DNA from: Flavipsychrobacter sp.
GTDB taxonomy: Bacteria > Bacteroidota > Bacteroidia > Chitinophagales > Chitinophagaceae
NCBI GenBank assembly: GCA_031292525.1
Contig: JARLGY010000053.1
Location: forward strand, 62,001-126,000
Reading direction: 5' to 3'
DNA: 64,000 nt
A program made the translations under genes and the position numbers. Shown piece by piece: positions 1 to 64,000 of this stretch; within the stretch, counting starts at the first letter, position 1; each line of letters starts with the position of its first letter. The notes under the pieces were generated by a model. That model searched no databases, was not told the origin of the DNA, and saw only the letters and a list, made by a program, of their open reading frames with translations.

Positions 1-9
1 CAACATATA

Positions 10-2328
10 TTACTGGATGAACACCATCTTACCTGCGTAGGTCTGCGACCCATCTGTATTGGTAACGAAGATAAGATATACCCCTGTTTGCGGCCTGTGG
101 CCCGTATAGTCTTTGCCGTTCCATACAGCCTGGCCACCCTGCGCTGTAGTGCGATATACAAGCTGGCCCGTTATATCCGTAATACGAACATCTGCATTTG
201 CTACCAGTCCTTTTATGGCTATGGTACCACTGTAGCCGCTAGGTACAGGATTGGGATAGCTGATCACATTACTATTGGTAGTACCGCCTTCTATTGCTGT
301 GCCATGATAGCTTACAAGACCAAAGGATGTACCAATATATACATCGCCTGTAATAGGATCGATGGTTATCTTTTGAATAGCATTGGCCGGTAACGGGCTG
401 TTATCTATTGTAAAGTGGAAGATGATCTTGCTGGCATCGGGCGATAGTAGCCATACACCATTATCTGTCCCTACCCATTTACGGTTGCCACCATCCACAG
501 CCATAGCGTGCACGTTCTCGCCTGCGAACAGGTAGCCTGCATACTGATCGTATTGTACAATAGGTATAGTGGCATCGCATGGTTGCGTGGTGTAACTGCT
601 GGCGCAGCTTATTATTCCTATACCATTATCGGTACCTATCCACATGTCGCCATTGTTATCCTGCACTATGCTGCCCACGTTATTGCTTGGCAAATTGCCT
701 GACCCGGCGCCACTCCGTATAGCCATTGCTACATCATCGGTAGGATTATCGGGAGTAGCATTGTAATTGTATACAATTACGCCGCCGCCAGATATACCCT
801 GGTACCATATCTGGTCGTTCTGGTCTATGATCAATGGCCCAGCAGCAAACTGGTAGCCAGAAGCTGACGGCCTAGAAACTTTAGTACTCAACACGGAATT
901 GACGTTAAACTTATACCACTGACCTGCTTGTGTTTTTACCAGCAGCTCGTGCGGAGAACCAAGCATTGTCATCCACAAATTATCCTCATGGTCAAATCCA
1001 AGTCCCATTATCTGGTACAAATTATTGTTGTAGCTGAGGTCAAATATTGAATTCTGTTTGAGTATCTGGTAAGAGTAATCCGTTTTAAATTCAAAAAGGC
1101 CATTCTGGAACGAGCCTGCATATACCGTACTATCGCCTTGTATATCTTTAGTGATAACAACGAAATCTTTCATGGTGTCATAAAAAGGACCGTAGGAAAA
1201 ATCCTGATAAGCGGTCCAGTTCTCGTTGGCAAAATTAGAGATACCTGCGCCAGAATTGTTGGGCGCATAGATCTGATTATAACCGCCGTGTGCTACCCAA
1301 ACATTTTTGTTGTAAGCAAATATATCGTAAGAGTTATGGTCGCCAGGGCCATTGGGATAAAAAGCTCCTGTAGCATTTGTATCCGTACGTTTTACCAGCC
1401 CCTTAAAGGCATCGGCTACCCAAAAGCTTTTATCGAGTAACTGTACTGCCTGCACAGGTTGCCCGGCTATATTAAATGAGTCTGAAAGATGGTTAGATGA
1501 ATCTATGATCTTGATATTGCCCGCAAACTTGCTGGGTATGTACTCACTGATCAATAATGAATTTAAGCCTGCATCCACATGATTTACTGTTGCTGCTGAT
1601 TTGTATATCTGTGTTAGTGTATTTTGAGACAGCGCAAAGACACGCATAGTATCTGCTACATAGATATTACCATTTACATTGGCGAGCGACCTGTAATTAC
1701 GGCTACTTTCAAGGTTGGTCCACACGGCAAAGTTTTGCAGCTGACCATATAAACTTTTTGATGCACGGTAAAGCCCTGAGGGGGTAGCAGCATAATAGTT
1801 TGAGTCATCGGCAGTATAATCTATTATGGGTACAGTTTGACTGTTGAGGGTGAACACATATGTTTCCTGTATCACCTTGTTGGTAAGATCAACAACTACA
1901 ACACCCACATCTGTACTCAGGTAGGCAGTACCACCCTCTATGAAGATATGGTGTATGCTTTTTGTGCCGGGTACGCTTTTAATTTTGAGGTCGGGGATGT
2001 TGTAGAAAGAATTGTCTTTGAACAAATCTATGTTACCATCCTGGTAGGCAAGCACTGTTGTTTTGGTTGCATTGTCATATGCAACGCAAGCCATACCCAG
2101 GTCGCTCATCCCTTCTACTTTACTATAAGATTCCAGCTGGCCTTTGTGGTTGTCGAATGTAAAAAAGCCTTCGGTGCATACTGCGAACAGGGTGTTGCCG
2201 TCGGTAGCCACACCCAGCGCCGTATTGTAGGGCAAGTGAGAACGCCAGTAGCCTATAGGTTTGTCTTGCCCAAAGCAACAGGTTGCAGGCAAAAGCAATA
2301 AAACATATAAATATTTAAATATATTCAT
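10..2328 (-). CDS. porZ: PorZ-like type IX secretion system protein
   Basis: Predicted surface component of the type IX secretion system, 772 residues. The export signal is residues 1-20 (hydrophobic LYVLLLLPA core, likely cut before QDKP). The mature protein opens with GYWRSHLPYN, which I recognise from the PorZ N-terminal beta-propeller, and continues through propeller-type repeats such as WIGTDNGIGI and WVGTDNGVWL. The last ~85 residues (from SYPNPVPSGYSG) form a type-A T9SS sorting domain. In Porphyromonas gingivalis PorZ works at the cell surface in attaching A-LPS to cargo; transfer of that role here is inference. It is divergent from murI, with a perfect -7 element (TACTTTTG on the minus strand, 2345-2352) just upstream. 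Two-component-regulator propeller proteins share this fold, but the N-terminus favours PorZ. Confidence 0.85.
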   Translation of the reverse strand: MNIFKYLYVLLLLPATCCFGQDKPIGYWRSHLPYNTALGVATDGNTLFAVCTEGFFTFDNHKGQLESYSKVEGMSDLGMACVAYDNATKTTVLAYQDGNIDLFKDNSFYNIPDLKIKSVPGTKSIHHIFIEGGTAYLSTDVGVVVVDLTNKVIQETYVFTLNSQTVPIIDYTADDSNYYAATPSGLYRASKSLYGQLQNFAVWTNLESSRNYRSLANVNGNIYVADTMRVFALSQNTLTQIYKSAATVNHVDAGLNSLLISEYIPSKFAGNIKIIDSSNHLSDSFNIAGQPVQAVQLLDKSFWVADAFKGLVKRTDTNATGAFYPNGPGDHNSYDIFAYNKNVWVAHGGYNQIYAPNNSGAGISNFANENWTAYQDFSYGPFYDTMKDFVVITKDIQGDSTVYAGSFQNGLFEFKTDYSYQILKQNSIFDLSYNNNLYQIMGLGFDHEDNLWMTMLGSPHELLVKTQAGQWYKFNVNSVLSTKVSRPSASGYQFAAGPLIIDQNDQIWYQGISGGGVIVYNYNATPDNPTDDVAMAIRSGAGSGNLPSNNVGSIVQDNNGDMWIGTDNGIGIISCASSYTTQPCDATIPIVQYDQYAGYLFAGENVHAMAVDGGNRKWVGTDNGVWLLSPDASKIIFHFTIDNSPLPANAIQKITIDPITGDVYIGTSFGLVSYHGTAIEGGTTNSNVISYPNPVPSGYSGTIAIKGLVANADVRITDITGQLVYRTTAQGGQAVWNGKDYTGHRPQTGVYLIFVTNTDGSQTYAGKMVFIQ

Positions 2329-2344
2329 GATAAAAGATGACGCT

Positions 2345-2352
2345 CAAAAGTA
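2345..2352 (-). promoter_or_regulatory. Bacteroidota -7 element of porZ
   Basis: The minus strand reads TACTTTTG, a perfect match to the TAnnTTTG -7 consensus, 16 bp before the porZ ATG. No clear -33 TTG lies at the usual spacing, so only the -7 half is supported. Confidence 0.4.
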
Positions 2353-2410
2353 AGAAATAAACGCCTATAGCCTGTTAATATTGTACCTTCTATGTAATTT
2401 GCAGTAGCAC

Positions 2411-3247
2411 ATGGACATGCATTTACCGGGCTCAAGGCCTATAGGCGTTTTTGATTCAGGTTATGGGGGCCTCACGGTCTTCAAAGCAATAGCAGCACGC
2501 CTGCCCCAATATGATTATCTGTACCTGGGCGACAATGCCCGTTCGCCGTATGGCAATCGCTCTTTTGACACGGTACACCAATACACACTGGAGTGTGTAG
2601 AATGGTTCTTTAAGATGGGTTGTCCGCTGGTAATACTGGCCTGTAACACCGCAAGCGCCAAAGCATTGCGCACTATACAGCAGCAAGACCTGCCACGCCT
2701 TGACCCTGAGAAAAGAGTACTGGGGGTGATACGCCCTACCGCAGAAGTGATAGGCAATTATACACTTACCAACCATGTGGGTGTATTAGGCACTAAGGGT
2801 ACTGTTAATTCGCTTTCCTACCCTATAGAGATCAATAAATTTTTCCCTGAAGTGCATGTGCACCAGCAGGCCTGCCCAATGTGGGTGCCATTGGTAGAGA
2901 ATAACGAATACGGATCGAAGGGGGCAGATTATTTTATAAGGAAAAACCTGGATGAGTTGCTGGGTAAGCAACCTGATATTGATACTCTTTTACTGGCTTG
3001 TACCCACTATCCCCTATTAATAGACAAGATAAAGGAACACATTCCGGCTCATGTAAAAGTTGTTGCACAAGGTGGTATTGTAGCAGACAGCCTAGAAGAT
3101 TATCTGCTGCGACACAAAAAAATGGCATCTTCTTTAACAGAAAATGGCAATATACGCTTCTACACTACCGATGACATTGAGGACTTTGACCGTCAAGGCA
3201 GCGTATTTTTTGGCAGCGAAGTGAAGTCTATGCATTTGCATGTGTAA
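2411..3247 (+). CDS. murI: Glutamate racemase
   Basis: Interconverts L- and D-glutamate, supplying D-glutamate for peptidoglycan in the cytoplasm. The 278-residue length is normal for the family. The N-terminus has the IGVFDSGYGGLTV signature (Asp15, Ser16). The two catalytic cysteines are visible: Cys78 in ILACNTASA and Cys197 in LLLACTHYPLL. An ATG two codons downstream (MHLPGS) is an equally possible start. It stands alone, divergent from porZ. The first codons contain CTATAGGCGTTT (2439-2450), the exact inverse of 2359-2370 in the upstream gap, so a transcript starting far enough upstream could fold over the start region. Confidence 0.96.
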   Translation: MDMHLPGSRPIGVFDSGYGGLTVFKAIAARLPQYDYLYLGDNARSPYGNRSFDTVHQYTLECVEWFFKMGCPLVILACNTASAKALRTIQQQDLPRLDPEKRVLGVIRPTAEVIGNYTLTNHVGVLGTKGTVNSLSYPIEINKFFPEVHVHQQACPMWVPLVENNEYGSKGADYFIRKNLDELLGKQPDIDTLLLACTHYPLLIDKIKEHIPAHVKVVAQGGIVADSLEDYLLRHKKMASSLTENGNIRFYTTDDIEDFDRQGSVFFGSEVKSMHLHV

Positions 3248-3370
3248 ACAATGATCTGCTGTTTATATTTGCTGTGTTCATTCGTAGTATAATGATGCTG
3301 CGAGTAACATTTTTGCTGCGCTAAACCTTGCTGCAGTCCACTAAGCTTGTACCATAAAAATGAAACAGCA

Positions 3371-5020
3371 ATGACCCAACTGAATTATAAAGAACAATTC
3401 CCGGCAGCCTTCCCTACATTGTCGCCTGTACAAATGCGCGAGGTAGCTAAAATAGCTAAGTGCCGCACTTACCCTGATGGAACAGTGCTGTTTAAAGCTG
3501 GGGAAACGGAGTTCAAATTTCATGTGATACAAAAAGGTGAGATTGAGATCATAGACCGGTCGGGCTACAAACCACGTACCATACTTACCCATGGCCCGCT
3601 GGAATTTACAGGCGATATAGCCAATCTATCTGGCAGAACATCGCATGTAGATGCTGTTGCTAAAGGTACTGTTGAAGTATATGAGATCTGTTCCTCTGAA
3701 TTGAAAATGATCATCAGTGAGAGACCTGAGCTAAGTGAAACTATACTGAAGGCATTTATAGCCCGTGGTACGGCACTAACTGAAAGCGGTTTTACGGGAT
3801 TGCGTGTTATAGGGTCGCAATATTCCGTAGATACATTCCGTATCCGCGATTTCCTTTCAAAGAACGGAGTTCTGTTCACCTGGACAGATGTGGATCATGA
3901 CGAACATGCTAAAGAACTGCTGGAGCAATTTCATATAACCATTAGTGAAACACCGATAGTTGCTTACAGTACAGAATGGCTGCTCAAAAACCCATCTAAC
4001 ATGCAACTTGCAGAAAAGATAGGTTTGAAACATGAGCTCACAGATACACTATATGACCTGGTGATAGCAGGGGGTGGCCCAGCGGGCCTTGCAGCGGCAG
4101 TATATGGCGCATCGGAAGGGTTGAAAACAATGGTGCTGGAAAAGATGGCACCTGGCGGACAAGCGGGAACAAGCTCCCGGATAGAGAACTACCTGGGTTT
4201 CCCAACCGGTGTATCGGGTAGTGAGCTTGCTGCAAGGGCTACCACGCAGGCAGAAAAGTTTGGTGCTGAACTGAGCATACCCTCACAAATAAAGAGCCTG
4301 TCTTTTGAGCATAAACTGAATATCATAGAATTGGAATCGGGCGAAAAAATAAAGGCTAAAGCCGTGCTTATAGCCAGTGGCGCTGCATACAGGAAGCTGA
4401 CCGTACCAGAGCTTGAACAATATGAGGGTAGGGGTGTTTACTACGCAGCTACAAAAATGGAAGCAGATATATGTGCTACAGACCCGGTAACAGTGGTAGG
4501 GGCAGGCAACTCTGCAGGGCAGGCCGCCATCTTTTTGGCCAGTCGTGTACGCAAGGTATATTTAATAGTGCGTGGAGCTGAACTGGCCATTACAATGAGC
4601 AAGTACCTGGAGCAGCGGATAGTGGAGACAGACAACATAGAGCTGCACTTCCATACCGAGATAACAAAAATAATGGGTGACGGCCATGTGGAAGGGGTAA
4701 CCATTTTTAATAAAAAAAGCGATGCCACCGAAGACCTGCAAGTATCGGCAGTGTTCTCTTTTATAGGGGCTATGCCACATACTGCCTGGCTGCCTTCAGA
4801 AATTGAAAAGGACGAAAAAGGGTTTATAAAAACGGGAGTAGATGCAGCGCGATCACCCTTGTGGACGGAACAACGGGCGCCTTTTTTCCTAGAGACTACC
4901 CGCCCCGGTATTTTTGCTGCCGGCGATGTGCGCAGTAATTCTGTAAAAAGAGTGGCGTCAGCCGTAGGTGAGGGCTCTATGGCAGTACAGTTTATACATG
5001 AACATTTGAAGGTTGTATAA
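3371..5020 (+). CDS. cNMP-binding domain / glutaredoxin-like / FAD-NAD(P) oxidoreductase fusion
   Basis: A 549-residue three-part protein. Residues ~15-130 form a CRP-type cyclic-nucleotide-binding sensor domain (FKAGETEF, VIQKGEIEII). Residues ~143-220 look like a glutaredoxin fold (LRVIGSQYSVDTFRIRDFL, then ETPIV at the cis-Pro position), but the usual CxxC is absent. Residues ~228-549 are a thioredoxin-reductase-like flavoprotein with FAD motif GGGPAGLAAA, NAD(P) motif GAGNSAGQAA and C-terminal GIFAAGDVRS. Where thioredoxin reductase has CxxC this protein reads VYYAATKMEA, so it cannot act as a classical dithiol reductase. Such fusions with YYAAT exist in other bacteria; their substrate is unclear to me. 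The ATG at 3371 is preferred over an in-frame TTG at 3347. Confidence 0.85.
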   Translation: MTQLNYKEQFPAAFPTLSPVQMREVAKIAKCRTYPDGTVLFKAGETEFKFHVIQKGEIEIIDRSGYKPRTILTHGPLEFTGDIANLSGRTSHVDAVAKGTVEVYEICSSELKMIISERPELSETILKAFIARGTALTESGFTGLRVIGSQYSVDTFRIRDFLSKNGVLFTWTDVDHDEHAKELLEQFHITISETPIVAYSTEWLLKNPSNMQLAEKIGLKHELTDTLYDLVIAGGGPAGLAAAVYGASEGLKTMVLEKMAPGGQAGTSSRIENYLGFPTGVSGSELAARATTQAEKFGAELSIPSQIKSLSFEHKLNIIELESGEKIKAKAVLIASGAAYRKLTVPELEQYEGRGVYYAATKMEADICATDPVTVVGAGNSAGQAAIFLASRVRKVYLIVRGAELAITMSKYLEQRIVETDNIELHFHTEITKIMGDGHVEGVTIFNKKSDATEDLQVSAVFSFIGAMPHTAWLPSEIEKDEKGFIKTGVDAARSPLWTEQRAPFFLETTRPGIFAAGDVRSNSVKRVASAVGEGSMAVQFIHEHLKVV

Positions 5021-5054
5021 AGAAGATCATACGTTCTTAAAAACCAGTACCCAT

Positions 5055-6302
5055 TCAAGGAAGAATAATCATTTGCTGTTCTCCCGCATCTGAAATAGGG
5101 ATGTGTTTCGGTTTGGAATATGTTGCTCTCCTTATTTTCTGTCTTTTACCGTAAGTGGCCGTTCTCCATAACCATTCCACCGGACCGTAAAGAAAATATT
5201 TCATCCAGTAATAACTAAATATGACCTGCAGTGCAAACACGCCTAATGCCAGAAACAGATTTTGCACAGAGGAGGTTACTAAAAACAAGTGCAAGCCAAA
5301 AGGATAAAAAAGAATTAAGCCTGCTACCGTTTGCAATAGATAATTGGTCAATGCCATCTTGCCAACAGCTGCAAGCCCATTTCCCCAATTGTGAAAGCGG
5401 TTGCGCTGAAAAAACAGGATAACCAATGCCGCATATAATATTGCAATTAGCGCATTTTTTATAGCATCGGCCAACATTTTGATCAATACAAGAGGCCATA
5501 TTGAGGCTAAACTGTTGTGTATGCAATAACAAATAATGCAGGCTATGAGGCCTGTTGCCAGATACCTGTATTGTTTTGCTGGCGGGCTGTATTTAAGCCT
5601 GGAAACTATATGGGTTCTGCCCGACCATAAACCCAACAGAAAAAATCCAGAAATGGTAAATAAACGTCCACTCACAATATGGAACTTTATTTTACCGGGT
5701 ATAGCATGCAGATTATACCTGATGAAATCGAGAAGGGTCCCATGCTGCATCAGATCATAAAATATATTCGATTTTATTTTTGCCCCTGGTGTATTAAATG
5801 TCAGGGCATTGGTTTGCCAACTATGCTCCCCAAATTGCAATGCAATACCCGGTATGTTGCAGATGAGAAAGATAGCTGCCAGGAATAGCATATTATCTGA
5901 TCTCTTTTTCATGAACAGCATAAAAAAGCCTAGTATAGCGTAAATAAAAAGAATGTCGCCCATCCAGAACATTTGATGAATGAGACCAATAAAAAATAAT
6001 AGAAGAAGGCGCCAGCTAAATATTTTGGGTATAGGCATGTCGCGGTATTCGAGACTGGATATTAAAAGAGAAAAGCTAAGGCCGAAGAGCAAAGAGAAGA
6101 GCAAAATGAATTTATCGCTAAGCAAGGTATCACACCACCATTTTATATGCAAGTCAATGGCATTATACCTTGCTGTATAAATATTTTCAGGTATTGGCCC
6201 TGCTACATGCCAGTGCATAAAATGTACAATAATAATACCCAACAGGGCTACACCACGCAAGATGTCAACAACATCAACACGCTGTGCTACTTTGTCACCC
6301 AT
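5055..6302 (-). CDS. DUF418 (YeiB-like) polytopic membrane protein
   Basis: A 415-residue inner-membrane protein with about ten hydrophobic segments. The N-terminal VVDILRGVALLGIIIVHF and the C-terminal block with GKMALTNYLLQT are characteristic of the DUF418 family, whose function is not established; some members are thought to act in envelope or solute transport. The ATG at 6302 (MGDKVAQR) is chosen because the longer open frame to 6371 adds a non-conserved stretch and runs into the inverted repeat at 6355-6396. It converges with the cNMP/flavoprotein gene 34 bp away, with no clear terminator between them. Confidence 0.85.
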   Translation of the reverse strand: MGDKVAQRVDVVDILRGVALLGIIIVHFMHWHVAGPIPENIYTARYNAIDLHIKWWCDTLLSDKFILLFSLLFGLSFSLLISSLEYRDMPIPKIFSWRLLLLFFIGLIHQMFWMGDILFIYAILGFFMLFMKKRSDNMLFLAAIFLICNIPGIALQFGEHSWQTNALTFNTPGAKIKSNIFYDLMQHGTLLDFIRYNLHAIPGKIKFHIVSGRLFTISGFFLLGLWSGRTHIVSRLKYSPPAKQYRYLATGLIACIICYCIHNSLASIWPLVLIKMLADAIKNALIAILYAALVILFFQRNRFHNWGNGLAAVGKMALTNYLLQTVAGLILFYPFGLHLFLVTSSVQNLFLALGVFALQVIFSYYWMKYFLYGPVEWLWRTATYGKRQKIRRATYSKPKHIPISDAGEQQMIILP

Positions 6303-6354
6303 AAAATACTTTTCTCTCTTATGTATGCAAGATAGATTTATTTTATTAATAAAT

Positions 6355-6396
6355 ACGATGATCAACGTCATTAGAAAAAATAACGTTGATCATCGT
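6355..6396. repeat. 14-bp inverted repeat between folC and the DUF418 gene
   Basis: Perfect 14-base arms (left 6355-6368 ACGATGATCAACGT, right 6383-6396) flank a 14-base AT-rich loop. The repeat lies downstream of folC and upstream of the DUF418 gene, both read leftward. It may be a folC terminator, although no clean T-run follows the stem on the minus strand, or an operator for the DUF418 gene. Confidence 0.6.
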
Positions 6397-6430
6397 TTCA
6401 GATAGAAATAACATGAAGTAAGAAAATATA

Positions 6431-7753
6431 TTAGCTGTTATCTTGAGCTAACCGTTCCAATGCCTCACCAACCACAAAAAAACTACCTGTGATTAGCAAT
6501 GCATCAACAGCGCTCATAGCCTTAGTAGCAGCATTTACTGCATATGCCACAGTGGCATATGCATCGCCATGGAGGCCAGCCAGGGTAGCTTGTTCTTGCA
6601 GCTGTGCTGCAGGCAGGGCCCGTGGTATTTGTGCGTTGCAGAAATAGTAAGTATTGTTTTTGGGGAAGAGTGCAAGTGCATCGTCTATTTCTTTATCCTT
6701 TACAAAACCTACTACAATGTGTTTATGTTGTGCAGGTACTTGCGCCCATTGCGCCATCACTTCGCTCATGCCCGCTGCGTTGTGGCCCACATCGGCAATG
6801 ATGATGGGGTTCTGTTGCAGCCACTCCCACCTGCCACGCAGGCCGGTAAGTTGTTTTACATGTGCCAGGGCAGTTTTAATATCTTCAAAAGAAAGCTGTA
6901 GCCCGGTTGTGTTCTTCAATATATCGCAAGCCGCTAGTACTGTGATGATATTGTGGCGCTGATAGGTGCCCAACAGGTCGGTCTTAAGGCTGTACATCTC
7001 CTGCTGTGCGCGGTTCACAGCTTTGAAGTACTGGTATTTCTCATCCTGCTTTATACGCACCAGGTCCCAGAGCGATTCTGCATAAAACAGCGTGGTTTGG
7101 TTGCGCAGGGCATGCTCGAAAAATACGTTCTCGGTTTCAGGCTGCTGCTCCCCTATTACTACAGGTACCATTGGTTTTATGATGCCTGCTTTTTCTGCTG
7201 CAATTTCGGCTAATGTATTGCCCAGTATATCCTTATGGTCGTAACTGATATTAGTGATGATGGATAGTATTGGGATGATAATGTTGGTGCTATCCAGCCT
7301 GCCGCCGAGGCCAGTTTCTATAACTGCAATATCAACCTGCTGCTCTTTAAAATACATGAGCGCCATAATAACAGTGATCTCAAAAAATGAGGGCTGTATT
7401 TCTTCTATTACTTCCTTGCAGCGCTCCACAAAGTTCACTATCCATTCACGGTTAGCGCAAATACCATTCACGCGTATGCGCTCACGAAAATCGAGAATAT
7501 GGGGTGAGGTATATAGCCCTGTTTTGTAACCAGACTGCTGTAGTATGGCAGCCAGCATATGGCTGGTGCTGCCCTTGCCGTTGGTGCCGGCAATGTGTAT
7601 GGTTTTAAAATCCAATTGCGGGTCACCAAAGGCGGTACACAGCTTGCGTATGTTGGTAAGATCTGCTTTAATGGCGTCTTTGCCCAGTTTAGAAAACATG
7701 GGGAGACGGGTATAGAGGTAGTCGAGCGTTTGTTGGTAAACACTATCGGTCAT
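6431..7753 (-). CDS. folC: Folylpolyglutamate synthase / dihydrofolate synthase
   Basis: Adds glutamate to dihydropteroate and to folates (Mur ligase superfamily, ATP-dependent, cytoplasmic). The 440-residue length is normal. Visible motifs: P-loop HIAGTNGKGSTSHML at ~55-69, the family block TNISYDHKDILGNTL, the following EIAAEKAGIIKP with the conserved lysine region, and IIADVGHNAAGM in the C-terminal domain. It starts 8 bp after the TonB-like gene and is probably co-transcribed with it. Near the 3' end the codons for the run AYATVAYA form a perfect 25-bp palindrome (6539-6563). Confidence 0.95.
   Translation of the reverse strand: MTDSVYQQTLDYLYTRLPMFSKLGKDAIKADLTNIRKLCTAFGDPQLDFKTIHIAGTNGKGSTSHMLAAILQQSGYKTGLYTSPHILDFRERIRVNGICANREWIVNFVERCKEVIEEIQPSFFEITVIMALMYFKEQQVDIAVIETGLGGRLDSTNIIIPILSIITNISYDHKDILGNTLAEIAAEKAGIIKPMVPVVIGEQQPETENVFFEHALRNQTTLFYAESLWDLVRIKQDEKYQYFKAVNRAQQEMYSLKTDLLGTYQRHNIITVLAACDILKNTTGLQLSFEDIKTALAHVKQLTGLRGRWEWLQQNPIIIADVGHNAAGMSEVMAQWAQVPAQHKHIVVGFVKDKEIDDALALFPKNNTYYFCNAQIPRALPAAQLQEQATLAGLHGDAYATVAYAVNAATKAMSAVDALLITGSFFVVGEALERLAQDNS
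6539..6563. repeat. 25-bp perfect palindrome inside folC
   Basis: Arms of 12 bases (TGCATATGCCAC and its reverse complement) flank a single central base at 6551. It lies within coding sequence and encodes the symmetric peptide AYATVAYA, so amino-acid constraint may explain part of it. Confidence 0.7.
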
Positions 7754-7761
7754 ACAATAAT

Positions 7762-8610
7762 TTATGCGCCCGTTTTAAAAACAATGGTTACAGTGCCAAA
7801 TTGCTGGGGTTGCGCATCCGGGCTGGGGCTAAACTTTGCCTGGCTAAGCTTTTGCAGCGCCAGGCGGCTAAGCTCGGGACTGGGAGAACTCTGCACACTT
7901 TTATCAATGATATTGCCATTACGGTCGACTGTAACGCGAATCTTTACAGTACCGCCTTCATGGAAAGAGGCCTCAAACTTATCGGGTGATATTTGCCTGC
8001 CAGATAGCGTATGGTTGATGCCGCCAGTACCATTGCCGGGGCTGCCCACATAGTTTGCAGATCCGGGTGTACCGCCCGGTACACCTCTATCGCCTGGGCC
8101 AGTGGTATTGCCTTCGCCCTTGCCGTTTATATTTTGCATGGCGCTATTGCCACCTTTACCTGTACCACCGTTATATACATAACGGGGCTGCAATTGTTGT
8201 TTCTTATTCTTATCGTTTGCCTGTTGATTAGCTGTCTTTTTAGTTTCGTTATTTGTAAGCGTGCTGTTCCTGTTTGTATTGTTAGTCTTATTGGCCATAG
8301 GTACCGCAGGGGCATTTACATCGTTACTCTGCATGAGGTCTTTAGATGTATTGCTGGATGCCGATGCACTCTTTAAATTAACAGATACACCCGAGGCAGG
8401 GTCTTCTGTGGACATAGGTTGATCTGTACCGCTGCCATTATCGCTGGTACCCAGGTTCACTTCCATACCCATTTCCACAGGTGCCACAGCAACTGGCACT
8501 TTGTACTGCCACAGCAGGAATAATAAGAACAGCAGCACATGCACCCCAATTGCCCAGGTGAGGGCCTTAGGATTGATGCTTTGCTCTGCAGGTGCGGATA
8601 AATAGCTCAT
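7762..8610 (-). CDS. TonB family energy-transducer-like protein
   Basis: A 282-residue envelope protein with TonB layout: a short cytoplasmic N-terminus, one transmembrane anchor (~18-36, WAIGVHVLLFLLFLLWQYKV), a long low-complexity linker rich in Asn, Ser, Thr, Gly and Lys (~55-200), and a C-terminal domain of ~75 residues beginning near GGTVKIRVTVDRNGN and ending with LSQAKFSPSPDAQPQ. TonB proteins pass proton-motive energy to outer-membrane receptors. There is no exbB or exbD gene adjacent, so the partner must be encoded elsewhere. The linker is Gly/Asn-rich rather than the classic Pro-Lys. It is followed at 8 bp by folC, an operon of convenience. Confidence 0.75.
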   Translation of the reverse strand: MSYLSAPAEQSINPKALTWAIGVHVLLFLLFLLWQYKVPVAVAPVEMGMEVNLGTSDNGSGTDQPMSTEDPASGVSVNLKSASASSNTSKDLMQSNDVNAPAVPMANKTNNTNRNSTLTNNETKKTANQQANDKNKKQQLQPRYVYNGGTGKGGNSAMQNINGKGEGNTTGPGDRGVPGGTPGSANYVGSPGNGTGGINHTLSGRQISPDKFEASFHEGGTVKIRVTVDRNGNIIDKSVQSSPSPELSRLALQKLSQAKFSPSPDAQPQQFGTVTIVFKTGA

Positions 8611-8679
8611 ACGGGAATAAAGTTAATAAAGGCAGCGCAAATGGAACTGTTAATTTGGACCAGACGATTTGCAACAACC

Positions 8680-9141
8680 TTAAAGGATCACATTGAATGT
8701 CCCATTTGTAGCAACCAGCGAATCGGCCACGAAGTTAAATGTGCCTGTAATGACATTATTGCTATCGGTTGCAACAACAATTTGTCCGGATTGGGCATAG
8801 TGGCGAACTCCGTTAGCGTAATAGGTGATCGATACCTGGGGTGGTGCAACAGCATATGTATTAACCCCGGTAAAATTTGTGATGTAGAATAAAAGCATGT
8901 AGCCTACTCCCCCTATTGTTTTTACTGCCTGCAATGAAACATCCCGTTTGGCACTATCGCCCGGATAAGCAACACTTAATATGGTGGCGCTGTCTGTAGC
9001 AAAATTTAAATTACCTATACTGGCAGTTACAAAAGGACTATCTACAAATACTGGAGGAGCGGGTATTGGCGTAGCCCCTTTTTTCTTGCCACAGGCGGCA
9101 ATTAAAACACATGCAATAAATATCAGGGCGCACTTTTTCAT
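8680..9141 (-). CDS. Small lipoprotein of unknown function
   Basis: A 153-residue protein with a clear lipoprotein signal: MKKCALIFIACVLIAAC, lipobox LIAA followed by Cys17, then GKKKGA. The mature part is Thr/Ala/Val-rich and beta-strand-like with no motif I recognise. It ends 69 bp before the TonB-like gene on the same strand, so co-transcription is possible. It resembles the many variable surface lipoproteins of Bacteroidota; I assign no function. Confidence 0.75.
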   Translation of the reverse strand: MKKCALIFIACVLIAACGKKKGATPIPAPPVFVDSPFVTASIGNLNFATDSATILSVAYPGDSAKRDVSLQAVKTIGGVGYMLLFYITNFTGVNTYAVAPPQVSITYYANGVRHYAQSGQIVVATDSNNVITGTFNFVADSLVATNGTFNVIL

Positions 9142-9323
9142 TATTATCTATTGTGGTAAAGATAGCAAATCATCTGCTTTTGATAGAATGCCACTTTTAG
9201 CACTAATTATAATAGGGTAAACGGTGTGCTCCATTTAATATTATGTATTGCAGATCATTTTAAGCGTGAATTGATCTTTGCATTGATTTGAGGACGAAAC
9301 ATGGCAATAATTTTCCCAGACGG

Positions 9324-9355
9324 TTGAAAAATATCGCTCAAGGCGATTAATTTTG
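9324..9355 (+). promoter_or_regulatory. Bacteroidota-type promoter for the gene at 9380
   Basis: A -33 TTG at 9324-9326 and a perfect -7 TAATTTTG at 9348-9355, separated by 21 bp. The predicted transcript start falls about 20 bases before the ATG at 9380. Confidence 0.6.
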
Positions 9356-9379
9356 TAATCTGCTAAAAAAAGTAAATAG

Positions 9380-9868
9380 ATGCGCTTTCAGCTTTTTCTC
9401 TTATTGTTTTGCATTCTTGGATGGCATTCAAACGCGAATGGCCAGGCCAAAACAGATAAGAATACTACCATAAAATGGCTGACAGATAAAATAAACCGAT
9501 ATGGTTTGAGGGTGGATGTTTCAGACAATCTAGACCAAGCCTTTGAGTACAGCAGGGTAACCGGAGACAAACACCACCCGGTGCTAGTAGAACGTATTGA
9601 ATACAGTACCAACTATGAAGAGGATTACGTACACTTTGACGAAGTATCGGGAGTGGATTCTGTATATGACGCGACCAATGTAATACCTGACGCGTTAAAA
9701 CTTACTGCCCGCACAGCAGACAAATCTACAATGAGCAATATGCATTTTGGAACTGCGGTATTACGGCTTGATTGGAATGCAGAACCGGGATTATATAGCA
9801 GAATGCTAAAGGCATTTAAAGCTTTGGCGGAATATAATTACGGGGGTACTACAGCCGAGGCTTATTAA
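9380..9868 (+). CDS. Hypothetical exported protein
   Basis: A 162-residue protein with an N-terminal signal peptide (FQLFLLLFCILGWHSNANG, likely cut before QAKTD). The mature part is polar and acidic, with no family I can name. Blocks such as KWLTDKINRYGLRVDVS and ALKAFKALAEYNYGG suggest a small alpha/beta domain. It has its own well-formed promoter (9324-9355) and converges with a small leftward gene; an imperfect hairpin at 9872-9904 lies between the two ends. Function unknown. Confidence 0.7.
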   Translation: MRFQLFLLLFCILGWHSNANGQAKTDKNTTIKWLTDKINRYGLRVDVSDNLDQAFEYSRVTGDKHHPVLVERIEYSTNYEEDYVHFDEVSGVDSVYDATNVIPDALKLTARTADKSTMSNMHFGTAVLRLDWNAEPGLYSRMLKAFKALAEYNYGGTTAEAY

Positions 9869-9871
9869 AAA

Positions 9872-9904
9872 AACAACTACAGGTGTTAAGCAACAGCCTG
9901 CAGT
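9872..9904. terminator. Imperfect hairpin between convergent genes
   Basis: Arms ACAACTACAGG and CCTGCAGTTGT pair at 10 of 11 positions and are preceded by a run of A residues, so it could end leftward transcription and weakly rightward transcription. The right arm overlaps the last codons of the small leftward gene. Confidence 0.4.
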
Positions 9905-10059
9905 TGTTGTAATGTCATTCTGATATCTCTTTTTACTATCCTGCTACGGCTGAGCTCAATAGTAGCTTTCAGGAATGTGGCCAGGTCAGCTTGAGTTGGA
10001 CTCTGGAAGATTTTTCTTGCCTTGCATTTTTTCAGGTATTGGATGGTACGATACTTCAT
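9886..10059 (-). CDS. Small basic protein, 57 residues
   Basis: An open frame of 57 codons plus stop (ATG at 10059, TAA at 9886) that reads as a plausible protein: MKYRTIQYLKKCKARKIFQS at the start and RMTLQQLQAVA at the end. It is strongly basic, with a central acidic-amphipathic stretch (TQADLATFLKATIELS). There is no signal peptide or membrane segment. It fills an otherwise empty interval and its codon use looks like that of its neighbours. It could be a small DNA- or RNA-binding protein, but that is a guess from charge only. Confidence 0.5.
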   Translation of the reverse strand: MKYRTIQYLKKCKARKIFQSPTQADLATFLKATIELSRSRIVKRDIRMTLQQLQAVA

Positions 10060-10107
10060 GATAATGGTGTTTTATAAAAGTGTATCATAAAAAGTCGTGC
10101 CAACTTT

Positions 10108-10512
10108 TCAATCCTTATTGTGCTCCTCATTATTTAGTTGTTCTTCCTTAATGTTGGCCTCCATTTTTTCCACCTTTATGCCCATACGCAGGAAACCAAA
10201 CAAGCTCATATATATGTTGGCTATCCATACAAGTGCAAAACCACCTATGAGGTATCCCCGCCAGTCGGCATATAACAGGTGGTATGACGTAATGATGAGG
10301 AATAATATAGTGACATAATGACTAAAACAATACTCACATGTAAAGAGGTAAAAAAATTTTCTTTCCAGTAATGTTTTCCCGGTTTTGCTGCGACCTACAC
10401 AATATTCGCGAGGTTCCCTGAATACCTCTTCGTGTGTTACGGTCCAGGCAATACATGCAATAGGTATAGCAAGTATAAACAACCAAAGTAACTGTATTCC
10501 GTATGTTGGCAT
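10108..10512 (-). CDS. Small polytopic membrane protein of unknown function
   Basis: A 134-residue protein with three hydrophobic segments (about 7-25, 62-82 and 86-108) and a charged C-terminal tail (KVEKMEANIKEEQLNNEEHN) likely to be cytoplasmic. A CEYCFSHY motif sits just before the second segment, and a CVGRSKTGKTLLERKFF loop precedes it; the resemblance to a P-loop is superficial. I do not recognise the family. It is followed by the 57-residue gene on the same strand, 48 bp away. Confidence 0.7.
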   Translation of the reverse strand: MPTYGIQLLWLFILAIPIACIAWTVTHEEVFREPREYCVGRSKTGKTLLERKFFYLFTCEYCFSHYVTILFLIITSYHLLYADWRGYLIGGFALVWIANIYMSLFGFLRMGIKVEKMEANIKEEQLNNEEHNKD

Positions 10513-10618
10513 TAGTTAACGTTTAAATATATATTATAAATAGCGCGCCACGAATGTACAAGCCTTTTGGTGTTTGACTGTATTCTATACCGATGATGAG
10601 TGTCATCTAATTCTAAAA

Positions 10619-10649
10619 TTGACACATTCCCCAAATCAAGTTAACTTTG
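10619..10649 (+). promoter_or_regulatory. Promoter of gcvP
   Basis: TTG at 10619-10621, 20-bp spacer, then a perfect -7 element TAACTTTG at 10642-10649. This predicts a leader of about 30 bases before the gcvP ATG at 10687, too short to hold a glycine riboswitch. Confidence 0.65.
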
Positions 10650-10686
10650 CACATCTTTTAATTTTTTTAGTTTTCTATCCTTTTAT

Positions 10687-13557
10687 ATGAGTTTGTTTTC
10701 CAATCAGAACCAGGAGTTCACACACCGCCATATAGGGCCGGGTGCACAGGACACACAGGAAATGCTGCATACCATAGGCGTAACCGGCATGGAAGAATTA
10801 ATAGGCAACACTGTTCCTGCGGCCATACGTATGGACCACGACCTGAACTTGCCTGATGGCATAAGCGAGGCCGAGTACTTGCGCAGCCTGAAAGAAATAT
10901 CCCTGAAAAATAAAGTATTTAAAACATATATAGGGCAAGGTTATTACGATAACAATACCCCCAGCGTAATACAGCGCAACCTGTTTGAAAACCCAGGATG
11001 GTACACACAATACACGCCATACCAGGCTGAAATAGCCCAGGGACGCCTGGAAAGCCTGCTGAATTTCCAAACTATGGTGTGCGACCTTACCGGACTGCCA
11101 CTGGCAAATGCATCCCTGCTGGATGAAGCATCGTCTGCAGCTGAAGCTATGGCTATGTTTTTCCATACCCTGAACAAGGACCATGAAAACCCTACCCGCC
11201 ATAGGTTTTTTGTAGATAAGGATGTTTTTCCACAAACTATAGATGTGGTGATTACGCGTGCCCTGCCATTGCATATTGAAGTAGTTGAAGGCGATTTTAA
11301 AACAGCTGTTTTAGATGAAACTTACTTCGGCGCATTGGTGCAATATCCTAACGATAAAGGAAGTATTGAAGATTACAGGGGTTTTATAACTAAGGTACAT
11401 AGCCACGGCGCTTATGTGGCCATGGCTACAGACCTGCTGGCCCTTACACTACTTACCCCTCCGGGTGAACTGGGTGCCGATGTAGCCCTTGGTAACTCGC
11501 AAAGGTTTGGCGTACCACTTGGTTTTGGTGGCCCGCACGCAGCATTCTTCTCTACCACAGACGATTTTAAACGCCAGATACCTGGTCGTATAATAGGTAT
11601 AAGTGTAGATGCACAGGGTAACCGCGCACTGCGCATGGCGCTGCAAACCCGTGAGCAACACATCAAACGCGAAAAAGCAACTTCTAATATTTGTACAGCA
11701 CAGGCATTACTGGCCAATATGGCGGCTATGTATGCTGTGTATCATGGCCCGGATGGGCTGAAAGATATAGCAAAACGTGTGGCGCTGTTGGCGCAAAGCC
11801 TGGGCGAAGCGCTGAAAGGCGGCGGCTATAAAGTGCGCAATACGCAATACTTTGATACCGTAGTTATAGACACAGACAACGTAACCCACATACGCGCGCA
11901 TGCCGAAAAGCATGAGCTTAACTTCCGTTACTATAATAATGAAACATTAGGCATATCGCTGGATGAAACAACCACTATACACGATGTACGCACCATACTT
12001 GAAGTGTTTGGAATCAACTCTTCTGCACTGCATATAAATAAAGACATACTGCATACCATACCTAGCCACCTGGTGCGCACATCAGAATTCCTGACACAGC
12101 AGGTATTTAATAGCCACCACAGTGAAACGCAGATGATGCGCTACCTGAAGTTGCTTGAAAATAAAGACTTGAGCCTGAACACCAGCATGATATCGCTGGG
12201 ATCTTGCACTATGAAGCTGAATGCTGCTACAGAAATGGCACCGCTGAGCTGGGCACATTGGGGTAAAATGCATCCGTTCGCGCCAAAATCGCAAACGGAA
12301 GGCTACCAGCAGATGTGTACAGAGCTGGAACAATACCTGTGTGCAATAACTGCTTTTGATGCCTGCAGTCTGCAGCCCAACAGCGGTGCACAAGGCGAAT
12401 ATGCCGGTTTGCTTACCATACGTAACTTCCATGAAGCGCATGGCCAGGGGCATAGGAACGTGATACTGATACCAATATCTGCACATGGTACTAACCCTGC
12501 ATCGGCAGTGATGGCAGGCTACAAAGTGGTAGTGGTAAAGGCACTTGAGAATGGTTACATAGATGTTGAAGACCTTAAATTAAAGGCCATACAGCACTCT
12601 AACAACCTGGCCGGTATCATGATCACTTATCCATCTACCTACGGTGTGTATGAAGAAAGCGTAAAAGATATTACCCAGATAGTACATGAGCACGGCGGAC
12701 AGGTGTATATGGACGGTGCCAACATGAACGCACAGGTGGGTCTTACAGCTCCCGGCCTCATCGGCGCCGATGTTTGTCACCTGAATCTACACAAGACATT
12801 TGCTATACCGCATGGCGGTGGCGGACCCGGCATGGGACCTATATGCGTAAAACAGCACCTTGCGCCTTTCTTACCAGGCCACGTGTTTGATACAGAAGGT
12901 GAAGATGCAAATGCAGTATCTGCAGCCCCTTATGGTTCTGCAAGCATCCTGCTTATATCTTATGCCTATATTAAAATGCTGGGCGTACATGGTGTACGTA
13001 AGGCTACTGAATACGCTATACTGAATGCCAACTACATGCGTGCCCGTCTTAAAGACGATTACGAAATACTGTACACCGGCGTTAACGGTACTTGCGCCCA
13101 CGAATTTATAGTTGACCTGCGCCCTTTTAAAAAGAGTGCAGAAATAGAAGCAGAAGATATAGCTAAGCGCCTTATAGACTACGGTTTCCATGCGCCTACT
13201 ATGAGTTTCCCTGTTGCTGGCACTATAATGATAGAGCCGACGGAAAGCGAAGACAAAGCTGAACTGGACCGCTTTTGTGATGCACTACTGAGCATACGTG
13301 AAGAAATACGCGCAGTGGAAAATGGTACTGCCAACAAAACTGATAATCCGCTGAAGAACGCGCCACACACACAAAGTGTAATAACTGCAGACGAGTGGAA
13401 CCACGCCTACACCAGGCAGCAGGCAGCCTTCCCGTTACAATATGTAAAACACAACAAGTTCTGGCCGTCTGTAGCTCGTGTAAACAACACCTATGGCGAC
13501 CGTAACCTGGTATGTACCTGCGAACCTACAGAAGCCTATATGGAAGCTGAAGGATAA
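10687..13557 (+). CDS. gcvP: Glycine dehydrogenase (decarboxylating), P-protein of the glycine cleavage system
   Basis: PLP enzyme that decarboxylates glycine and passes the aminomethyl group to the lipoyl H-protein. At 956 residues it is the single-chain form (the alpha and beta subunits of other lineages fused). N-terminal block [17 protein letters not shown]; in the C-terminal half the PLP lysine is Lys703 in [20 protein letters not shown]. The glycine-rich loop and the C-terminal [12 protein letters not shown] are as in the family. It is monocistronic here: own promoter at 10619-10649 and a strong terminator at 13581-13614. gcvH and gcvT are not in the window. Confidence 0.97.
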
Positions 13558-13580
13558 AAATAACGCGAAAATCGTAAAAG

Positions 13581-13614
13581 AAAAGACCCGCTCACAACGC
13601 GGGTCTTTTCTTTT
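13581..13614. terminator. Terminator after gcvP
   Basis: Perfect stem AAAAGACCCGC / GCGGGTCTTTT with a 7-base loop, followed by CTTTT. The A-rich left flank makes it usable from either side, and the next gene converges on it. Confidence 0.85.
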
Positions 13615-13707
13615 ATAAACGACGTTCCATATCTTCTGAAGGATGTGGCACTAAAAGTAATTCCAACTGGCGTGGGTGGCCCGATGGCTCACATATATGA
13701 GACGATC

Positions 13708-14169
13708 CTAAGCCTTGCGTATTTTTGATGATTCTATTTTTTGCACTATCTCATCATGTATACCTTTAGAGATAGAACTCATATCCAGAACATACTTAGT
13801 ATGTGAGTAAAGATATTTAAATCTGTATTTTTTGTTGGCTATTTCAAATCGATAAAACTGAAGGCCGGTGCTTAATTGAAATAGATAGCAGTCGATATTA
13901 AAGTCTCTGTAATTGCTAAACGGATATTCCTTTTTGTAGCGCTTAATAATTATCGCATCTTTCTCTTCATCAAAAAAGATCTCATGGTCAAAGAAATTCA
14001 GATAGATGTTCAGTGCTAATAAAAAGCAACTGATCAATGCACATATAACAAGCTGTAACAAGTTTTCCTTTCCAGACCAACCAACAAGTAAAACAATATC
14101 CATTGGAAAAGATGTGATAACAAATCCTGCTATCCTATTCGTCAAGTTGTTTTTACTGATCTTGATCAT
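13708..14169 (-). CDS. Hypothetical membrane-anchored protein
   Basis: A 153-residue protein from the ATG at 14169 (MIKISKNNLTNR); a TTG seven codons upstream is in frame but less likely. Two hydrophobic segments (~15-32 and ~39-60) are followed by a ~90-residue soluble tail rich in Tyr, Phe, Lys and Asp (EEKDAIIIKRYKKEYPFSNY). The layout resembles small PH-like membrane proteins, but I cannot name a family. Base composition is more AT-rich than that of the neighbouring gcvP and mfd. Confidence 0.65.
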   Translation of the reverse strand: MIKISKNNLTNRIAGFVITSFPMDIVLLVGWSGKENLLQLVICALISCFLLALNIYLNFFDHEIFFDEEKDAIIIKRYKKEYPFSNYRDFNIDCYLFQLSTGLQFYRFEIANKKYRFKYLYSHTKYVLDMSSISKGIHDEIVQKIESSKIRKA

Positions 14170-14202
14170 TTCGTTCAGTTTTGTTGACAAGCGGTGTCAC
14201 GC

Positions 14203-14451
14203 CTACCGCTTCTTCACCACCTCTTCAATAACATCGCTCACTGCCAATACCAAACCATAAGGTACCTGTATGGGGTTCTCCGGGTCTGGCACCATATCGT
14301 AGCGGCCAAGCTCGGTCCAGGTCATATAGAAACGGGGAAGGTTTTTTACGTTCACTTCAAAGTAAGTACCATCCTGCCGCACCTCTGGTATTATGGCTGC
14401 AAAGGTCGACTTGCCGTCGTAAAAAATGCGCTTTGTAAAATTGCGGGCCAT
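14203..14451 (-). CDS. Conserved-looking small cytoplasmic protein
   Basis: An 82-residue protein from the ATG at 14451 (MARNFTKRIFYDGKS); an upstream in-frame ATG at 14472 is possible. There is no signal or membrane segment. The sequence reads as a compact alpha/beta fold with YFEVNVKNLPRFYMTWTEL and a C-terminal helix LVLAVSDVIEEVVKKR. I have no family name for it. It lies 33 bp upstream of the membrane-anchored protein gene at 13708-14169 on the same strand and may be co-transcribed with it. Confidence 0.65.
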   Translation of the reverse strand: MARNFTKRIFYDGKSTFAAIIPEVRQDGTYFEVNVKNLPRFYMTWTELGRYDMVPDPENPIQVPYGLVLAVSDVIEEVVKKR

Positions 14452-14507
14452 GCCGCAAAGGTAATGTGCCATGATATGCGGCAGCGCAGTCTGGAGAAAA
14501 ATGTTGA

Positions 14508-14801
14508 TTATTTCCTGAACAGGTTTACTATGCGTAATAAGCCATCTATACTCACCTCTACAGACCTTAAGCCCATGTGCGAAGATAAAAAGATGCCTGT
14601 ATGCGGTATGTTGGGCACTATAGTAGTATCAACACGGGGCAGGGCATGCACTTTCATGTTAACACTAAAAGCCTGGCTGGTAGCTACTGCACTAGCTATA
14701 TCATCTTTATACAAAGCCAGCAAGCACACTGAATACAAAGCTGCAGCCCATAAAAAAGACTTGCCTGCAAAAACAAAGACCTTAGAGTACCTGCTTTTCA
14801 T
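14508..14801 (-). CDS. Hypothetical small membrane protein
   Basis: A 97-residue frame starting at ATG 14801 with a basic N-terminus (MKSRYSKVFVFAGK) and one hydrophobic segment (SFLWAAALYSVCLLAL, ~15-30), which may be an uncleaved signal anchor. The remainder is polar with no known motif. An antisense frame also spans this interval, but the leftward one has the more natural start and composition and agrees in direction with its neighbours. Function unknown. Confidence 0.5.
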   Translation of the reverse strand: MKSRYSKVFVFAGKSFLWAAALYSVCLLALYKDDIASAVATSQAFSVNMKVHALPRVDTTIVPNIPHTGIFLSSHMGLRSVEVSIDGLLRIVNLFRK

Positions 14802-14856
14802 ATATGAAGCTTAGGCAATAAAGATAGGAAATAATTAATTATGAAAGCAAAAAGTA

Positions 14857-17800
14857 TTAACGTGTTTCAACCACTTCCTCTTTCTTCAGCGCTTGTAGAA
14901 AACGCAACACTGCGCTCATGTCCTTCATCTTATCTACCAGCAGCATAAAATTCTTCCCTACTTGCTTCAGGCGGGCATTGTTTGTGCGGGTTTGTATGTA
15001 CTGCATGATGTATTTAAAAGTCTCCGACTCAAAATAAGGCGAATCTGGGTTGCTGACAAAGTAAAGGCGTACACTCTCATTTTTCATGATGAGCTTTTCA
15101 AAACCAAGTTCGCAGGCCAGCTGGCGGCAACGCAGGGTGGTGAACAAGTCTTTTACCTGTTGCGGTATGGGTCCGAAGCGGTCTGTAAGTTCGGTAGCAA
15201 AGGCAACCATTTGCTCTTCGGTCTCCAGGTTATCCAATTGAGAATACAAGGATAAACGCTCGGTGATATTAGCTACATAGGTATCGGGTATTAATATTTC
15301 AAGGTCGGTATCTACAGCGCAGTCACTCACAAAATCTCTTTTGCGGTCCATCTCTTCACTAAATACATCTTTGAAATCTGTGGTCTTCAATTCGCGCATA
15401 GCTTCGTCCAGTATCTTGTGATACATTTCAAAGCCTATTTCTGCTATAAATCCACTTTGCTCGCCACCCAGCATATTACCGGCGCCGCGTATATCCAAGT
15501 CGCGCATAGCTATCTGGAAACCGCTGCCTAGCTCGTTAAATTGCTCCAGTGTTTGTAAACGCTTACGGCTATCGTTGGGCAGAGTACTTAATGGTGGGGC
15601 TAATAAATAACAGAACGCTTTTTTGTTACTTCGGCCTACTCGTCCACGCAACTGGTGCAGATCGCTTAGGCCAAACTGGTGGGCATTATTGATGATAATG
15701 GTATTGGCATTGGCAATATCCACACCACTTTCTACTATGTTGGTACAGCACAGTACATCGTACTTGCGCTCTATAAAGTTGAACAGGGCTTCTTCCAGTT
15801 TGTGACCTTCCATTTGTCCGTGGGCCATACCTATCTCCAGGTCGGGACACAGATTGCGCAACAGGTTTGCCATCTCTGGCAGGCTCTGTACACGGTTGTG
15901 TATAAAATATACCTGGCCGCCACGTTCGGTCTCAAAATAAATAGCTTCGCGCAGGGCATATTCATCAAACACAAGTACCTCTGTATGCACCGGCTGGCGG
16001 TTGGGTGGCGGTGTATTGATGATACTCATATCGCGTGCATTCATTAGCGAGAATTGCAGGGTACGCGGAATGGGGGTTGCAGTAAGGGTGAGGGTATCTA
16101 CGTTAGCTTTTAGCTCACGCAGCTTTTCTTTGGCGGTTACGCCAAATTTCTGCTCTTCATCTATTATGAGTATCCCAAGGTCTTTAAACTTTGCATCCTT
16201 GCTTAGTATGCCATGGGTACCTATCAGTATATCTATTTTACCTTCTTCCAGTCTTTTAAACGTCTCTTTCTTTTCCTTCGCCGATTTAAAACGGTTGATG
16301 TAATCTACCGTACAAGGGAAATCTTTCAGGCGTTCTTTAAACGTTTGGTAATGCTGGAATGCTAATATGGTAGTGGGGACCAGTACCGCTGCCTGCTTGC
16401 TATCGGCAACACTTTTAAAGGCTGCGCGTATAGCTATTTCCGTTTTGCCAAAGCCCACATCGCCGCACACCAGCCTGTCCATAGGCGATGGTGATTCCAT
16501 ATCTCTTTTCACGTCTACAGTAGCCTTGCTCTGGTCGGGGGTATCCTCATAAAAGAACGAAGCTTCCAGTTCCGTTTGCATATAGCTATCGGGCGAGTGT
16601 GCAAAGCCTTGCGATGCTTTGCGACGGGCGTACAGTTTTATCAGGTCAGCGGCGATATCTTTTACCTGCTTCTTGGTCTTGTTCTTTAGCTTCTCCCATG
16701 CATCGCTACCCAGCTTGTTCACCTTAGGTACACTACCTTCCTTACCAGTGTACTTGCTTATTTTGTGCAGGCTGTTGATGTTTACATATAGCACATCATT
16801 ATCGCGGTATATAATGCGTATGGCCTCCTGCATGTTGCCATTTACTTCTATTTTCTGCAGGCCGCTGTACAATCCTACACCGTGGTCAATATGTGTTACG
16901 TAGTCGCCGGGCTGTAGTTCACGCAAGGCACGCAGAGTTAATGCTTTGCCCTTTGTGTAAGCCTGTTTTACATTGTACTTATGGTACCGCTGAAAAATCT
17001 GGTGATCTGTGTAGCAGGCCACTTTCTTTTCATGATCAATAAAACCCTTACTTATAGATGTAGGTACGGGTACAAAATTGATCTTGGCATCCAGGTCTTC
17101 AAAAATGCTTCTCAACCGTTCCAGCTGCTTAGGGTTGTCGGCAAATATATATGGGGTGTAACCGGCCGTGCTGCGCACTTGCAGGTCTTTTATCAGCATG
17201 TTGAACTGGCGGTTGAATACGGGCTGCTCTTCGGTTGCAAACTGTAATGTCGCATCAACCGGGCTACCAGTTATTTTTTCCAGTGAATGGTTGTACCACT
17301 CAATAAGGTGGCGTTGCAGCAATTTCTCTTTCCAGGCATCAGCATATTCAAAGTCAGACCGGTTCAGTTCTTTCAACAACTGTTCATCCTGGTCTATAGC
17401 TACAGTACCTACATTTATGGTTTCAGGCAGGTCGTGCTCCAGCTTACCTATACGGCCAATGGTAAAGTCAAAATCTTTGGCCCATATCACTGTGTTCTCC
17501 GGGAGGAAATCGAGTAAAGAAATTTTCTCCTTGCTGTCAAAATTTGTTTCGATGTTTGGCAATATAGAAACCGAGAGCAACTTCCTTTCAGACAATTGCG
17601 TTTCAGGATTGAATATACGTATGCTGTCCACCTCGTTACCAAATAGTTCTATACGGTATGGGTGTTCATTACCAAAGGAGTAGATATCCAATATACCTCC
17701 GCGCATGGCAAACTGCCCAGGCTCGTACACAAAATCTTCCCTGCGGAAGCCTAGGGTCACAAAAAGATCCAGCAGGGAATCCACCTTTAGCGTTTCCCCA

Positions 17801-18249
17801 ACTTTTATGCTGATCATGTTGCCGGCCAGCGAAGTGGGGTTGACTACCTTTTCAAACAGGGCTTCAGGGTATGTAACCAGTACTTTTTTATGAGTAGTTA
17901 CGTTGCTGAACTTGGTAAGCGCCTCTGTGCGCAGCATAACGTGGCTGCTGTTAAGATCAGTAAAATTACCACTACGCTTAAAGGAATCCGGGAAAAAACA
18001 GATATCCAGTGCATTGGTTAGATGTTCCAGATCATTGTGGAAGTAGGCAGCTTCTTCTTTATCGGTTAAAATAAAAACGTGATTCACGTCTGTAGCCTGC
18101 CAGATGGCAGTAGCAATAAAGTCGATGGAAGAGCCTCTGAGGTTATCCAGGTAAGCCCTGATCTTGTTGTCGGGCAATGAAATGCCAGCCGCTAATTGTT
18201 TTAAGCGGATATCATTTTGATACAAACCCAGCAAAACAGGCAAATTCAT
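14857..18249 (-). CDS. mfd: Transcription-repair coupling factor
   Basis: Large ATP-dependent translocase that removes stalled RNA polymerase at DNA lesions and recruits the UvrA repair machinery. About 1130 residues, normal for Mfd. Visible in order: UvrB-like N-terminal module (FAMRGGILDIYSFG at ~180), RNA-polymerase-interaction domain (GDYVTHIDHGVGLYSG), helicase Walker A VCGDVGFGKTEIAIRAAF, Walker B IIDEEQKFGV, motif III TLTATPIPRTL, motif VI QLRGRVGRS and the TRCF C-terminal domain. The ATG at 18249 is chosen over a TTG at 18258 because the TTG lies inside a perfect promoter -7 element, which would make the message nearly leaderless. Confidence 0.97.
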   Translation of the reverse strand: MNLPVLLGLYQNDIRLKQLAAGISLPDNKIRAYLDNLRGSSIDFIATAIWQATDVNHVFILTDKEEAAYFHNDLEHLTNALDICFFPDSFKRSGNFTDLNSSHVMLRTEALTKFSNVTTHKKVLVTYPEALFEKVVNPTSLAGNMISIKVGETLKVDSLLDLFVTLGFRREDFVYEPGQFAMRGGILDIYSFGNEHPYRIELFGNEVDSIRIFNPETQLSERKLLSVSILPNIETNFDSKEKISLLDFLPENTVIWAKDFDFTIGRIGKLEHDLPETINVGTVAIDQDEQLLKELNRSDFEYADAWKEKLLQRHLIEWYNHSLEKITGSPVDATLQFATEEQPVFNRQFNMLIKDLQVRSTAGYTPYIFADNPKQLERLRSIFEDLDAKINFVPVPTSISKGFIDHEKKVACYTDHQIFQRYHKYNVKQAYTKGKALTLRALRELQPGDYVTHIDHGVGLYSGLQKIEVNGNMQEAIRIIYRDNDVLYVNINSLHKISKYTGKEGSVPKVNKLGSDAWEKLKNKTKKQVKDIAADLIKLYARRKASQGFAHSPDSYMQTELEASFFYEDTPDQSKATVDVKRDMESPSPMDRLVCGDVGFGKTEIAIRAAFKSVADSKQAAVLVPTTILAFQHYQTFKERLKDFPCTVDYINRFKSAKEKKETFKRLEEGKIDILIGTHGILSKDAKFKDLGILIIDEEQKFGVTAKEKLRELKANVDTLTLTATPIPRTLQFSLMNARDMSIINTPPPNRQPVHTEVLVFDEYALREAIYFETERGGQVYFIHNRVQSLPEMANLLRNLCPDLEIGMAHGQMEGHKLEEALFNFIERKYDVLCCTNIVESGVDIANANTIIINNAHQFGLSDLHQLRGRVGRSNKKAFCYLLAPPLSTLPNDSRKRLQTLEQFNELGSGFQIAMRDLDIRGAGNMLGGEQSGFIAEIGFEMYHKILDEAMRELKTTDFKDVFSEEMDRKRDFVSDCAVDTDLEILIPDTYVANITERLSLYSQLDNLETEEQMVAFATELTDRFGPIPQQVKDLFTTLRCRQLACELGFEKLIMKNESVRLYFVSNPDSPYFESETFKYIMQYIQTRTNNARLKQVGKNFMLLVDKMKDMSAVLRFLQALKKEEVVETR

Positions 18250-18255
18250 CCGCCG

Positions 18256-18284
18256 CAAAATTACGAAAAGAAAGGTTGCCGCAA
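18256..18284 (-). promoter_or_regulatory. Putative mfd promoter abutting the start codon
   Basis: On the minus strand a TTG (18284-18282), 18-bp spacer and perfect -7 TAATTTTG (18263-18256). Only six bases separate the -7 element from the mfd ATG at 18249, so transcription would begin at or next to the start codon. Confidence 0.45.
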
Positions 18285-18321
18285 TTGCCGGGATGCACTT
18301 TTATTATTATTTTACACTGGT

Positions 18322-18585
18322 ATGAAACCCATCCTTCTCATTAGTTTGTTATGTATCGCTTCCTGCAAGACGTGGGATGGAGATGATAAAGAGATGTTTT
18401 ACCAGTCGTGCATGGATGATGCAAAGGGTTGGGCCGGCAGTGAAGCCAATGCTAAAACCTATTGCGATTGTGTAATGGAAAAAGTAATGAAGAAATTCCC
18501 CAACGAGAGTGATGCCCTGGAGCATATTGACAGCGTAATAAACGACCCAGAAATACGGAACTGCAAGAAAACCATTGGCAAATAA
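18322..18585 (+). CDS. Small cysteine-containing lipoprotein
   Basis: An 87-residue protein from ATG 18322 with a lipoprotein signal MKPILLISLLCIASC (lipobox CIAS followed by Cys15). The mature part carries further cysteines (FYQSCMDDAKG, TYCDCVMEK, RNCKKTIGK) in a helical, highly charged arrangement common among small Bacteroidota periplasmic lipoproteins. The frame is open upstream, but the signal fixes the start. It is divergent from mfd, whose promoter lies in the shared gap. Function unknown. Confidence 0.75.
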   Translation: MKPILLISLLCIASCKTWDGDDKEMFYQSCMDDAKGWAGSEANAKTYCDCVMEKVMKKFPNESDALEHIDSVINDPEIRNCKKTIGK

Positions 18586-18651
18586 AAAGGATACACAACA
18601 GTGCATAAGCATACTGCTATGTATCCTGAACCTATTAGGTACTAAATATCT

Positions 18652-18807
18652 TTAGTCGATAGAACCTCTCCTTATGAAGCCCAACAGCAGGGAGATGATG
18701 GCCAGTACCAGCAATACGTGTATGATGCTGCCTGCGCTCCATACAAATTCTCCTAATACCCAACCTATAATCAGGATGACTGCGATGATATACAATAGTG
18801 ATCTCAT
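18652..18807 (-). CDS. Lmo0937-type small membrane protein (DUF5670-like)
   Basis: A 51-residue protein from ATG 18807 (MRSLLYIIAVILIIGWVLGE). Two hydrophobic helices are separated by a short Gly/Trp turn (FVWSAGS), ending in LLLGFIRRGS. This layout, with the G-x-x-IHxLLVLAII motif, matches the very short lmo0937 family membrane proteins, often stress-related but without a known mechanism. An in-frame GTG ten codons upstream is a less likely start. Confidence 0.7.
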   Translation of the reverse strand: MRSLLYIIAVILIIGWVLGEFVWSAGSIIHVLLVLAIISLLLGFIRRGSID

Positions 18808-18940
18808 GGTGAAATAGTTTTTTAGTTTGTTTAACACTCAATAAATACTATGCCAAGCAATATAAATGGGACAAAAAAACCAACACCATATAATTAATAA
18901 ATTATATGCCAAAGAAACAGGTGAGCTTTAGGGGAAATAA

Positions 18941-18966
18941 AAAAGGGCTAAGAATAGCCCCTTACA
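18941..18966 (-). terminator. Minus-strand terminator (distal of two)
   Basis: Stem GGGCTA / TAGCCC with an AGAA tetraloop, followed on the minus strand by a run of six T. It lies downstream of the membrane-protein gene ending at 19091 and behind a second hairpin at 19033-19075. Confidence 0.65.
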
Positions 18967-19032
18967 GTTGTATCTATGTAAAAAAATCAAAGCCTTTGAC
19001 TGTGGAATGAATGAGAAGTTTAAAGGCACCAG

Positions 19033-19075
19033 AAAAAAATATCCCGGACGGGTTGCTTAGTGCAAATATCCGGGC
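19033..19075 (-). terminator. Minus-strand terminator (proximal) after the GT-C array
   Basis: CCCGGA / TCCGGG stem with a 20-base loop, followed on the minus strand by ATATTTTTTT. It sits 16 bp past the stop of the last gene of the glycosyltransferase-like block. Confidence 0.55.
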
Positions 19076-19090
19076 TGTTTTCCCAGCTAC

Positions 19091-20872
19091 TTACTCATCA
19101 AACTTCCAGACCTTAAGATTGTCTACTTCCATTACTTTATCCTCATCACCATTGTAAAAGGATATGCTTATACTATTAAAAGGTTGGGTAGGCATTTCTG
19201 TATCTATCCACAGGTCCTGCTTATTACCGTGGTGCATAAACCTATCCACGCTTATCATCTGTTTCTTTACCTCTGCGGTGTTATTGTAAAACTTAAGGAT
19301 GAACTGTGCCATGTGCCACGGCTCCCAGGCTTCCATTGGTCTGTAAAATGTAGCTTCGGCGCGTATCCATCCATGTGCTTGTGGTATGTATGCAAACGAA
19401 TAGCTCTTTGAATCTGGGTGTGCTTTATCTAAACACAAAGACCGGTTGCCTGCTATAGGTGGCAAGCTGCAATGGTTTTCCGTATCGTCTTCAAAGCCAT
19501 TTTCGTACAGCAACTTTTTATTGTTCAATGTGCCTGTGTATATTTTATCATACCTGTCCAGTAGCTTCTTTTTCTCTTCTGGTATTGTAAACCTGCCTAT
19601 TGCCGACCAATAGTACGGATTAGTCATGTAAGGATCGTAAGCATTGCCTGCGTGCTCAATGTAGGTAAACCATATGTTTATATATAAGAATAAAATAAAA
19701 ATGGGAGCCAGTACTACAAGCCATACTCTTTTACGCAACATTACCTCCAGCAGAGCAGCTATGGGCAACATGAGTATAGGATAACTTTGCACCATGGCCC
19801 GCCCACCAAACCACCATATATCCCAGGAGCTGACCACATAAAAATTGAGTAGGAGAAAAGATACTACCATTATCCTGTTCTTCCCATACTTTATAAAAGG
19901 TATCAGCCCCACAAAAGCAAACATCATCATGGGGGTAAATGTGAGCCAGCCACTACGAAAGCTGAGCGGATAATCGTAAAGATGTGGCTGGAACCACGAA
20001 AAACCCTGGTCCTGATAACTATACACTATCCAGTGCCCAGATGCATACTTCCAGTACATCATCTGTACAAATACTACAGATGCAGCACATACTACAGTTA
20101 CGATTATAAGTTTCAAATGCTTTTTATAGAAAGCAAGGCGTTCTTTAATGGCTTGGGAGGAGAAACTTTCCATTCCCCAAAGCAATGGTATGAGGCATGA
20201 AATGGTCTCTGTGGGCCGTGTAAGTGTAAGCAAACCCATTAAAAAACCAGTAATAGCCGCATATTTGGCGTTAGGTCTGTCGTAATAGGCACGGGTGGAT
20301 AACAGCAGGAATACATACAGTGTGAACAACCAGGTATGCGACATACCCGTATCTATAGCGCCGTAATTAAGATAGTTGGTGCCGAATACCAGAATAATTA
20401 ATGCAAGAGCCACCACAGTATCACTGTAATATTTCTTCAAAAACCTTCTAAAATACCACAGCCCTATCAAGGACATGATAAGACCTCCTACTTGTATGGC
20501 AAACTGGTATGGTGCCGAAAGGCCATCGGCAGGATAACCCATAGCTTTTGCAGCAAAATGTGCCGCTGTAAAGTAGGGAAGGAACATAACCGCCATACCA
20601 GAAGAATACTTCATCACGTAATTACCACTATTACTATCCAGGAAGGCTTCCTGGAAATCGGGAGTAGGCTCGTACTTTTTGAGCAGGCTATCTTTAAACT
20701 GCTGATGTTTAAGATCCTTATAAATAAATATTGAAGGCAGGTACCAGTAGTAGCCACTCACATCCCACGCTATTGCAGCTTGTTCATGAGGTTGCTTCCA
20801 TCGTGGGTAAAAACTAAATGAAGCATACAGCATCAACAACAAACAAGAAAAATAGGATATACGGGATAGCAT
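19091..20872 (-). CDS. Polytopic membrane protein, GT-C glycosyltransferase-like (copy A1)
   Basis: A 593-residue integral membrane protein with about ten hydrophobic segments over residues 1-410 and a ~180-residue soluble C-terminal domain, probably periplasmic. The first loop after TM1 carries WDVSGYYWYLPS with Asp37, the place where GT-C enzymes keep their catalytic acid. Other conserved-looking blocks: GTNYLNYGAIDTGMSHTW, LTLTRPTETISC and FGGRAMVQSYPILMLP. The C-terminal part has a jelly-roll look (RAEATFYRPMEAWEP). It is a full-length paralogue of the next gene upstream (20930-22714), clearly from tandem duplication. The donor is probably a lipid-linked sugar; substrate unknown. Confidence 0.75.
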   Translation of the reverse strand: MLSRISYFSCLLLMLYASFSFYPRWKQPHEQAAIAWDVSGYYWYLPSIFIYKDLKHQQFKDSLLKKYEPTPDFQEAFLDSNSGNYVMKYSSGMAVMFLPYFTAAHFAAKAMGYPADGLSAPYQFAIQVGGLIMSLIGLWYFRRFLKKYYSDTVVALALIILVFGTNYLNYGAIDTGMSHTWLFTLYVFLLLSTRAYYDRPNAKYAAITGFLMGLLTLTRPTETISCLIPLLWGMESFSSQAIKERLAFYKKHLKLIIVTVVCAASVVFVQMMYWKYASGHWIVYSYQDQGFSWFQPHLYDYPLSFRSGWLTFTPMMMFAFVGLIPFIKYGKNRIMVVSFLLLNFYVVSSWDIWWFGGRAMVQSYPILMLPIAALLEVMLRKRVWLVVLAPIFILFLYINIWFTYIEHAGNAYDPYMTNPYYWSAIGRFTIPEEKKKLLDRYDKIYTGTLNNKKLLYENGFEDDTENHCSLPPIAGNRSLCLDKAHPDSKSYSFAYIPQAHGWIRAEATFYRPMEAWEPWHMAQFILKFYNNTAEVKKQMISVDRFMHHGNKQDLWIDTEMPTQPFNSISISFYNGDEDKVMEVDNLKVWKFDE

Positions 20873-20929
20873 AGTAAAATATTGGTTTGAAAAATATACC
20901 GACAGGGTTCGTCGCTTTCATCAGGTAGT

Positions 20930-22714
20930 TTAGTCGTTAAAGCCCCATACTTTCAGATTATCTGCCTCAAGTATTTTATCTTTTTCTCCGTTGTACAGCA
21001 ATATGGTTACACTATCAAATGGTTGTTGTGGTGTTCTTACGTCGAGATAAACATTTCTTGTATCCCTGTTATGCATAAACCGGTCTATTCTTATCATTTG
21101 TATCATGATCTCTTTATCCTTGTTATAAAACTTGACGTTGAACTGCGCCATATCCCACACATCCCATACCTCGCTTGGGCGGCGAAAGGTAGCTTCTGCT
21201 CGCAACCATTTCAGGTTCCCAGGCCTATATGCAAATGTGTAGTTGGGTGAGTATTTATGTTCTTTATCCAGGCATAGTGACTGTGTGCCAGATATAGGAG
21301 GAAGTGTACAGTGGCTGGTAGTATCATTCTCAAAATCGTTTTGATACAACAGTTTTTTGTCTTTGGGTGTACCTGTAAACAGTTCATCTTCGTTGTCCAG
21401 CAGCTTCCACACCTCATCATTTATCGTAAACCTACCCACCACTGCTTTGTAGTAGTGCCTATTCATCATATCGGGCACATATATGCCATTACGGTGTTCG
21501 GCATAGGTGATCCATATATTCATAAATGCAAACACCAATATCGCGGGAATAAGTATTACCTGCAAAACACGTTTGCGTGTCATTGCTTCCATTAGCGCTG
21601 CCACCGGGATCATCAGTATAGGGTAGCTTTGTACCATAGCACGGCCTCCATACCACCATACGTCCCAGGCGCTCACTATGTAATAGTTGAGCAGGAAGAA
21701 AATTAATACAGCTACTTTGTTCTTCCCATTCATTGCAAACGGGATGATACCAGCAAAGGCCAACACCATCATGGGTGTGTAGGTGAGCCAGCCACTCTTA
21801 AAGCTCAGTGCATATACGTATGAATGGGGATGCAACCAGGAAAAACCCTGATCCTGGTAGCTATAAACCAGCCAATGCCCACTGGCGTACTTCCAGTATA
21901 TAAGCTGTATAGAAATAACTGCGGCAGCACAAACTGCTGTTATCACTAATTGAAGGATGTGGAGTTTAAAGAAATTAAGCCTCTCCTTTATTGTTGCGAA
22001 TGAAACGCTATTAATTCCCCATAGTATGGGTATAAGGCAACTGATGATCTCTGTGGGGCGCGTAAGCGTAGCAAGCCCTATAAGCAAACCAATGGCTACA
22101 GCATACTTCACCTTCGGGGTTTGATAATAGTAGTGTGTAGCAAGCAGCAGGAAAACATAAACAGTAAACAACCAGTTGTGGCTCATGGCGGTATCTATGG
22201 CGCTGTAGTTAAGATAGTTGGTGCCAAATACCAATACCAACAACACCATGGCTACCACGCCATCACTATAATACAATTTCAAAAACCTCCTGAAGAACCA
22301 AAGTCCTAACAAAGCCACCAGTACCCCACCTATTTGCAAAGACAACTGGTAGGGCGCTGAGAAGCCGTCAGCAGGATAACCCAAGGCACCTGCCAGCAGA
22401 TGCGCAGCCGTAAAGAAAGGCAAACTCATTACTGCCACGCCTGATGAGTATTTCATAATATAGCTGCCACTTGCGCTATCCATAAACACCTGTTGATCAT
22501 CATAAGTGGGGTGGTATTTGTTTATGATGCTGTCTTTAAAAGATTGGTGCTTGGCATCGTGGTAAATAAGGAATGACGGTAAGTACCAATAATACCCACT
22601 CGCATCCCAGCTTATTGTCGCTTCTGAATTGCCCTGTTTCCATTTAGGGTAAAAGCTAAATGAGGCATACAGCATGAGTAAAGCGCAGGCAAAATAAGAG
22701 ATACGGGAAAGCAT
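20930..22714 (-). CDS. Polytopic membrane protein, GT-C glycosyltransferase-like (copy A2)
   Basis: A 594-residue paralogue of A1. The same opening MLSRISYF, the same WDASGYYWYLPSFLI loop with Asp37, GTNYLNYSAIDTAMSHNW, LTRPTEIISC, and WWYGGRAMVQSYPILM; the C-terminal soluble domain is also shared (LRAEATFRRPSEVWDVWDMA). Similarity is even along the whole length, so the duplication is old and both copies seem constrained. It is separated from A1 by 57 bp with no terminator, consistent with one transcript. The C-terminal region may bind carbohydrate; that is inference from its beta-rich look. Confidence 0.75.
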   Translation of the reverse strand: MLSRISYFACALLMLYASFSFYPKWKQGNSEATISWDASGYYWYLPSFLIYHDAKHQSFKDSIINKYHPTYDDQQVFMDSASGSYIMKYSSGVAVMSLPFFTAAHLLAGALGYPADGFSAPYQLSLQIGGVLVALLGLWFFRRFLKLYYSDGVVAMVLLVLVFGTNYLNYSAIDTAMSHNWLFTVYVFLLLATHYYYQTPKVKYAVAIGLLIGLATLTRPTEIISCLIPILWGINSVSFATIKERLNFFKLHILQLVITAVCAAAVISIQLIYWKYASGHWLVYSYQDQGFSWLHPHSYVYALSFKSGWLTYTPMMVLAFAGIIPFAMNGKNKVAVLIFFLLNYYIVSAWDVWWYGGRAMVQSYPILMIPVAALMEAMTRKRVLQVILIPAILVFAFMNIWITYAEHRNGIYVPDMMNRHYYKAVVGRFTINDEVWKLLDNEDELFTGTPKDKKLLYQNDFENDTTSHCTLPPISGTQSLCLDKEHKYSPNYTFAYRPGNLKWLRAEATFRRPSEVWDVWDMAQFNVKFYNKDKEIMIQMIRIDRFMHNRDTRNVYLDVRTPQQPFDSVTILLYNGEKDKILEADNLKVWGFND

Positions 22715-22752
22715 GGTTAAATGTACGTTTAATCGTTAAAAACAGCTCACTG

Positions 22753-23403
22753 TCAGTACACATGCGGTGCGTAGGGTATTACCTTGTTTTCTTTTACCTC
22801 ACCTGTCAGAGCGTCTATAATTACCATATCATCTTTTACCGTATTATGGCCGCTTGTATTTTTTTCATTCCATATGGTGCGTAAAACGATCCATGCATAG
22901 TCGCGGCCCAGGGCAGTGCTGTGTATATAAGCATATGGTTCTGAAATGCTGTAGTGCAATTTTTGCTGCAAGGCGATCTCTATAGCTTTCTCTTTGGTTA
23001 TAAACCTGCAACTATCATCATCAATTGCAAACCTGGGCACAAAGCCCTTATCAATATCCTCTATCAGATGCAGAGCCGTATCCAGGTACACCGTAATGCC
23101 TTCTGTGATAGTATCCATACAGGGGCATTTAGGATATGGCATCACGAAGTTGTAATGCACAGCTACACTCATAAAATGGTTGCATGTCATCCCCTTACCC
23201 AATTTTTTAAAGTGCTCTTTCTTCTTCTTTTCGTAGCTGTAATAACTGCCCTTATCATCTGGCAGGCAGTAATGAAATAATGTTCCCATTTTAGCCGACA
23301 GTATGCTATCGGCCTGTTCCATTATCTGCACGTGGCTATAACGCTGCCCATAGCAGGCACCACACATTAAAACCAACAAACAACAGGTAATGAAACGCTT
23401 CAT
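22753..23403 (-). CDS. Secreted protein with PepSY-like C-terminus
   Basis: A 216-residue protein with signal peptide MKRFITCCLLVLMCGACYGQ (signal peptidase I site before QRYSH more likely than lipidation). A CPCMD motif occurs near residue 98. The C-terminal part shows the pattern ITKEKAIEIALQQKL ... YAWIVLRTIW ... MVIIDALTGEVKENK, as in PepSY-type domains. It sits between the two glycosyltransferase-like pairs, 38 bp upstream of A2 and on the same strand, so it is probably in the same operon. I have no specific function for it. Confidence 0.7.
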   Translation of the reverse strand: MKRFITCCLLVLMCGACYGQRYSHVQIMEQADSILSAKMGTLFHYCLPDDKGSYYSYEKKKKEHFKKLGKGMTCNHFMSVAVHYNFVMPYPKCPCMDTITEGITVYLDTALHLIEDIDKGFVPRFAIDDDSCRFITKEKAIEIALQQKLHYSISEPYAYIHSTALGRDYAWIVLRTIWNEKNTSGHNTVKDDMVIIDALTGEVKENKVIPYAPHVY

Positions 23404-23425
23404 GTTGTTTTGAAATTAATAAAAT

Positions 23426-25009
23426 TTATTTCAGCCTGTATATTTCTGCCCACAAACCATTGTGTTCCGCTCGGTAAACCAGGCTGTTTTTGTACTTATT
23501 CTTTATACCATCGTAAATACCACTGGGCTCAATATTATTGAATATTACCAGTTGGGTAGTATCGGTAATCTGTTTCCCAACGTGCATAAATTCCTTTTGT
23601 TGAATAAAGCCTGTGTTGGGATCTGTAAGATGTGCGTAATCCTGGTAACCAGTAGTTGTGATATAGTTGGTATAATATTGTTTCCGCTGCAGGTACTGTA
23701 CTACGTCTTGCTGCAACTTCATCCCATCAAAAGCACCCATGTCAGTATCTCCCGATCCTTTACTATCCTTCAAACCATAAACACCTATAAGTGCAATCAC
23801 GGGTAAGAATGCTATATAAATTGGTGCATAGATCAAGGCTATTATCCTATCCAGGTAGTAGGAGGCAAGTATAAGAACCATGAGCAGTGCGGGTATTGTA
23901 TATCTTGCAGTATAAAAGTTAACAGCACAGAAGCAGATGTAAAGCGCTATAAAATATATCCCTAACTGGATAAATGTGCTGCTTGCTTTATCATTCGTAC
24001 CTGTGAATGATCTCAACACATTCGACATTCCTACTACAGACAGCATTAATGTCAGCGCCAATACCCTTCTGGATATAAGATGTCCGTAGCCCCCACTAAT
24101 GCAGATGTACACTTGTACAGCAATAAGTAAAGGAAGCAAGTATTTAGCCTTCCTTGTTTTAACTGCAATGATCACTGACCCCAATAATAAAATACAGAAT
24201 AGATAACTGCGGCAATCATTATTGAACAGAATTTGCACCATGTATTTTATCTTATCCCAGTCGTGCGCCCAACCGAAAGATATATACCCCATGTGCTCAG
24301 GAAAAAAGAACCAACCATTCAGTAATTTTTGTGCTACGAAAAAACCGGTTATCCCCAAGCCTGCAAATAAAACAGGTAAAAAATTAGCTAGACGCTCTTT
24401 TAGCAGTTTTGTTGTGGTGAATAATTTTATTGTAGCATCAACACCAAGAAGCAAGCCGGTAACCATCCCGCTTTCTTTGGTGAACAAGAGTGCTATTAAA
24501 GAGACAAAAGTAAGCACGTGCCTGCGGGTACTATAGAAATAGATACTCAGCAAAGACAAGAGCGCCACCATGATCTCTGGCAGCAACATGGTTGATTGAA
24601 CAAAAAATATAACCTGTAATGGAAAAATGGCCAGGGTGAGCAGCGCTGTTCTTTTATTAAACAAATGCCTGCACACCTCATATACACTGATGATCAACAG
24701 CACAAACAACAACAATGCAAATGCATGTTGCGAGAAAGCGCTCGGACCGAATATCTTCATCCAGGCGGCCGTGCAAAAATAGAACAGCAACGGGTGGCCC
24801 CTTGAATAATTGATATCAATAGCATTAGGCATCAGGCTAGGGCCATGCTCATACATTAATCTTATGGCAGGCTCGTAACTCCACGATTCATCCCAATAGA
24901 AAGAATAGTAAAGATGGGGAATTTTACAAACAACAAATATTACAACAACCAGCCACAGCATCCACCTGCCTTTAAAATAATTGAGAATTGCTGAAGTATT
25001 CTGTTGCAT
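23426..25009 (-). CDS. GT39/ArnT-like membrane glycosyltransferase (copy B1)
   Basis: A 527-residue membrane protein with about ten hydrophobic segments. The first periplasmic loop has FYWDESWSYEPAIRLM; the Asp40-Glu41 pair is the hallmark of the dolichyl-phosphate-mannose / ArnT family of GT-C transferases, which move a sugar from a polyprenyl carrier. The next block, SRGHPLLFYFCTAAWMKIFG, and LPEIMVALLSLLSIYFYSTR fit the same family. The C-terminal ~90 residues are soluble and end in EHNGLWAEIYRLK. It is a paralogue of the adjacent B2; N-terminal halves are nearly identical. The next gene downstream follows after 22 bp. Confidence 0.8.
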   Translation of the reverse strand: MQQNTSAILNYFKGRWMLWLVVVIFVVCKIPHLYYSFYWDESWSYEPAIRLMYEHGPSLMPNAIDINYSRGHPLLFYFCTAAWMKIFGPSAFSQHAFALLLFVLLIISVYEVCRHLFNKRTALLTLAIFPLQVIFFVQSTMLLPEIMVALLSLLSIYFYSTRRHVLTFVSLIALLFTKESGMVTGLLLGVDATIKLFTTTKLLKERLANFLPVLFAGLGITGFFVAQKLLNGWFFFPEHMGYISFGWAHDWDKIKYMVQILFNNDCRSYLFCILLLGSVIIAVKTRKAKYLLPLLIAVQVYICISGGYGHLISRRVLALTLMLSVVGMSNVLRSFTGTNDKASSTFIQLGIYFIALYICFCAVNFYTARYTIPALLMVLILASYYLDRIIALIYAPIYIAFLPVIALIGVYGLKDSKGSGDTDMGAFDGMKLQQDVVQYLQRKQYYTNYITTTGYQDYAHLTDPNTGFIQQKEFMHVGKQITDTTQLVIFNNIEPSGIYDGIKNKYKNSLVYRAEHNGLWAEIYRLK

Positions 25010-25149
25010 GTATAATCTATAATTGCATACTGGCCTGCAATATGTAAAACTACTAATGCGCCAGCTATTAAATTGTAAATATCAATTTCGGCTATTCAGG
25101 CAACAAGAACAATTGAGCAATATACAGCGTCTTCAGACAATTAGCGCTG

Positions 25150-26727
25150 CTATTTCAGCCTATATATTTCACCCCACAACCCGTTGTGTTCTGTCCTGTA
25201 AACCAGCTTGCCTTTTTCCTTTATGCCATTGTAAATATCGCTGGGCTCAATGTTGTTGAAAATTACAAGCTGGGTGGTGTCGGTAACGCGCTGGGTGACA
25301 TGCTCAAACTCCTTCTGTTCCATAAAGCCAGTCCTGGGATCTGTGAGATGTACAAAATCCTGGTAGCTGCTTGCGGCTATATAGCTTTTATACTGCTTAT
25401 TGTCCTGCATGTATTTTACAATATCCTGCTCCACCTTCATGCCCCCAAAAGCTGCCATGTCAATATCACCAAATCCCTTGTCATTATTAATAGCATACTG
25501 CCCGGTTAAAATAATAATGAGCGCAACGATCAGATAAATGGGATCGTAGAACATAGCTATCAACCTATCCAGGTAGTAGGCGGTCAGTACCAGCAATACT
25601 GCAAGTGCAGGAATAGTGTATCTGTCGGTATAGAAATTGGTGGCACAAAAACTCATGTAAAGGACAATAAACCACAACGCAAGCTGTATAAACAATCTAC
25701 CCTCTTGCTGCTCTTTATTGGTAAAAGACCAAAGTTGTTTCGTCATAGCCAAAATGGTTAATGCCAATACCACTGTTACCGCCTGCCTGGGTACTATATC
25801 ATCGTAAACTTCATTGATAGAAATATATACCAAGAAAGCGATAAGTACAGGAAGCAGATACTTTATCTTCCTTGTATTGATACTCAATATCAATGCAAAG
25901 AACATTACGATCTGGAACAAACGTAGGCGGGCGTCATCTGTAAACAGTATGCCTAGCATACACTTTATTTCTCCCCATGCCCTATCCCACTTAAAAGAAA
26001 CAAGCCCCAGGTGTTGCGGAAAAAAGTACCACCCATTTAGCAATCTCTGCCCTACAAAAAAACTGGCTATACCTACGCCTGCAAATAAAACAGGTAAAAA
26101 ATTAACTAAGCGCTCTTTGACGGATGTTCTTCTATTAAATAGTTTTATTGTAGCATCAGCACCAAGTAGCAACCCGGTAACCATCCCACTTTCTTTAGTG
26201 AGCAACAATGCAAGTAAAGTGATAAATGTAAGAATATGCCTGCGGGTACAATAGAAATAGATACTCAGCAAAGACAATAGCGCTACCATAATTTCTGGCA
26301 GCAACATGGTTGACTGCACAAAAAATATAACCTGTAGCGGGAAGATGGCTAGTGTGAGCAGTGCCGTTCTTTTATTAAACAAATACCTGCACACCTCATA
26401 TGCCCCAATGATAAGCAGAACAAATAAAAAGAGTGCAAATGCATGTTGTGAGAAAGCACTCGGACCGAATATCTTCATCCATGCAGATGCACAAAAATAG
26501 AATAGCAAAGGATGCCCCCTTGAATAGTCTGTATCAATTGCATTGGGCATCAGGCTGGGGCCATGCTCGTACATTAATCTTATAGCAGGCTCGTAACTCC
26601 ACGATTCATCCCAATAAAAAGGATAGTAGAGATGGGGAATTTTGTAGACAATAAATGCTGCAACAGTCGCCCACAGTATCCACCTGTCTTTAAAATACTT
26701 GAGGATCGTTGAGGTAATGAAGGGCAT
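25150..26727 (-). CDS. GT39/ArnT-like membrane glycosyltransferase (copy B2)
   Basis: A 525-residue paralogue of B1 with the same FYWDESWSYEPAIRLM loop (Asp40-Glu41) and the same tail, EHNGLWGEIYRLK. The ATG at 26727 (MPFITSTILKYFKDRW) is preferred: it aligns with the start of B1, whereas the longer open frame to 26817 would run into a strong terminator hairpin (26795-26828). Identity with B1 is very high over the first ~200 residues, lower in the middle and high again at the tail. The 140-bp gap to B1 has no clear terminator. Sugar and acceptor are unknown. Confidence 0.8.
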   Translation of the reverse strand: MPFITSTILKYFKDRWILWATVAAFIVYKIPHLYYPFYWDESWSYEPAIRLMYEHGPSLMPNAIDTDYSRGHPLLFYFCASAWMKIFGPSAFSQHAFALFLFVLLIIGAYEVCRYLFNKRTALLTLAIFPLQVIFFVQSTMLLPEIMVALLSLLSIYFYCTRRHILTFITLLALLLTKESGMVTGLLLGADATIKLFNRRTSVKERLVNFLPVLFAGVGIASFFVGQRLLNGWYFFPQHLGLVSFKWDRAWGEIKCMLGILFTDDARLRLFQIVMFFALILSINTRKIKYLLPVLIAFLVYISINEVYDDIVPRQAVTVVLALTILAMTKQLWSFTNKEQQEGRLFIQLALWFIVLYMSFCATNFYTDRYTIPALAVLLVLTAYYLDRLIAMFYDPIYLIVALIIILTGQYAINNDKGFGDIDMAAFGGMKVEQDIVKYMQDNKQYKSYIAASSYQDFVHLTDPRTGFMEQKEFEHVTQRVTDTTQLVIFNNIEPSDIYNGIKEKGKLVYRTEHNGLWGEIYRLK

Positions 26728-26794
26728 GTAGGAAGTATTTGACCACAATATATTTATTGTAGCCTGAATAGCTGTATATGTACCAGCAGGGAAT

Positions 26795-26828
26795 AATAAA
26801 AAAGCCGCCTCAAACAAATGAGGCGGCT
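26795..26828 (-). terminator. Terminator after the DUF2795 gene
   Basis: Perfect 9-bp stem AGCCGCCTC / GAGGCGGCT with an 8-base loop and a T-rich tract on the minus strand. It separates the DUF2795 gene from the glycosyltransferase-like block. Confidence 0.85.
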
Positions 26829-26853
26829 AAATTTCTATTGCCCTTCGATGGTT

Positions 26854-27075
26854 TTAATATTCGTCTTCATTGAAGAAGAAGTCCTCCTGTGTAGGATAGT
26901 CGGGCCAAATGTCTTCTATACCTTCATATATTTCACCTTCGTCATCAAGTTCCTGCAGGTTCTCAACAACTTCCAGTGGAGCGCCAGAGCGAATGGCGTA
27001 ATCTATCAATTCGTCCTTGGTGGCTGGCCAGGGTGCGTCTTCAAGATGAGAGGCAAGTTCTAATGTCCAAAACAT
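26854..27075 (-). CDS. DUF2795 small protein
   Basis: A 73-residue acidic protein beginning MFWTLELASHLEDAPWPATK. The N-terminal half, with LEDAPWPATKDELIDYAIR followed by GAPLEVVENLQEL, matches DUF2795, a small domain widespread in bacteria with no established role. The C-terminal third is very acidic and aromatic (DIWPDYPTQEDFFFNEDEY). It has its own promoter (27109-27140) and terminator, so it is an independent unit rather than part of the glycosyltransferase-like block. Confidence 0.85.
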   Translation of the reverse strand: MFWTLELASHLEDAPWPATKDELIDYAIRSGAPLEVVENLQELDDEGEIYEGIEDIWPDYPTQEDFFFNEDEY

Positions 27076-27108
27076 ATTATGAATTTAATTATTTTATATA
27101 GAATCACG

Positions 27109-27140
27109 CAAATGTAACGTATTTTTTATGTACATAACAA
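27109..27140 (-). promoter_or_regulatory. Promoter of the DUF2795 gene
   Basis: On the minus strand TTG (27140-27138), 21-bp spacer, then perfect -7 TACATTTG (27116-27109), 33 bp before the start codon. The rest of the 257-bp divergent gap to the ABC ATPase gene shows no further feature I can support. Confidence 0.6.
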
Positions 27141-27332
27141 AATAGTACCCGCAGATATTATTTAGGACGGCAGCAATACAATTATAGTTGGCTTTGCTGA
27201 AAAAAATCCCTCATTTTTATACCACGTTATCCACGTTATATCTAAAACGGCGGGTTGCAGAGATTATTATTCGGTCCACCTGCTTTATATCTACAGGACT
27301 CTTTTATTGCAAAGTCTGTTTACATTTACAAC

Positions 27333-28004
27333 ATGTTATCTGCCAACAACCTTTATAAAAAATATGGTACGCTCACAGTAGTCAATGGCGTATCTCTACA
27401 GGTGGCGCCGGGCGAAATAGTAGCTATAACAGGCCCGTCAGGGGCAGGTAAAAGCACGCTTCTACACCTGTTGGGTGCGCTGGATAAACCAGATAACGGT
27501 ACTGTTACTATAAACAACACCGATGTTTTTGCCCTTACGGGCAAGAAGCAGGCACGCTTTCGCAACAAGCATATGGGTTTTGTTTTCCAGTTTCATCATC
27601 TGCTGCCTGAGTTTAGTGCGGTAGAGAATGTAGCAGTGCCCCTATGGATAAGTGGGAAAGGCCGTAAAGAAGGTATAGCACTTTCTGCAGGCGCATTGCA
27701 GGCCGTAGGGCTGGGCAGCAAGCTGGAGAATAAACCAGGCGAACTATCGGGCGGTGAACAGCAGCGTGTTGCCATAGCGCGTGCGTTGGTCAATAAACCA
27801 TCCATCATCATGGCCGATGAGCCTACAGGCAACCTGGACACTGCAAATGCACACGCTATACATGAGCTGTTCCTGCAGCTGAGGGATAAGTTCGGGCAAA
27901 CCTTTGTAATGATCACACACAACGAAACATTGGCAGACATGACAGACCGTAAACTGACTATGCTGGATGGAAAAATTGTGGACGAGATAAGAAATAACGG
28001 CTAG
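27333..28004 (+). CDS. ABC transporter ATP-binding protein, LolD type
   Basis: A 223-residue ATPase from ATG 27333 (MLSANNLYKKYGTLTVV). Walker A ITGPSGAGKSTLLH, signature LSGGEQQRVAIARAL, Walker B IIMADEPTGNLD and the H-loop VMITHN are all intact, so it should hydrolyse ATP. The short size, the GALDKPDNGTVTINN block and the VFQFHHLLPEFSAVENV motif place it in the LolD/MacB/FtsE group that powers lipoprotein release or other envelope tasks. No permease gene is adjacent; the partner (LolC/E-like) must be elsewhere. The symbol lolD is plausible but unproven. Confidence 0.85.
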   Translation: MLSANNLYKKYGTLTVVNGVSLQVAPGEIVAITGPSGAGKSTLLHLLGALDKPDNGTVTINNTDVFALTGKKQARFRNKHMGFVFQFHHLLPEFSAVENVAVPLWISGKGRKEGIALSAGALQAVGLGSKLENKPGELSGGEQQRVAIARALVNKPSIIMADEPTGNLDTANAHAIHELFLQLRDKFGQTFVMITHNETLADMTDRKLTMLDGKIVDEIRNNG

Positions 28005-28188
28005 AGCATACCATTAGCTTTATTCATCTATAACTGCTTGTATCGCTCGTGTATCACAAAAGCGCCCTTATGTGCCGCAATTACCTTATATCTTCGGCCA
28101 AAAGGGAGAATAAAATGTTTGGCCCCTATATAATTACTTCCTGCGAGAAATAAAATTTTATTCTACTTTTACATTTTCGCAAAAAGTA

Positions 28189-28196
28189 TATTTTTG
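28189..28196 (+). promoter_or_regulatory. -7 element of the acpP-fabF-rnc operon
   Basis: TATTTTTG matches the TAnnTTTG consensus and ends 24 bp before the acpP ATG. The upstream 30 bases are AT-rich without a clear -33 TTG, a pattern sometimes seen at strong Bacteroidota promoters. Confidence 0.45.
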
Positions 28197-28220
28197 CACA
28201 ACAAAATTAAATGATTGACC

Positions 28221-28457
28221 ATGTCTGAAATTGCAAATCGCGTTAAGAAAATTATTGTGGACAAACTTGGTGTTGACGAATCAGAGGTAACACCTGAAGC
28301 AAGTTTTACTAATGACCTGGGCGCTGACTCACTGGACACAGTAGAACTGATCATGGAATTCGAAAAAGAATTCAATATCTCTATCCCTGACGAACAAGCT
28401 GAAACCATCACTACAGTTGGTCAGGCTGTTGCTTACCTGGAAGAACACGTAAAGTAA
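28221..28457 (+). CDS. acpP: Acyl carrier protein
   Basis: A 78-residue carrier of growing fatty acyl chains, cytoplasmic. Ser37 in [10 protein letters not shown] is the 4'-phosphopantetheine attachment site; helix II ([17 protein letters not shown]) and the acidic surface are as in all type II ACPs. The ATG at 28221 is used; a TTG two codons upstream is in frame. It is the first gene of the acpP-fabF-rnc operon: fabF starts 33 bp later. Confidence 0.97.
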
Positions 28458-28490
28458 TTATCAAAATTTTTTAGTAACCGGATTGTTTCG

Positions 28491-29750
28491 ATGAATAGAT
28501 CGCTAAAGCGCGTTGTCGTTACCGGTATCGGTGCCCTTACGCCATTAGGCAACACTGTACCTGCATACTGGGACGGACTGGTTAATGGAGTTTCGGGTGC
28601 CGATTTCATTAAACAATTTGATGTAACCAAGTTCAAAACAAAATTCGCCTGTGAGTTGAAGGATTTCAACCCGGAGAATTATTTTGAGCGCAAAGAGGCA
28701 AGGAAACTTGACCGTTTTTCGCAGATAGCCTTAGTGGCTGCTGCCGAGGCGGTAAAGCATTCAGGCATTGATGCGCCGGGTATCAACCCCGACCGTGTGG
28801 GTGTGATCTGGGCTTCCGGTATAGGAGGTATGATCACGTTCATACAGGAAATGAAGAACTTTAATGAAGGTGATGGAACGCCCCGTTTTAATCCTTTCTT
28901 TATACCTAAGATGATATTGGATATTGCTTCAGGGCATATATCTATGAAATATGGCTTCCGCGGCCCCAATTTTGCCACGGTAAGTGCATGTGCATCATCT
29001 ACTAATGCTATAATAGACGGTTTCAACTACATACGGCTGGGCATGGCGGATGCTTTTGTGTGCGGCGGCTCTGAAGCCGTGGTAACAGAGGCAGGCATAG
29101 GTGGCTTCAACGCCATGAAGGCCCTTTCTGAACGCAACGATGACCCCCAAACAGCAAGTCGCCCCTTTGATAAAGACCGCGATGGTTTTGTACTTGGTGA
29201 GGGTGGTTGCGCGTTGATACTGGAAGAGTATGAACACGCCCTGGCGCGTGGTGCAAACATCATTGCAGAAGTGGCCGGCGGCGGTATGAGTGCCGATGCC
29301 TATCACCTCACAGCGCCGCATCCTGAAGGTCTTGGCGCATTCAATGTAATGAAGAATGCACTTGCTGATGCTGGGATGAAACCTGAAGACATTGACTACA
29401 TCAATGTACATGGTACATCTACCCCACTGGGCGATATAAGCGAAACCACTGCTATACAGCGCGTATTTGGCGAGCATGCTTACAATGTAAACATCAGCAG
29501 TACTAAATCTATGACTGGTCACCTGTTGGGTGCTGCCGGCGCTATAGAAGCTGTTGCTGCTATACTTGCCATGGTAAACGATACTGTGCCGCCTACCATC
29601 AACCACTTTACAGACGATCCCGAATTTGACCCCCGCCTCAACTTTACCTTTCACAAGGCACAGAAGCGCGTCATAAGGGCTGCACTCAGTAATACATTTG
29701 GTTTTGGTGGGCACAATGCATCCGTTATCTTTAAAAAATACGAAAAGTAG
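28491..29750 (+). CDS. fabF: 3-oxoacyl-[acyl-carrier-protein] synthase II
   Basis: Condenses malonyl-ACP with acyl-ACP in fatty-acid elongation. 419 residues, normal for FabF. The catalytic triad is visible: Cys167 in TVSACASSTNAI, His in YINVHGTSTPLGD and His in TGHLLGAAGAIEAV; the glycine-rich end SNTFGFGGHNAS is intact. It sits directly after acpP and two bases before rnc, an order common in Bacteroidota and many other bacteria. Confidence 0.97.
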   Translation: MNRSLKRVVVTGIGALTPLGNTVPAYWDGLVNGVSGADFIKQFDVTKFKTKFACELKDFNPENYFERKEARKLDRFSQIALVAAAEAVKHSGIDAPGINPDRVGVIWASGIGGMITFIQEMKNFNEGDGTPRFNPFFIPKMILDIASGHISMKYGFRGPNFATVSACASSTNAIIDGFNYIRLGMADAFVCGGSEAVVTEAGIGGFNAMKALSERNDDPQTASRPFDKDRDGFVLGEGGCALILEEYEHALARGANIIAEVAGGGMSADAYHLTAPHPEGLGAFNVMKNALADAGMKPEDIDYINVHGTSTPLGDISETTAIQRVFGEHAYNVNISSTKSMTGHLLGAAGAIEAVAAILAMVNDTVPPTINHFTDDPEFDPRLNFTFHKAQKRVIRAALSNTFGFGGHNASVIFKKYEK

Positions 29751-29752
29751 CT

Positions 29753-30481
29753 GTGCGGCGCTTCACCTCACGCATCTTACAACTATTCTCGCCCAACAAG
29801 CAGTTAATATCGCAGCTTGAACACCTCTTAGGGTTTACCCCTATAAGGATAGGCTACTACCAGGTTGCGCTCATGCACCGCTCCAAACTGGAGGAGGTGC
29901 AGGAAAACAATGAGCGCATGGAGTTCCTGGGCGATGCTATATTGGGCGCTATAATTGCTGAATACCTCTTTAAAAAATATCCCTACCGTACAGAAGGCTA
30001 CCTTACTGAGCTACGCTCCCGTATTGTGCGTCGCGAAACGCTCAATAATGTAGCCCTTCGCATGGGCCTCAATAAAATGGTGCAGTACAACCAGAACGAC
30101 CGGGGCCTGAGCCGCAGCCATATATTTGGCAACGCGCTTGAAGCCCTTATAGGCGCCGTGTACCTGGACCAGGGCTTTGCAAAGACCCGCCGCTTCATCA
30201 TAAAGCAAATGGTAAAGAACTATATAGACCTGGACGTACTGGAAAGTACTGATACCAACTATAAGAACCAACTCCTCAGCTGGGCACAACGCAGCGGCCA
30301 GGTGCTCACCTTCGATACTATGGAAGAGCGCATGGAAGGCACCCGCAAACTTTTTGTAGTAGGTATAATGCTGGATGGCTTACTGGTAGCAAGCGGCAGC
30401 GGCTACAATAAAAAAGAAGCCGGCCAGGTTGCCGCGCAAAAGGCGCTGGAAATATTAGGGCCGGGGGAAGTTGGCGCTTAG
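29753..30481 (+). CDS. rnc: Ribonuclease III
   Basis: Double-strand-specific endoribonuclease that processes rRNA precursors and structured mRNAs. 242 residues: RNase III catalytic domain (signature NERMEFLGDAILGAIIAEYLF-type block at ~55-75, with the metal-binding Glu and Asp) followed by a C-terminal dsRNA-binding domain (~165-238, ending GYNKKEAGQVAAQKALEIL). It starts with GTG two bases after the fabF stop, so translation is probably coupled to fabF. Confidence 0.95.
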   Translation: MRRFTSRILQLFSPNKQLISQLEHLLGFTPIRIGYYQVALMHRSKLEEVQENNERMEFLGDAILGAIIAEYLFKKYPYRTEGYLTELRSRIVRRETLNNVALRMGLNKMVQYNQNDRGLSRSHIFGNALEALIGAVYLDQGFAKTRRFIIKQMVKNYIDLDVLESTDTNYKNQLLSWAQRSGQVLTFDTMEERMEGTRKLFVVGIMLDGLLVASGSGYNKKEAGQVAAQKALEILGPGEVGA

Positions 30482-30529
30482 CTCTACTTTCTTCAGGCAG
30501 TATCTATACTACAACCAATCCATAACATA

Positions 30530-30561
30530 ATTATTCTTGTTCATGATTATTCTTGTTCATG
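30530..30561. repeat. Tandem 16-bp duplication
   Basis: ATTATTCTTGTTCATG occurs twice back to back in the 186-bp gap between rnc and the methyltransferase gene. It is probably replication slippage; no function is evident. Confidence 0.85.
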
Positions 30562-30655
30562 TACATAGTCTTTTTCTTAAAGGATTAACCAAAATGCCAT
30601 TGGTGTCTTGCACGAAAGTGGTATCAGCATCCTTATCTTTATGTCTCCGCTTTAA

Positions 30656-31333
<678 letters not shown>

Positions 31334-31383
31334 CTGCCTTTGCCAGGATTTAGTTTCACATTATAGCATTCTCCAGGATAGCA

Positions 31384-31824
31384 TCATTTAAATGAATAAG
31401 CTTTTATATATTTCGCTTCTACCATTCCCTTAGTGCCGGTTACCTGGTAATAATCGTAAAAGGTTTTTTTATCGTCACCGTAATGGAAACCAATGATGTA
31501 AGTATATGGTTCAGTACCTTTCTTTATGAGTGGCTTCAGTTTTTCGCCGCCTCGTGGCATGGTAAATTGGCTTTCGGCAGTATTTGGTCCCCATTCTGCA
31601 ACTACATCATAAACCCCATAGGAGGCAGTATTGTCGCCCGTCTTTACCGTTACTTTATAGGTAAAGTTATTAGGGTCATCTTTTACTTTTACACTGTCTG
31701 CCGCAACTATGTGGCCAGGGGGCGGTGGCGCATAGGTACCGTTATCATCGTTATCCTTGTGTCCGCTGCACGATGCCGCAATGAGCAGTACAAAGGAGCA
31801 GCAAAATAAAATACATTTTTTCAT
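31384..31824 (-). CDS. Lipoprotein of unknown function
   Basis: A 146-residue protein from ATG 31824 with a lipoprotein signal MKKCILFCCSFVLLIAASC (lipobox IAAS followed by Cys19) and a short polar linker (SGHKDNDDNGTYAPPPPG). The mature domain is beta-rich (FTYKVTVKTGDNTASYGVYD, YTYIIGFHYGDDKKTFYDYY) and ends in KYIKAYSFK. No named family is recognised. It is divergent from the dipeptidyl-peptidase III gene. Confidence 0.7.
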   Translation of the reverse strand: MKKCILFCCSFVLLIAASCSGHKDNDDNGTYAPPPPGHIVAADSVKVKDDPNNFTYKVTVKTGDNTASYGVYDVVAEWGPNTAESQFTMPRGGEKLKPLIKKGTEPYTYIIGFHYGDDKKTFYDYYQVTGTKGMVEAKYIKAYSFK

Positions 31825-31951
31825 TGCCAGCAAAAATAAGGCATGGTATGAAATGTGCAGTATTTTATTCGCAGTCGGCTTTAATGGCTAACCCTTACGG
31901 GGGTAATAAAAAGGTTTACGTACATTTAACCCTATATCCAAATCCCGACTG

Positions 31952-34048
31952 ATGAAATTTAATATTAACCAGAAAAAATGGGCGGTGCCTGTTATGGTAT
32001 TACTGGGAACACAAATAATGGTTCCCACTAACTCTGCAACTGCACAACCCAAAACGGCAAAACAACAAACAATGCAGAACGATGGTTACGACCCAAAATT
32101 TAAGGTAGAGGCCGAAGCATTTGCAGACCTCCAACTGCTTCGCTACCAAGTGCCTGGCTTTAAGAGCTTAAGCCTGCAACAAAAGAAATTGTCTTACTAC
32201 TTGTACCAGGCTGCGCTATGCGGCCGTGACATTATCTACGACCAAAAGAGTAAGAATGGCATTTTATTGCGCAAAACGTTGGAAACTGTTTACGGCACAT
32301 ACAAAGGTGACAAACATACTGATAACTGGAAAAAGTTCGAAGTCTATTGCGGACGCTTCTGGTTCAGCAATGGTAATCACCACCACTACAGTAACGAGAA
32401 GTTCTTGCCTGAATGCCCATACACTTATTTTGCTGAAATTATAAAGCACAGTGATACCAAACTGCTACCTACCGATGGTTTGAGTGTAGATATGTTCCTG
32501 GAAAAAATAAAGCCACTTATCTACGATCCTAATGTAGAGCCTAAAGTTGTAGATCAAAGACCAAACATTGACAACGTGGTCAACTCATCCAACAACTTTT
32601 ACGAGGGTGTAACCCAAAGCGAAGTAGAAACCTACTATGCCACTTTTGACACCAAAGGCAATGCACCATCATGGGGTTTGAACAGCAAAGTGGTAAAAGT
32701 GAATGGTAAGATAGAAGAGAAAGTATGGAAGAGTGGCGGTATGTATGGCGCTGCAATAGACCAGATCATTGGCTGGCTTGAAAAAGCAGCAACAGTGGCT
32801 GAAAATGAGGACCAAAAGCAAGCGCTTAGCCTGTTGATACAATTCTACAAAACCGGCGACCTGAAGATATGGGATGACTATAGTATAGCATGGGTACAGG
32901 ATACTAAATCGCGTATAGACGTTGTGAACGGTTTTATAGAGGTGTACCTAGATGCCATAGGTAAAAAAGGAAGCTTTGAAAGTACACTATCTCTGAAAGA
33001 TATGGAGGAAACAAAGCGCATAGAAGCGATAGCTAACCAGGCACAGTGGTTTGAAGATCATTCTCCTATTATGGATGCACATAAAAAGAAGTCTGTAAAG
33101 GGCATTACGGCAAAAGCTATAACCGTTATAGTGGAGAGTGGCGATGCGGCACCAAGCACACCAATAGGTATCAACCTGCCCAATGCTGATTGGGTACGCA
33201 AGGAGCACGGATCAAAATCAGTTTCTCTCAGCAATGTTATCCATGCATACAATGTAAGCAGTGCAAAAAGTGGAATGCTGGATGAGTTTGCTGTAAATAA
33301 AGAAGTACTCGATCGTCTTAAAAAATATGCTCCGCTTGCATCTGACCTGCATACCGATATGCACGAATGTATAGGCCATGCTTCAGGACAGATAAACCCA
33401 GGCGTAGAAACTACAGACAAGACATTGAAGAACTACGCAAGCACACTTGAAGAAGCCCGCGCCGACCTGGTTGGCCTGTATTTCATAATGGACCAGAAGC
33501 TGATAGAAATTGGTGTGATGCCTAGTATGGATGTGGCCAAAGCAGAGTATGACAGTTACATGATGAATGGCCTTATGACCCAGCTTACCCGCCTGAAGCC
33601 AGGTGAACAACTGGAAGAAGCACACATGCGCAACCGCCAAACTATAGCACGCTGGGCCTATGAGCATGGCAAAGCTGATAATGTAGTGGAGTTTGTAAAG
33701 AAGAACGGCAAAACCTATGTGCAGGTAAACGATTATAATAAACTGCGCACTTTGTTTGGCGAATTGCTGAAAGAAATGCAGCGCATAAAAAGCGAAGGCG
33801 ACTATAACGCAGGTAAAGACCTGGTAGAAAACTATGGTGTAAAAGTTGACCCTACACTTCATAAAGAAGTATTGCAGCGCTTTGCTAAACTAGGCATAAA
33901 ACCATACAAGGGTTTTGTACAGCCTAAACTGGAAGCTGTTATGAACGGCAACGAAATAACAGACATTAAGGTTACCTACCCCGAGAGCTTTTACCACCAA
34001 ATGATGGAATACGGCAAGAAATACGCCTTCCTTCCAACGGTGAATTAG
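31952..34048 (+). CDS. Dipeptidyl-peptidase III (M49), exported
   Basis: Zinc dipeptidyl aminopeptidase of 698 residues. The zinc motif HEXXGH is seen as HECIGHASGQ, and the second motif as EEARADLVGLY (eukaryotic EECRAE). The N-terminus is a signal sequence (KWAVPVMVLLGTQIMVPTNSATA), so the enzyme is probably periplasmic, unlike the cytoplasmic human enzyme. The downstream half RMRNRQTIARWAYEHGKADNV-type block is typical of bacterial M49. It would release dipeptides from imported oligopeptides. It is followed by a bidirectional terminator at 34065-34106. Confidence 0.9.
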   Translation: MKFNINQKKWAVPVMVLLGTQIMVPTNSATAQPKTAKQQTMQNDGYDPKFKVEAEAFADLQLLRYQVPGFKSLSLQQKKLSYYLYQAALCGRDIIYDQKSKNGILLRKTLETVYGTYKGDKHTDNWKKFEVYCGRFWFSNGNHHHYSNEKFLPECPYTYFAEIIKHSDTKLLPTDGLSVDMFLEKIKPLIYDPNVEPKVVDQRPNIDNVVNSSNNFYEGVTQSEVETYYATFDTKGNAPSWGLNSKVVKVNGKIEEKVWKSGGMYGAAIDQIIGWLEKAATVAENEDQKQALSLLIQFYKTGDLKIWDDYSIAWVQDTKSRIDVVNGFIEVYLDAIGKKGSFESTLSLKDMEETKRIEAIANQAQWFEDHSPIMDAHKKKSVKGITAKAITVIVESGDAAPSTPIGINLPNADWVRKEHGSKSVSLSNVIHAYNVSSAKSGMLDEFAVNKEVLDRLKKYAPLASDLHTDMHECIGHASGQINPGVETTDKTLKNYASTLEEARADLVGLYFIMDQKLIEIGVMPSMDVAKAEYDSYMMNGLMTQLTRLKPGEQLEEAHMRNRQTIARWAYEHGKADNVVEFVKKNGKTYVQVNDYNKLRTLFGELLKEMQRIKSEGDYNAGKDLVENYGVKVDPTLHKEVLQRFAKLGIKPYKGFVQPKLEAVMNGNEITDIKVTYPESFYHQMMEYGKKYAFLPTVN

Positions 34049-34064
34049 GCGAAATAAATTACGT

Positions 34065-34106
34065 AAAAATGGGCTGGATACATATAGTAACCAGCCCATT
34101 TTTTAT
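34065..34106. terminator. Bidirectional terminator between M49 and S41 peptidase genes
   Basis: Stem AAATGGGCTGG / CCAGCCCATTT with a 13-base loop, A-rich before and T-rich after, serving both convergent genes. Confidence 0.85.
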
Positions 34107-34120
34107 TTATTCTGAATCGA

Positions 34121-35797
34121 TTATTTGCCCTGCAATATCTTTTGGTATTCCCCTGTTGGCTGCTGTATCAGTGCCATTGCCTTTTCCAGGTCTTTATCAT
34201 ATATAAGGCTCTGGGCAATGCGGCCACGCTGGTAGTAATAGCGCGATACGATCTCGTTTTCAAGTACATGTGAAATGCCTTCCTTAAACTTCACCAGGTC
34301 TTGCTTTTTGTCGTGTGATATTTTTTCCTGCAACGCATTAAACTGGCTTTTTGAATCCTCATAATATTTCTCCTTTTCTGCAGCACGCTTCAATGAGTCA
34401 AATACTTCTTCGGTCTCAGTCTTGTAAGCATAGTCTTTATTGTCCAGCCACTTCACAAAGCTGTTATATTCTGCATCTGTAAGTGTAAACTTATCGGGGC
34501 TGGCAATAGTTGCATGTTGGTTAGCGTAGTCAGATGCGTAATCAAAGAAATAATTCTTGGTGTATAGTGTGATCACTATCTGGCTTATGGATTCTTCTTT
34601 CAGGTTCACATCAGGTTCCACTCCACCGCCGCTCAGTACCTTGCGGCCATTCTTTGTTTTATAAGCTATTTTCAGGCTATCGGGCACATGGCCCACGCTG
34701 CCATTTGCATTGCGGTGTGTATAGTCAAGCGCCTGTATGCACCGGCCACTTGGTGTATAGTACTTGGCTATGGTAAGTTTAAGGCGTGCATTATATCCCA
34801 GCGGGTAAGTAGTTTGTACCAGGCCCTTGCCATAGGAGCGTTCACCTATTATAACGCCCCTATCAAGATCCTGCATAGTGCCTGCTACTATTTCAGATGC
34901 TGATGCCGATGAGTGGTTCACCAGCACGGTAAGTGGTATCTGGGCATCCCATGCGGTACCTTGCGTTTTGTAGTCTTTATCCATCTCGGCCATTTTGCCT
35001 TTTGTGCTTACCACCATTTGTCCTCGGTCCACAAAAAGGTTACATACGTTCACTGCTTCATCCAGCAGGCCGCCTGGGTTATTGCGGAGGTCCAGTACTA
35101 CACCTTTCATGTCAGGCTTCACCCCCTTCAGGCTGTCTAGCGCTACTTTTATTGCACGGCCGCAACCCTGGGTAAATTGGGTAAGCCTTACATAGCCTAT
35201 ATTTTTCTGCGGGCCTACAAAGCCTGCGTAGGGCACGCTCGAAACTTCAATTTCTCCTCTTGTTATTATTTTAGACATCACTGCGCCAGTGTACAGATTC
35301 TTTATCTTCATACTTACTTGCGTACCGGGTGCCCCTTTTAGCAGTAAGCTGATGTCATCCATATTCTTGCCCTTCAGCGGCTGGTTACCTATAGACTCTA
35401 TAAGATCGCCAGGGTGCAGGCCTGCCCTTTGCGCCGGGCTGTTCTCGTACACATCGCCTACATAAGTGTCATCGCCCTTTTTGTGTATGTTAGCGCCTAT
35501 ACCACCATACTTACCGGTGGTCATAAATTCATAATCCTCTATGTCAGATTCTGTTATGTAGTTGGTATAGGGGTCCAGGTCGTCTAGCATAGCATCAATA
35601 CCTACCTTTACCAGCTTGCCTGGTTCTATAGGGTCAACATAATAAGTATTCAGTTCTTTAAATAGTGTGGCAAAAATGTCCAGGTTCTTAGATATCTCAA
35701 AATAGGAGTCGCTTGTCTTTGCCTGAATGAAAAGAAAGCATGTACCTGTTATCAAAACCCCGGCTACAAACCCTCTCGCTTTTCTTATTTTTTTCAT
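34121..35797 (-). CDS. S41 family C-terminal processing peptidase with PDZ domain
   Basis: Serine protease of the CtpA/Prc group, acting in the periplasm. From ATG 35797 (MKKIRKARGFVAGVLI) it has 558 residues; in-frame ATGs at 35812 and 35854 are alternatives. One N-terminal hydrophobic anchor (~7-24); PDZ domain at ~75-155 (GIGANIHKKGDDTYVGDVYE, HPGDLIESIGNQPLKG); catalytic core with GVVLDLRNNPGGLLDEAV, then SSASASEIVAGTMQD containing the nucleophile Ser and ERSYGKGLVQ with the general-base Lys. A C-terminal ~200-residue helical extension is charged. Substrate unknown. Confidence 0.93.
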   Translation of the reverse strand: MKKIRKARGFVAGVLITGTCFLFIQAKTSDSYFEISKNLDIFATLFKELNTYYVDPIEPGKLVKVGIDAMLDDLDPYTNYITESDIEDYEFMTTGKYGGIGANIHKKGDDTYVGDVYENSPAQRAGLHPGDLIESIGNQPLKGKNMDDISLLLKGAPGTQVSMKIKNLYTGAVMSKIITRGEIEVSSVPYAGFVGPQKNIGYVRLTQFTQGCGRAIKVALDSLKGVKPDMKGVVLDLRNNPGGLLDEAVNVCNLFVDRGQMVVSTKGKMAEMDKDYKTQGTAWDAQIPLTVLVNHSSASASEIVAGTMQDLDRGVIIGERSYGKGLVQTTYPLGYNARLKLTIAKYYTPSGRCIQALDYTHRNANGSVGHVPDSLKIAYKTKNGRKVLSGGGVEPDVNLKEESISQIVITLYTKNYFFDYASDYANQHATIASPDKFTLTDAEYNSFVKWLDNKDYAYKTETEEVFDSLKRAAEKEKYYEDSKSQFNALQEKISHDKKQDLVKFKEGISHVLENEIVSRYYYQRGRIAQSLIYDKDLEKAMALIQQPTGEYQKILQGK

Positions 35798-35904
35798 GAA
35801 TGGTGCTGGCATAATACTTGCAAATACTTTAATTGTAATGTACGAAAATAACATTCGTATCGATTGTAATGGCCAATTTTAACAATGTCTCATGAAATTG
35901 AATT

Positions 35905-35933
35905 TTGCCGATCGTTTAATTAGTATTATTTTG
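35905..35933 (+). promoter_or_regulatory. Likely promoter of the T9SS cargo gene
   Basis: TTG at 35905-35907, 18-bp spacer, then TTATTTTG at 35926-35933, matching the -7 consensus at all but one position; 20 bp before the ATG. Confidence 0.4.
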
Positions 35934-35953
35934 CATCCAAATAAAGTTTGAAA

Positions 35954-36727
35954 ATGAAAAAGATTTTACTCTCTATACTTACTGCTGTTGCCGTTTTGCA
36001 TTCCATTTCCGGTTCTGCACAAACAGCTACGTTTAGTACCCTTGCCACTACTGCATCATCTCCAAATGCTGATACTGTTTTCGGACAGGTTCAGGGCAAT
36101 GGCCCGTCGGTACCGGATTTTGTTACCGCATCTGCAGCCTCTGGTGGTGTTACTTTAAACTGGAATGTTATTGCGACCAACTTCCCTTCAGACTGGTTAA
36201 CACAAGCTGCATTGGGTATTTGCGATAACAATCAGTGCCAGTATAATGTTAACGGTACAACTATGTGGAATGGTACAGGTGGGGCTACATATACTTCACT
36301 AGTATATCAGCCATTAAAAACCGGTCAGTTTTATCTTTCCCTTGACTTAAGTAACGCTACCACCGTAGGCACTTATTATATTACTGTATTACTTACAGAC
36401 GCTGCTGCGCCTCATTACAGTAAAACAGTTACTTTCAAAGTAGGCCATTATACTACAGGCGTTTCTACAATAGCTAAAACTGAAAATGATGTCGTTTTGT
36501 ATCCTAATCCGGCAACCAGTGAAGTAAATGTAGTTTACAGCCCTGATGCAAATGTGAAAACTATTGCTATATACAATATTATAGGTAAAGTGGTAAAAGT
36601 CTATAACACACTGGATAACAGTAGCGCTCAACTGAATATCGACAACATACCTTCAGGCATATACTTTATACGTATGATGGATGGTGCAGGCCACATAGTT
36701 GCTACCCGCAAGTTTACACGTCAATAA
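35954..36727 (+). CDS. Secreted T9SS cargo protein with sorting domain
   Basis: A 257-residue protein from ATG 35954 with signal peptide (MKKILLSILTAVAVLHSISG, cut near AQTATF). The N-terminal ~150 residues are a beta-rich domain (SVPDFVTASAASGGVTLNWN) with a single CDNNQCQYNV cysteine pair. The C-terminal ~80 residues form a type-A T9SS sorting domain: VVLYPNPATSEVNVVYS, AIYNIIGKVVKVYN, and the end GIYFIRMMDGAGHIVATRKF. The cargo should be exported by the T9SS and anchored or released at the surface. Function of the passenger domain is unknown. Confidence 0.85.
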   Translation: MKKILLSILTAVAVLHSISGSAQTATFSTLATTASSPNADTVFGQVQGNGPSVPDFVTASAASGGVTLNWNVIATNFPSDWLTQAALGICDNNQCQYNVNGTTMWNGTGGATYTSLVYQPLKTGQFYLSLDLSNATTVGTYYITVLLTDAAAPHYSKTVTFKVGHYTTGVSTIAKTENDVVLYPNPATSEVNVVYSPDANVKTIAIYNIIGKVVKVYNTLDNSSAQLNIDNIPSGIYFIRMMDGAGHIVATRKFTRQ

Positions 36728-36747
36728 TCTTAACAGACAATATTTAG

Positions 36748-36778
36748 AAAGTCTCCTGCCTTGCGGGAGACTTTTTTT
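36748..36778 (+). terminator. Terminator of the T9SS cargo gene
   Basis: Stem AGTCTCC / GGAGACT with a 9-base loop, followed by seven T residues. Confidence 0.88.
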
Positions 36779-36856
36779 ATGCCCTAACAAGTGAATTGCT
36801 TATATTTAACATCAGGTAACCGTAGTTATCAACCCTAAAAATTCTTACTATATATT

Positions 36857-37516
36857 ATGAACAGGGGCGTTTATATTTTGTTGTTTGTACTGCTGTGCAC
36901 GGCAATCCCTGCCATTGCCCAAAAGCCATTTGACGAAGGTACTATTCGTTACCACGCGGTTTTTAAAAGCCTAAATCCTCTTAGAGATACCAAAAGCTAC
37001 GATGGCACCTATACTTATACCATAAAGGGAAAGCTGGTAAGGAAAGAACTAAAGCTGGATAACGGCTATAACGACATTGTTATCATGAATGGCAATAACA
37101 ATACCTTATACACTTTACAAACCACGGGAGGCAAAAAATACGCCATTCAGCACGATATGGATGTACACCTGGCACGCCAAAAAAAGTTTGAAGGTTTTAC
37201 CATTAAAGATGATGGTGAAAAGAAAACTATAGGTGGCTACGAAGCACAAAAAGCAGAAGTTACTTATGTGGATGGTACAAACAAAACCATATATTACTCC
37301 AAAGAATGGCAACCCGTATATGAGCACACTTTCGACCGCCTGCCTGCGGCAAATTTTATACCCCTGGAATTTGATGTGACCGAGGATAGACAGGAAGTGC
37401 TTATACATTTTACTGTAGAAAAAATAGAATTGACTCCTGTTGAAAATGCAGCGTTCCGCATACCATCAGACTACAAAATGGTAAGCAATGAAGAGTACAA
37501 AGAATTAAATAAGTAA
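36857..37516 (+). CDS. Secreted protein, GLPGLI/DUF4412-like
   Basis: A 219-residue exported protein (signal MNRGVYILLFVLLCTAIPAIA, cut before QKPFD). The mature domain is beta-rich: GTIRYHAVFKSLNP, KGKLVRKELKLDNGYNDIV, KKTIGGYEAQKAEVTYVDG and a tail TVEKIELTPVENAAFRIPSD. The pattern of a repeated GKLVRKE / YEAQKAEV strand followed by IPSDYK resembles the GLPGLI and DUF4412 families of Bacteroidota periplasmic proteins, whose function is not known. It precedes the leucine-rich-repeat gene by 34 bp and may share its transcript. Confidence 0.7.
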   Translation: MNRGVYILLFVLLCTAIPAIAQKPFDEGTIRYHAVFKSLNPLRDTKSYDGTYTYTIKGKLVRKELKLDNGYNDIVIMNGNNNTLYTLQTTGGKKYAIQHDMDVHLARQKKFEGFTIKDDGEKKTIGGYEAQKAEVTYVDGTNKTIYYSKEWQPVYEHTFDRLPAANFIPLEFDVTEDRQEVLIHFTVEKIELTPVENAAFRIPSDYKMVSNEEYKELNK

Positions 37517-37550
37517 TGTATTTCAAGTAAATTTTCGTAAATTCATATTC

Positions 37551-38405
37551 GTGAATACACGAAACCTATTGCCCGCCCTTTTGCTCATGCTCCTGTTACC
37601 TTTTGGCGCTGAGGCTACCCGGATCTATACAGATATAGCCCGTGCCCTTGAGAACCCTGATGATGTACATATCCTCAGGCTGCCTTTCAATAAGCTGGAT
37701 AGTGTTCCTATTATCATTACCCAGTTCCGCAATCTTGAAGAGTTAGATCTCAGCAACAATCGCATTAAGAAATTACCCGACTACCTGTTTGCCTGTAAAA
37801 ATCTGAAAACACTAAAACTATTCCGCAACAAGCTAAAACAAATACCTAATGGTATTACCCAGCTCACCCACCTGGAAGATGCCATCTTCGGGTATAATCA
37901 ACTTACTGAGATTCCAGATTCCTTATGCTATATGACCTCGTTAAGGTCGCTGAACTTTTCAGGCAATACAATTGCTCATATACCAACTGCCATTGGCAAT
38001 CTGCATCACCTGGAGCGATTCATTATTTCTTATAACGAGCTGGAAACAGTTCCTGATGAGTTGGCTCAATGCACAAATCTTAAGCTCCTGGACCTCGGCA
38101 ATAACAAACTGGAAAATCTGCCTAAAAATTTCGGTAACCTTACACACCTTTCCTATTTATACATGTCTTACAACCGACTGGAAAACATACCACAGTCTAT
38201 AGGTAATTGTTCGGCTTTGCAAGAGTTGGATGTTGTGTATTGTGGCGTTATGCGATTGCCAGATGAGCTGAACCAACTCATGCAGCTTGAAGAAGTGTAT
38301 GTGGACAGCCGAACTATTCTTTTTTATCAGAATCCCAGACTTCGCCGCCGGCAGAATATTCATATTGTTGATGGTGGTTCATTTCCCTATAGGTCGTCGC
38401 AATAA
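37551..38405 (+). CDS. Exported leucine-rich repeat protein
   Basis: A 284-residue protein with signal peptide (LLPALLLMLLLPFGAEA) and about nine bacterial-type LRRs with the LxxLxLxxNxLxxLPxx core, e.g. LEELDLSNNRIKKLPDYL, LKLLDLGNNKLENLPKNF and LSYLYMSYNRLENIPQSI. LRR solenoids bind proteins, so it is likely a surface or periplasmic adaptor. The start is GTG at 37551; no in-frame ATG gives a signal peptide. A bidirectional terminator follows. Confidence 0.82.
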   Translation: MNTRNLLPALLLMLLLPFGAEATRIYTDIARALENPDDVHILRLPFNKLDSVPIIITQFRNLEELDLSNNRIKKLPDYLFACKNLKTLKLFRNKLKQIPNGITQLTHLEDAIFGYNQLTEIPDSLCYMTSLRSLNFSGNTIAHIPTAIGNLHHLERFIISYNELETVPDELAQCTNLKLLDLGNNKLENLPKNFGNLTHLSYLYMSYNRLENIPQSIGNCSALQELDVVYCGVMRLPDELNQLMQLEEVYVDSRTILFYQNPRLRRRQNIHIVDGGSFPYRSSQ

Positions 38406-38424
38406 GGTTAGAAAGATATATGCC

Positions 38425-38468
38425 ATAAAAAAGCCCCAGCCTATAAATAGACCGGGGCTTTATATTTT
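38425..38468. terminator. Bidirectional terminator between the LRR and SGNH genes
   Basis: Stem AAAGCCCC / GGGGCTTT (38430-38437 and 38454-38461) with A-rich and T-rich flanks, between convergent genes. Confidence 0.8.
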
Positions 38469-38478
38469 TCAACGAGTA

Positions 38479-39798
38479 CTATGGGAACTTAACCCCAGAA
38501 TATTTATTGGCATCTACAGCCGGTATAGTTGAGCCGTATTTTGCATTAATACCTTGTATAATGAAATTGGCTGCCAGAGCATAACCACGCGGTGTAAGGT
38601 GTACACCATCTAGAGAGAACGCACCACCGGTTACAAATGTAGCGTTGTAAGCTGCACCGTCAAAAGTAATACCTGCTGTCAGGGTTTTCAGGTAGCTATT
38701 CATATCAATATATGCCAGGTTGTGGTTGGTAGCTGCAGTCTGTATCGTTGTGTTGTATGCAATTGTAGCGGCCTTTACATTAGCTACTTCTTCACTGGTC
38801 AACACATACTGGCTAGGTATAGGTTTCAGGCTGCCCCAGCCTTTGCAGGTAAGTGAATCTTGCGGCACGGTGAGCAATATATATTCACCTTGCTGTATTT
38901 GCTTAGGCACCCCGTTATGGTCTTGTACCACAAAGTTGTTAGCACCTGCTGCAAAATGGATACCGTTAAGCCCCTGGTAGGCAGCATTCAAAGAATCTGC
39001 CTGCCCCTGGCGCAGTACCAATGCGTTAATAGGCACCGTGGTAAAGAAAGGTATTGCAGTAACGTCGGGAATGTTCATAAGTGCACCCTTAGCCCCCTTT
39101 GATGTAAGGGAATCAATTACAATATTGTATGCAGCATCAAAAAATGCTGGTGCAGAAATATCGGCCGGGCTTACATTAGTACCCGGATCATTACCTATAC
39201 CACCGCCTGTAGCGTACAATAAAACGTCATTAGATCCCAGCCAGCAGGTAAAGAAAGTGGCTTTTATACGCAACGCTTCATCAAGCGGCCTTGCAGCCGG
39301 GTTAGCAAAAAATCGACTGGCATAAGGTATGCCGCTTGCCTTTGCAAGTAGGGCATAGCCTGGTACTATATAATCTATGCAACGTATGCCCGGTACACCC
39401 ACATTATTAAATGGTCCTTGCGATGCAATACTAATAGTATCGGCCCAGTTTACAGGCTGAGGATCTGGTACGGGTGACAATGATGTAACGCCAAGACACG
39501 ATGTAGACAGGGCCAGTACCAACTTTGGTGAAGGCAAGCCAACATCACTCATCAGCAATGGTTGCTTAAATGCACCGCCGCCCACCAGCTTAAATTGTTC
39601 TGAAAGGCGTAACGGGTAAGAATTTTGCTGACCAGTTAAGTACAGTGAATTATCAGCATATCCCGCAGTAAGTGAGTTACCCACGGCCAGGTAAACACTG
39701 AAGTCTGCATTACCTGGTTTAGGTGCGCTTGTTTTAAGGTCTGGTTTGCAGGCTGCCAGTAAGCATACCAGCAATCCCACGCTATATATCTTCTTCAT
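38479..39798 (-). CDS. SGNH/GDSL hydrolase lipoprotein
   Basis: A 439-residue esterase-type lipoprotein from ATG 39798 (signal MKKIYSVGLLVCLLAAC, lipobox LLAA followed by Cys17). SGNH blocks: AVGNSLTAGYADN (block I Ser), WLGSNDVLLYA (block III Asn) and LDGVHLTPRGYAL (block V Asp and His). The central ~130-residue part is unlike small GDSL esterases. It follows the FadL-like gene at 19 bp on the same strand, so the two are probably co-transcribed; a surface lipase feeding a fatty-acid porin would make sense, though that link is inference. Confidence 0.88.
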   Translation of the reverse strand: MKKIYSVGLLVCLLAACKPDLKTSAPKPGNADFSVYLAVGNSLTAGYADNSLYLTGQQNSYPLRLSEQFKLVGGGAFKQPLLMSDVGLPSPKLVLALSTSCLGVTSLSPVPDPQPVNWADTISIASQGPFNNVGVPGIRCIDYIVPGYALLAKASGIPYASRFFANPAARPLDEALRIKATFFTCWLGSNDVLLYATGGGIGNDPGTNVSPADISAPAFFDAAYNIVIDSLTSKGAKGALMNIPDVTAIPFFTTVPINALVLRQGQADSLNAAYQGLNGIHFAAGANNFVVQDHNGVPKQIQQGEYILLTVPQDSLTCKGWGSLKPIPSQYVLTSEEVANVKAATIAYNTTIQTAATNHNLAYIDMNSYLKTLTAGITFDGAAYNATFVTGGAFSLDGVHLTPRGYALAANFIIQGINAKYGSTIPAVDANKYSGVKFP

Positions 39799-39817
39799 TT
39801 TTTTCCTGTTTGTGTGG

Positions 39818-41053
39818 TTAGAAATTGTAGTTAATGCCCAATCCTGGTGTAAGCGCTTTGGTCTGGTATTGCCCATTCAGGCTCAGGGGACCATCGTTAT
39901 AAGTTGAATTGCGCTTAGCTGTTGTAGTATATTCCAAAGCAGCCATCACAGTCAGTTTACGTATGGGGCTATATGCTACACCACAGGTAAGCACTATACG
40001 GTCTGCATCTGGCAATTCTGGCGATACAAAACCATCATGTACAGGAGTAGGATCGTAAGCAGCCCCTGCCATTGCAGAGAACTTTTTGCTGAAGTCGTAA
40101 TTACCACCCAGCCTGAACGCTACTGTATTCTGATACAAGCGTGGAGCATGTTGGTTTTTCAGATCTGCAGTTTGTTTGCTAAAATCAAACTTCAATGAGT
40201 CGTACGCACTCCATCCTATAAAATTAACATCCAGTTGCAGCGTTAGCTTTTTAATAGGTTTGTAACCCACACCTATTGATGCTACCTGCGGCAGCGGTAA
40301 TTGTGAGGAGAAATTTGTACTCGGAAACAATGATGCTACCGTTGGAGGCACATTGAAGTTAGCATTGCCCGACTTTACTTTCATGTTCACTTGCGAACGG
40401 TAGGTAAGGCCAAATTGCAATTTATCGCTGGCTTTCAATTGCACGCCCAGGTTGTAACCTGTACCATTGGCATTCCCTTTAAGATCAGCCTGGCCATCTA
40501 CGCCATTTTCATTACTAACAGGTAAAGCCTGTTTTACCTCAAGATTACCAAAGGCATATATAAAACCTGCCCCTACTGATATGATATCGTTGATACGGTA
40601 GCTGGCTGTAGGCTGTATAAAAATACTCTGCAGGTATATAGATTGTATAAAGTACTTGCCTGCCCAGTTATTATCCCAGGTAAGCCCACTACCAAACGGG
40701 GTATATACCCCAACACCAACTGCAAGTTTGCTGCCTTTGGCTACAGGGCCGCCAACATATACGTTAAACGGGTAGAACTGTTGAGACTGTGTGGTATATA
40801 CATTACCTGTAGATGCCTGTGCAAACTGTACAGTTGGAATGATCATCAGGCCACTCACAGAAGCTTGTATGCCATCTAACCGGGCAAGGCCTCCGGGATT
40901 ATAAAATATGGTCGATGCATCCCATGGCCATGCCGTTCCGCTACCACCCATTCCTAATTGTCTTAAGCCTTGCAAATTCAGCTGGTATCCCGCGCCAAAT
41001 GCGGTTCCCGCAAATAGTGTAAGGGCGGTCCCGATCGAAAAAAGTCTTTTCAT
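39818..41053 (-). CDS. OmpP1/FadL/TodX family outer-membrane protein
   Basis: A 411-residue outer-membrane beta-barrel with signal peptide (SIGTALTLFAGTAFG, cut before AGYQLN). The mature N-terminus GYQLNLQGLRQLGMGGSGTAW is the FadL/TodX hatch region, followed by STIFYNPGGLARLDG. The rest is alternating amphipathic strands ending in TPGLGINYNF. Family members take up long-chain fatty acids or aromatic compounds. First gene of a two-gene unit with the SGNH lipoprotein downstream. Confidence 0.88.
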   Translation of the reverse strand: MKRLFSIGTALTLFAGTAFGAGYQLNLQGLRQLGMGGSGTAWPWDASTIFYNPGGLARLDGIQASVSGLMIIPTVQFAQASTGNVYTTQSQQFYPFNVYVGGPVAKGSKLAVGVGVYTPFGSGLTWDNNWAGKYFIQSIYLQSIFIQPTASYRINDIISVGAGFIYAFGNLEVKQALPVSNENGVDGQADLKGNANGTGYNLGVQLKASDKLQFGLTYRSQVNMKVKSGNANFNVPPTVASLFPSTNFSSQLPLPQVASIGVGYKPIKKLTLQLDVNFIGWSAYDSLKFDFSKQTADLKNQHAPRLYQNTVAFRLGGNYDFSKKFSAMAGAAYDPTPVHDGFVSPELPDADRIVLTCGVAYSPIRKLTVMAALEYTTTAKRNSTYNDGPLSLNGQYQTKALTPGLGINYNF

Positions 41054-41182
41054 AGATCCAATTTTTTTAAAGCAAATGACTAATGAAACTGTACTACTGT
41101 GTTAATTTAATATTAAGGTATGACTATTAATCAATAAGTTGCATAAACGTTATTTATACCACGCTCAAAAAGCAGTTATTCA

Positions 41183-41875
41183 TTAGTCGGCTATGCCAAT
41201 TGTGGCAATGCTTACCTCTACTCCTTTCACGTTTAACAGTGCCATGGCGCAAGCCTCCAGTGTTGCCCCGGTGGTCAGTACATCATCCAGCAGCAATACA
41301 TGGCGGGTTTCTTTTAGCTTCTTTTCGTTTACTACAAATGCGTTTTGCATGTTTACTATACGCTGTGCACGTGTCTTTTGGGTTTGGCTTTCGGTATGGC
41401 GCACTCGTTGCAATACGTTTTTCAATACAGGCAATTGCAGTACTTCGCCCATACCCTGCGCAAGCAGTACACTTTGGTTATACCCTCTTACTGCTTCCTT
41501 ACGCGGGTGTAAGGGTACGGCAACAATACCATTTATATCTTTTATCCATTGGGTGTCTTGCAGTTCCCGTGCAAACTGCCGGCCCAGGTAGCGGCCTATA
41601 TCCTGCCGGTTCTTGTATTTAAGGCCATGCAGCAAGTGTTGCAACAATCCATCGTTGGTAAAGTGTGCATAAGATGTTGCATATACAAAAGGCAGGCGAC
41701 CAGCAAAGCGTTGAGCAGTCTCATTATCAGCAATATCATGATAGGAAGTTGCAGGCAGCATCAGCCCACAGTGCAGGCACAGCACATCTTCGCCGGCCAG
41801 TAAAGGTTTGTTGCACCCATAGCACAAGTGTGGATAGAATAGATGCAGCAAACCCTTTTTCAGCGCCTGTATCAT
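41183..41875 (-). CDS. comF: ComF family protein (amidophosphoribosyltransferase-like)
   Basis: A 230-residue cytoplasmic protein. An N-terminal zinc-ribbon (CYGCNKPLLAGEDVLCLHC) is followed by a phosphoribosyltransferase fold with PRPP loop HVLLLDDVLTTGATLEAC. ComF proteins are needed for DNA uptake in competent bacteria; ComFC-type members are widespread in non-competent bacteria too, so the role here is open. It stands alone between the FadL-like and pepP genes, both read in the same direction. Confidence 0.88.
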   Translation of the reverse strand: MIQALKKGLLHLFYPHLCYGCNKPLLAGEDVLCLHCGLMLPATSYHDIADNETAQRFAGRLPFVYATSYAHFTNDGLLQHLLHGLKYKNRQDIGRYLGRQFARELQDTQWIKDINGIVAVPLHPRKEAVRGYNQSVLLAQGMGEVLQLPVLKNVLQRVRHTESQTQKTRAQRIVNMQNAFVVNEKKLKETRHVLLLDDVLTTGATLEACAMALLNVKGVEVSIATIGIAD

Positions 41876-41955
41876 AGCGTATGATTTTACGTGATCGATA
41901 AATATTCAACCACAAACTTCGTACCTCGCAAAGCAGCAATAATTATTCAGGTCAT

Positions 41956-43248
41956 TTATCCTTTCTTCATAGCAGCCTCTATTTCATCTACTGTTATAGG
42001 TATGCCTTTAAAGAGGTCTTCATTACCATCTTTAGTTATCCAGATGTTGTTTTCAATACGTATGCCCATTTGCTCTTCTTCTATGTAAATACCAGGCTCT
42101 ATAGTAAATAGCATTCCTTCTTTCACCTCATCCATGTAGCTGCCAGAATCGTGCACTACAAGCCCCAGGTGGTGTGTAACGCCGTGATAGAAATATTTAC
42201 GGAAGGCAGGGTTATCAGCATCCTGTTTCTTTATATCTTCTTCTGTTATCAACCCTATTTTTATCAGCTGCCTTTCCATTTCCTCATTTATCGCTTTCAC
42301 ATAGTCGGGAAACTGGAGACCTGGTTTAAGGAGGTTTTTACCAAAGTTATGTACCGCCAGGCAAGCTTCATATACTTCCTTCTGCCGTGGAGTGAATTTA
42401 CCATTTACAGGTATGGTACGAGTAAGGTCGGCATTATAATTACCGTACTGTGCACCAAAGTCCATCAGTATCAGTTCACCATCCTTGCACTCATCATTGT
42501 TGTCAATATAGTGTAACACGCGTGCCCTGTCGCCGCTGGCAATTATGGGGTCGTAAGCATGCCCGGTTGCCCGGTTGCTAATAAACTCGTGTATGATCTC
42601 TGCTTCTATTTCATATTCCTTTACACCGGGCTTCACAAATTGCAGCACACGGTTCAAGGCTTTGTGTGTGATGTTCACTGCTTGTTTCACCACATCTATT
42701 TCTGCGGCGGTTTTTATAGGTCTCAGTTTCTTTGTTATCTGCGCTGCGCGCTCGTAGTGGTGCAGCGGGTATAACTTCATAGTGCTGTGTACAAATTCAA
42801 GGTCCAGCCGGGGCAGTTCGGTATCCAGCCTGTTGTGTTCGTTGGTATTCAGGTACACATAGTCAGCACTATTCATCATTACCTGCAGCATCACATCCAG
42901 GCCATCCAGCCATTGCACATTGCTAATGCCCGATATTGCTGTGGCTTCGTTCTTCCTTAATTTATGACCTACCCATTTTTCAAGTGTATCATTCGGGCGC
43001 AGTAATACCAGCACCTCACGTGCATTTTTATCCGGGTTGTCGGGATAGAGTATCACCAGTGTTTTCTCCTGTACAATACCACTTAGCCAAAGTATATCAG
43101 CATCCTGGTGATAAGAATAAGTACCATCACCACTTTTGGGCAGTGTAGGGCTTGCATGAAAAATAGCTACGGAATTAGGTTTCATCTGTTCAACAAACCT
43201 GCGGCGATTCTCTGTATATAGAGCGGATGGGATGGAAGTGTATTTCAT
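41956..43248 (-). CDS. pepP: Xaa-Pro aminopeptidase (M24B)
   Basis: Removes the N-terminal residue next to proline. 430 residues: N-terminal AMP_N domain (~1-170) and C-terminal pita-bread fold. The five metal ligands are visible: the Asp pair in LMDFGAQYGNYNADLTRT, His in HGVTHHLGLVVHDSG, Glu in TIEPGIYIEEEQ and Glu in GIRIENNIWIT. Cytoplasmic. The start at 43248 (MKYTSIPSALY) fits the family. It lies upstream of comF on the same strand, 80 bp apart. Confidence 0.93.
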   Translation of the reverse strand: MKYTSIPSALYTENRRRFVEQMKPNSVAIFHASPTLPKSGDGTYSYHQDADILWLSGIVQEKTLVILYPDNPDKNAREVLVLLRPNDTLEKWVGHKLRKNEATAISGISNVQWLDGLDVMLQVMMNSADYVYLNTNEHNRLDTELPRLDLEFVHSTMKLYPLHHYERAAQITKKLRPIKTAAEIDVVKQAVNITHKALNRVLQFVKPGVKEYEIEAEIIHEFISNRATGHAYDPIIASGDRARVLHYIDNNDECKDGELILMDFGAQYGNYNADLTRTIPVNGKFTPRQKEVYEACLAVHNFGKNLLKPGLQFPDYVKAINEEMERQLIKIGLITEEDIKKQDADNPAFRKYFYHGVTHHLGLVVHDSGSYMDEVKEGMLFTIEPGIYIEEEQMGIRIENNIWITKDGNEDLFKGIPITVDEIEAAMKKG

Positions 43249-43416
43249 ATACTGGCGTTAAAATGAGAATGTGAAAGTAAGGATAACCATACATTTTGCA
43301 CGAAGATTAGATAATTTTCTTCCTCCATTCAAAAATGGGGAAAATACCCCCCACCAAATAAAACAGTATGATTACTTTCACATTATTATTTTTAACGCTC
43401 AAAAATAAAAACTAAA

Positions 43417-43707
43417 ATGTCCGGAGAATTTGTAACACTTGCCGATGCAGAAAGAATAACAGGAAGAGTAGCCCCAGGCCCTACTGATATATTCTATGTA
43501 GATCTCGTTAATCTGCAGGCTTATATTAATGAATGTTCTGCAGACAGGATATATATCCAGCAAGGAATAAACGACAATGGTACTAATACTATTGTTCTTA
43601 CTTGTTATGCGGGTGGCGTTCCTGTATATCATATTGATGCAAGTGGAAATCAGTGCGTGCTGGAACATGTTGTGATGCCACCTGCGGGCGGTGGAGGTGC
43701 TAAATAA
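43417..43707 (+). CDS. Small protein of unknown function
   Basis: A 96-residue frame starting MSGEFVTLADAERITGRVAP with a natural upstream AT-rich leader. No signal peptide or membrane segment. The middle has alternating polar and hydrophobic residues (ADRIYIQQGINDNGTNTIVL) and the end is Gly-rich (MPPAGGGGAK). Read on the same strand as the signalling operon that begins 76 bp downstream, but a hairpin lies between them. No family recognised; the protein may be real on composition and start context alone. Confidence 0.6.
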   Translation: MSGEFVTLADAERITGRVAPGPTDIFYVDLVNLQAYINECSADRIYIQQGINDNGTNTIVLTCYAGGVPVYHIDASGNQCVLEHVVMPPAGGGGAK

Positions 43708-43714
43708 ATTTTTT

Positions 43715-43755
43715 ATGCTCTTGGTGCATTTTCAACCGCCAAGAGCTATAATTTT
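43715..43755 (+). terminator. Hairpin after the 96-residue protein gene
   Basis: Stem GCTCTTGG / CCAAGAGC (43717-43724 and 43739-43746) with a 14-base loop, followed by TATAATTTTC. The T-run is weak, so this may be a leaky terminator. Confidence 0.45.
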
Positions 43756-43783
43756 CAAACTGACGATCAATCCATTTGATTGA

Positions 43784-44431
43784 ATGAAGGATATTCTATA
43801 CATTCTTTACTTGGTTGTTATTTCCTGCAATGCAATTGTCGGTGCATTGCAGTATAAAAAAATGGACAAGGCACTCCGTATTTTTTACTTGTTGATTGTT
43901 GCTATTTTTCTAAACGAAGTCATTACCTATTTTTTTGTAAAAGCCTATAAAAATGCATCTCCAGTATCTCATGTCTATAGCATTTTTGAACTGGCGCTAA
44001 TTACTATTTACTTTTTATATACCATTTTCCCAAAACCTAAAACTTACCTCATACTCCTTAGTATTATTTGCAGTATAGTTTTCGAATTGATTGACATGTC
44101 ATTTCAAAAAATTGAACAGTATAATAATTACATGATTGTTGTAGAGAGTCTATTGATATGCCCGCAAGCCCTTTATGTATTATATATGATTTCAAATAGA
44201 GATGACATCACTAAACTATCAGACTATCCGCATTTTTACATATGGCGTAGTATCCTGATATGGTGGTCGGTAACTTTCTTTTATTGGGAGTTTTTAATTT
44301 CAATTATGAAATCATATCAATATCCTGTAATACATGTGTTTTATATTGCTTTCAACGATATTATATACATATTGATTTTATACACCCTATTGAGACTTAA
44401 AAGGAAGACCAATGTTATTAATCTAACCTAA
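43784..44431 (+). CDS. Polytopic membrane protein upstream of a two-component system
   Basis: A 215-residue protein with six to seven hydrophobic helices (first one MKDILYILYLVVISCNAIVG, last IIYILILYTLLRLKRK with a basic cytoplasmic end). No catalytic motif is seen. It is AT-rich relative to its neighbours. The histidine kinase begins 12 bp downstream, and that kinase has only one membrane span and no sensory domain, so this protein is a good candidate for the membrane sensor or partner. That role is inference. Confidence 0.7.
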   Translation: MKDILYILYLVVISCNAIVGALQYKKMDKALRIFYLLIVAIFLNEVITYFFVKAYKNASPVSHVYSIFELALITIYFLYTIFPKPKTYLILLSIICSIVFELIDMSFQKIEQYNNYMIVVESLLICPQALYVLYMISNRDDITKLSDYPHFYIWRSILIWWSVTFFYWEFLISIMKSYQYPVIHVFYIAFNDIIYILILYTLLRLKRKTNVINLT

Positions 44432-44443
44432 TAGCCTATTCAT

Positions 44444-45241
44444 TTGAATTCAACTGACAACATATTTTTCATCTTTCTTTCTGCTACTTTGTTCATCACG
44501 ATCTTTGTATCAGCCCTTATATTGTTCCTGATACAGTATAAAAAGAAGCATGTGAAATTTTATACTGAAAAACTGGAGATACAACATCGTTACGATACCC
44601 AACTGCTGCAAACCAAACTAGAGGTACAAGAACAATCTTTCAAATATTTTTCAGAAGAGATACACGACAACGCAGGGCAATTACTGAGTTCTGTAAAATA
44701 TCAGTTGTACAATATAAAGGATGAAAGCCACGAAGAAAGCACCATACAGCGGGTGACAGAGGCTACAGAATTGCTGGGCAGGGCAATTAACGACTTGCGC
44801 AACATCAGTCATACCCTCAACAATTCCTTTGTTGCCAAAGCAGGTATAGTAGAAGCTATTGAAAAAGAACTCACATATATCCATTCCGCAAAGCATCTCG
44901 AAGCAAAACTGCATGTATCGGGAGAGGTATATAACATGGGTAATGAACGGGAACTGCTTGTATTCCGCATTATACAGGAAGCCATAGCTAATGCGTTGAA
45001 ACATGCTAAACCCACGGCTATAGACGTGTATCTGGATTATGGAGTCAGCATGTTTGCCGTGAACATACACGACAATGGCATCGGCTTCAACAGGAACGAA
45101 AACAAAAGTGACGGTATAGGCCTGGATAATATGAATATGCGTGCCGAAATGTTAAAAGGTAGGCTTACTATAAACTCACTATTAGAACGGGGTACTACCA
45201 TACGCCTCGAAGTAGATAATGTAAAAAAACAACAAACATGA
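44444..45241 (+). CDS. Sensor histidine kinase, HisKA_3 (NarX/LiaS) type
   Basis: A 265-residue kinase with one membrane span (~10-33) and a short linker to the dimerisation helix. The phospho-acceptor is His74 in FSEEIHDNAGQLLSSVKYQL, the HisKA_3 pattern. The ATPase domain has FRIIQEAIANALKHAKP (N-box), HDNGIGFN (G1) and DGIGLDNMNMRAEMLKG (G2). TTG at 44444 is the only start that keeps the membrane span. Its last codons overlap the response-regulator start by 4 bp (ATGA), so translation is coupled. No extracellular sensor domain is present. Confidence 0.92.
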   Translation: MNSTDNIFFIFLSATLFITIFVSALILFLIQYKKKHVKFYTEKLEIQHRYDTQLLQTKLEVQEQSFKYFSEEIHDNAGQLLSSVKYQLYNIKDESHEESTIQRVTEATELLGRAINDLRNISHTLNNSFVAKAGIVEAIEKELTYIHSAKHLEAKLHVSGEVYNMGNERELLVFRIIQEAIANALKHAKPTAIDVYLDYGVSMFAVNIHDNGIGFNRNENKSDGIGLDNMNMRAEMLKGRLTINSLLERGTTIRLEVDNVKKQQT

Positions 45242-45879
45242 TAAGTATAGCGCTTGCAGACGACCATGCCATACTAAGAAAAGGTGTAGCAGAGCTTATT
45301 TCCAAATTCGACAACATGAATGTGGTATATGAAGCAGGCGATGGTAAGGAATTGTTGGAGAAAACCGCCGCGCAGGATAAAATACCCGATGTCTTTATTC
45401 TGGATATAAACATGCCGGTAATGAACGGTTATGAAACTGCCCATGCATTAAAGAAGAAATATCCAGGCTGTAAAATACTGGCCCTGAGCATGTATGATAA
45501 TGAACTGAGCATCATTAAAATGCTGCGTAATGGCGCCAATGGATATGTACTTAAAGATGCTGATCCCTCTGAATTAAGAAACGCTATAAACGAAATATAC
45601 CAACACGAGTTCTACTATTCAGACCTTGTTACGGGTAGGGTATTAAAACTGCTGCAGGTACCAGAAACCAAAAACTCCAACGCACTTACCGAAAAAGAAA
45701 CCAGCTTCCTGGTGCTCTGCTGCAGCGAATATACCTACAGGGAAATAGCTGAGAAAATGGATGTTAGCCCACGCACGGTAGATGGTTACCGCGAAAGCCT
45801 CTTCCAGAAACTGGATATAAAATCGCGTACAGGCCTTGCCATCTACGCTATCAAAACAGGCATCGTATCAGTAACCTGA
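45238..45879 (+). CDS. NarL/FixJ-type response regulator
   Basis: A 213-residue DNA-binding regulator. Receiver domain with Asp56 in VFILDINMPVMNGYE as the phosphorylation site (acidic pocket ALADDH near the start, and Lys in YVLKDADPSE). C-terminal LuxR-type helix-turn-helix: LTEKETSFLVLCCSEYTYRE, IAEKMDVSPRTVDGYRESL, and QKLDIKSRTGLAIYAI. Partner of the kinase encoded just upstream. A strong bidirectional terminator follows. Confidence 0.95.
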   Translation: MISIALADDHAILRKGVAELISKFDNMNVVYEAGDGKELLEKTAAQDKIPDVFILDINMPVMNGYETAHALKKKYPGCKILALSMYDNELSIIKMLRNGANGYVLKDADPSELRNAINEIYQHEFYYSDLVTGRVLKLLQVPETKNSNALTEKETSFLVLCCSEYTYREIAEKMDVSPRTVDGYRESLFQKLDIKSRTGLAIYAIKTGIVSVT

Positions 45880-45896
45880 TCTTATAATAATGCCCC

Positions 45897-45938
45897 CAAC
45901 TAAGAGACCCCGGCCATCAGCCAGGGTCTCTTAGTTAA
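45897..45938. terminator. Bidirectional terminator between the regulator and ychF
   Basis: Stem AACTAAGAGACCC / GGGTCTCTTAGTT with a short loop between convergent genes. Confidence 0.85.
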
Positions 45939-45959
45939 ATATCAATGTTGTTGGGGTGA

Positions 45960-47057
45960 TTACACGTTGAACCTGAAGTGTAGCACATCGCCATCTTGTA
46001 CCACATATTCCTTACCTTCTATGCGCAAACGGCCATTCTCACGGCAGGCAGCTTCACTTTTATACTGTACAAAATCGTTGTAAGAAATAGTTTCTGCCTT
46101 TATGAAGCCTTTTTCAAAGTCTGTATGTATTACGCTGGCAGCCTGTGGCGCCTTCCAGCCACGGTGTATGGTCCACGCACGCACTTCCTGCACGCCGGCA
46201 GTAAAGTAGGTGATCAGGTTCAGCAATTGGTATGCAGCACGTATCAGCCTGTTAAGGCCGGGTTCGGTAAGTCCATATTCACTAAAGAACAGTTCCTTAT
46301 CGTCCTGTGTTTCCAGCTCACTTATTTGTGCCTCTATGCTGTTGTTCATTACTATCACCTCAGCGCCTTCATCGTGGGCGGCTTTTTTCAGCGCCTCACT
46401 ATATTTGTTACCTGTAAGTATAGCAGCTTCATCCACATTGGCTACATACAGTACTGGTTTCTGCGTTAGTAGGAACAGGTCAGCTATAGCATCCAGTTCT
46501 TCGCCTTCAAGCTGCAGACCGCGTATGTTCTTACCCTGACCCAGGTGTTCGGCGCAGCGCACCAGTACTTCGTACACCACTTTTTGTTTAGGATCTACTT
46601 TAAACATTTTCTCAGCGCGCTGCATTTTCTTCTCCACACTTTCCAGGTCCTTCAGCTGCAGCTCGGTGTCTATTATTTCCTTGTCGCTTATGGGGTTAAT
46701 GTCCCCCTCATCGCGCAGTATGTTCTCATCTTCAAAGCAGCGTATTACATGCACTATGGCATCTACCTCGCGTATGTTGGCCAAAAACTTATTACCCAGT
46801 CCTTCGCCCTTGCTGGCGCCTTTTACCAAACCTGCTATATCCACAAACTCTATAGTTGTAGGCACAGTACGATCTGGCTGCACCAGCTTAGCAAGTGCGT
46901 CTATACGTTCGTCGGGTACATCTACCTGGCCTACATTGGGCTCTATGGTACAAAAACGGTAATTGCTTGCCTGTGCTTTTGCACTATTGCTCACAGCGTT
47001 AAACAACGTTGATTTTCCTACATTGGGTAAACCCACTATTCCTACTTGCAGGGCCAT
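45960..47057 (-). CDS. ychF: Redox-regulated ATPase YchF
   Basis: A 365-residue Obg-family P-loop protein with ATPase rather than GTPase preference. G1 GIVGLPNVGKSTLFNAVS, G3 DIAGLVKGASKGEGLGNKFL, a G4 of NVDE in VLYVANVDEAAIL as is usual for YchF, coiled-coil domain, and the TGS domain at the end (FEKGFIKAETISYNDFVQYK, then KEYVVQDGDVLHFRFNV). Associated with ribosomes and stress responses. Divergent from ruvB; a perfect -7 element TACCTTTG occurs on the minus strand at 47079-47086. Confidence 0.96.
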   Translation of the reverse strand: MALQVGIVGLPNVGKSTLFNAVSNSAKAQASNYRFCTIEPNVGQVDVPDERIDALAKLVQPDRTVPTTIEFVDIAGLVKGASKGEGLGNKFLANIREVDAIVHVIRCFEDENILRDEGDINPISDKEIIDTELQLKDLESVEKKMQRAEKMFKVDPKQKVVYEVLVRCAEHLGQGKNIRGLQLEGEELDAIADLFLLTQKPVLYVANVDEAAILTGNKYSEALKKAAHDEGAEVIVMNNSIEAQISELETQDDKELFFSEYGLTEPGLNRLIRAAYQLLNLITYFTAGVQEVRAWTIHRGWKAPQAASVIHTDFEKGFIKAETISYNDFVQYKSEAACRENGRLRIEGKEYVVQDGDVLHFRFNV

Positions 47058-47078
47058 AATTACTTTTTAAAATTTGCG

Positions 47079-47086
47079 CAAAGGTA
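47079..47086 (-). promoter_or_regulatory. -7 element of ychF
   Basis: TACCTTTG on the minus strand, 22 bp before the ychF ATG; no clear -33 TTG at normal spacing. Confidence 0.4.
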
Positions 47087-47159
47087 ATTTTATTTATGGT
47101 TTGTGGCTTGATGGGCGTTACATAGTTCCAAAAACGCAGAGATTAAGTAACTTTAAGCC

Positions 47160-48185
47160 ATGGAAAAATCTCATGTGCGGCCTACGGATGCGCTCGATTC
47201 AAAGGAGCGTGAATATGAAAATAGCATCCGGCCGCAGACTATTGAAGATTTTTCAGGCCAGCCGCATCTTATAGAAAACCTGCGCATATTTATAAAAGCT
47301 GCCAACCTGCGTGGCGAGGCGCTGGATCATATACTATTTCATGGCCCTCCGGGGTTGGGTAAAACCACTTTGTCGCGCATTGTTGCCAATGAGCTGGGGG
47401 TAAACATAAAGGAGACCAGTGGCCCGGTAATAGAAAAGCCAGCCGACCTGGCCGGCCTGCTCACCAGCCTTGAGACCCGTGACGTATTGTTTATAGATGA
47501 AATACATCGCCTGGGTAGCATAGTAGAAGAGTACATGTATGCGGCCATGGAGGATTTCAAGATAGATATAATGATAGACAGCGGCCCTGCCGCGCGTACC
47601 ATACAGATCAACCTGAATCCCTTTACCCTTGTAGGCGCCACCACCCGCTCGGGCTTGCTCACGGCTCCTTTGCTCTCACGTTTTGGCATCAAGTCGCGAC
47701 TAGAATACTATACTGCCGAAATATTGCAGCGCATACTATTGCGTGCCGCTGATGTACTTAAAGTAAAACTAACGTCTGACGCAGCTCTTGAAATAGCCCG
47801 CCGCAGCCGTGGTACCCCACGTATAGCCAATGGCCTGCTGCGCCGCATGCGCGATTTTGCACAGGTACTAGGCAATGGCGTAATAGATATGAACATTGTG
47901 GAGCACGGCCTTAAAGCCCTGAATGTAGATGAAAGCGGCCTGGATGATATGGATAACAAAATACTCTCTACCCTTATCGATAAATTCAAAGGTGGTCCGG
48001 CTGGTATCAGTAACATAGCTACAGCCGTAGGCGAAGAGGCCGGTACTATAGAAGAAGTTTACGAACCCTTCCTGATACAGGAGGGCTACATTATGCGCAC
48101 TCCGCGTGGCCGTGAAGCCACAGAAAAGGCTTACCACCACTTAGGCAGGAAGGGGCCCAGCCATAACCATACGTTGTTTTTGTAA
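47160..48185 (+). CDS. ruvB: Holliday junction branch-migration helicase RuvB
   Basis: Hexameric AAA+ motor that with RuvA drives Holliday-junction branch migration. 341 residues, normal length. N-terminal RPQTIEDFSGQPHLIENL, Walker A FHGPPGLGKTTLSRIVA, Walker B VLFIDEIHRL, sensor I GATTRSGLLTAPLLSRFG, arginine finger in SRGTPRIANGLLRRMRDFA, and the winged-helix C-terminus YIMRTPRGREATEKAYHHLG. It ends in a bidirectional terminator shared with dnaN. Confidence 0.97.
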   Translation: MEKSHVRPTDALDSKEREYENSIRPQTIEDFSGQPHLIENLRIFIKAANLRGEALDHILFHGPPGLGKTTLSRIVANELGVNIKETSGPVIEKPADLAGLLTSLETRDVLFIDEIHRLGSIVEEYMYAAMEDFKIDIMIDSGPAARTIQINLNPFTLVGATTRSGLLTAPLLSRFGIKSRLEYYTAEILQRILLRAADVLKVKLTSDAALEIARRSRGTPRIANGLLRRMRDFAQVLGNGVIDMNIVEHGLKALNVDESGLDDMDNKILSTLIDKFKGGPAGISNIATAVGEEAGTIEEVYEPFLIQEGYIMRTPRGREATEKAYHHLGRKGPSHNHTLFL

Positions 48186-48186
48186 A

Positions 48187-48227
48187 ATAAAATGCCGGTT
48201 GAACTATAAGGATCAACCGGCATTTTG
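48187..48227. terminator. Bidirectional terminator between ruvB and dnaN
   Basis: Perfect 13-bp stem (48190-48202 and 48213-48225), reading AAATGCCGGTTGA on the left arm, with a 10-base loop. Confidence 0.88.
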
Positions 48228-48239
48228 CATTTAGATATC

Positions 48240-49361
48240 TTAAACTCCTACCATCAGCGGCATCAGCAGCATCAGTACATCTTCATTCTCTGTAGTTTCT
48301 ACAGGGCGGAAGATACCGGCACGTGTTGGGGTACTTAGTTCTACGTTTATTTCAGCGCCTTCTATATTGTTCACCAGTTCTATCATCAGGCGGGCGTTGA
48401 AGGCTATTTTCATATCCTCACCACTGTACTGGCAGCTCAGGGTTTCCTTGCCCTCGTAAGAGAAATCAATATCCTGTGCGCTCAGTTGCAATGTGTTGCC
48501 ATTAATATCCAGCACTACCTGGTTGGTAGTTTTGTTGGCAAATATGTTCACCCTGCGCAGTGCACTCAAAAAGTCAACCCTGCTTACTGTAAGCCTGTAT
48601 GGGTTGTCTGTAGGTATTACTGCTTTATAATCAGGGAAACGGGCATCTATCAGGCGGCAGCTCAGGCTCAGGCGTGTGCTGGTCACAAACAGGTGGCTGT
48701 TGTTGTAAGATAGTTGCAGCTGGGTATCATCGGCTGGCAATGTAGCGCGCAGTTGTTGCAATGGTTTTTTAGGCACCACAAAACCTTCCTGTACCGGGCA
48801 GTTAATATCGCTGCGACGGAACTGTACCAAACGGTGGGCATCTGTAGATACAAAAGTGATGCTATCTTGCGCCAGTTCAAAGAACACACCTGTCATAGCG
48901 GGCCTTAAAGTATCGGTACTTACTGCGAATAATGATTTATTGATGCTTTCAATCAACGCTATAGAAGGCATAGTGAAGCTGGTAGTATCTACCGGGGCTG
49001 GTTCCTTAGGAAAATCATCAGCCTTTTCGCCACCTATGCGGTACTTACCTACTTCGCTGCTCATTTCTATGCTCAGGTCCTGCTCACTTATCGTAAAAGT
49101 TATCGGTTGGTCAGGCAGGTTCTTCAGGTAGTCCATCAGTATTTTAGATGGTATGCATATACGCCCGTCGCCCTGTGCTTCATTTACATCCATCTGCACA
49201 CGCATCATTGTTTCCAGGTCTGTTGCAGTCAGGGTCAGTGTATTGCCCTGCAGGTCAAACAGGAAATCTTCCAGTACTGAAAGAACCGTATTGGCGCTTA
49301 TGACACCGCTTATCTGCTGCAAATTCTTCAGTAAAGCGGTAGATGTTACTATAAATCTCAT
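48240..49361 (-). CDS. dnaN: DNA polymerase III beta sliding clamp
   Basis: Ring-shaped processivity factor. 373 residues in three repeated clamp domains; the N-terminus MRFIVTSTALLKNLQQISGV, the block FEASTPLR-type FVSTDAHRLVQFRR in domain 2 and the C-terminal NEDVLMLLMPLMV (the family ends in a similar Met-Pro-Met-Arg-Leu type strand) identify it. dnaA is not adjacent, as is usual in Bacteroidota. A -7 element TATCTTTG lies on the minus strand at 49384-49391, giving a leader of about 20 bases. Confidence 0.96.
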   Translation of the reverse strand: MRFIVTSTALLKNLQQISGVISANTVLSVLEDFLFDLQGNTLTLTATDLETMMRVQMDVNEAQGDGRICIPSKILMDYLKNLPDQPITFTISEQDLSIEMSSEVGKYRIGGEKADDFPKEPAPVDTTSFTMPSIALIESINKSLFAVSTDTLRPAMTGVFFELAQDSITFVSTDAHRLVQFRRSDINCPVQEGFVVPKKPLQQLRATLPADDTQLQLSYNNSHLFVTSTRLSLSCRLIDARFPDYKAVIPTDNPYRLTVSRVDFLSALRRVNIFANKTTNQVVLDINGNTLQLSAQDIDFSYEGKETLSCQYSGEDMKIAFNARLMIELVNNIEGAEINVELSTPTRAGIFRPVETTENEDVLMLLMPLMVGV

Positions 49362-49383
49362 TTTGAGTAAAGGGGTGTTTGGT

Positions 49384-49391
49384 CAAAGATA
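49384..49391 (-). promoter_or_regulatory. -7 element of dnaN
   Basis: TATCTTTG on the minus strand, 22 bp before the dnaN ATG. No -33 match at the expected distance. Confidence 0.4.
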
Positions 49392-49479
49392 ATTCTTTGC
49401 AATCGGAAATAGGAAGCGGATGAACAGATTGGGGATAAATGGCATTACCGATGTTAATATTTATAATATCATATTCAGA

Positions 49480-49510
49480 TTGTCTATATCCACGCCTCTA
49501 AGTACCTTTA
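49480..49510 (+). promoter_or_regulatory. Likely promoter of the threonine aldolase gene
   Basis: TTG at 49480-49482, 20-bp spacer, then TACCTTTA at 49503-49510, matching the -7 consensus except for the last base. It lies just before the ATG at 49517, leaving a very short leader. Confidence 0.4.
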
Positions 49511-49516
49511 GCCACA

Positions 49517-50551
49517 ATGAAACATTTTAAAAGTTTTGCCAGCGATAACTATGCAGGTGTACTGCCACAGGTAATGGAGGCTTTGCAAAATGCCAATACC
49601 GGACATGCACGCTCTTATGGCGCCGACGAGATCACTTCCCGCACCAGGGCATTATTCAATACTGTGTTTGAAGCAGATGCAAATGTTTACTTCGTATTCA
49701 ACGGCACGGGTGCCAATGTGCTCAGCATTAGTGCTGCTACCCAATCGTACAATGCCATACTGTGTGCAGATACCTCTCACATTTATAACGATGAGTCATC
49801 GGCCCCCGAAACATTTACCGGTTGCAGATTTTTCCCGCTACAGGCAAATGCCGATGGCAAAATAGAACCGGCAGCCATAAAAGAAAGACTGATACGCAGT
49901 GGCGATGTGCACTATGCACAAACAAAGCTCGTATCCATTACCCAATCTACCGAATACGGCACACTATACACTCCGGCCGAGATCAAGGCAATAGCAGATC
50001 TGGCACATGAAAATGGCTTGTATTTGCATGTAGATGGCAGCCGTTTCTTCAATGCCGCCGCCGCGTTGGGTTGCAACCTGGCAGACATCAGTAGCAAAGC
50101 TGGAGTGGATATATTATCGCTTGGTGGCACAAAAGCAGGAATGATGTTTGGCGAGGCCGTGGTTGTTTTTAATACAGAGTTGAACCAGCATATTGTATAC
50201 AAGCACAAGCAGATCATGCAGCTTGCATCTAAAACACGTTTTATTGCTGCGCAGTTTGAGGCCATGCTGCATGGTGAGCTGTGGCGACAAACTGCACAAC
50301 ATGCCAATAAAATGGCGCAATTGCTGCATAGCGTTCTTCATAAATACGCACAGATAAAAGTAACAAAACCTGTACAGGCAAATGCTGTATTTGCAGAAAT
50401 ACCCGCAGCCTGGTACGAACCACTGCAAGAGTATTTCCCGTTTTATATTTGGAAGGAAAGTACACACGAAGTGCGGCTGATGTGTGCGTTTGATACTACC
50501 GAAGAAGATATAAATGCGTTTGATAAGGCAATTGCAAGCTTGCAGAAATAA
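49517..50551 (+). CDS. ltaE: Low-specificity threonine aldolase-type PLP enzyme
   Basis: Cleaves L-threonine and L-allo-threonine to glycine and acetaldehyde, or acts on related beta-hydroxy amino acids. 344 residues. The PLP lysine is Lys206 in LSLGGTKAGMMFGEAVV; the substrate-binding region YLHVDGSRFFNAAAALG (~169-185) and the N-terminal DNYAGVLPQVMEAL are typical of the family. The symbol is by family; substrate preference is not visible from sequence. Monocistronic. Confidence 0.88.
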   Translation: MKHFKSFASDNYAGVLPQVMEALQNANTGHARSYGADEITSRTRALFNTVFEADANVYFVFNGTGANVLSISAATQSYNAILCADTSHIYNDESSAPETFTGCRFFPLQANADGKIEPAAIKERLIRSGDVHYAQTKLVSITQSTEYGTLYTPAEIKAIADLAHENGLYLHVDGSRFFNAAAALGCNLADISSKAGVDILSLGGTKAGMMFGEAVVVFNTELNQHIVYKHKQIMQLASKTRFIAAQFEAMLHGELWRQTAQHANKMAQLLHSVLHKYAQIKVTKPVQANAVFAEIPAAWYEPLQEYFPFYIWKESTHEVRLMCAFDTTEEDINAFDKAIASLQK

Positions 50552-50597
50552 TGGTTTCTTTACAAGGTAAAAATATTTATATTAGCTTCAATACACC

Positions 50598-51572
50598 ATG
50601 GCCATAGATAAACTAAAAAGCATAGACCCCAAACTTAAAGCCAATAATGACACTGGTTTTGGGGTTATTACCGGTGAGAATGCTGGCCGGTTTGTCAATA
50701 AAGATGGTACGTTCAACCTTAAGCGGGTAGGCATATCGTTTGTCAACAGGTTTAGTATATACCAGCAAATGCTCAACCTGCCGCGCTGGAAGTTCGTGGG
50801 AATTATATTCCTCTTTTATTTCGTCATCAATGTGCTGTTTACACTGGCTTACATGGTTGCCGGGGTAAGTGAGCTGCAAGGTTTAACATGCACAACAAAT
50901 TGGGGCAAGTATAAAGAATTGTTCTTTTTTAGTTGCCAGACCTTTACTACTGTTGGTTATGGGCGCATCAATCCGCTGGGCGATTGGGCCAACCTGATAG
51001 CTGCTATAGAGGCATTAACTGGCTTTCTCTCTTTTGCATTGGCAACTGGTCTTATATTCGGTAGGTTCGCCAAACCACGGTCTTATCTTATGTTTAGCAA
51101 TATGGCACTGATAAGTCCGTATAAAAACATAACTGCACTCACCTTCCGCTTTGTTACCTATAAGGATAACCACGTGCTCACCAATGTAGAAATAAAAGTA
51201 AATATTGCTTTAAAGGTTCCGGAAGATGGTAAAGATGTTTACAAGTTTTACGACCTGGCACTGGAGCGCTATAAAGTAGATAGCCTCCCTTTGAACTGGA
51301 CGGTTGTTCACCCTATAGACGAGAGTAGTCCTATAGCCGGATTTAACTACCAGGATATGGTGAATGCCGATGTGGAGATATATGTGCTGATAACAGGGTT
51401 TGACGCTGTGTATAGCAGTCCCGTACTGCAACGCACCTCTTATACCTACCAGGAAATGAAGTTCAACGCCAAGTTTGTACCCATGTACCACGATAGCGCA
51501 GACGGGCAAACCACCATATTGGAAATGCACAAGCTAAACCAGATAAAGATACTGGAGGAGAAGAAAGTATAG
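50598..51572 (+). CDS. KirBac-type inward-rectifier potassium channel
   Basis: A 324-residue tetrameric K+ channel subunit. Slide helix and TM1 (~66-88, KFVGIIFLFYFVINVLFTLA), pore helix and selectivity filter at 118-122 in CQTFTTVGYGRINPLGDW, TM2 (~132-156, LIAAIEALTGFLSFALATGL), then the ~165-residue Kir immunoglobulin-like cytoplasmic domain (SNMALISPYKNITALTFRF, ending LEMHKLNQIKIL). TVGYG identifies potassium selectivity. The function in this bacterium is unknown; prokaryotic Kir channels are regulated by lipids and pH. Confidence 0.92.
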   Translation: MAIDKLKSIDPKLKANNDTGFGVITGENAGRFVNKDGTFNLKRVGISFVNRFSIYQQMLNLPRWKFVGIIFLFYFVINVLFTLAYMVAGVSELQGLTCTTNWGKYKELFFFSCQTFTTVGYGRINPLGDWANLIAAIEALTGFLSFALATGLIFGRFAKPRSYLMFSNMALISPYKNITALTFRFVTYKDNHVLTNVEIKVNIALKVPEDGKDVYKFYDLALERYKVDSLPLNWTVVHPIDESSPIAGFNYQDMVNADVEIYVLITGFDAVYSSPVLQRTSYTYQEMKFNAKFVPMYHDSADGQTTILEMHKLNQIKILEEKKV

Positions 51573-51656
51573 CACCCTTTTAGCACATAAGTGTTACCGG
51601 ATCAATACAGAGCTTTTACCTTCGTGACAACCTCTAATCTAATGTTATTCACTTGA

Positions 51657-52106
51657 TCATAAATTTATCTTATGATTGACTAACATATAGTACGCAATAA
51701 ATAAATAGCTAAGGAAATTACCTACCAGCATAGGCAGAAAAAGCTGTTTTATTTTTTCTTTGTAAAGTATCTTGATAGTATATGTTTCAATATACACACT
51801 GCCCAGGCACATGATAACAAAGGTTGCTATCCAGTTGAAAACGTTAAAGGTTGCACGAAAAATAAGTGTGTCTGCTACAAGATGCCAGAAAAGCATTGCA
51901 AAAGTCATAATAAATGTCCCTACGATGCCTGAAGCGCAATTACCAACAATTGAAACAATAATGGATTTCTTCCAGGAATACTTCAGAAAATATTTGATCA
52001 CAAAAGTTTCTATGACTATTGTGCCTATAATTAAAAACCAAAAATGCCAAAAGGTTTCACTCACAAATATTGCCGGCCAAACCATATCAAGCAAAACAGG
52101 TTTCAT
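51657..52106 (-). CDS. Membrane protein of unknown function
   Basis: A 149-residue protein with four hydrophobic helices (~20-40, 48-72, 78-103, 122-142) and basic turns (KYSWKKS, ILYKEKIKQ). No catalytic motif. The opening MKPVLLDMVWPAIFVSETFW has a short polar lead before TM1 and is not cleavable. Divergent from the VWA gene, convergent with the KirBac gene. I do not recognise a family. Confidence 0.7.
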   Translation of the reverse strand: MKPVLLDMVWPAIFVSETFWHFWFLIIGTIVIETFVIKYFLKYSWKKSIIVSIVGNCASGIVGTFIMTFAMLFWHLVADTLIFRATFNVFNWIATFVIMCLGSVYIETYTIKILYKEKIKQLFLPMLVGNFLSYLFIAYYMLVNHKINL

Positions 52107-52266
52107 ATAATTGGATTTTTATCAAACCATGAAGTAGTTATAAATTTAAGAGAAACTATTATGTTCACCTACTTCTCTTTGCAAACTTGTTGATTACGTA
52201 ATGTGAAAATATCAGGCTGTCTGGCATCTTAATTACTAATAAGTTCCTAATATTAGCCAATTGACG

Positions 52267-52274
52267 TAGGTTTG
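52267..52274 (+). promoter_or_regulatory. -7 element of the VWA gene
   Basis: TAGGTTTG, a perfect match to TAnnTTTG, 22 bp before the chosen ATG at 52296. This favours that start over the in-frame TTG at 52272, which overlaps the element. Confidence 0.45.
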
Positions 52275-52295
52275 CCCGTACAGTTAAAACCATAC

Positions 52296-54335
52296 ATGCG
52301 GGCTTTCTTTTTTTTCTATATTTTCCTTTTTTTTATCACCGGCAGCATTGCCATGGCGCAAGCCGTACCCGATGTTAAGTCACCCCGTATACTCATCCTT
52401 CTCGATGAATCATCGAGCATGGTAGAAAAGTGGGGTAACGAAAAACGTTACCAGGTTGCAGACCGCATTATTCTCGACCTTATGGATAGTGTGTATAAGG
52501 TAAACGACCAGGTAGAATTTTCGCTTCGTGTTTTTGGCCACCAGTACACCGTACCCGAAAACAATTGCTACGATACTAAGAATGAGGTGATGTTCAGTAA
52601 AGACAACTACACACAAATGTCGTTGAGGTTGGCAAGTATCACTCCGCTGGGGGTAACCCCAATTGCTTACGCACTTAAAGAAGCTGCTGAAAATGATCTT
52701 GTTGACGAACGCAAATATGCATACAGCATAATACTGATAACAGACGGTGGCGAAAGCTGTGGTGGCAACCTGTGCGATGTGGTAAAGACACTCCTGCAAA
52801 GGAAAATAGACTTCAAACCCTATATCATAAGCCTCGTAGATTATGCACCGCTGCGCACACAATACGATTGCCTGGGCAACTATCTGCAGGTAACTGCCAA
52901 TGGCGATGTACCCAAAACGGTAAGTACCATTGTACAGGCCTATCGCCCCATGCTGAAACCAGTAAAACACGATAACGATATTGTAAAAAAAATACCGGTA
53001 GTACAAGAGCCCATTGCAGAAGTGCCAAAACCCAAACCTCCGGTTACAGAAGCGCCTAAGCCAATTGTAAAGGCAGATATACCTAAACCAGTAGAACCTA
53101 AGATTGAACTTCCAGTTGCACCACCAGTAAAGCAGTTGGTTGAAAAAATGCCTGTTATAAATACCTTGTACGAGGTAAGTTATGTTACCCATTACGTGAG
53201 GCAGAAAACCGTTGTAGTACCACATTTTGTACCCATAAACATACAGCCCGATGCACTTGCACCAGTGGTGGTTGCACCACCCCCGCCTGCACCAGTAATA
53301 CCACCCCCGCCACCTCATATTAAAAGCAAGGAGAGCACACTAACCATGAGGCGCCAGCTAAAGGAATTGAGCTACTTCTCAGACGAGCCTATACCTAATG
53401 TTATATACAACCTGCCACCAACCAGGCCGGTAACAGTTACTATAATACCAGATGCTGTAGCTACAGTACCTGCGCCTAAACCTACTCCCACACCTACTAA
53501 ACCCCCGGTAAAAAAACCAACCAAACCAACTGCACCTGTAGTAAAGAAAGATGAAGGCAAGGAAGTACCGTTTACAGTAGAAACAGAAGATGCAAAAGAA
53601 ACCAGCGTAGAGATATTCCTGACCAATGGTAAAGGCAAGTTCTACTACACATCGCCACAGGTTATGGTAAACGACCCTAAAACAGGCGAGGCCATACAGA
53701 AATTTTATCGCACCCTCGATGCATCTAATACACCCGATGCACAAAAAATGAAGGATGGCAATTATAATATTGTTATTGGCGGCAAAAGCAGCATGATAGT
53801 GCGCAATATAAATGTGCAGCCCAACAAGATCAACAAAATAATGGTGGTGGTAAACAACGGCACCTTAAAGTTTGAGTATAAGAACGCACCCGACAGGCCG
53901 ATAACTGAATTCCAGGCTGTAGTAGTTTTGCGTACCGACAGGGGTGGCCCCGTAATTCGCCAGAAGTGCAGTGTAGAATTGGGTTACGATCCGGGCAATT
54001 ACTTTATTGAGATCAACACACTGCCTGTATCGCGCCGCAATGAAGATATTGACCCGGGATCAGAAAGCATACTGGCTATAGACGAGCCGGGCTATGTACA
54101 GTTCACCAACACAAACAGGCTGGGCAGCGTAAGCCTTTATACGCCACTGGGCGATATGTTTGCCAAGTTCCATACTATAGAGATCACTGGCAACCTCGCC
54201 GGCCAGAAGCTGCAGATACAGCCCGGCACCTACCAGGCCCATTTCTTTAAAGACCCGAGCAAGCCATTTGCCCAGGAAACTATAAACACCTTTAACGTAA
54301 AAAGTAACCAAACCACTGAAGTGGAGCTGAAATAA
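52296..54335 (+). CDS. Secreted von Willebrand factor A domain protein with proline-rich linker
   Basis: A 679-residue exported protein from ATG 52296 (MRAFFFFYIFLFFITG signal). VWA domain at ~30-205 with MIDAS LILLDESSSMVEKW (Asp-x-Ser-x-Ser), LASITPLGVTPIAYALKEA supplying the Thr, and TDGGESCGGN supplying the Asp. Residues ~220-350 are a Pro/Lys/Val-rich linker with runs of Pro (VAPPPPAPVIPPPPPHIKSK). The C-terminal half (~425-679) is beta-rich, with a PEGA-like final domain (GQKLQIQPGTYQAHFF). No T9SS tail is seen. Two bases separate its stop from the next gene, so they are co-transcribed. Confidence 0.85.
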   Translation: MRAFFFFYIFLFFITGSIAMAQAVPDVKSPRILILLDESSSMVEKWGNEKRYQVADRIILDLMDSVYKVNDQVEFSLRVFGHQYTVPENNCYDTKNEVMFSKDNYTQMSLRLASITPLGVTPIAYALKEAAENDLVDERKYAYSIILITDGGESCGGNLCDVVKTLLQRKIDFKPYIISLVDYAPLRTQYDCLGNYLQVTANGDVPKTVSTIVQAYRPMLKPVKHDNDIVKKIPVVQEPIAEVPKPKPPVTEAPKPIVKADIPKPVEPKIELPVAPPVKQLVEKMPVINTLYEVSYVTHYVRQKTVVVPHFVPINIQPDALAPVVVAPPPPAPVIPPPPPHIKSKESTLTMRRQLKELSYFSDEPIPNVIYNLPPTRPVTVTIIPDAVATVPAPKPTPTPTKPPVKKPTKPTAPVVKKDEGKEVPFTVETEDAKETSVEIFLTNGKGKFYYTSPQVMVNDPKTGEAIQKFYRTLDASNTPDAQKMKDGNYNIVIGGKSSMIVRNINVQPNKINKIMVVVNNGTLKFEYKNAPDRPITEFQAVVVLRTDRGGPVIRQKCSVELGYDPGNYFIEINTLPVSRRNEDIDPGSESILAIDEPGYVQFTNTNRLGSVSLYTPLGDMFAKFHTIEITGNLAGQKLQIQPGTYQAHFFKDPSKPFAQETINTFNVKSNQTTEVELK

Positions 54336-54336
54336 A

Positions 54337-54816
54337 ATGAGCGCCATCACCGTACATATAGTCAACATAGTTAGCCCCACCTACCAACAGGTATGGCAAG
54401 TAAGGGAAGAAGTATTGCGCAAGCCGCTAGGTATGTCTTTAAAAAATGAAGACCTGGGTATGGATGCGAACGACACCATTTTTGTAGCCCAGACCGATGA
54501 TAAAGTAATAGGCTGTGTAATGCTGCATCATTTAAATGCCGGACTCATGAAGCTGCGCCAGATGGCTGTTTATCCCGAATGGCAGGGCAAAGGTGTAGGC
54601 AAATTGCTGGTACAGCATGCCGAGGAATACGCCAGCGAACAGAATTACAAAAAGATAGTATTGCATGCCCGTATGGTGGCTGCAGATTTCTACAGCAAGC
54701 TGGGATACCACATAGTCAGCAATGTATTTACCGAGGTTGGTATTCCGCATGTAGTAATGCAAAAAGATAATGGTTTAGATTTATTACCAAACCAGCGACG
54801 CTGTACTTTCGTATAA
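54337..54816 (+). CDS. GNAT family N-acetyltransferase
   Basis: A 159-residue acetyl-CoA-dependent transferase. Motif A appears as LRQMAVYPEWQGKGVGKLLV (Q-x-x-G-x-G for the pyrophosphate of CoA), motif B region as IVLHARMVAADFYSKLGYHI. Substrate unknown; the arrangement resembles ElaA-type and YjcF-type small acetyltransferases. The ATG follows the VWA stop after one base, so the two are one transcript, though a functional link is not obvious. It converges with the AT-rich pair 12 bp away. Confidence 0.88.
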   Translation: MSAITVHIVNIVSPTYQQVWQVREEVLRKPLGMSLKNEDLGMDANDTIFVAQTDDKVIGCVMLHHLNAGLMKLRQMAVYPEWQGKGVGKLLVQHAEEYASEQNYKKIVLHARMVAADFYSKLGYHIVSNVFTEVGIPHVVMQKDNGLDLLPNQRRCTFV

Positions 54817-54828
54817 ATGCATTTACAG

Positions 54829-55587
54829 CTAACCTTCGTAAAATTGTCCGGAAAGGGAATGTAATCTTATATTTAAAGATGACATCAATGTGTTAAATTT
54901 TTCATTGTTAAAAATCAGTTCAGCTAATTGTATTTCTCTTTCAATATTTTCTTCATGAACCGGAGATTCTAGAACTATGGGTATATTGTGATCTATATAT
55001 GGAGATACTTTATGATAAAATAAAATTGACTCTAGATTTAATGGCTCATGAATACTTTGGCTGTTTACATCACTTAGATGAATTTGTGATAACCGATTTC
55101 TAAATTTTTTTATCATTGTGAGTGTTTCCGTCATTGATGGATCAACCTGCCTAGCATGGGCTAAATCTAAACAGAACTTTGCCTCTGGCAGACTACTGAA
55201 AATGTTTTCTAAATCCTGAGAAGTACGTCCAACTGGCTTTCTTTTGTCCATATTCTCAATACATAAAAAACATCCTAAAGATCTCCATTTTTTTATCTCA
55301 ACAATTATATCCGGGTGAACGATGATATTTATCTCCCTTTTTATTACTTTTTGCAACTTTTCAATCAACCATTCTTCAGAGTGCTTATATAATTTACTTG
55401 GCGCATGAAAAGATACATAATCAAACTGCCTTAAGTTTAAATCATCGAGAGAATTTATTAAATTTTCAAGTTCATTTTCTCTTAAAGCACTTAATTCAAT
55501 TACATTGGCAGTTGAGTATCTTAATATTTCAATTGCCTTTTTGAAATCACCTTTTGAAATACTACCTGTTGAAAATCCTATATTCAT
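54829..55587 (-). CDS. Xylose-isomerase/endonuclease-IV-like TIM barrel protein
   Basis: A 252-residue (beta/alpha)8 protein of the sugar-phosphate-isomerase / AP-endonuclease family 2 superfamily. The candidate metal ligands of endonuclease IV are nearly all present: His61 (SFHAPS), His91 (IIVHPD), Glu111 (CIENMD), Asp141 and His144 (LDLAHA), His170 and Asp173 (IHLSDV), His180 and Glu207 (VLESPV). It is thus likely an active metalloenzyme, either a nuclease-like or an isomerase-like one; size (252) is close to both. Start codon abuts the stop of the upstream nucleotidyltransferase (TAAATG), so the two are translationally coupled. Base composition is markedly AT-rich. Confidence 0.72.
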   Translation of the reverse strand: MNIGFSTGSISKGDFKKAIEILRYSTANVIELSALRENELENLINSLDDLNLRQFDYVSFHAPSKLYKHSEEWLIEKLQKVIKREINIIVHPDIIVEIKKWRSLGCFLCIENMDKRKPVGRTSQDLENIFSSLPEAKFCLDLAHARQVDPSMTETLTMIKKFRNRLSQIHLSDVNSQSIHEPLNLESILFYHKVSPYIDHNIPIVLESPVHEENIEREIQLAELIFNNEKFNTLMSSLNIRLHSLSGQFYEG

Positions 55588-56631
55588 TTAGAATACGCCA
55601 TATTTAATTGTAAACTTTCCTATTTCGTTTGAATCCTTCAAAAAAATACTCGCTAATCCATCTAAAAAAAGATGACTGTTTTCTCGAGCATACTCAAATT
55701 TTTCGTTACCATAAGCTTGATGCATATCCAAGGTGCTCATCGCATGACGAAAGCTTTCATCGTTTAGCATTCCTAAATAAGAATTGTAAGCATCAAGTAT
55801 TTTAACAATGTAGTCTTCTTGAATATTGAATTCTAAAAATGTAGAAACCATAAATTCTAAAGGTTTCATCAAAGCAAATTTACGTAACTCTTGCTTGATC
55901 TCATCTAAACTTAATTGGGTATTATACAGTTTGGCACACATTAAAAGACCTTTCACAAAAATTAATCTCCTTGCCATCCGTAATTTAATATTTCTTAACG
56001 CCCACTTTTGACCATGTTGTTCAATTTGTTTATACGCAAAGTCAACACACATGGTTCGCCAAAATCGAATAATATCGTTTAATAAAAAACGAGGTACATT
56101 TTCCTTGCCGCTTGCTGCATACCCAGAATCATTATCAATATACTTTCCAATAATACCTCTAATAACCCTATCCAAAGCTGTTCCTTGTTCATTTCCACTG
56201 TTAGTTATACTTGCAGACTCCAATAGTAATAATATCCTTTTACTTAGGTTATGGTTAGTATCATCTTGACCTCCTACATAGTGAATTAGGTCATGGCTAA
56301 AGGTTATTTGACCAAACATTCCACTTGTACCATGCTTTGCAAGACCTGTCGAAACAAGGTTTTTCTCAATTAAATGAGCAACATTTAGGTGGTTAGGATT
56401 TGCTTGACCATCCACTAATAAAGTCCAATCAACGTCACTATGAGATGTACATTCATTTCTTGCAATTGATCCAAAAACGACTAGTTCTGCATCTGATGAT
56501 GTTAATGAAAAATCTGAAGCTAATAACTGCTTCCGTATTAAATTGAAATTATCAGCAGTTACTTTTTCTGCATTAAATATTTCATCCCAATTCTTGCTTT
56601 TTTTCTTAGCAAATTCTTCAATTATAGACAT
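55588..56631 (-). CDS. Pol-beta superfamily nucleotidyltransferase, undescribed subfamily
   Basis: A 347-residue protein. Motif LVVFGSIARNECTSHSDVDW gives the nucleotidyltransferase GS (Gly54-Ser55) and metal-binding Asp66 and Asp68. The third carboxylate is uncertain (Asp114 in FSHDLIHYVGG is a candidate). A helical C-terminal half begins near residue 165 with FLLNDIIRFWRTMCVDFAY and WALRNIKLRMARRLIF. This recalls GlnD/DUF294-type or antitoxin-like nucleotidyltransferases, but not the CD-NTases of CBASS. First gene of the two-gene unit, upstream region AT-rich. Substrate unknown. Confidence 0.7.
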   Translation of the reverse strand: MSIIEEFAKKKSKNWDEIFNAEKVTADNFNLIRKQLLASDFSLTSSDAELVVFGSIARNECTSHSDVDWTLLVDGQANPNHLNVAHLIEKNLVSTGLAKHGTSGMFGQITFSHDLIHYVGGQDDTNHNLSKRILLLLESASITNSGNEQGTALDRVIRGIIGKYIDNDSGYAASGKENVPRFLLNDIIRFWRTMCVDFAYKQIEQHGQKWALRNIKLRMARRLIFVKGLLMCAKLYNTQLSLDEIKQELRKFALMKPLEFMVSTFLEFNIQEDYIVKILDAYNSYLGMLNDESFRHAMSTLDMHQAYGNEKFEYARENSHLFLDGLASIFLKDSNEIGKFTIKYGVF

Positions 56632-56767
56632 TTCCGTTTGTACGTTTATAGATATTACCAGTATTATGATGTGCTTAAAGTTTTATTTCTAAAATTAGGT
56701 CATGCTTTCCATTTGATGGCAAGTTTTATTTTCAACCTTTAATATTAAAAACAGCTCAATAGCTGCG

Positions 56768-57289
56768 TCAATCTAGTCCCAGGTCCTTGTAGTACATTTC
56801 TGCATTCATAATGCCCGAAAATATCATGGCATTCGTCTTCGGGTCATACACAGTTATAGCCACTGTTAAGTAACCATCCATATCTACAGGTGGCCCAATG
56901 TTCATACTTATGGAGTGTATCTTTTTGTGGCGCCCGGTTTCTATATAAGCATGTCCCCGATATAGTAAAAATGCGCCAACTGCATTCTGCATTATATCCT
57001 GCAGTGGGTAGCGATATTCCAGGTGCCTGCCAGGCAGGAGCTCTATGGCATATTCCCTGTTGGTATCCAGCGCAGCAGTAATACCATATTTCGCCTGGTC
57101 GCTTTCTGTCAGCAGGCTCATGGCTTTTTCAATATCCTTTATGGTAAACCATATTCGGTAAGCGCCAAACTGCACCACCACCTGTGGTTTCACCCACAGT
57201 TTCCGCAATGCTATGGTCTGCTGTGCCATGCTGTAGGTTGCCCCTGTCAGCAGCAGCACCACAAAAGCCGTTTTCAACAACTTTGCCAT
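56768..57289 (-). CDS. Hypothetical secreted protein
   Basis: A 173-residue protein with signal peptide (LLKTAFVVLLLTGATYSMA, cut before QQTIAL). The mature domain contains VQFGAYRIWFTIKDIEKAMS, ITAALDTNREYAIELLPGRH and a C-terminal DGYLTVAITVYDPKTNAMIF strand pair. No family recognised. The gene is read leftward after alaS, separated from it by a long palindrome (57351-57389), and has normal composition, unlike the pair at 54.8-56.6 kb just beyond it. Confidence 0.7.
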   Translation of the reverse strand: MAKLLKTAFVVLLLTGATYSMAQQTIALRKLWVKPQVVVQFGAYRIWFTIKDIEKAMSLLTESDQAKYGITAALDTNREYAIELLPGRHLEYRYPLQDIMQNAVGAFLLYRGHAYIETGRHKKIHSISMNIGPPVDMDGYLTVAITVYDPKTNAMIFSGIMNAEMYYKDLGLD

Positions 57290-57350
57290 ATGCGGTTTGG
57301 TTAATACTCACTATAAATATATAGTAAAATTATGCTTAACCAATCGTAGA

Positions 57351-57389
57351 ATTTTGAATTGCACAGACAGTGTCTGCGCAATTCAAAAT
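57351..57389. repeat. 39-bp near-perfect palindrome downstream of alaS
   Basis: Outer arms ATTTTGAATTGC / GCAATTCAAAAT (12 bp) enclose an inner CAGACA-G-TGTCTG arm, with only an A/C mismatch between. It can fold as one long hairpin with a one-base tip. It ends 6 bp before the alaS stop and may serve as alaS terminator, although no T-run follows on the minus strand. Confidence 0.75.
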
Positions 57390-57395
57390 AGTATG

Positions 57396-60023
57396 TTACA
57401 ACAACTTCCTTACATCATCTATCACAGCCTGCAAGTTACCGGTAAACTGCCCGCCTGCTGTGGCCAGTGTTTTTTGGCCACCTCCGCCACCTTTTATTAA
57501 TGGGGCTACTATCTCCTTTATTATCTTGCCTGCGTCCAGTCCCTTAGCTGCCACGACGGTATCAGCAACCCCAATGGCAACAAATGCTTTACCATCTATA
57601 TTGGCGCATAGGGCTATCACGTGGTCGTGTAGGTGACTTTTTACATCCATGCACAGTTTTTTAAGGGCATCGCCACTGCTCACATTCACTATTGCACCTA
57701 TAAAGCTTACCTGGTTTATTATTTCATCCTTGGTCAATACCTCGTTGCGTACACCTACCAGTTGGCGTGCCTCCAGGCTTTCCACATGTTTCTCCAGCAG
57801 CGCCTTTTCTTCGTGCAGTCTTTCTATTGCTTTCAGCGGATCCTTAGTACTCTTTAACTGGTTACCTATCTGGTGCAGCAACTGTAGTTTTTCGTTTACA
57901 TATTTAGCTGCCGCTTTGCCACTTACAGCTTCCATACGACGCACACCTGCTGCTACAGCGCTCTCACTAATGATCTTAAAGAAACCTAACTGCCCGGTAG
58001 CGCCCACATGTGTACCGCCGCACAGCTCTATGCTGTATGCAGGATCCATCACAACAACGCGCACCAGATTACCATACTTTTCGCCAAACAGCGCCATAGC
58101 GCCCAGCTTCACCGCAGCGTCCTTTGCCATTTCGTTGATCACCACGGGTATGTTTTCGCGTATTTTAGCGTTCACAATATCTTCTATCTGTGCTATCTCT
58201 TCATCGGTCACCTTTGCAAAGTGCGAGAAGTCAAAACGCAGGTAGTCCTCATTCACCAGCGATCCTTTCTGTGCCACATGGGTGCCCAATACCTGCCGCA
58301 ACGCAGCATGCAACAAGTGCGTAGCGCTGTGGTGTATAGCAGTTGATAGGCGACGAGCCACATCTATCTTAGCATGCACCGGCGCTTCAATATCTGCCGG
58401 CAGTGCATCGGTAAAATGTATTGTCAGGTCATTTTCTTTGCGGGTATCGGCAACGGTTACAGCTTCATCTCCAAATAGCAACGTTCCGGTATCGCCCACC
58501 TGGCCACCGCTTTCTGCGTAGAAAGGTGTAGTGTCCAGCACTATCTGGTAAGATTCTTTGCCCTTGGCCCTCATGCTGCGGTACTTCAGCACGTTGGCCG
58601 GCGCCTCTGCGCTATCATAACCTATAAACCGGGTAGCGCCACCTTCGCGTACTATTATCCAGTCGTCGGTATCCAGCACACCTGCAGCACGGCTGCGGGT
58701 TTTCTGCTGTAGCATTTCGCTGTCAAACGCTTGTTCATCTACTTCAAGTCCGTTCTCCTGCCCTATCAAACGGGTAAGGTCTATGGGAAAACCATACGTA
58801 TCATACAGTTCAAAAGCAGCCTTACCGTTTATGATCTTTGTATTCTGCTGCCGGGTATCTTCCAGTATATCATCTATGCGTTTCAGCCCCTTATCCAGCG
58901 TACGTAAAAACGCATCTTCCTCTTCTTTTATCACCTTGCCTACCAAGTCTGCCTGGTGTTGCAGTTCCGGGAATACCCCTGCAAACTGTGCAGCTAGTGC
59001 AGGCACCAGCCTGTGCAGCAACGGGTACTTATGATCGAGGTAGGTATAGTAGTACCGCACAGCACGGCGCAATATGCGGCGTATCACATATCCGGCCCCG
59101 GTGTTCGATGGTAATTGTCCATCAGCAATAGTAAAGCTGATAGCACGTATATGATCGGCCAGCACACGGAAGGCCACATCGGCCTTGCTATCTGTGAAGC
59201 CGTACTTCTTTCCGGTCATCTGTTCTACTAGCGTTATGGTGCCGGTAAACAAGTCAGTATCGTAGTTGCTTTGCTTGCCTTGCAGTACCCGTACCAGGCG
59301 TTCAAGCCCCATACCTGTATCCACGTGACGGGCGGGCAATGGTTGCAGACTGCCATCCTTCAGGCGGTTGTACTGCATAAACACATTGTTCCATATTTCT
59401 ATCACCTGCGGATGGTCGGCGTTCACCAGGTTGCGGCCAGCACTTGCATTGCGCTCTTCCTCAGTACGGCAGTCCACATGTATTTCAGAGCACGGGCCAC
59501 ATGGGCCGGTATCGCCCATTTCCCAGAAGTTGTCTTTTTTATTACCGGGTATAATGCGGTCTTCGGCCACAAATTGTTTCCAAAGGCCGTACGCCTCGTC
59601 GTCCTTGTCCAGGTTTTCGGCCGCATCTCCCTGGAAGTAGGTTACATACAGCCTGTCCTTCGGTATTTTATATACTTCGGTCAGTAGTTCCCAGCTCCAT
59701 TCTATGGCTTCTTTTTTAAAGTAGTCGCCAAAGCTCCAGTTGCCCAGCATTTCAAACATGGTATGGTGGTAGGTATCTACCCCCACTTCTTCCAGGTCGT
59801 TGTGCTTGCCGCTTACGCGCAGGCATTTTTGGGTGTCTGCCACGCGTGTATGTTCGGGAACACGGTTACCCAAAAAGTAATCTTTAAACTGGTTCATACC
59901 CGCGTTGGTAAACAGCAGGGTGGGATCGTTCTTTATAACAATAGGCGCTGAGGGCACTATCTGGTGTCCTTTGTCGCGAAAAAAATCGAGGAACTGCTGT
60001 CGTATCTCGTTGGCAGTGAGCAT
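57396..60023 (-). CDS. alaS: Alanine--tRNA ligase
   Basis: Charges tRNA-Ala and edits mischarged Ser/Gly. 875 residues, normal. Catalytic core at the N-terminus (MLTANEIRQQFLDFFRDKGH, FEMLGNWSFGDYFKKEAIEW), the GMGLERLVRVLQG block, editing domain with HHSATHLLHAALRQVLGTHV and the CGGTH motif, and the C-terminal oligomerisation/DHHA1 domain (IKGGGGGQKTLATAGGQ). No T-box or other leader element is visible in the upstream 330 bp. Confidence 0.97.
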   Translation of the reverse strand: MLTANEIRQQFLDFFRDKGHQIVPSAPIVIKNDPTLLFTNAGMNQFKDYFLGNRVPEHTRVADTQKCLRVSGKHNDLEEVGVDTYHHTMFEMLGNWSFGDYFKKEAIEWSWELLTEVYKIPKDRLYVTYFQGDAAENLDKDDEAYGLWKQFVAEDRIIPGNKKDNFWEMGDTGPCGPCSEIHVDCRTEEERNASAGRNLVNADHPQVIEIWNNVFMQYNRLKDGSLQPLPARHVDTGMGLERLVRVLQGKQSNYDTDLFTGTITLVEQMTGKKYGFTDSKADVAFRVLADHIRAISFTIADGQLPSNTGAGYVIRRILRRAVRYYYTYLDHKYPLLHRLVPALAAQFAGVFPELQHQADLVGKVIKEEEDAFLRTLDKGLKRIDDILEDTRQQNTKIINGKAAFELYDTYGFPIDLTRLIGQENGLEVDEQAFDSEMLQQKTRSRAAGVLDTDDWIIVREGGATRFIGYDSAEAPANVLKYRSMRAKGKESYQIVLDTTPFYAESGGQVGDTGTLLFGDEAVTVADTRKENDLTIHFTDALPADIEAPVHAKIDVARRLSTAIHHSATHLLHAALRQVLGTHVAQKGSLVNEDYLRFDFSHFAKVTDEEIAQIEDIVNAKIRENIPVVINEMAKDAAVKLGAMALFGEKYGNLVRVVVMDPAYSIELCGGTHVGATGQLGFFKIISESAVAAGVRRMEAVSGKAAAKYVNEKLQLLHQIGNQLKSTKDPLKAIERLHEEKALLEKHVESLEARQLVGVRNEVLTKDEIINQVSFIGAIVNVSSGDALKKLCMDVKSHLHDHVIALCANIDGKAFVAIGVADTVVAAKGLDAGKIIKEIVAPLIKGGGGGQKTLATAGGQFTGNLQAVIDDVRKLL

Positions 60024-60310
60024 AGCTATATAAAAAGATAAGGCTGCGAAAATAAGTTAAAAAATGATGCGTGGTAAGGAATGCGGCAGCATATAGGATC
60101 GCTTTTAAGTATTACCTACCCGTAAGAAAAATAAAACCGGGTATTTTAGCAGTATGGTGTACGATAAGGTGCTACAGTAGATATATTTAATATTTCTTAA
60201 AATTTACGATTTTACCACACGCAATGCAGTTATGTTCAAACATAATACACCCATTTAAACTGTTCACGAGAGTGCAAACTGTATAAATGTCATTCATTAA
60301 AACTACCGTC
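60024..60310. other. Gene-free interval upstream of alaS
   Basis: AT-rich leader region shared with the end of the SBBP gene. I see one short hairpin (TACCCG / CGGGTA, 60117-60143) and a -7-like TATGTTTG on the minus strand at 60237-60244 without a partner -33. There is no tRNA, no T-box and no convincing open frame. Confidence 0.5.
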
Positions 60311-60353
60311 AAAAAACAACGGGTTGATCTCCACTGGACACTAACCCCGTTTT
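60311..60353 (-). terminator. Terminator of the SBBP/T9SS gene
   Basis: Stem AACGGGGTT / AACCCGTT with one bulge and a 17-base loop, followed on the minus strand by GTTTTTTG. Confidence 0.65.
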
Positions 60354-60356
60354 ATC

Positions 60357-63300
60357 TTATCGGTCTGTTTTTATTACTTTTTCGACATCAATCACATTGT
60401 TAGCCTCATCATAAATTTTTAAAGTGTAAACCGCTGGCGGCAATGCACTAATATTTACAAACGTTGCCTTCTTTATGTTGTACAATACCCTCCCATCTAT
60501 CGATGACAATGAAGCATTTACGGGGAATGGCGATGTTATATTAACCACGTCTGTTGCCGGGTTTGGATATACACGTATGCTGTTACCAGCCAACTCACTT
60601 ACACCTGTGTTTAAGTAAAAGACATTACTGATTGCGCTGCAACCTGCAGCATTCGTAACAGTAACCTTATAGTCGCCCCCTTTATCTATTTTAATACACT
60701 GGGTTGTTGCCCCGGCAATAGACACGCCATTGAGCAACCATTGATATGAACTGTACGTTGTGCTTACACATAACTGATCGTAGGAAAATACAATAACCGG
60801 GATTGAAATATTAGACGAATCGAGCTGTATATGGTTTGACGTGATGATGCAACCCTGTGCCGTAGTAACACGAACATCGTAATTACCGGCAACAGCTGCA
60901 TAGTATATGTTTGCGGTAGCCCCTGCTATATCCGTACCATTTAGTTGCCACTGGTATGAGGAAGCTGAAGCCGAACCCAGGCCAATTGTGGTGCCTGAAC
61001 ATATAATACCCGGATGTTCGGCGATGATAGTATCGGTGAGTATCGAGGTTACATTTACTGTTTGGCTTACAGTATCACTGCAGCCGTTTGATGTGCCTAC
61101 GGCTGTATAGGTTGTTGTTACCAGAGGTCTTGCAACTACGGTGTCGCCTGCAGACGCAGATAGTGAGGCGGCAGGTAACCATATATAGGAAGTGGCGCCC
61201 GCTGCTATCAATGTATCTGCCCCGCCACTGCAAACAGATGCTGTACCCGAAATGCTCACCACCGGTTTGGCATAGACAGTTACATATGTACTGCGTATTG
61301 GCGATGTGCCGCAAGTATTTGATGCCGCGACCTGAACTGCACCCGACAGCGCAATTGTATCAAAACTAATTTGTATGCTATTACCGCTGCCTGTGATGCT
61401 GCCGCCGGTGCCCATGAACGTCCAGTGATAAATTACTGAAGAGTCGTTAGGTACCATGTAAGCAACATTCAATTGTCCCCTGCAAACCGCAGTGTCAATT
61501 ACTATAAATGCAGCAGGCTCTGTGGGCAAAGCAATTGTAACGATGGTATCTGTAGCCTCAGTTTGTCCATTACAGCCTATAGCTATTGCCTTAACAATTG
61601 TAGTGCCGCTCCAGTTTGCACTAAAGGTCACCACACCTGTTGATGGGGCTATATTATTCCCGGGAAAAGCTGCAGTTGCACTGTCTAACGAATAGCTGAT
61701 TCCCGTGCTGTTACTTGCTGTAGCTGTAGCGCTTGTGGTGCCATTGTTTGCACAACGGGTAATAGTGCCGGCAGAAAATAAAGGTATGCCTGCGGCTGCG
61801 TTAATAACCATGTCGCTTCCATTATTGGTGCCAATAGCCACCGGGCTACTACTCACCACCCTTATACGATAATGCGTACCAGACAACACATTCATCGGGA
61901 CGGTACCTGTAATGGCACCTGATGACGCGGCCGACGTTACTGTACCTATTGTTACAGGTGCAGCAAAAGAACCTGAAGTATCAGAAAGCTGCGCAGTGAA
62001 TTTATTGGTGATGTAAAAACCATTGGTAGCAGTAAACGGAATACTTACCGAAGCACCGGCACAAAATGGGCTGCCGGTAACTGAGCCGGTGGTGATTAAC
62101 GGCGGGTGGTTGCGGAATTTCACCAATAAGCCATCATCATAATTAACGCTGGCAAGTGTAGTTTGATAAGCCCCGGTTGTCGCAACTCCAGATGTGCTAT
62201 TTGTATATCCTGCCATGTAAACATTGCCCAATGCATCAACTGCGCCACTATAAAAAATATCATAACCGGTGTTGCCATAATAAGTGGACCATACTCTATT
62301 GCCTGCCGTATCAAAAATGGCTAAAAATCCGTCGTTGCCACCACCATATAACGTGTCCTGGTAAGCACCCGGAGTGGCGATCTCGTTTTGCCCAAAAGTT
62401 ACAAAAACATTGTTAGATGTTGTGGCACCTATCAGGTATATGTTCCCTATAGCATCTGCCAGCACTGCATACCCCTCGTCAGACCCATACCCACCATAAT
62501 AAGTGGCCCATATACGGTTTCCTGAAGGGTCAAATTTTGCTAATATAGCATCATAGCCTCCATTCATGTTCGTTTGGTAAGCTCCCGGCGATGCAATACC
62601 ATTACTGCTAAGCGAATGCCCTGTGAAATACACGTTCTGTGCTGCATCAATGGCCAGGGTGTTGCTATAAGTAAAATCATTGGTTGTGCCGCCGTAGTAA
62701 GTACCCCATTGGCGGTTACCTGCCGAATCAAACTTCACCAAAAAACAGTCGTAGGGCCCTCCATATACCGGTTGAAAAGCATTGCTGGTCGCAATATTAT
62801 CAGGAGATACTGTATAACCCGCCACATAAATATTGTTAGAATCGTCTGCATTTACACTGCTTGCATAGTCAAGACCATTTCCACCGTAGTATGTACCCCA
62901 TAGTCTGTTGCCCGAAGAGTCGAATTTTACAATTAATCCATCGCACAAGCCACCGCCAAAAGTTGTTTGGCAGGCACCGGGAGTGGCAACACCGGTGAGT
63001 GACCATGTGTTGCCCGCTATAATAACATTACCCGAGCGGTCGGTTTTACATGAATATCCTGCATCGTAATTATTGCCATAATATGTTGCCCAGATACGGG
63101 CACCAGACGGGTCAAATTTCACCAGCAAAAGATTGCCCAAGCCTATTACTGATGTCTGGAATGCACCGGGAGTAGCAAGCCCCGGACTGCTCGCCTGTCC
63201 GGTCATGTAAACATTTCCCTGTAGATCTACAGTACACGATTGTGCGTTATCGTCGCCACTGCCACCATAATACGTAGCCCAAAGCCGATTGCCAGAACTA

Positions 63301-64000
63301 TCGAACTTTACCAAAAAGGCGTTGTTGTGGCCATTGCTGCTGTTGTAAGTGCTTTGATACCCCGCCAATGCAATGTTACTGGCAGAATTTGTGGTGCCCG
63401 TTGCATACACATTACCTGCGCTATCGGCAGCACAGCCCCACATCCTTTCTTCATAAATTCCTCCATAATATGTGGCCCAGGCCACATTAGGGTCTATACG
63501 TAATTCTTTTCCGCCAACATTCGCAACCTCAAAGCCAATGGTACCATCACTATTCATTTTAAATGCGCTTTTCACCTGCTTTCCATCGGCATAACTTAGG
63601 GGGGCTTTTTCCCTCACTTCACCTAGCTGTGTTTTTATCAGCAACTCGCCGTCTTTAGTTATTTGCGTGCTGCCTGCATCATCAATTTTTAATTTTATCT
63701 GGCCTGCATCGCCACCGGCATGTACCAGGAAGTCATATTCCAGGTGGTTGCCATTGCTGTAGATCACCCAATCTATGTGTGGATATACATTTTTATAAAC
63801 CAGCCTTTCATAACTATTTACGCCTAGCAAACCACTCAGGCACCCCGCAGTATAATAGTTCTCCACGTACTTACTTTTTGCCTCCTTGCTTATTGTTGCG
63901 TGCGGGTCTGCACCTAACAACGAGACCGAACACCTATAAGTTTCGTTCTGGATCTGTTTTTTTAAGGACGCCTGCTGAGCGGGATCCATCATCTTCTTTG
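60357..64000 (-). CDS. SBBP-repeat beta-propeller T9SS cargo (N-terminus beyond window)
   Basis: At least 1213 residues; the frame stays open to the right edge, so the signal peptide is outside. Order: an N-terminal DUF7948-like domain (SYERLVYKNVYPHIDWVIYS, LEYDFLVHAGGD), then seven SBBP repeats at 62.1-63.5 kb, each starting near W(A/G/S)TYYG and containing a GNVYxxG strand and an xxKFDxxGNR(L/I)W strand, consistent with a seven-bladed propeller. Next come Ig/PKD-like domains rich in Ser/Thr/Val, and a final type-A sorting domain (IRVYPNPATDVVNITSPF, then ALPPAVYTLKIYDEANNVI). A large surface or secreted protein; binding partner unknown. Confidence 0.88.
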   Translation of the reverse strand, partial: KKMMDPAQQASLKKQIQNETYRCSVSLLGADPHATISKEAKSKYVENYYTAGCLSGLLGVNSYERLVYKNVYPHIDWVIYSNGNHLEYDFLVHAGGDAGQIKLKIDDAGSTQITKDGELLIKTQLGEVREKAPLSYADGKQVKSAFKMNSDGTIGFEVANVGGKELRIDPNVAWATYYGGIYEERMWGCAADSAGNVYATGTTNSASNIALAGYQSTYNSSNGHNNAFLVKFDSSGNRLWATYYGGSGDDNAQSCTVDLQGNVYMTGQASSPGLATPGAFQTSVIGLGNLLLVKFDPSGARIWATYYGNNYDAGYSCKTDRSGNVIIAGNTWSLTGVATPGACQTTFGGGLCDGLIVKFDSSGNRLWGTYYGGNGLDYASSVNADDSNNIYVAGYTVSPDNIATSNAFQPVYGGPYDCFLVKFDSAGNRQWGTYYGGTTNDFTYSNTLAIDAAQNVYFTGHSLSSNGIASPGAYQTNMNGGYDAILAKFDPSGNRIWATYYGGYGSDEGYAVLADAIGNIYLIGATTSNNVFVTFGQNEIATPGAYQDTLYGGGNDGFLAIFDTAGNRVWSTYYGNTGYDIFYSGAVDALGNVYMAGYTNSTSGVATTGAYQTTLASVNYDDGLLVKFRNHPPLITTGSVTGSPFCAGASVSIPFTATNGFYITNKFTAQLSDTSGSFAAPVTIGTVTSAASSGAITGTVPMNVLSGTHYRIRVVSSSPVAIGTNNGSDMVINAAAGIPLFSAGTITRCANNGTTSATATASNSTGISYSLDSATAAFPGNNIAPSTGVVTFSANWSGTTIVKAIAIGCNGQTEATDTIVTIALPTEPAAFIVIDTAVCRGQLNVAYMVPNDSSVIYHWTFMGTGGSITGSGNSIQISFDTIALSGAVQVAASNTCGTSPIRSTYVTVYAKPVVSISGTASVCSGGADTLIAAGATSYIWLPAASLSASAGDTVVARPLVTTTYTAVGTSNGCSDTVSQTVNVTSILTDTIIAEHPGIICSGTTIGLGSASASSYQWQLNGTDIAGATANIYYAAVAGNYDVRVTTAQGCIITSNHIQLDSSNISIPVIVFSYDQLCVSTTYSSYQWLLNGVSIAGATTQCIKIDKGGDYKVTVTNAAGCSAISNVFYLNTGVSELAGNSIRVYPNPATDVVNITSPFPVNASLSSIDGRVLYNIKKATFVNISALPPAVYTLKIYDEANNVIDVEKVIKTDR
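62110..63490 (-). repeat. Seven SBBP repeats within the cargo gene
   Basis: Seven units of about 190-200 bp, each coding for a propeller blade that begins with a Trp-x-Thr-Tyr-Tyr-Gly block. The DNA copies are diverged, so recent expansion is not indicated. Confidence 0.8.

Follow-up and report, generated by a model that had tools for sequence, protein, structure and literature searches.

The window, the whole 64-kb stretch of DNA analysed here, encodes two duplicated pairs of large membrane proteins that probably add sugars to material beyond the inner membrane. The first pair, A1 and A2, belongs to a new family in which, as a confident structure model supports, a GT-C glycosyltransferase is joined to a C-terminal carbohydrate-binding module, and members of this family often adjoin the gene for what is probably their sugar-donor synthase (9 of 80 named loci). 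Periplasmic sugar addition is poorly mapped in the Bacteroidota, and the fold, the module and the partner gene make the activity of A directly testable. A search of titles and abstract openings in the literature found no description of the A family.

A leftward block with two duplicated transferase pairs

The block consists of five open reading frames on the minus strand, all found where the sequence-only reading had placed them, with intergenic gaps of 57, 38, 22 and 140 bp. The features of the block and its boundaries are:

18963-18942, minus strand: intrinsic terminator 3' of A1, 9-bp stem and T run
about 19074-19043, minus strand: second terminator-like stem ahead of a T run, directly 3' of A1, from RNA folding
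19091..20872, minus strand: A1, 593 aa, predicted GT-C transferase ending in a carbohydrate-binding module
20930..22714, minus strand: A2, 594 aa, predicted GT-C transferase (residues 1-430) followed by a carbohydrate-binding module (about 450-594)
22753..23403, minus strand: P, secreted, weakly PepSY-like, 216 aa
23426..25009, minus strand: B1, PMT_2-type transferase with Asp-Glu first loop, 527 aa
25150..26727, minus strand: B2, PMT_2-type transferase with Asp-Glu first loop, 525 aa when counted from the ATG (as a mechanical reading frame it extends to a TTG at 26817)
26803-26828, listed on both strands: strong terminator-like stem 5' of B2, block boundary
26857..27075, minus strand: DUF2795 gene upstream of B2, beyond the terminator-like stem

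The double terminator that had been read at the end of the block is borne out by the two stems 3' of A1, and the fold of 18935-19095 has a z of -2.56, with 2 of 200 shuffles equally good. At the other end, the stem at 26803-26828 separates the DUF2795 gene from B2, so that this gene is probably outside the five-gene unit, the members of which would be co-transcribed. No TAnnTTTG promoter site was found between the upstream terminator and B2; the window has only 50 such sites where chance would give a mean of 69, and their absence here carries no weight for or against a promoter of B2's own. A foreign base composition was rejected, the difference between the block (G+C 0.41-0.43) and its surroundings (0.43-0.46) being too small. 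Among the 15 flanking proteins scanned, there is no sugar or acceptor gene; the earlier statement that no sugar-nucleotide or flippase gene lies nearby stands for these 15 proteins, although a probable donor synthase has its gene at a distant place in this genome.

B1 and B2 are identical in 349 of 523 positions (67%) and resemble the PMT_2/GT39/ArnT enzymes in passing the Pfam PMT_2 gathering score (37.4 and 35.2 bits, cut-off 26.1) and in the Asp-Glu first loop already recognized in them, W39-D40-E41 being present in 8 of 8 aligned B rows, B1 and B2 included. The PMT_2 match, however, spans only about 90 residues, and B gave no match among PDB sequences; the B model (pLDDT 58.5, built from four sequences) is too poor for a fold search. 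The GT-C identity proposed earlier for both pairs is carried by a confident structure model for A and by the PMT_2 score only for B. No significant similarity between the families was detected, nor was any homology of A and B seen (A1 against B2, BLASTP E 0.20; profile comparison probability 1%). The gene for P lies where it had been read, whereas its PepSY label is weak, P scoring 13.3 bits against a gathering cut-off of 24 and one of seven aligned members reaching E 8e-4.

A predicted GT-C core joined to a carbohydrate-binding module

A1 and A2 share 370 of 594 residues (62%), and in a tree built by a quick method A2 groups with A1 and A1's orthologue from genome G001 (SH-aLRT 99), a grouping that shows the two as mutual kin inside the genus lineage. 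Membership of A in a Pfam or NCBIfam family was rejected, since at E values up to 1 A2 has no match and A1 only sub-threshold noise; two scanned members of a well-spread family, with at least 577 confirmed stretches in one motif scan, pass no cut-off of either collection. Culturable relatives in which A was found include Hymenobacter wooponensis and Lacibacter luteus.

The A2 model has a pLDDT of 93.9 and a pTM of 0.91. In a structure search, its residues 1-430 match GT-C enzymes with Z of 12-25, the top match being ALG12, a mannosyltransferase (Z 25.4, 345 residues aligned), followed by, among others, eukaryotic OST subunits (Z 18-21), ArnT (5f15, 19.7), Pmt4 (18.7) and AftB (17.5). The remainder of the protein, residues about 450-594, matches jelly-roll carbohydrate-binding modules (8xmz, Z 12.2; CBM16, Z 12.0), so that the C-terminal domain, previously described as being of unusual type, is of a known one. 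The fold of A1 is assigned because A1 is 62% identical to the modelled A2. The genome that contains the window also encodes short paralogues of A without the module, which is thus not required by every member.

The single Asp37 that had been pointed out in the first loop of A is present, as are Tyr41, Arg219 and Arg358, in each of the 32 rows of an alignment chosen without regard to the motif (alignment A1; 32 sequences from the 71 A rows of the genome search, proteins A1 and A2 included). In the A2 model, this residue sits in the loop after helix 2-21. It also occurs in 80 of 80 rows of alignment A4, a biased count given that 78 of these rows come from a scan with D[VAS]xGYYxYLP, which holds that Asp, so that conservation within the motif is biased there; Trp520 of the module is kept in 75 of the 80 rows.

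A GT2 gene adjoins A in other genomes

One GT2 subfamily is found within 100 bp of A in nine of the 80 named loci, in eight of the nine on the same strand, and was not found within that distance in the other 71. All nine A-linked GT2s are 63-77% identical to a GT2 of the window's own genome, where there is no GT2-A linkage and the gene is encoded elsewhere:

G000:C60:252190-252891: own-genome GT2 orthologue, assigned to Pfam Glycos_transf_2, likely donor synthase for A

The cluster also contains three GT2 genes that are more distant, and these fall outside the A-linked subfamily. The A-linked GT2 itself occurs within 2 kb of A in six A-bearing genomes out of 39, which represent four families; this count was made over 64 of 71 A rows (all but the seven weakest) and over 37 of 77 GT2 rows, the latter being all rows of the 33 A-bearing genomes and three others. 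Of the Pfam families encoded close to A on the same strand, Glycos_transf_2 is also the most frequent, accounting for 7 of the 64 neighbours that are left of 66 when two that are A themselves are set aside; this count leaves out the A copy of locus L145, which a stop interrupts, whereas the linkage count covers all 80 loci. The open reading frames of the named loci and of the A paralogue loci are mechanical, with the longest start, and many named loci stop short of a 10-kb flank.

Among the best 19 or fewer candidates per genome, the GT2 is present in 33 of 39 A genomes compared with 37 of 108 others. When only the long, module-bearing A is considered, the association is weaker (14 of 18 against 56 of 129, p 0.01, the genomes being non-independent). 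At E 1e-60, the GT2 was not found in 6 of the 39 A genomes, one of which (G001) is 69% complete, and given its presence in 37 genomes that lack A, it must serve other enzymes too. The best NCBIfam match of the L145 GT2 is AglJ (TIGR04182), at 99 bits against an equivalog cut-off of 325; by sequence, the partner is similar to synthases of polyprenyl- or dolichyl-phosphate hexoses, with scores below the cut-off.

Relation to known systems and proposed role of A

Although A is a new family, the combination of a GT-C core with a C-terminal module is already known from Emb and, by description, from GT136. The mycobacterial EmbA, EmbB and EmbC arabinosyltransferases use a pentofuranose donor. According to the structure comparison, they share the GT-C membrane core and C-terminal module with A, and Emb chains align over all of A2; unlike A1 and A2 (593-594 residues), however, these chains have about 1030-1090 residues, and the whole-chain rmsd is 13-14 Å. 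At E values up to 1, A1 and A2 hit no Emb family in Pfam, and a profile search with A hit no Emb chain among PDB sequences. Amino-acid changes in the module of EmbC are reported to weaken both the binding of the acceptor and the enzyme's activity (PMC3044687). GT136 (ORF12 of Citrobacter youngae O1) is described as a GT-C enzyme with a C-terminal module, the activity of which depends on an Asp in the first loop, in three-component systems that employ ribofuranose, a MATE-family flippase and a separate synthase for polyprenyl phosphoribose (PMC11127046). A is similar in its predicted core and module, its first-loop Asp and its putative separate synthase and differs in that its partner is a GT2 rather than a phosphoribose synthase for a ribofuranose donor. 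The modelled core of A matches the dolichyl-phosphate-mannose transferases ALG12 and ALG9 (Z 18.4 for the latter), which suggests a single sugar on a polyprenyl phosphate as the donor; the identity is 10-11%, the match is limited to residues 1-430, and a profile search of PDB sequences with A found neither enzyme.

Beside the family relations, predicted fold and module, acid conservation and GT2 linkage in other genomes shown above, we propose, with some confidence, that A1 and A2 are GT-C enzymes of the inner membrane, active on its periplasmic side, which take a single sugar from polyprenyl phosphate and add it to a glycan bound by the module. The monosaccharide would be placed on polyprenyl phosphate at the cytoplasmic side by the GT2 synthase and moved across the inner membrane by a flippase; Asp37 of the first loop would be the likely catalytic base, and the module would grip the acceptor during transfer, a glycan that is most probably periplasmic or bound to the envelope. 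B1 and B2 would be a second, PMT_2-type kind of enzyme with an ArnT/GT39-like loop, and each pair stems from a duplication after which donor, linkage or acceptor preference was probably split. A broader proposal is more tentative, and we stop just short of leaning toward it: A and GT2 may constitute an undescribed Bacteroidota system that decorates an extracytoplasmic glycan, made up of a polyprenyl-phosphate hexose synthase and a module-bearing GT-C transferase, the latter founding a new, repeatedly duplicated GT-C family with a GT2-made donor, convergent with Emb and GT136.

Distribution of the families and alternative readings

Among 147 genomes, the window's own included, A is present in 39 and B in 28, of which 7 carry a strong, full-length B (at least 190 bits). 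Some of the 80 named loci belong to these genomes (L102, for instance, is contig 32 of G069, and L171 is contig 75 of G091), so that the counts from the two sets are non-independent. Carriage of A by phages or plasmids was rejected, there being no phage record and one plasmid record with a 28% partial match.

The block itself might be a chance neighbourhood of two accessory GT-C families with independent duplications and unrelated acceptors, a possible if somewhat doubtful reading that is compatible with the role favored for A. It would fit the finding that, among the genomes examined, all five genes occur together only in the window, that in G069 and G027 A is on one long contig and B on another, and that P is near A in none of the 80 named loci. 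Conversely, an A-family member is present in 7 of 7 strong-B genomes and in 6 of 6 P genomes, small numbers in which A is often distant (in four of the strong-B genomes, only 30-36% identical), and B adjoins A in two of the 80 named loci and lies 1.6 kb off in a third. The earlier picture of two families in one locus does not hold for a conserved unit, A and B occurring apart in related genomes; that reading had staked itself on a GT-C fold in A, which the model bears out, and on the pairs staying together, which in relatives they do not.

Both pairs could instead modify lipid A in the manner of ArnT, the duplicates providing for other sugars or LPS positions, which we consider unlikely. The ArnT match of A (5f15, Z 19.7) and the Asp-Glu loop of B would be in keeping with this, and B homologues of G069 and G034 lie beside genes of an lpxD-lpxC/fabZ-lpxA-ABC operon (in G034 only its last two genes, where the contig ends), a similar operon being found in L092 near two A copies and one B copy. 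The B genes of G069 and G034 are, however, convergent to the operon and not co-transcribed with it, no lpx product is among the 15 flanking proteins scanned in the window's genome, and a carbohydrate-binding module would be odd for a lipid A acceptor; to our knowledge, ArnT has no such module.

Least probable, and in our judgment distinctly so, is that A and B are PMT- or OST-like protein glycosyltransferases in or beside the general O-glycosylation of Bacteroidota, the oligosaccharyltransferase and ligase of which are reported as undiscovered (PMC12871550): OST subunits and Pmt4 are among the fold matches of A, B matches PMT_2, and the GT2 partner with its below-cut-off resemblance to hexose synthases can be set beside mannose, given in the same text as the common first O-glycan sugar, but the O-glycosylation system is said to be enriched across nearly all families of the phylum, whereas A is found in 39 of 147 relatives and 6 of 296 phylum genomes (best four or fewer candidates per genome), a patchy spread that argues against A being the oligosaccharyltransferase and led us to reject it as the missing general enzyme, and the module of A suggests a glycan acceptor.

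A block of two duplicated membrane protein families

Two tandem pairs of large membrane proteins flank a gene for a secreted protein, and the open reading frames bear out the positions and minus-strand orientation assigned to these five genes in the sequence-only reading, with short gaps between them.
19091-20872, minus strand: A1, large membrane protein
20930-22714, minus strand: A2, large membrane protein
22753-23403, minus strand: P, secreted protein
23426-25009, minus strand: B1, membrane protein of the second pair
25150-26727, minus strand: B2, membrane protein of the second pair
26803-26828: strong terminator-like stem between B2 and the DUF2795 gene, upstream border of the block

Downstream, the block is bounded by two terminator-like stems, the double terminator noted previously, and the gene layout makes co-transcription of all five genes likely. 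Both pairs are indeed tandem duplicates (identity is 62% between A1 and A2 across the entire protein and 67% between B1 and B2), and no sequence relation between A and B was seen in direct or profile comparison. Among the 15 flanking proteins scanned, there is no sugar-nucleotide, flippase or lpx gene, in agreement with the earlier remark that no gene of the first two kinds is near; five of the proteins are mfd, DUF2795, a LolD-like ABC ATPase, a methyltransferase and one small ORF, the ten further proteins include glycine dehydrogenase, ketoacyl synthase, RNase III and two peptidases, and 4 of the 15 have no Pfam match. A TAnnTTTG site lies just upstream of the DUF2795 gene (27109-27116) and the 26803-26828 stem 3' of it (region 26803-27116).

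B1 and B2 both score above the Pfam PMT_2 cut-off, and all 8 rows aligned for B carry the Asp-Glu pair in the first loop. The structure model of B, built from four sequences, is poor (pLDDT 58.5), and the GT-C-type fold predicted for this family comes from its Pfam match.

The A proteins appear to join a GT-C core to a carbohydrate-binding module

Searches of Pfam and NCBIfam at E up to 1 yielded no matches for A2, and what they gave for A1 was noise below the thresholds. The alignment used for modelling comprised A1, A2 and 78 homologues from named genomes (2 of the 80 named loci were left out because of stops or frame), and the predicted structure of A2 has a mean pLDDT of 93.9 and a pTM of 0.91. 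In this model, residues 1-430 resemble GT-C glycosyltransferases, as anticipated from sequence: ALG12 matches with a Z score of 25.4 over 345 residues, followed by eukaryotic OST subunits (18-21), ArnT (19.7), Pmt4 (18.7) and AftB (17.5), all exceeding the level that, according to the search tool, helical models usually reach (about 14 at best). Asp37, located after the first helix, in the place equivalent to the B acids, occurs in all 32 rows of an alignment that was not motif-selected, as do Tyr41, Arg219 and Arg358.

The soluble C-terminal domain had been considered of unusual type, but in the model residues from about 450 to 594 match carbohydrate-binding modules with Z about 12 (the porphyran-binding module 8xmz and CBM16). 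Given these matches, and given that the Emb arabinosyltransferases, which top the Foldseek list for A2, join a GT-C core and such a module, the domain is probably an acceptor-binding module. Two short A paralogues in the same genome (G000:C23:172864-174075 and G000:C61:11613-12818) are without it.

In the mechanism we propose, A would be a periplasmic GT-C transferase that takes its sugar from a polyprenyl-phosphate monosaccharide and holds the glycan acceptor with its own module. Acceptor holding by the C-terminal module is reported for EmbC (PMC3044687), and PMC11127046 reports a comparable mode for GT136, with transfer activity shown. By analogy, the best reading is that A works like Emb and GT136, with no membership in either claimed: A and Emb belong to different sequence families, and the likeness of A to GT136 is to the description of that family, the partner of A being a GT2 protein.

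A candidate GT2 partner gene for the sugar donor

Glycos_transf_2 is the commonest Pfam family in close same-strand neighbours of A (7 of 64 scanned). In 9 of the 80 named loci, A has a GT2 gene no more than 100 bp away, on the same strand in 8 of the 9, and four of the nine overlap A in mechanical ORF calls. All nine share 63-77% identity with a single gene from the window's own genome and form one subfamily with it, to which three more distant GT2 genes of the same cluster do not belong.
G000:C60:252190-252891 (= L180:10182-10895): GT2 gene; relatives, among the matches listed, are 50-85% identical to the query from locus L145

In the set of 147 genomes, 6 of the 39 that bear A, from four families, have this same GT2 at a distance of at most 2 kb from it. 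At E 1e-60, it is found in 33 of the 39 genomes with A, yet also in 37 of the 108 without, where it would serve other partners (Fisher p 5.6e-8, a value that treats genomes as independent although they are related); when only long A is counted, the figures are 14/18 against 56/129 (p 0.01). Family searches place this GT2 near polyprenyl- or dolichyl-phosphate sugar synthases, AglJ and PpgS among them, but below every curated cut-off. The own genome also carries two GtrA-type genes on other contigs, either of which may be the flippase. In Phaeodactylibacter xiamenensis, the A homologue directly following the GT2 neighbour (L145:9974-11788) is split by one in-frame stop.

Duplication and spread

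In a tree of 100 A members built by a quick method, A2 groups with A1 and the A1 orthologue of G001, a genome of the same genus (SH-aLRT 99; 92% identity between the A1 orthologues). The G001 contig matches window positions 20982-16245 at 90%, from A1 through the segment that follows into mfd, most of which is covered; its first bases, where the contig ends, correspond to the very end of A2, which suggests that A2 is also present there. The A1/A2 duplication thus predates the split of the two species and, by tree placement, postdates that from the other sampled genera. A separate tandem duplication is found in G051.

The best 80 named A loci all have Bacteroidota titles; where a family or genus is named, it is in most cases Chitinophagaceae or Saprospiraceae, and Hymenobacter in four. 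The window's own genome probably belongs to Chitinophagaceae, judging from a Taibaiella contig (L102, identical to G069 contig 32) that is counted in its family. The spread is patchy, with A in 39 of 147 relatives as against 6 of 296 in a phylum-wide sample of genomes. This argues against A as the general O-glycosylation transferase, an enzyme that a review (PMC12871550) describes as undiscovered; the system itself is said there to be enriched in nearly all families.

A and B as associated families

Among the 147 genomes, own included, B is found in 28 and P in 6. An A-family member is present in 7/7 strong-B and 6/6 P genomes, but its identity to A2 is no more than 30-36% in four of the strong-B genomes. 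The sequence-only reading held that independent occurrence of the pairs would count against a common locus, and in location they are independent: G069 and G027 carry A and B on separate long contigs. B adjoins A in 2 of the 80 named loci: in L092 the two genes converge, and in L135 they share a strand with 2 bp between them. A third locus, L134, has a B fragment of 75 aa at the contig end, one gene from A. We read this pattern as an association without a fixed operon.

At L092:5570-13357, a protein that matches GH16 and carries a T9SS tail lies between two A copies, beside B. The B homologues at L083:4779-10300 and L084:1534-4503 are convergent with, and adjoin, lpxD-lpxC/fabZ-lpxA-ABC genes, and a similar lpx operon is close to two A copies and one B at L092:1608-13357, hinting at a link to lipid A or the envelope.
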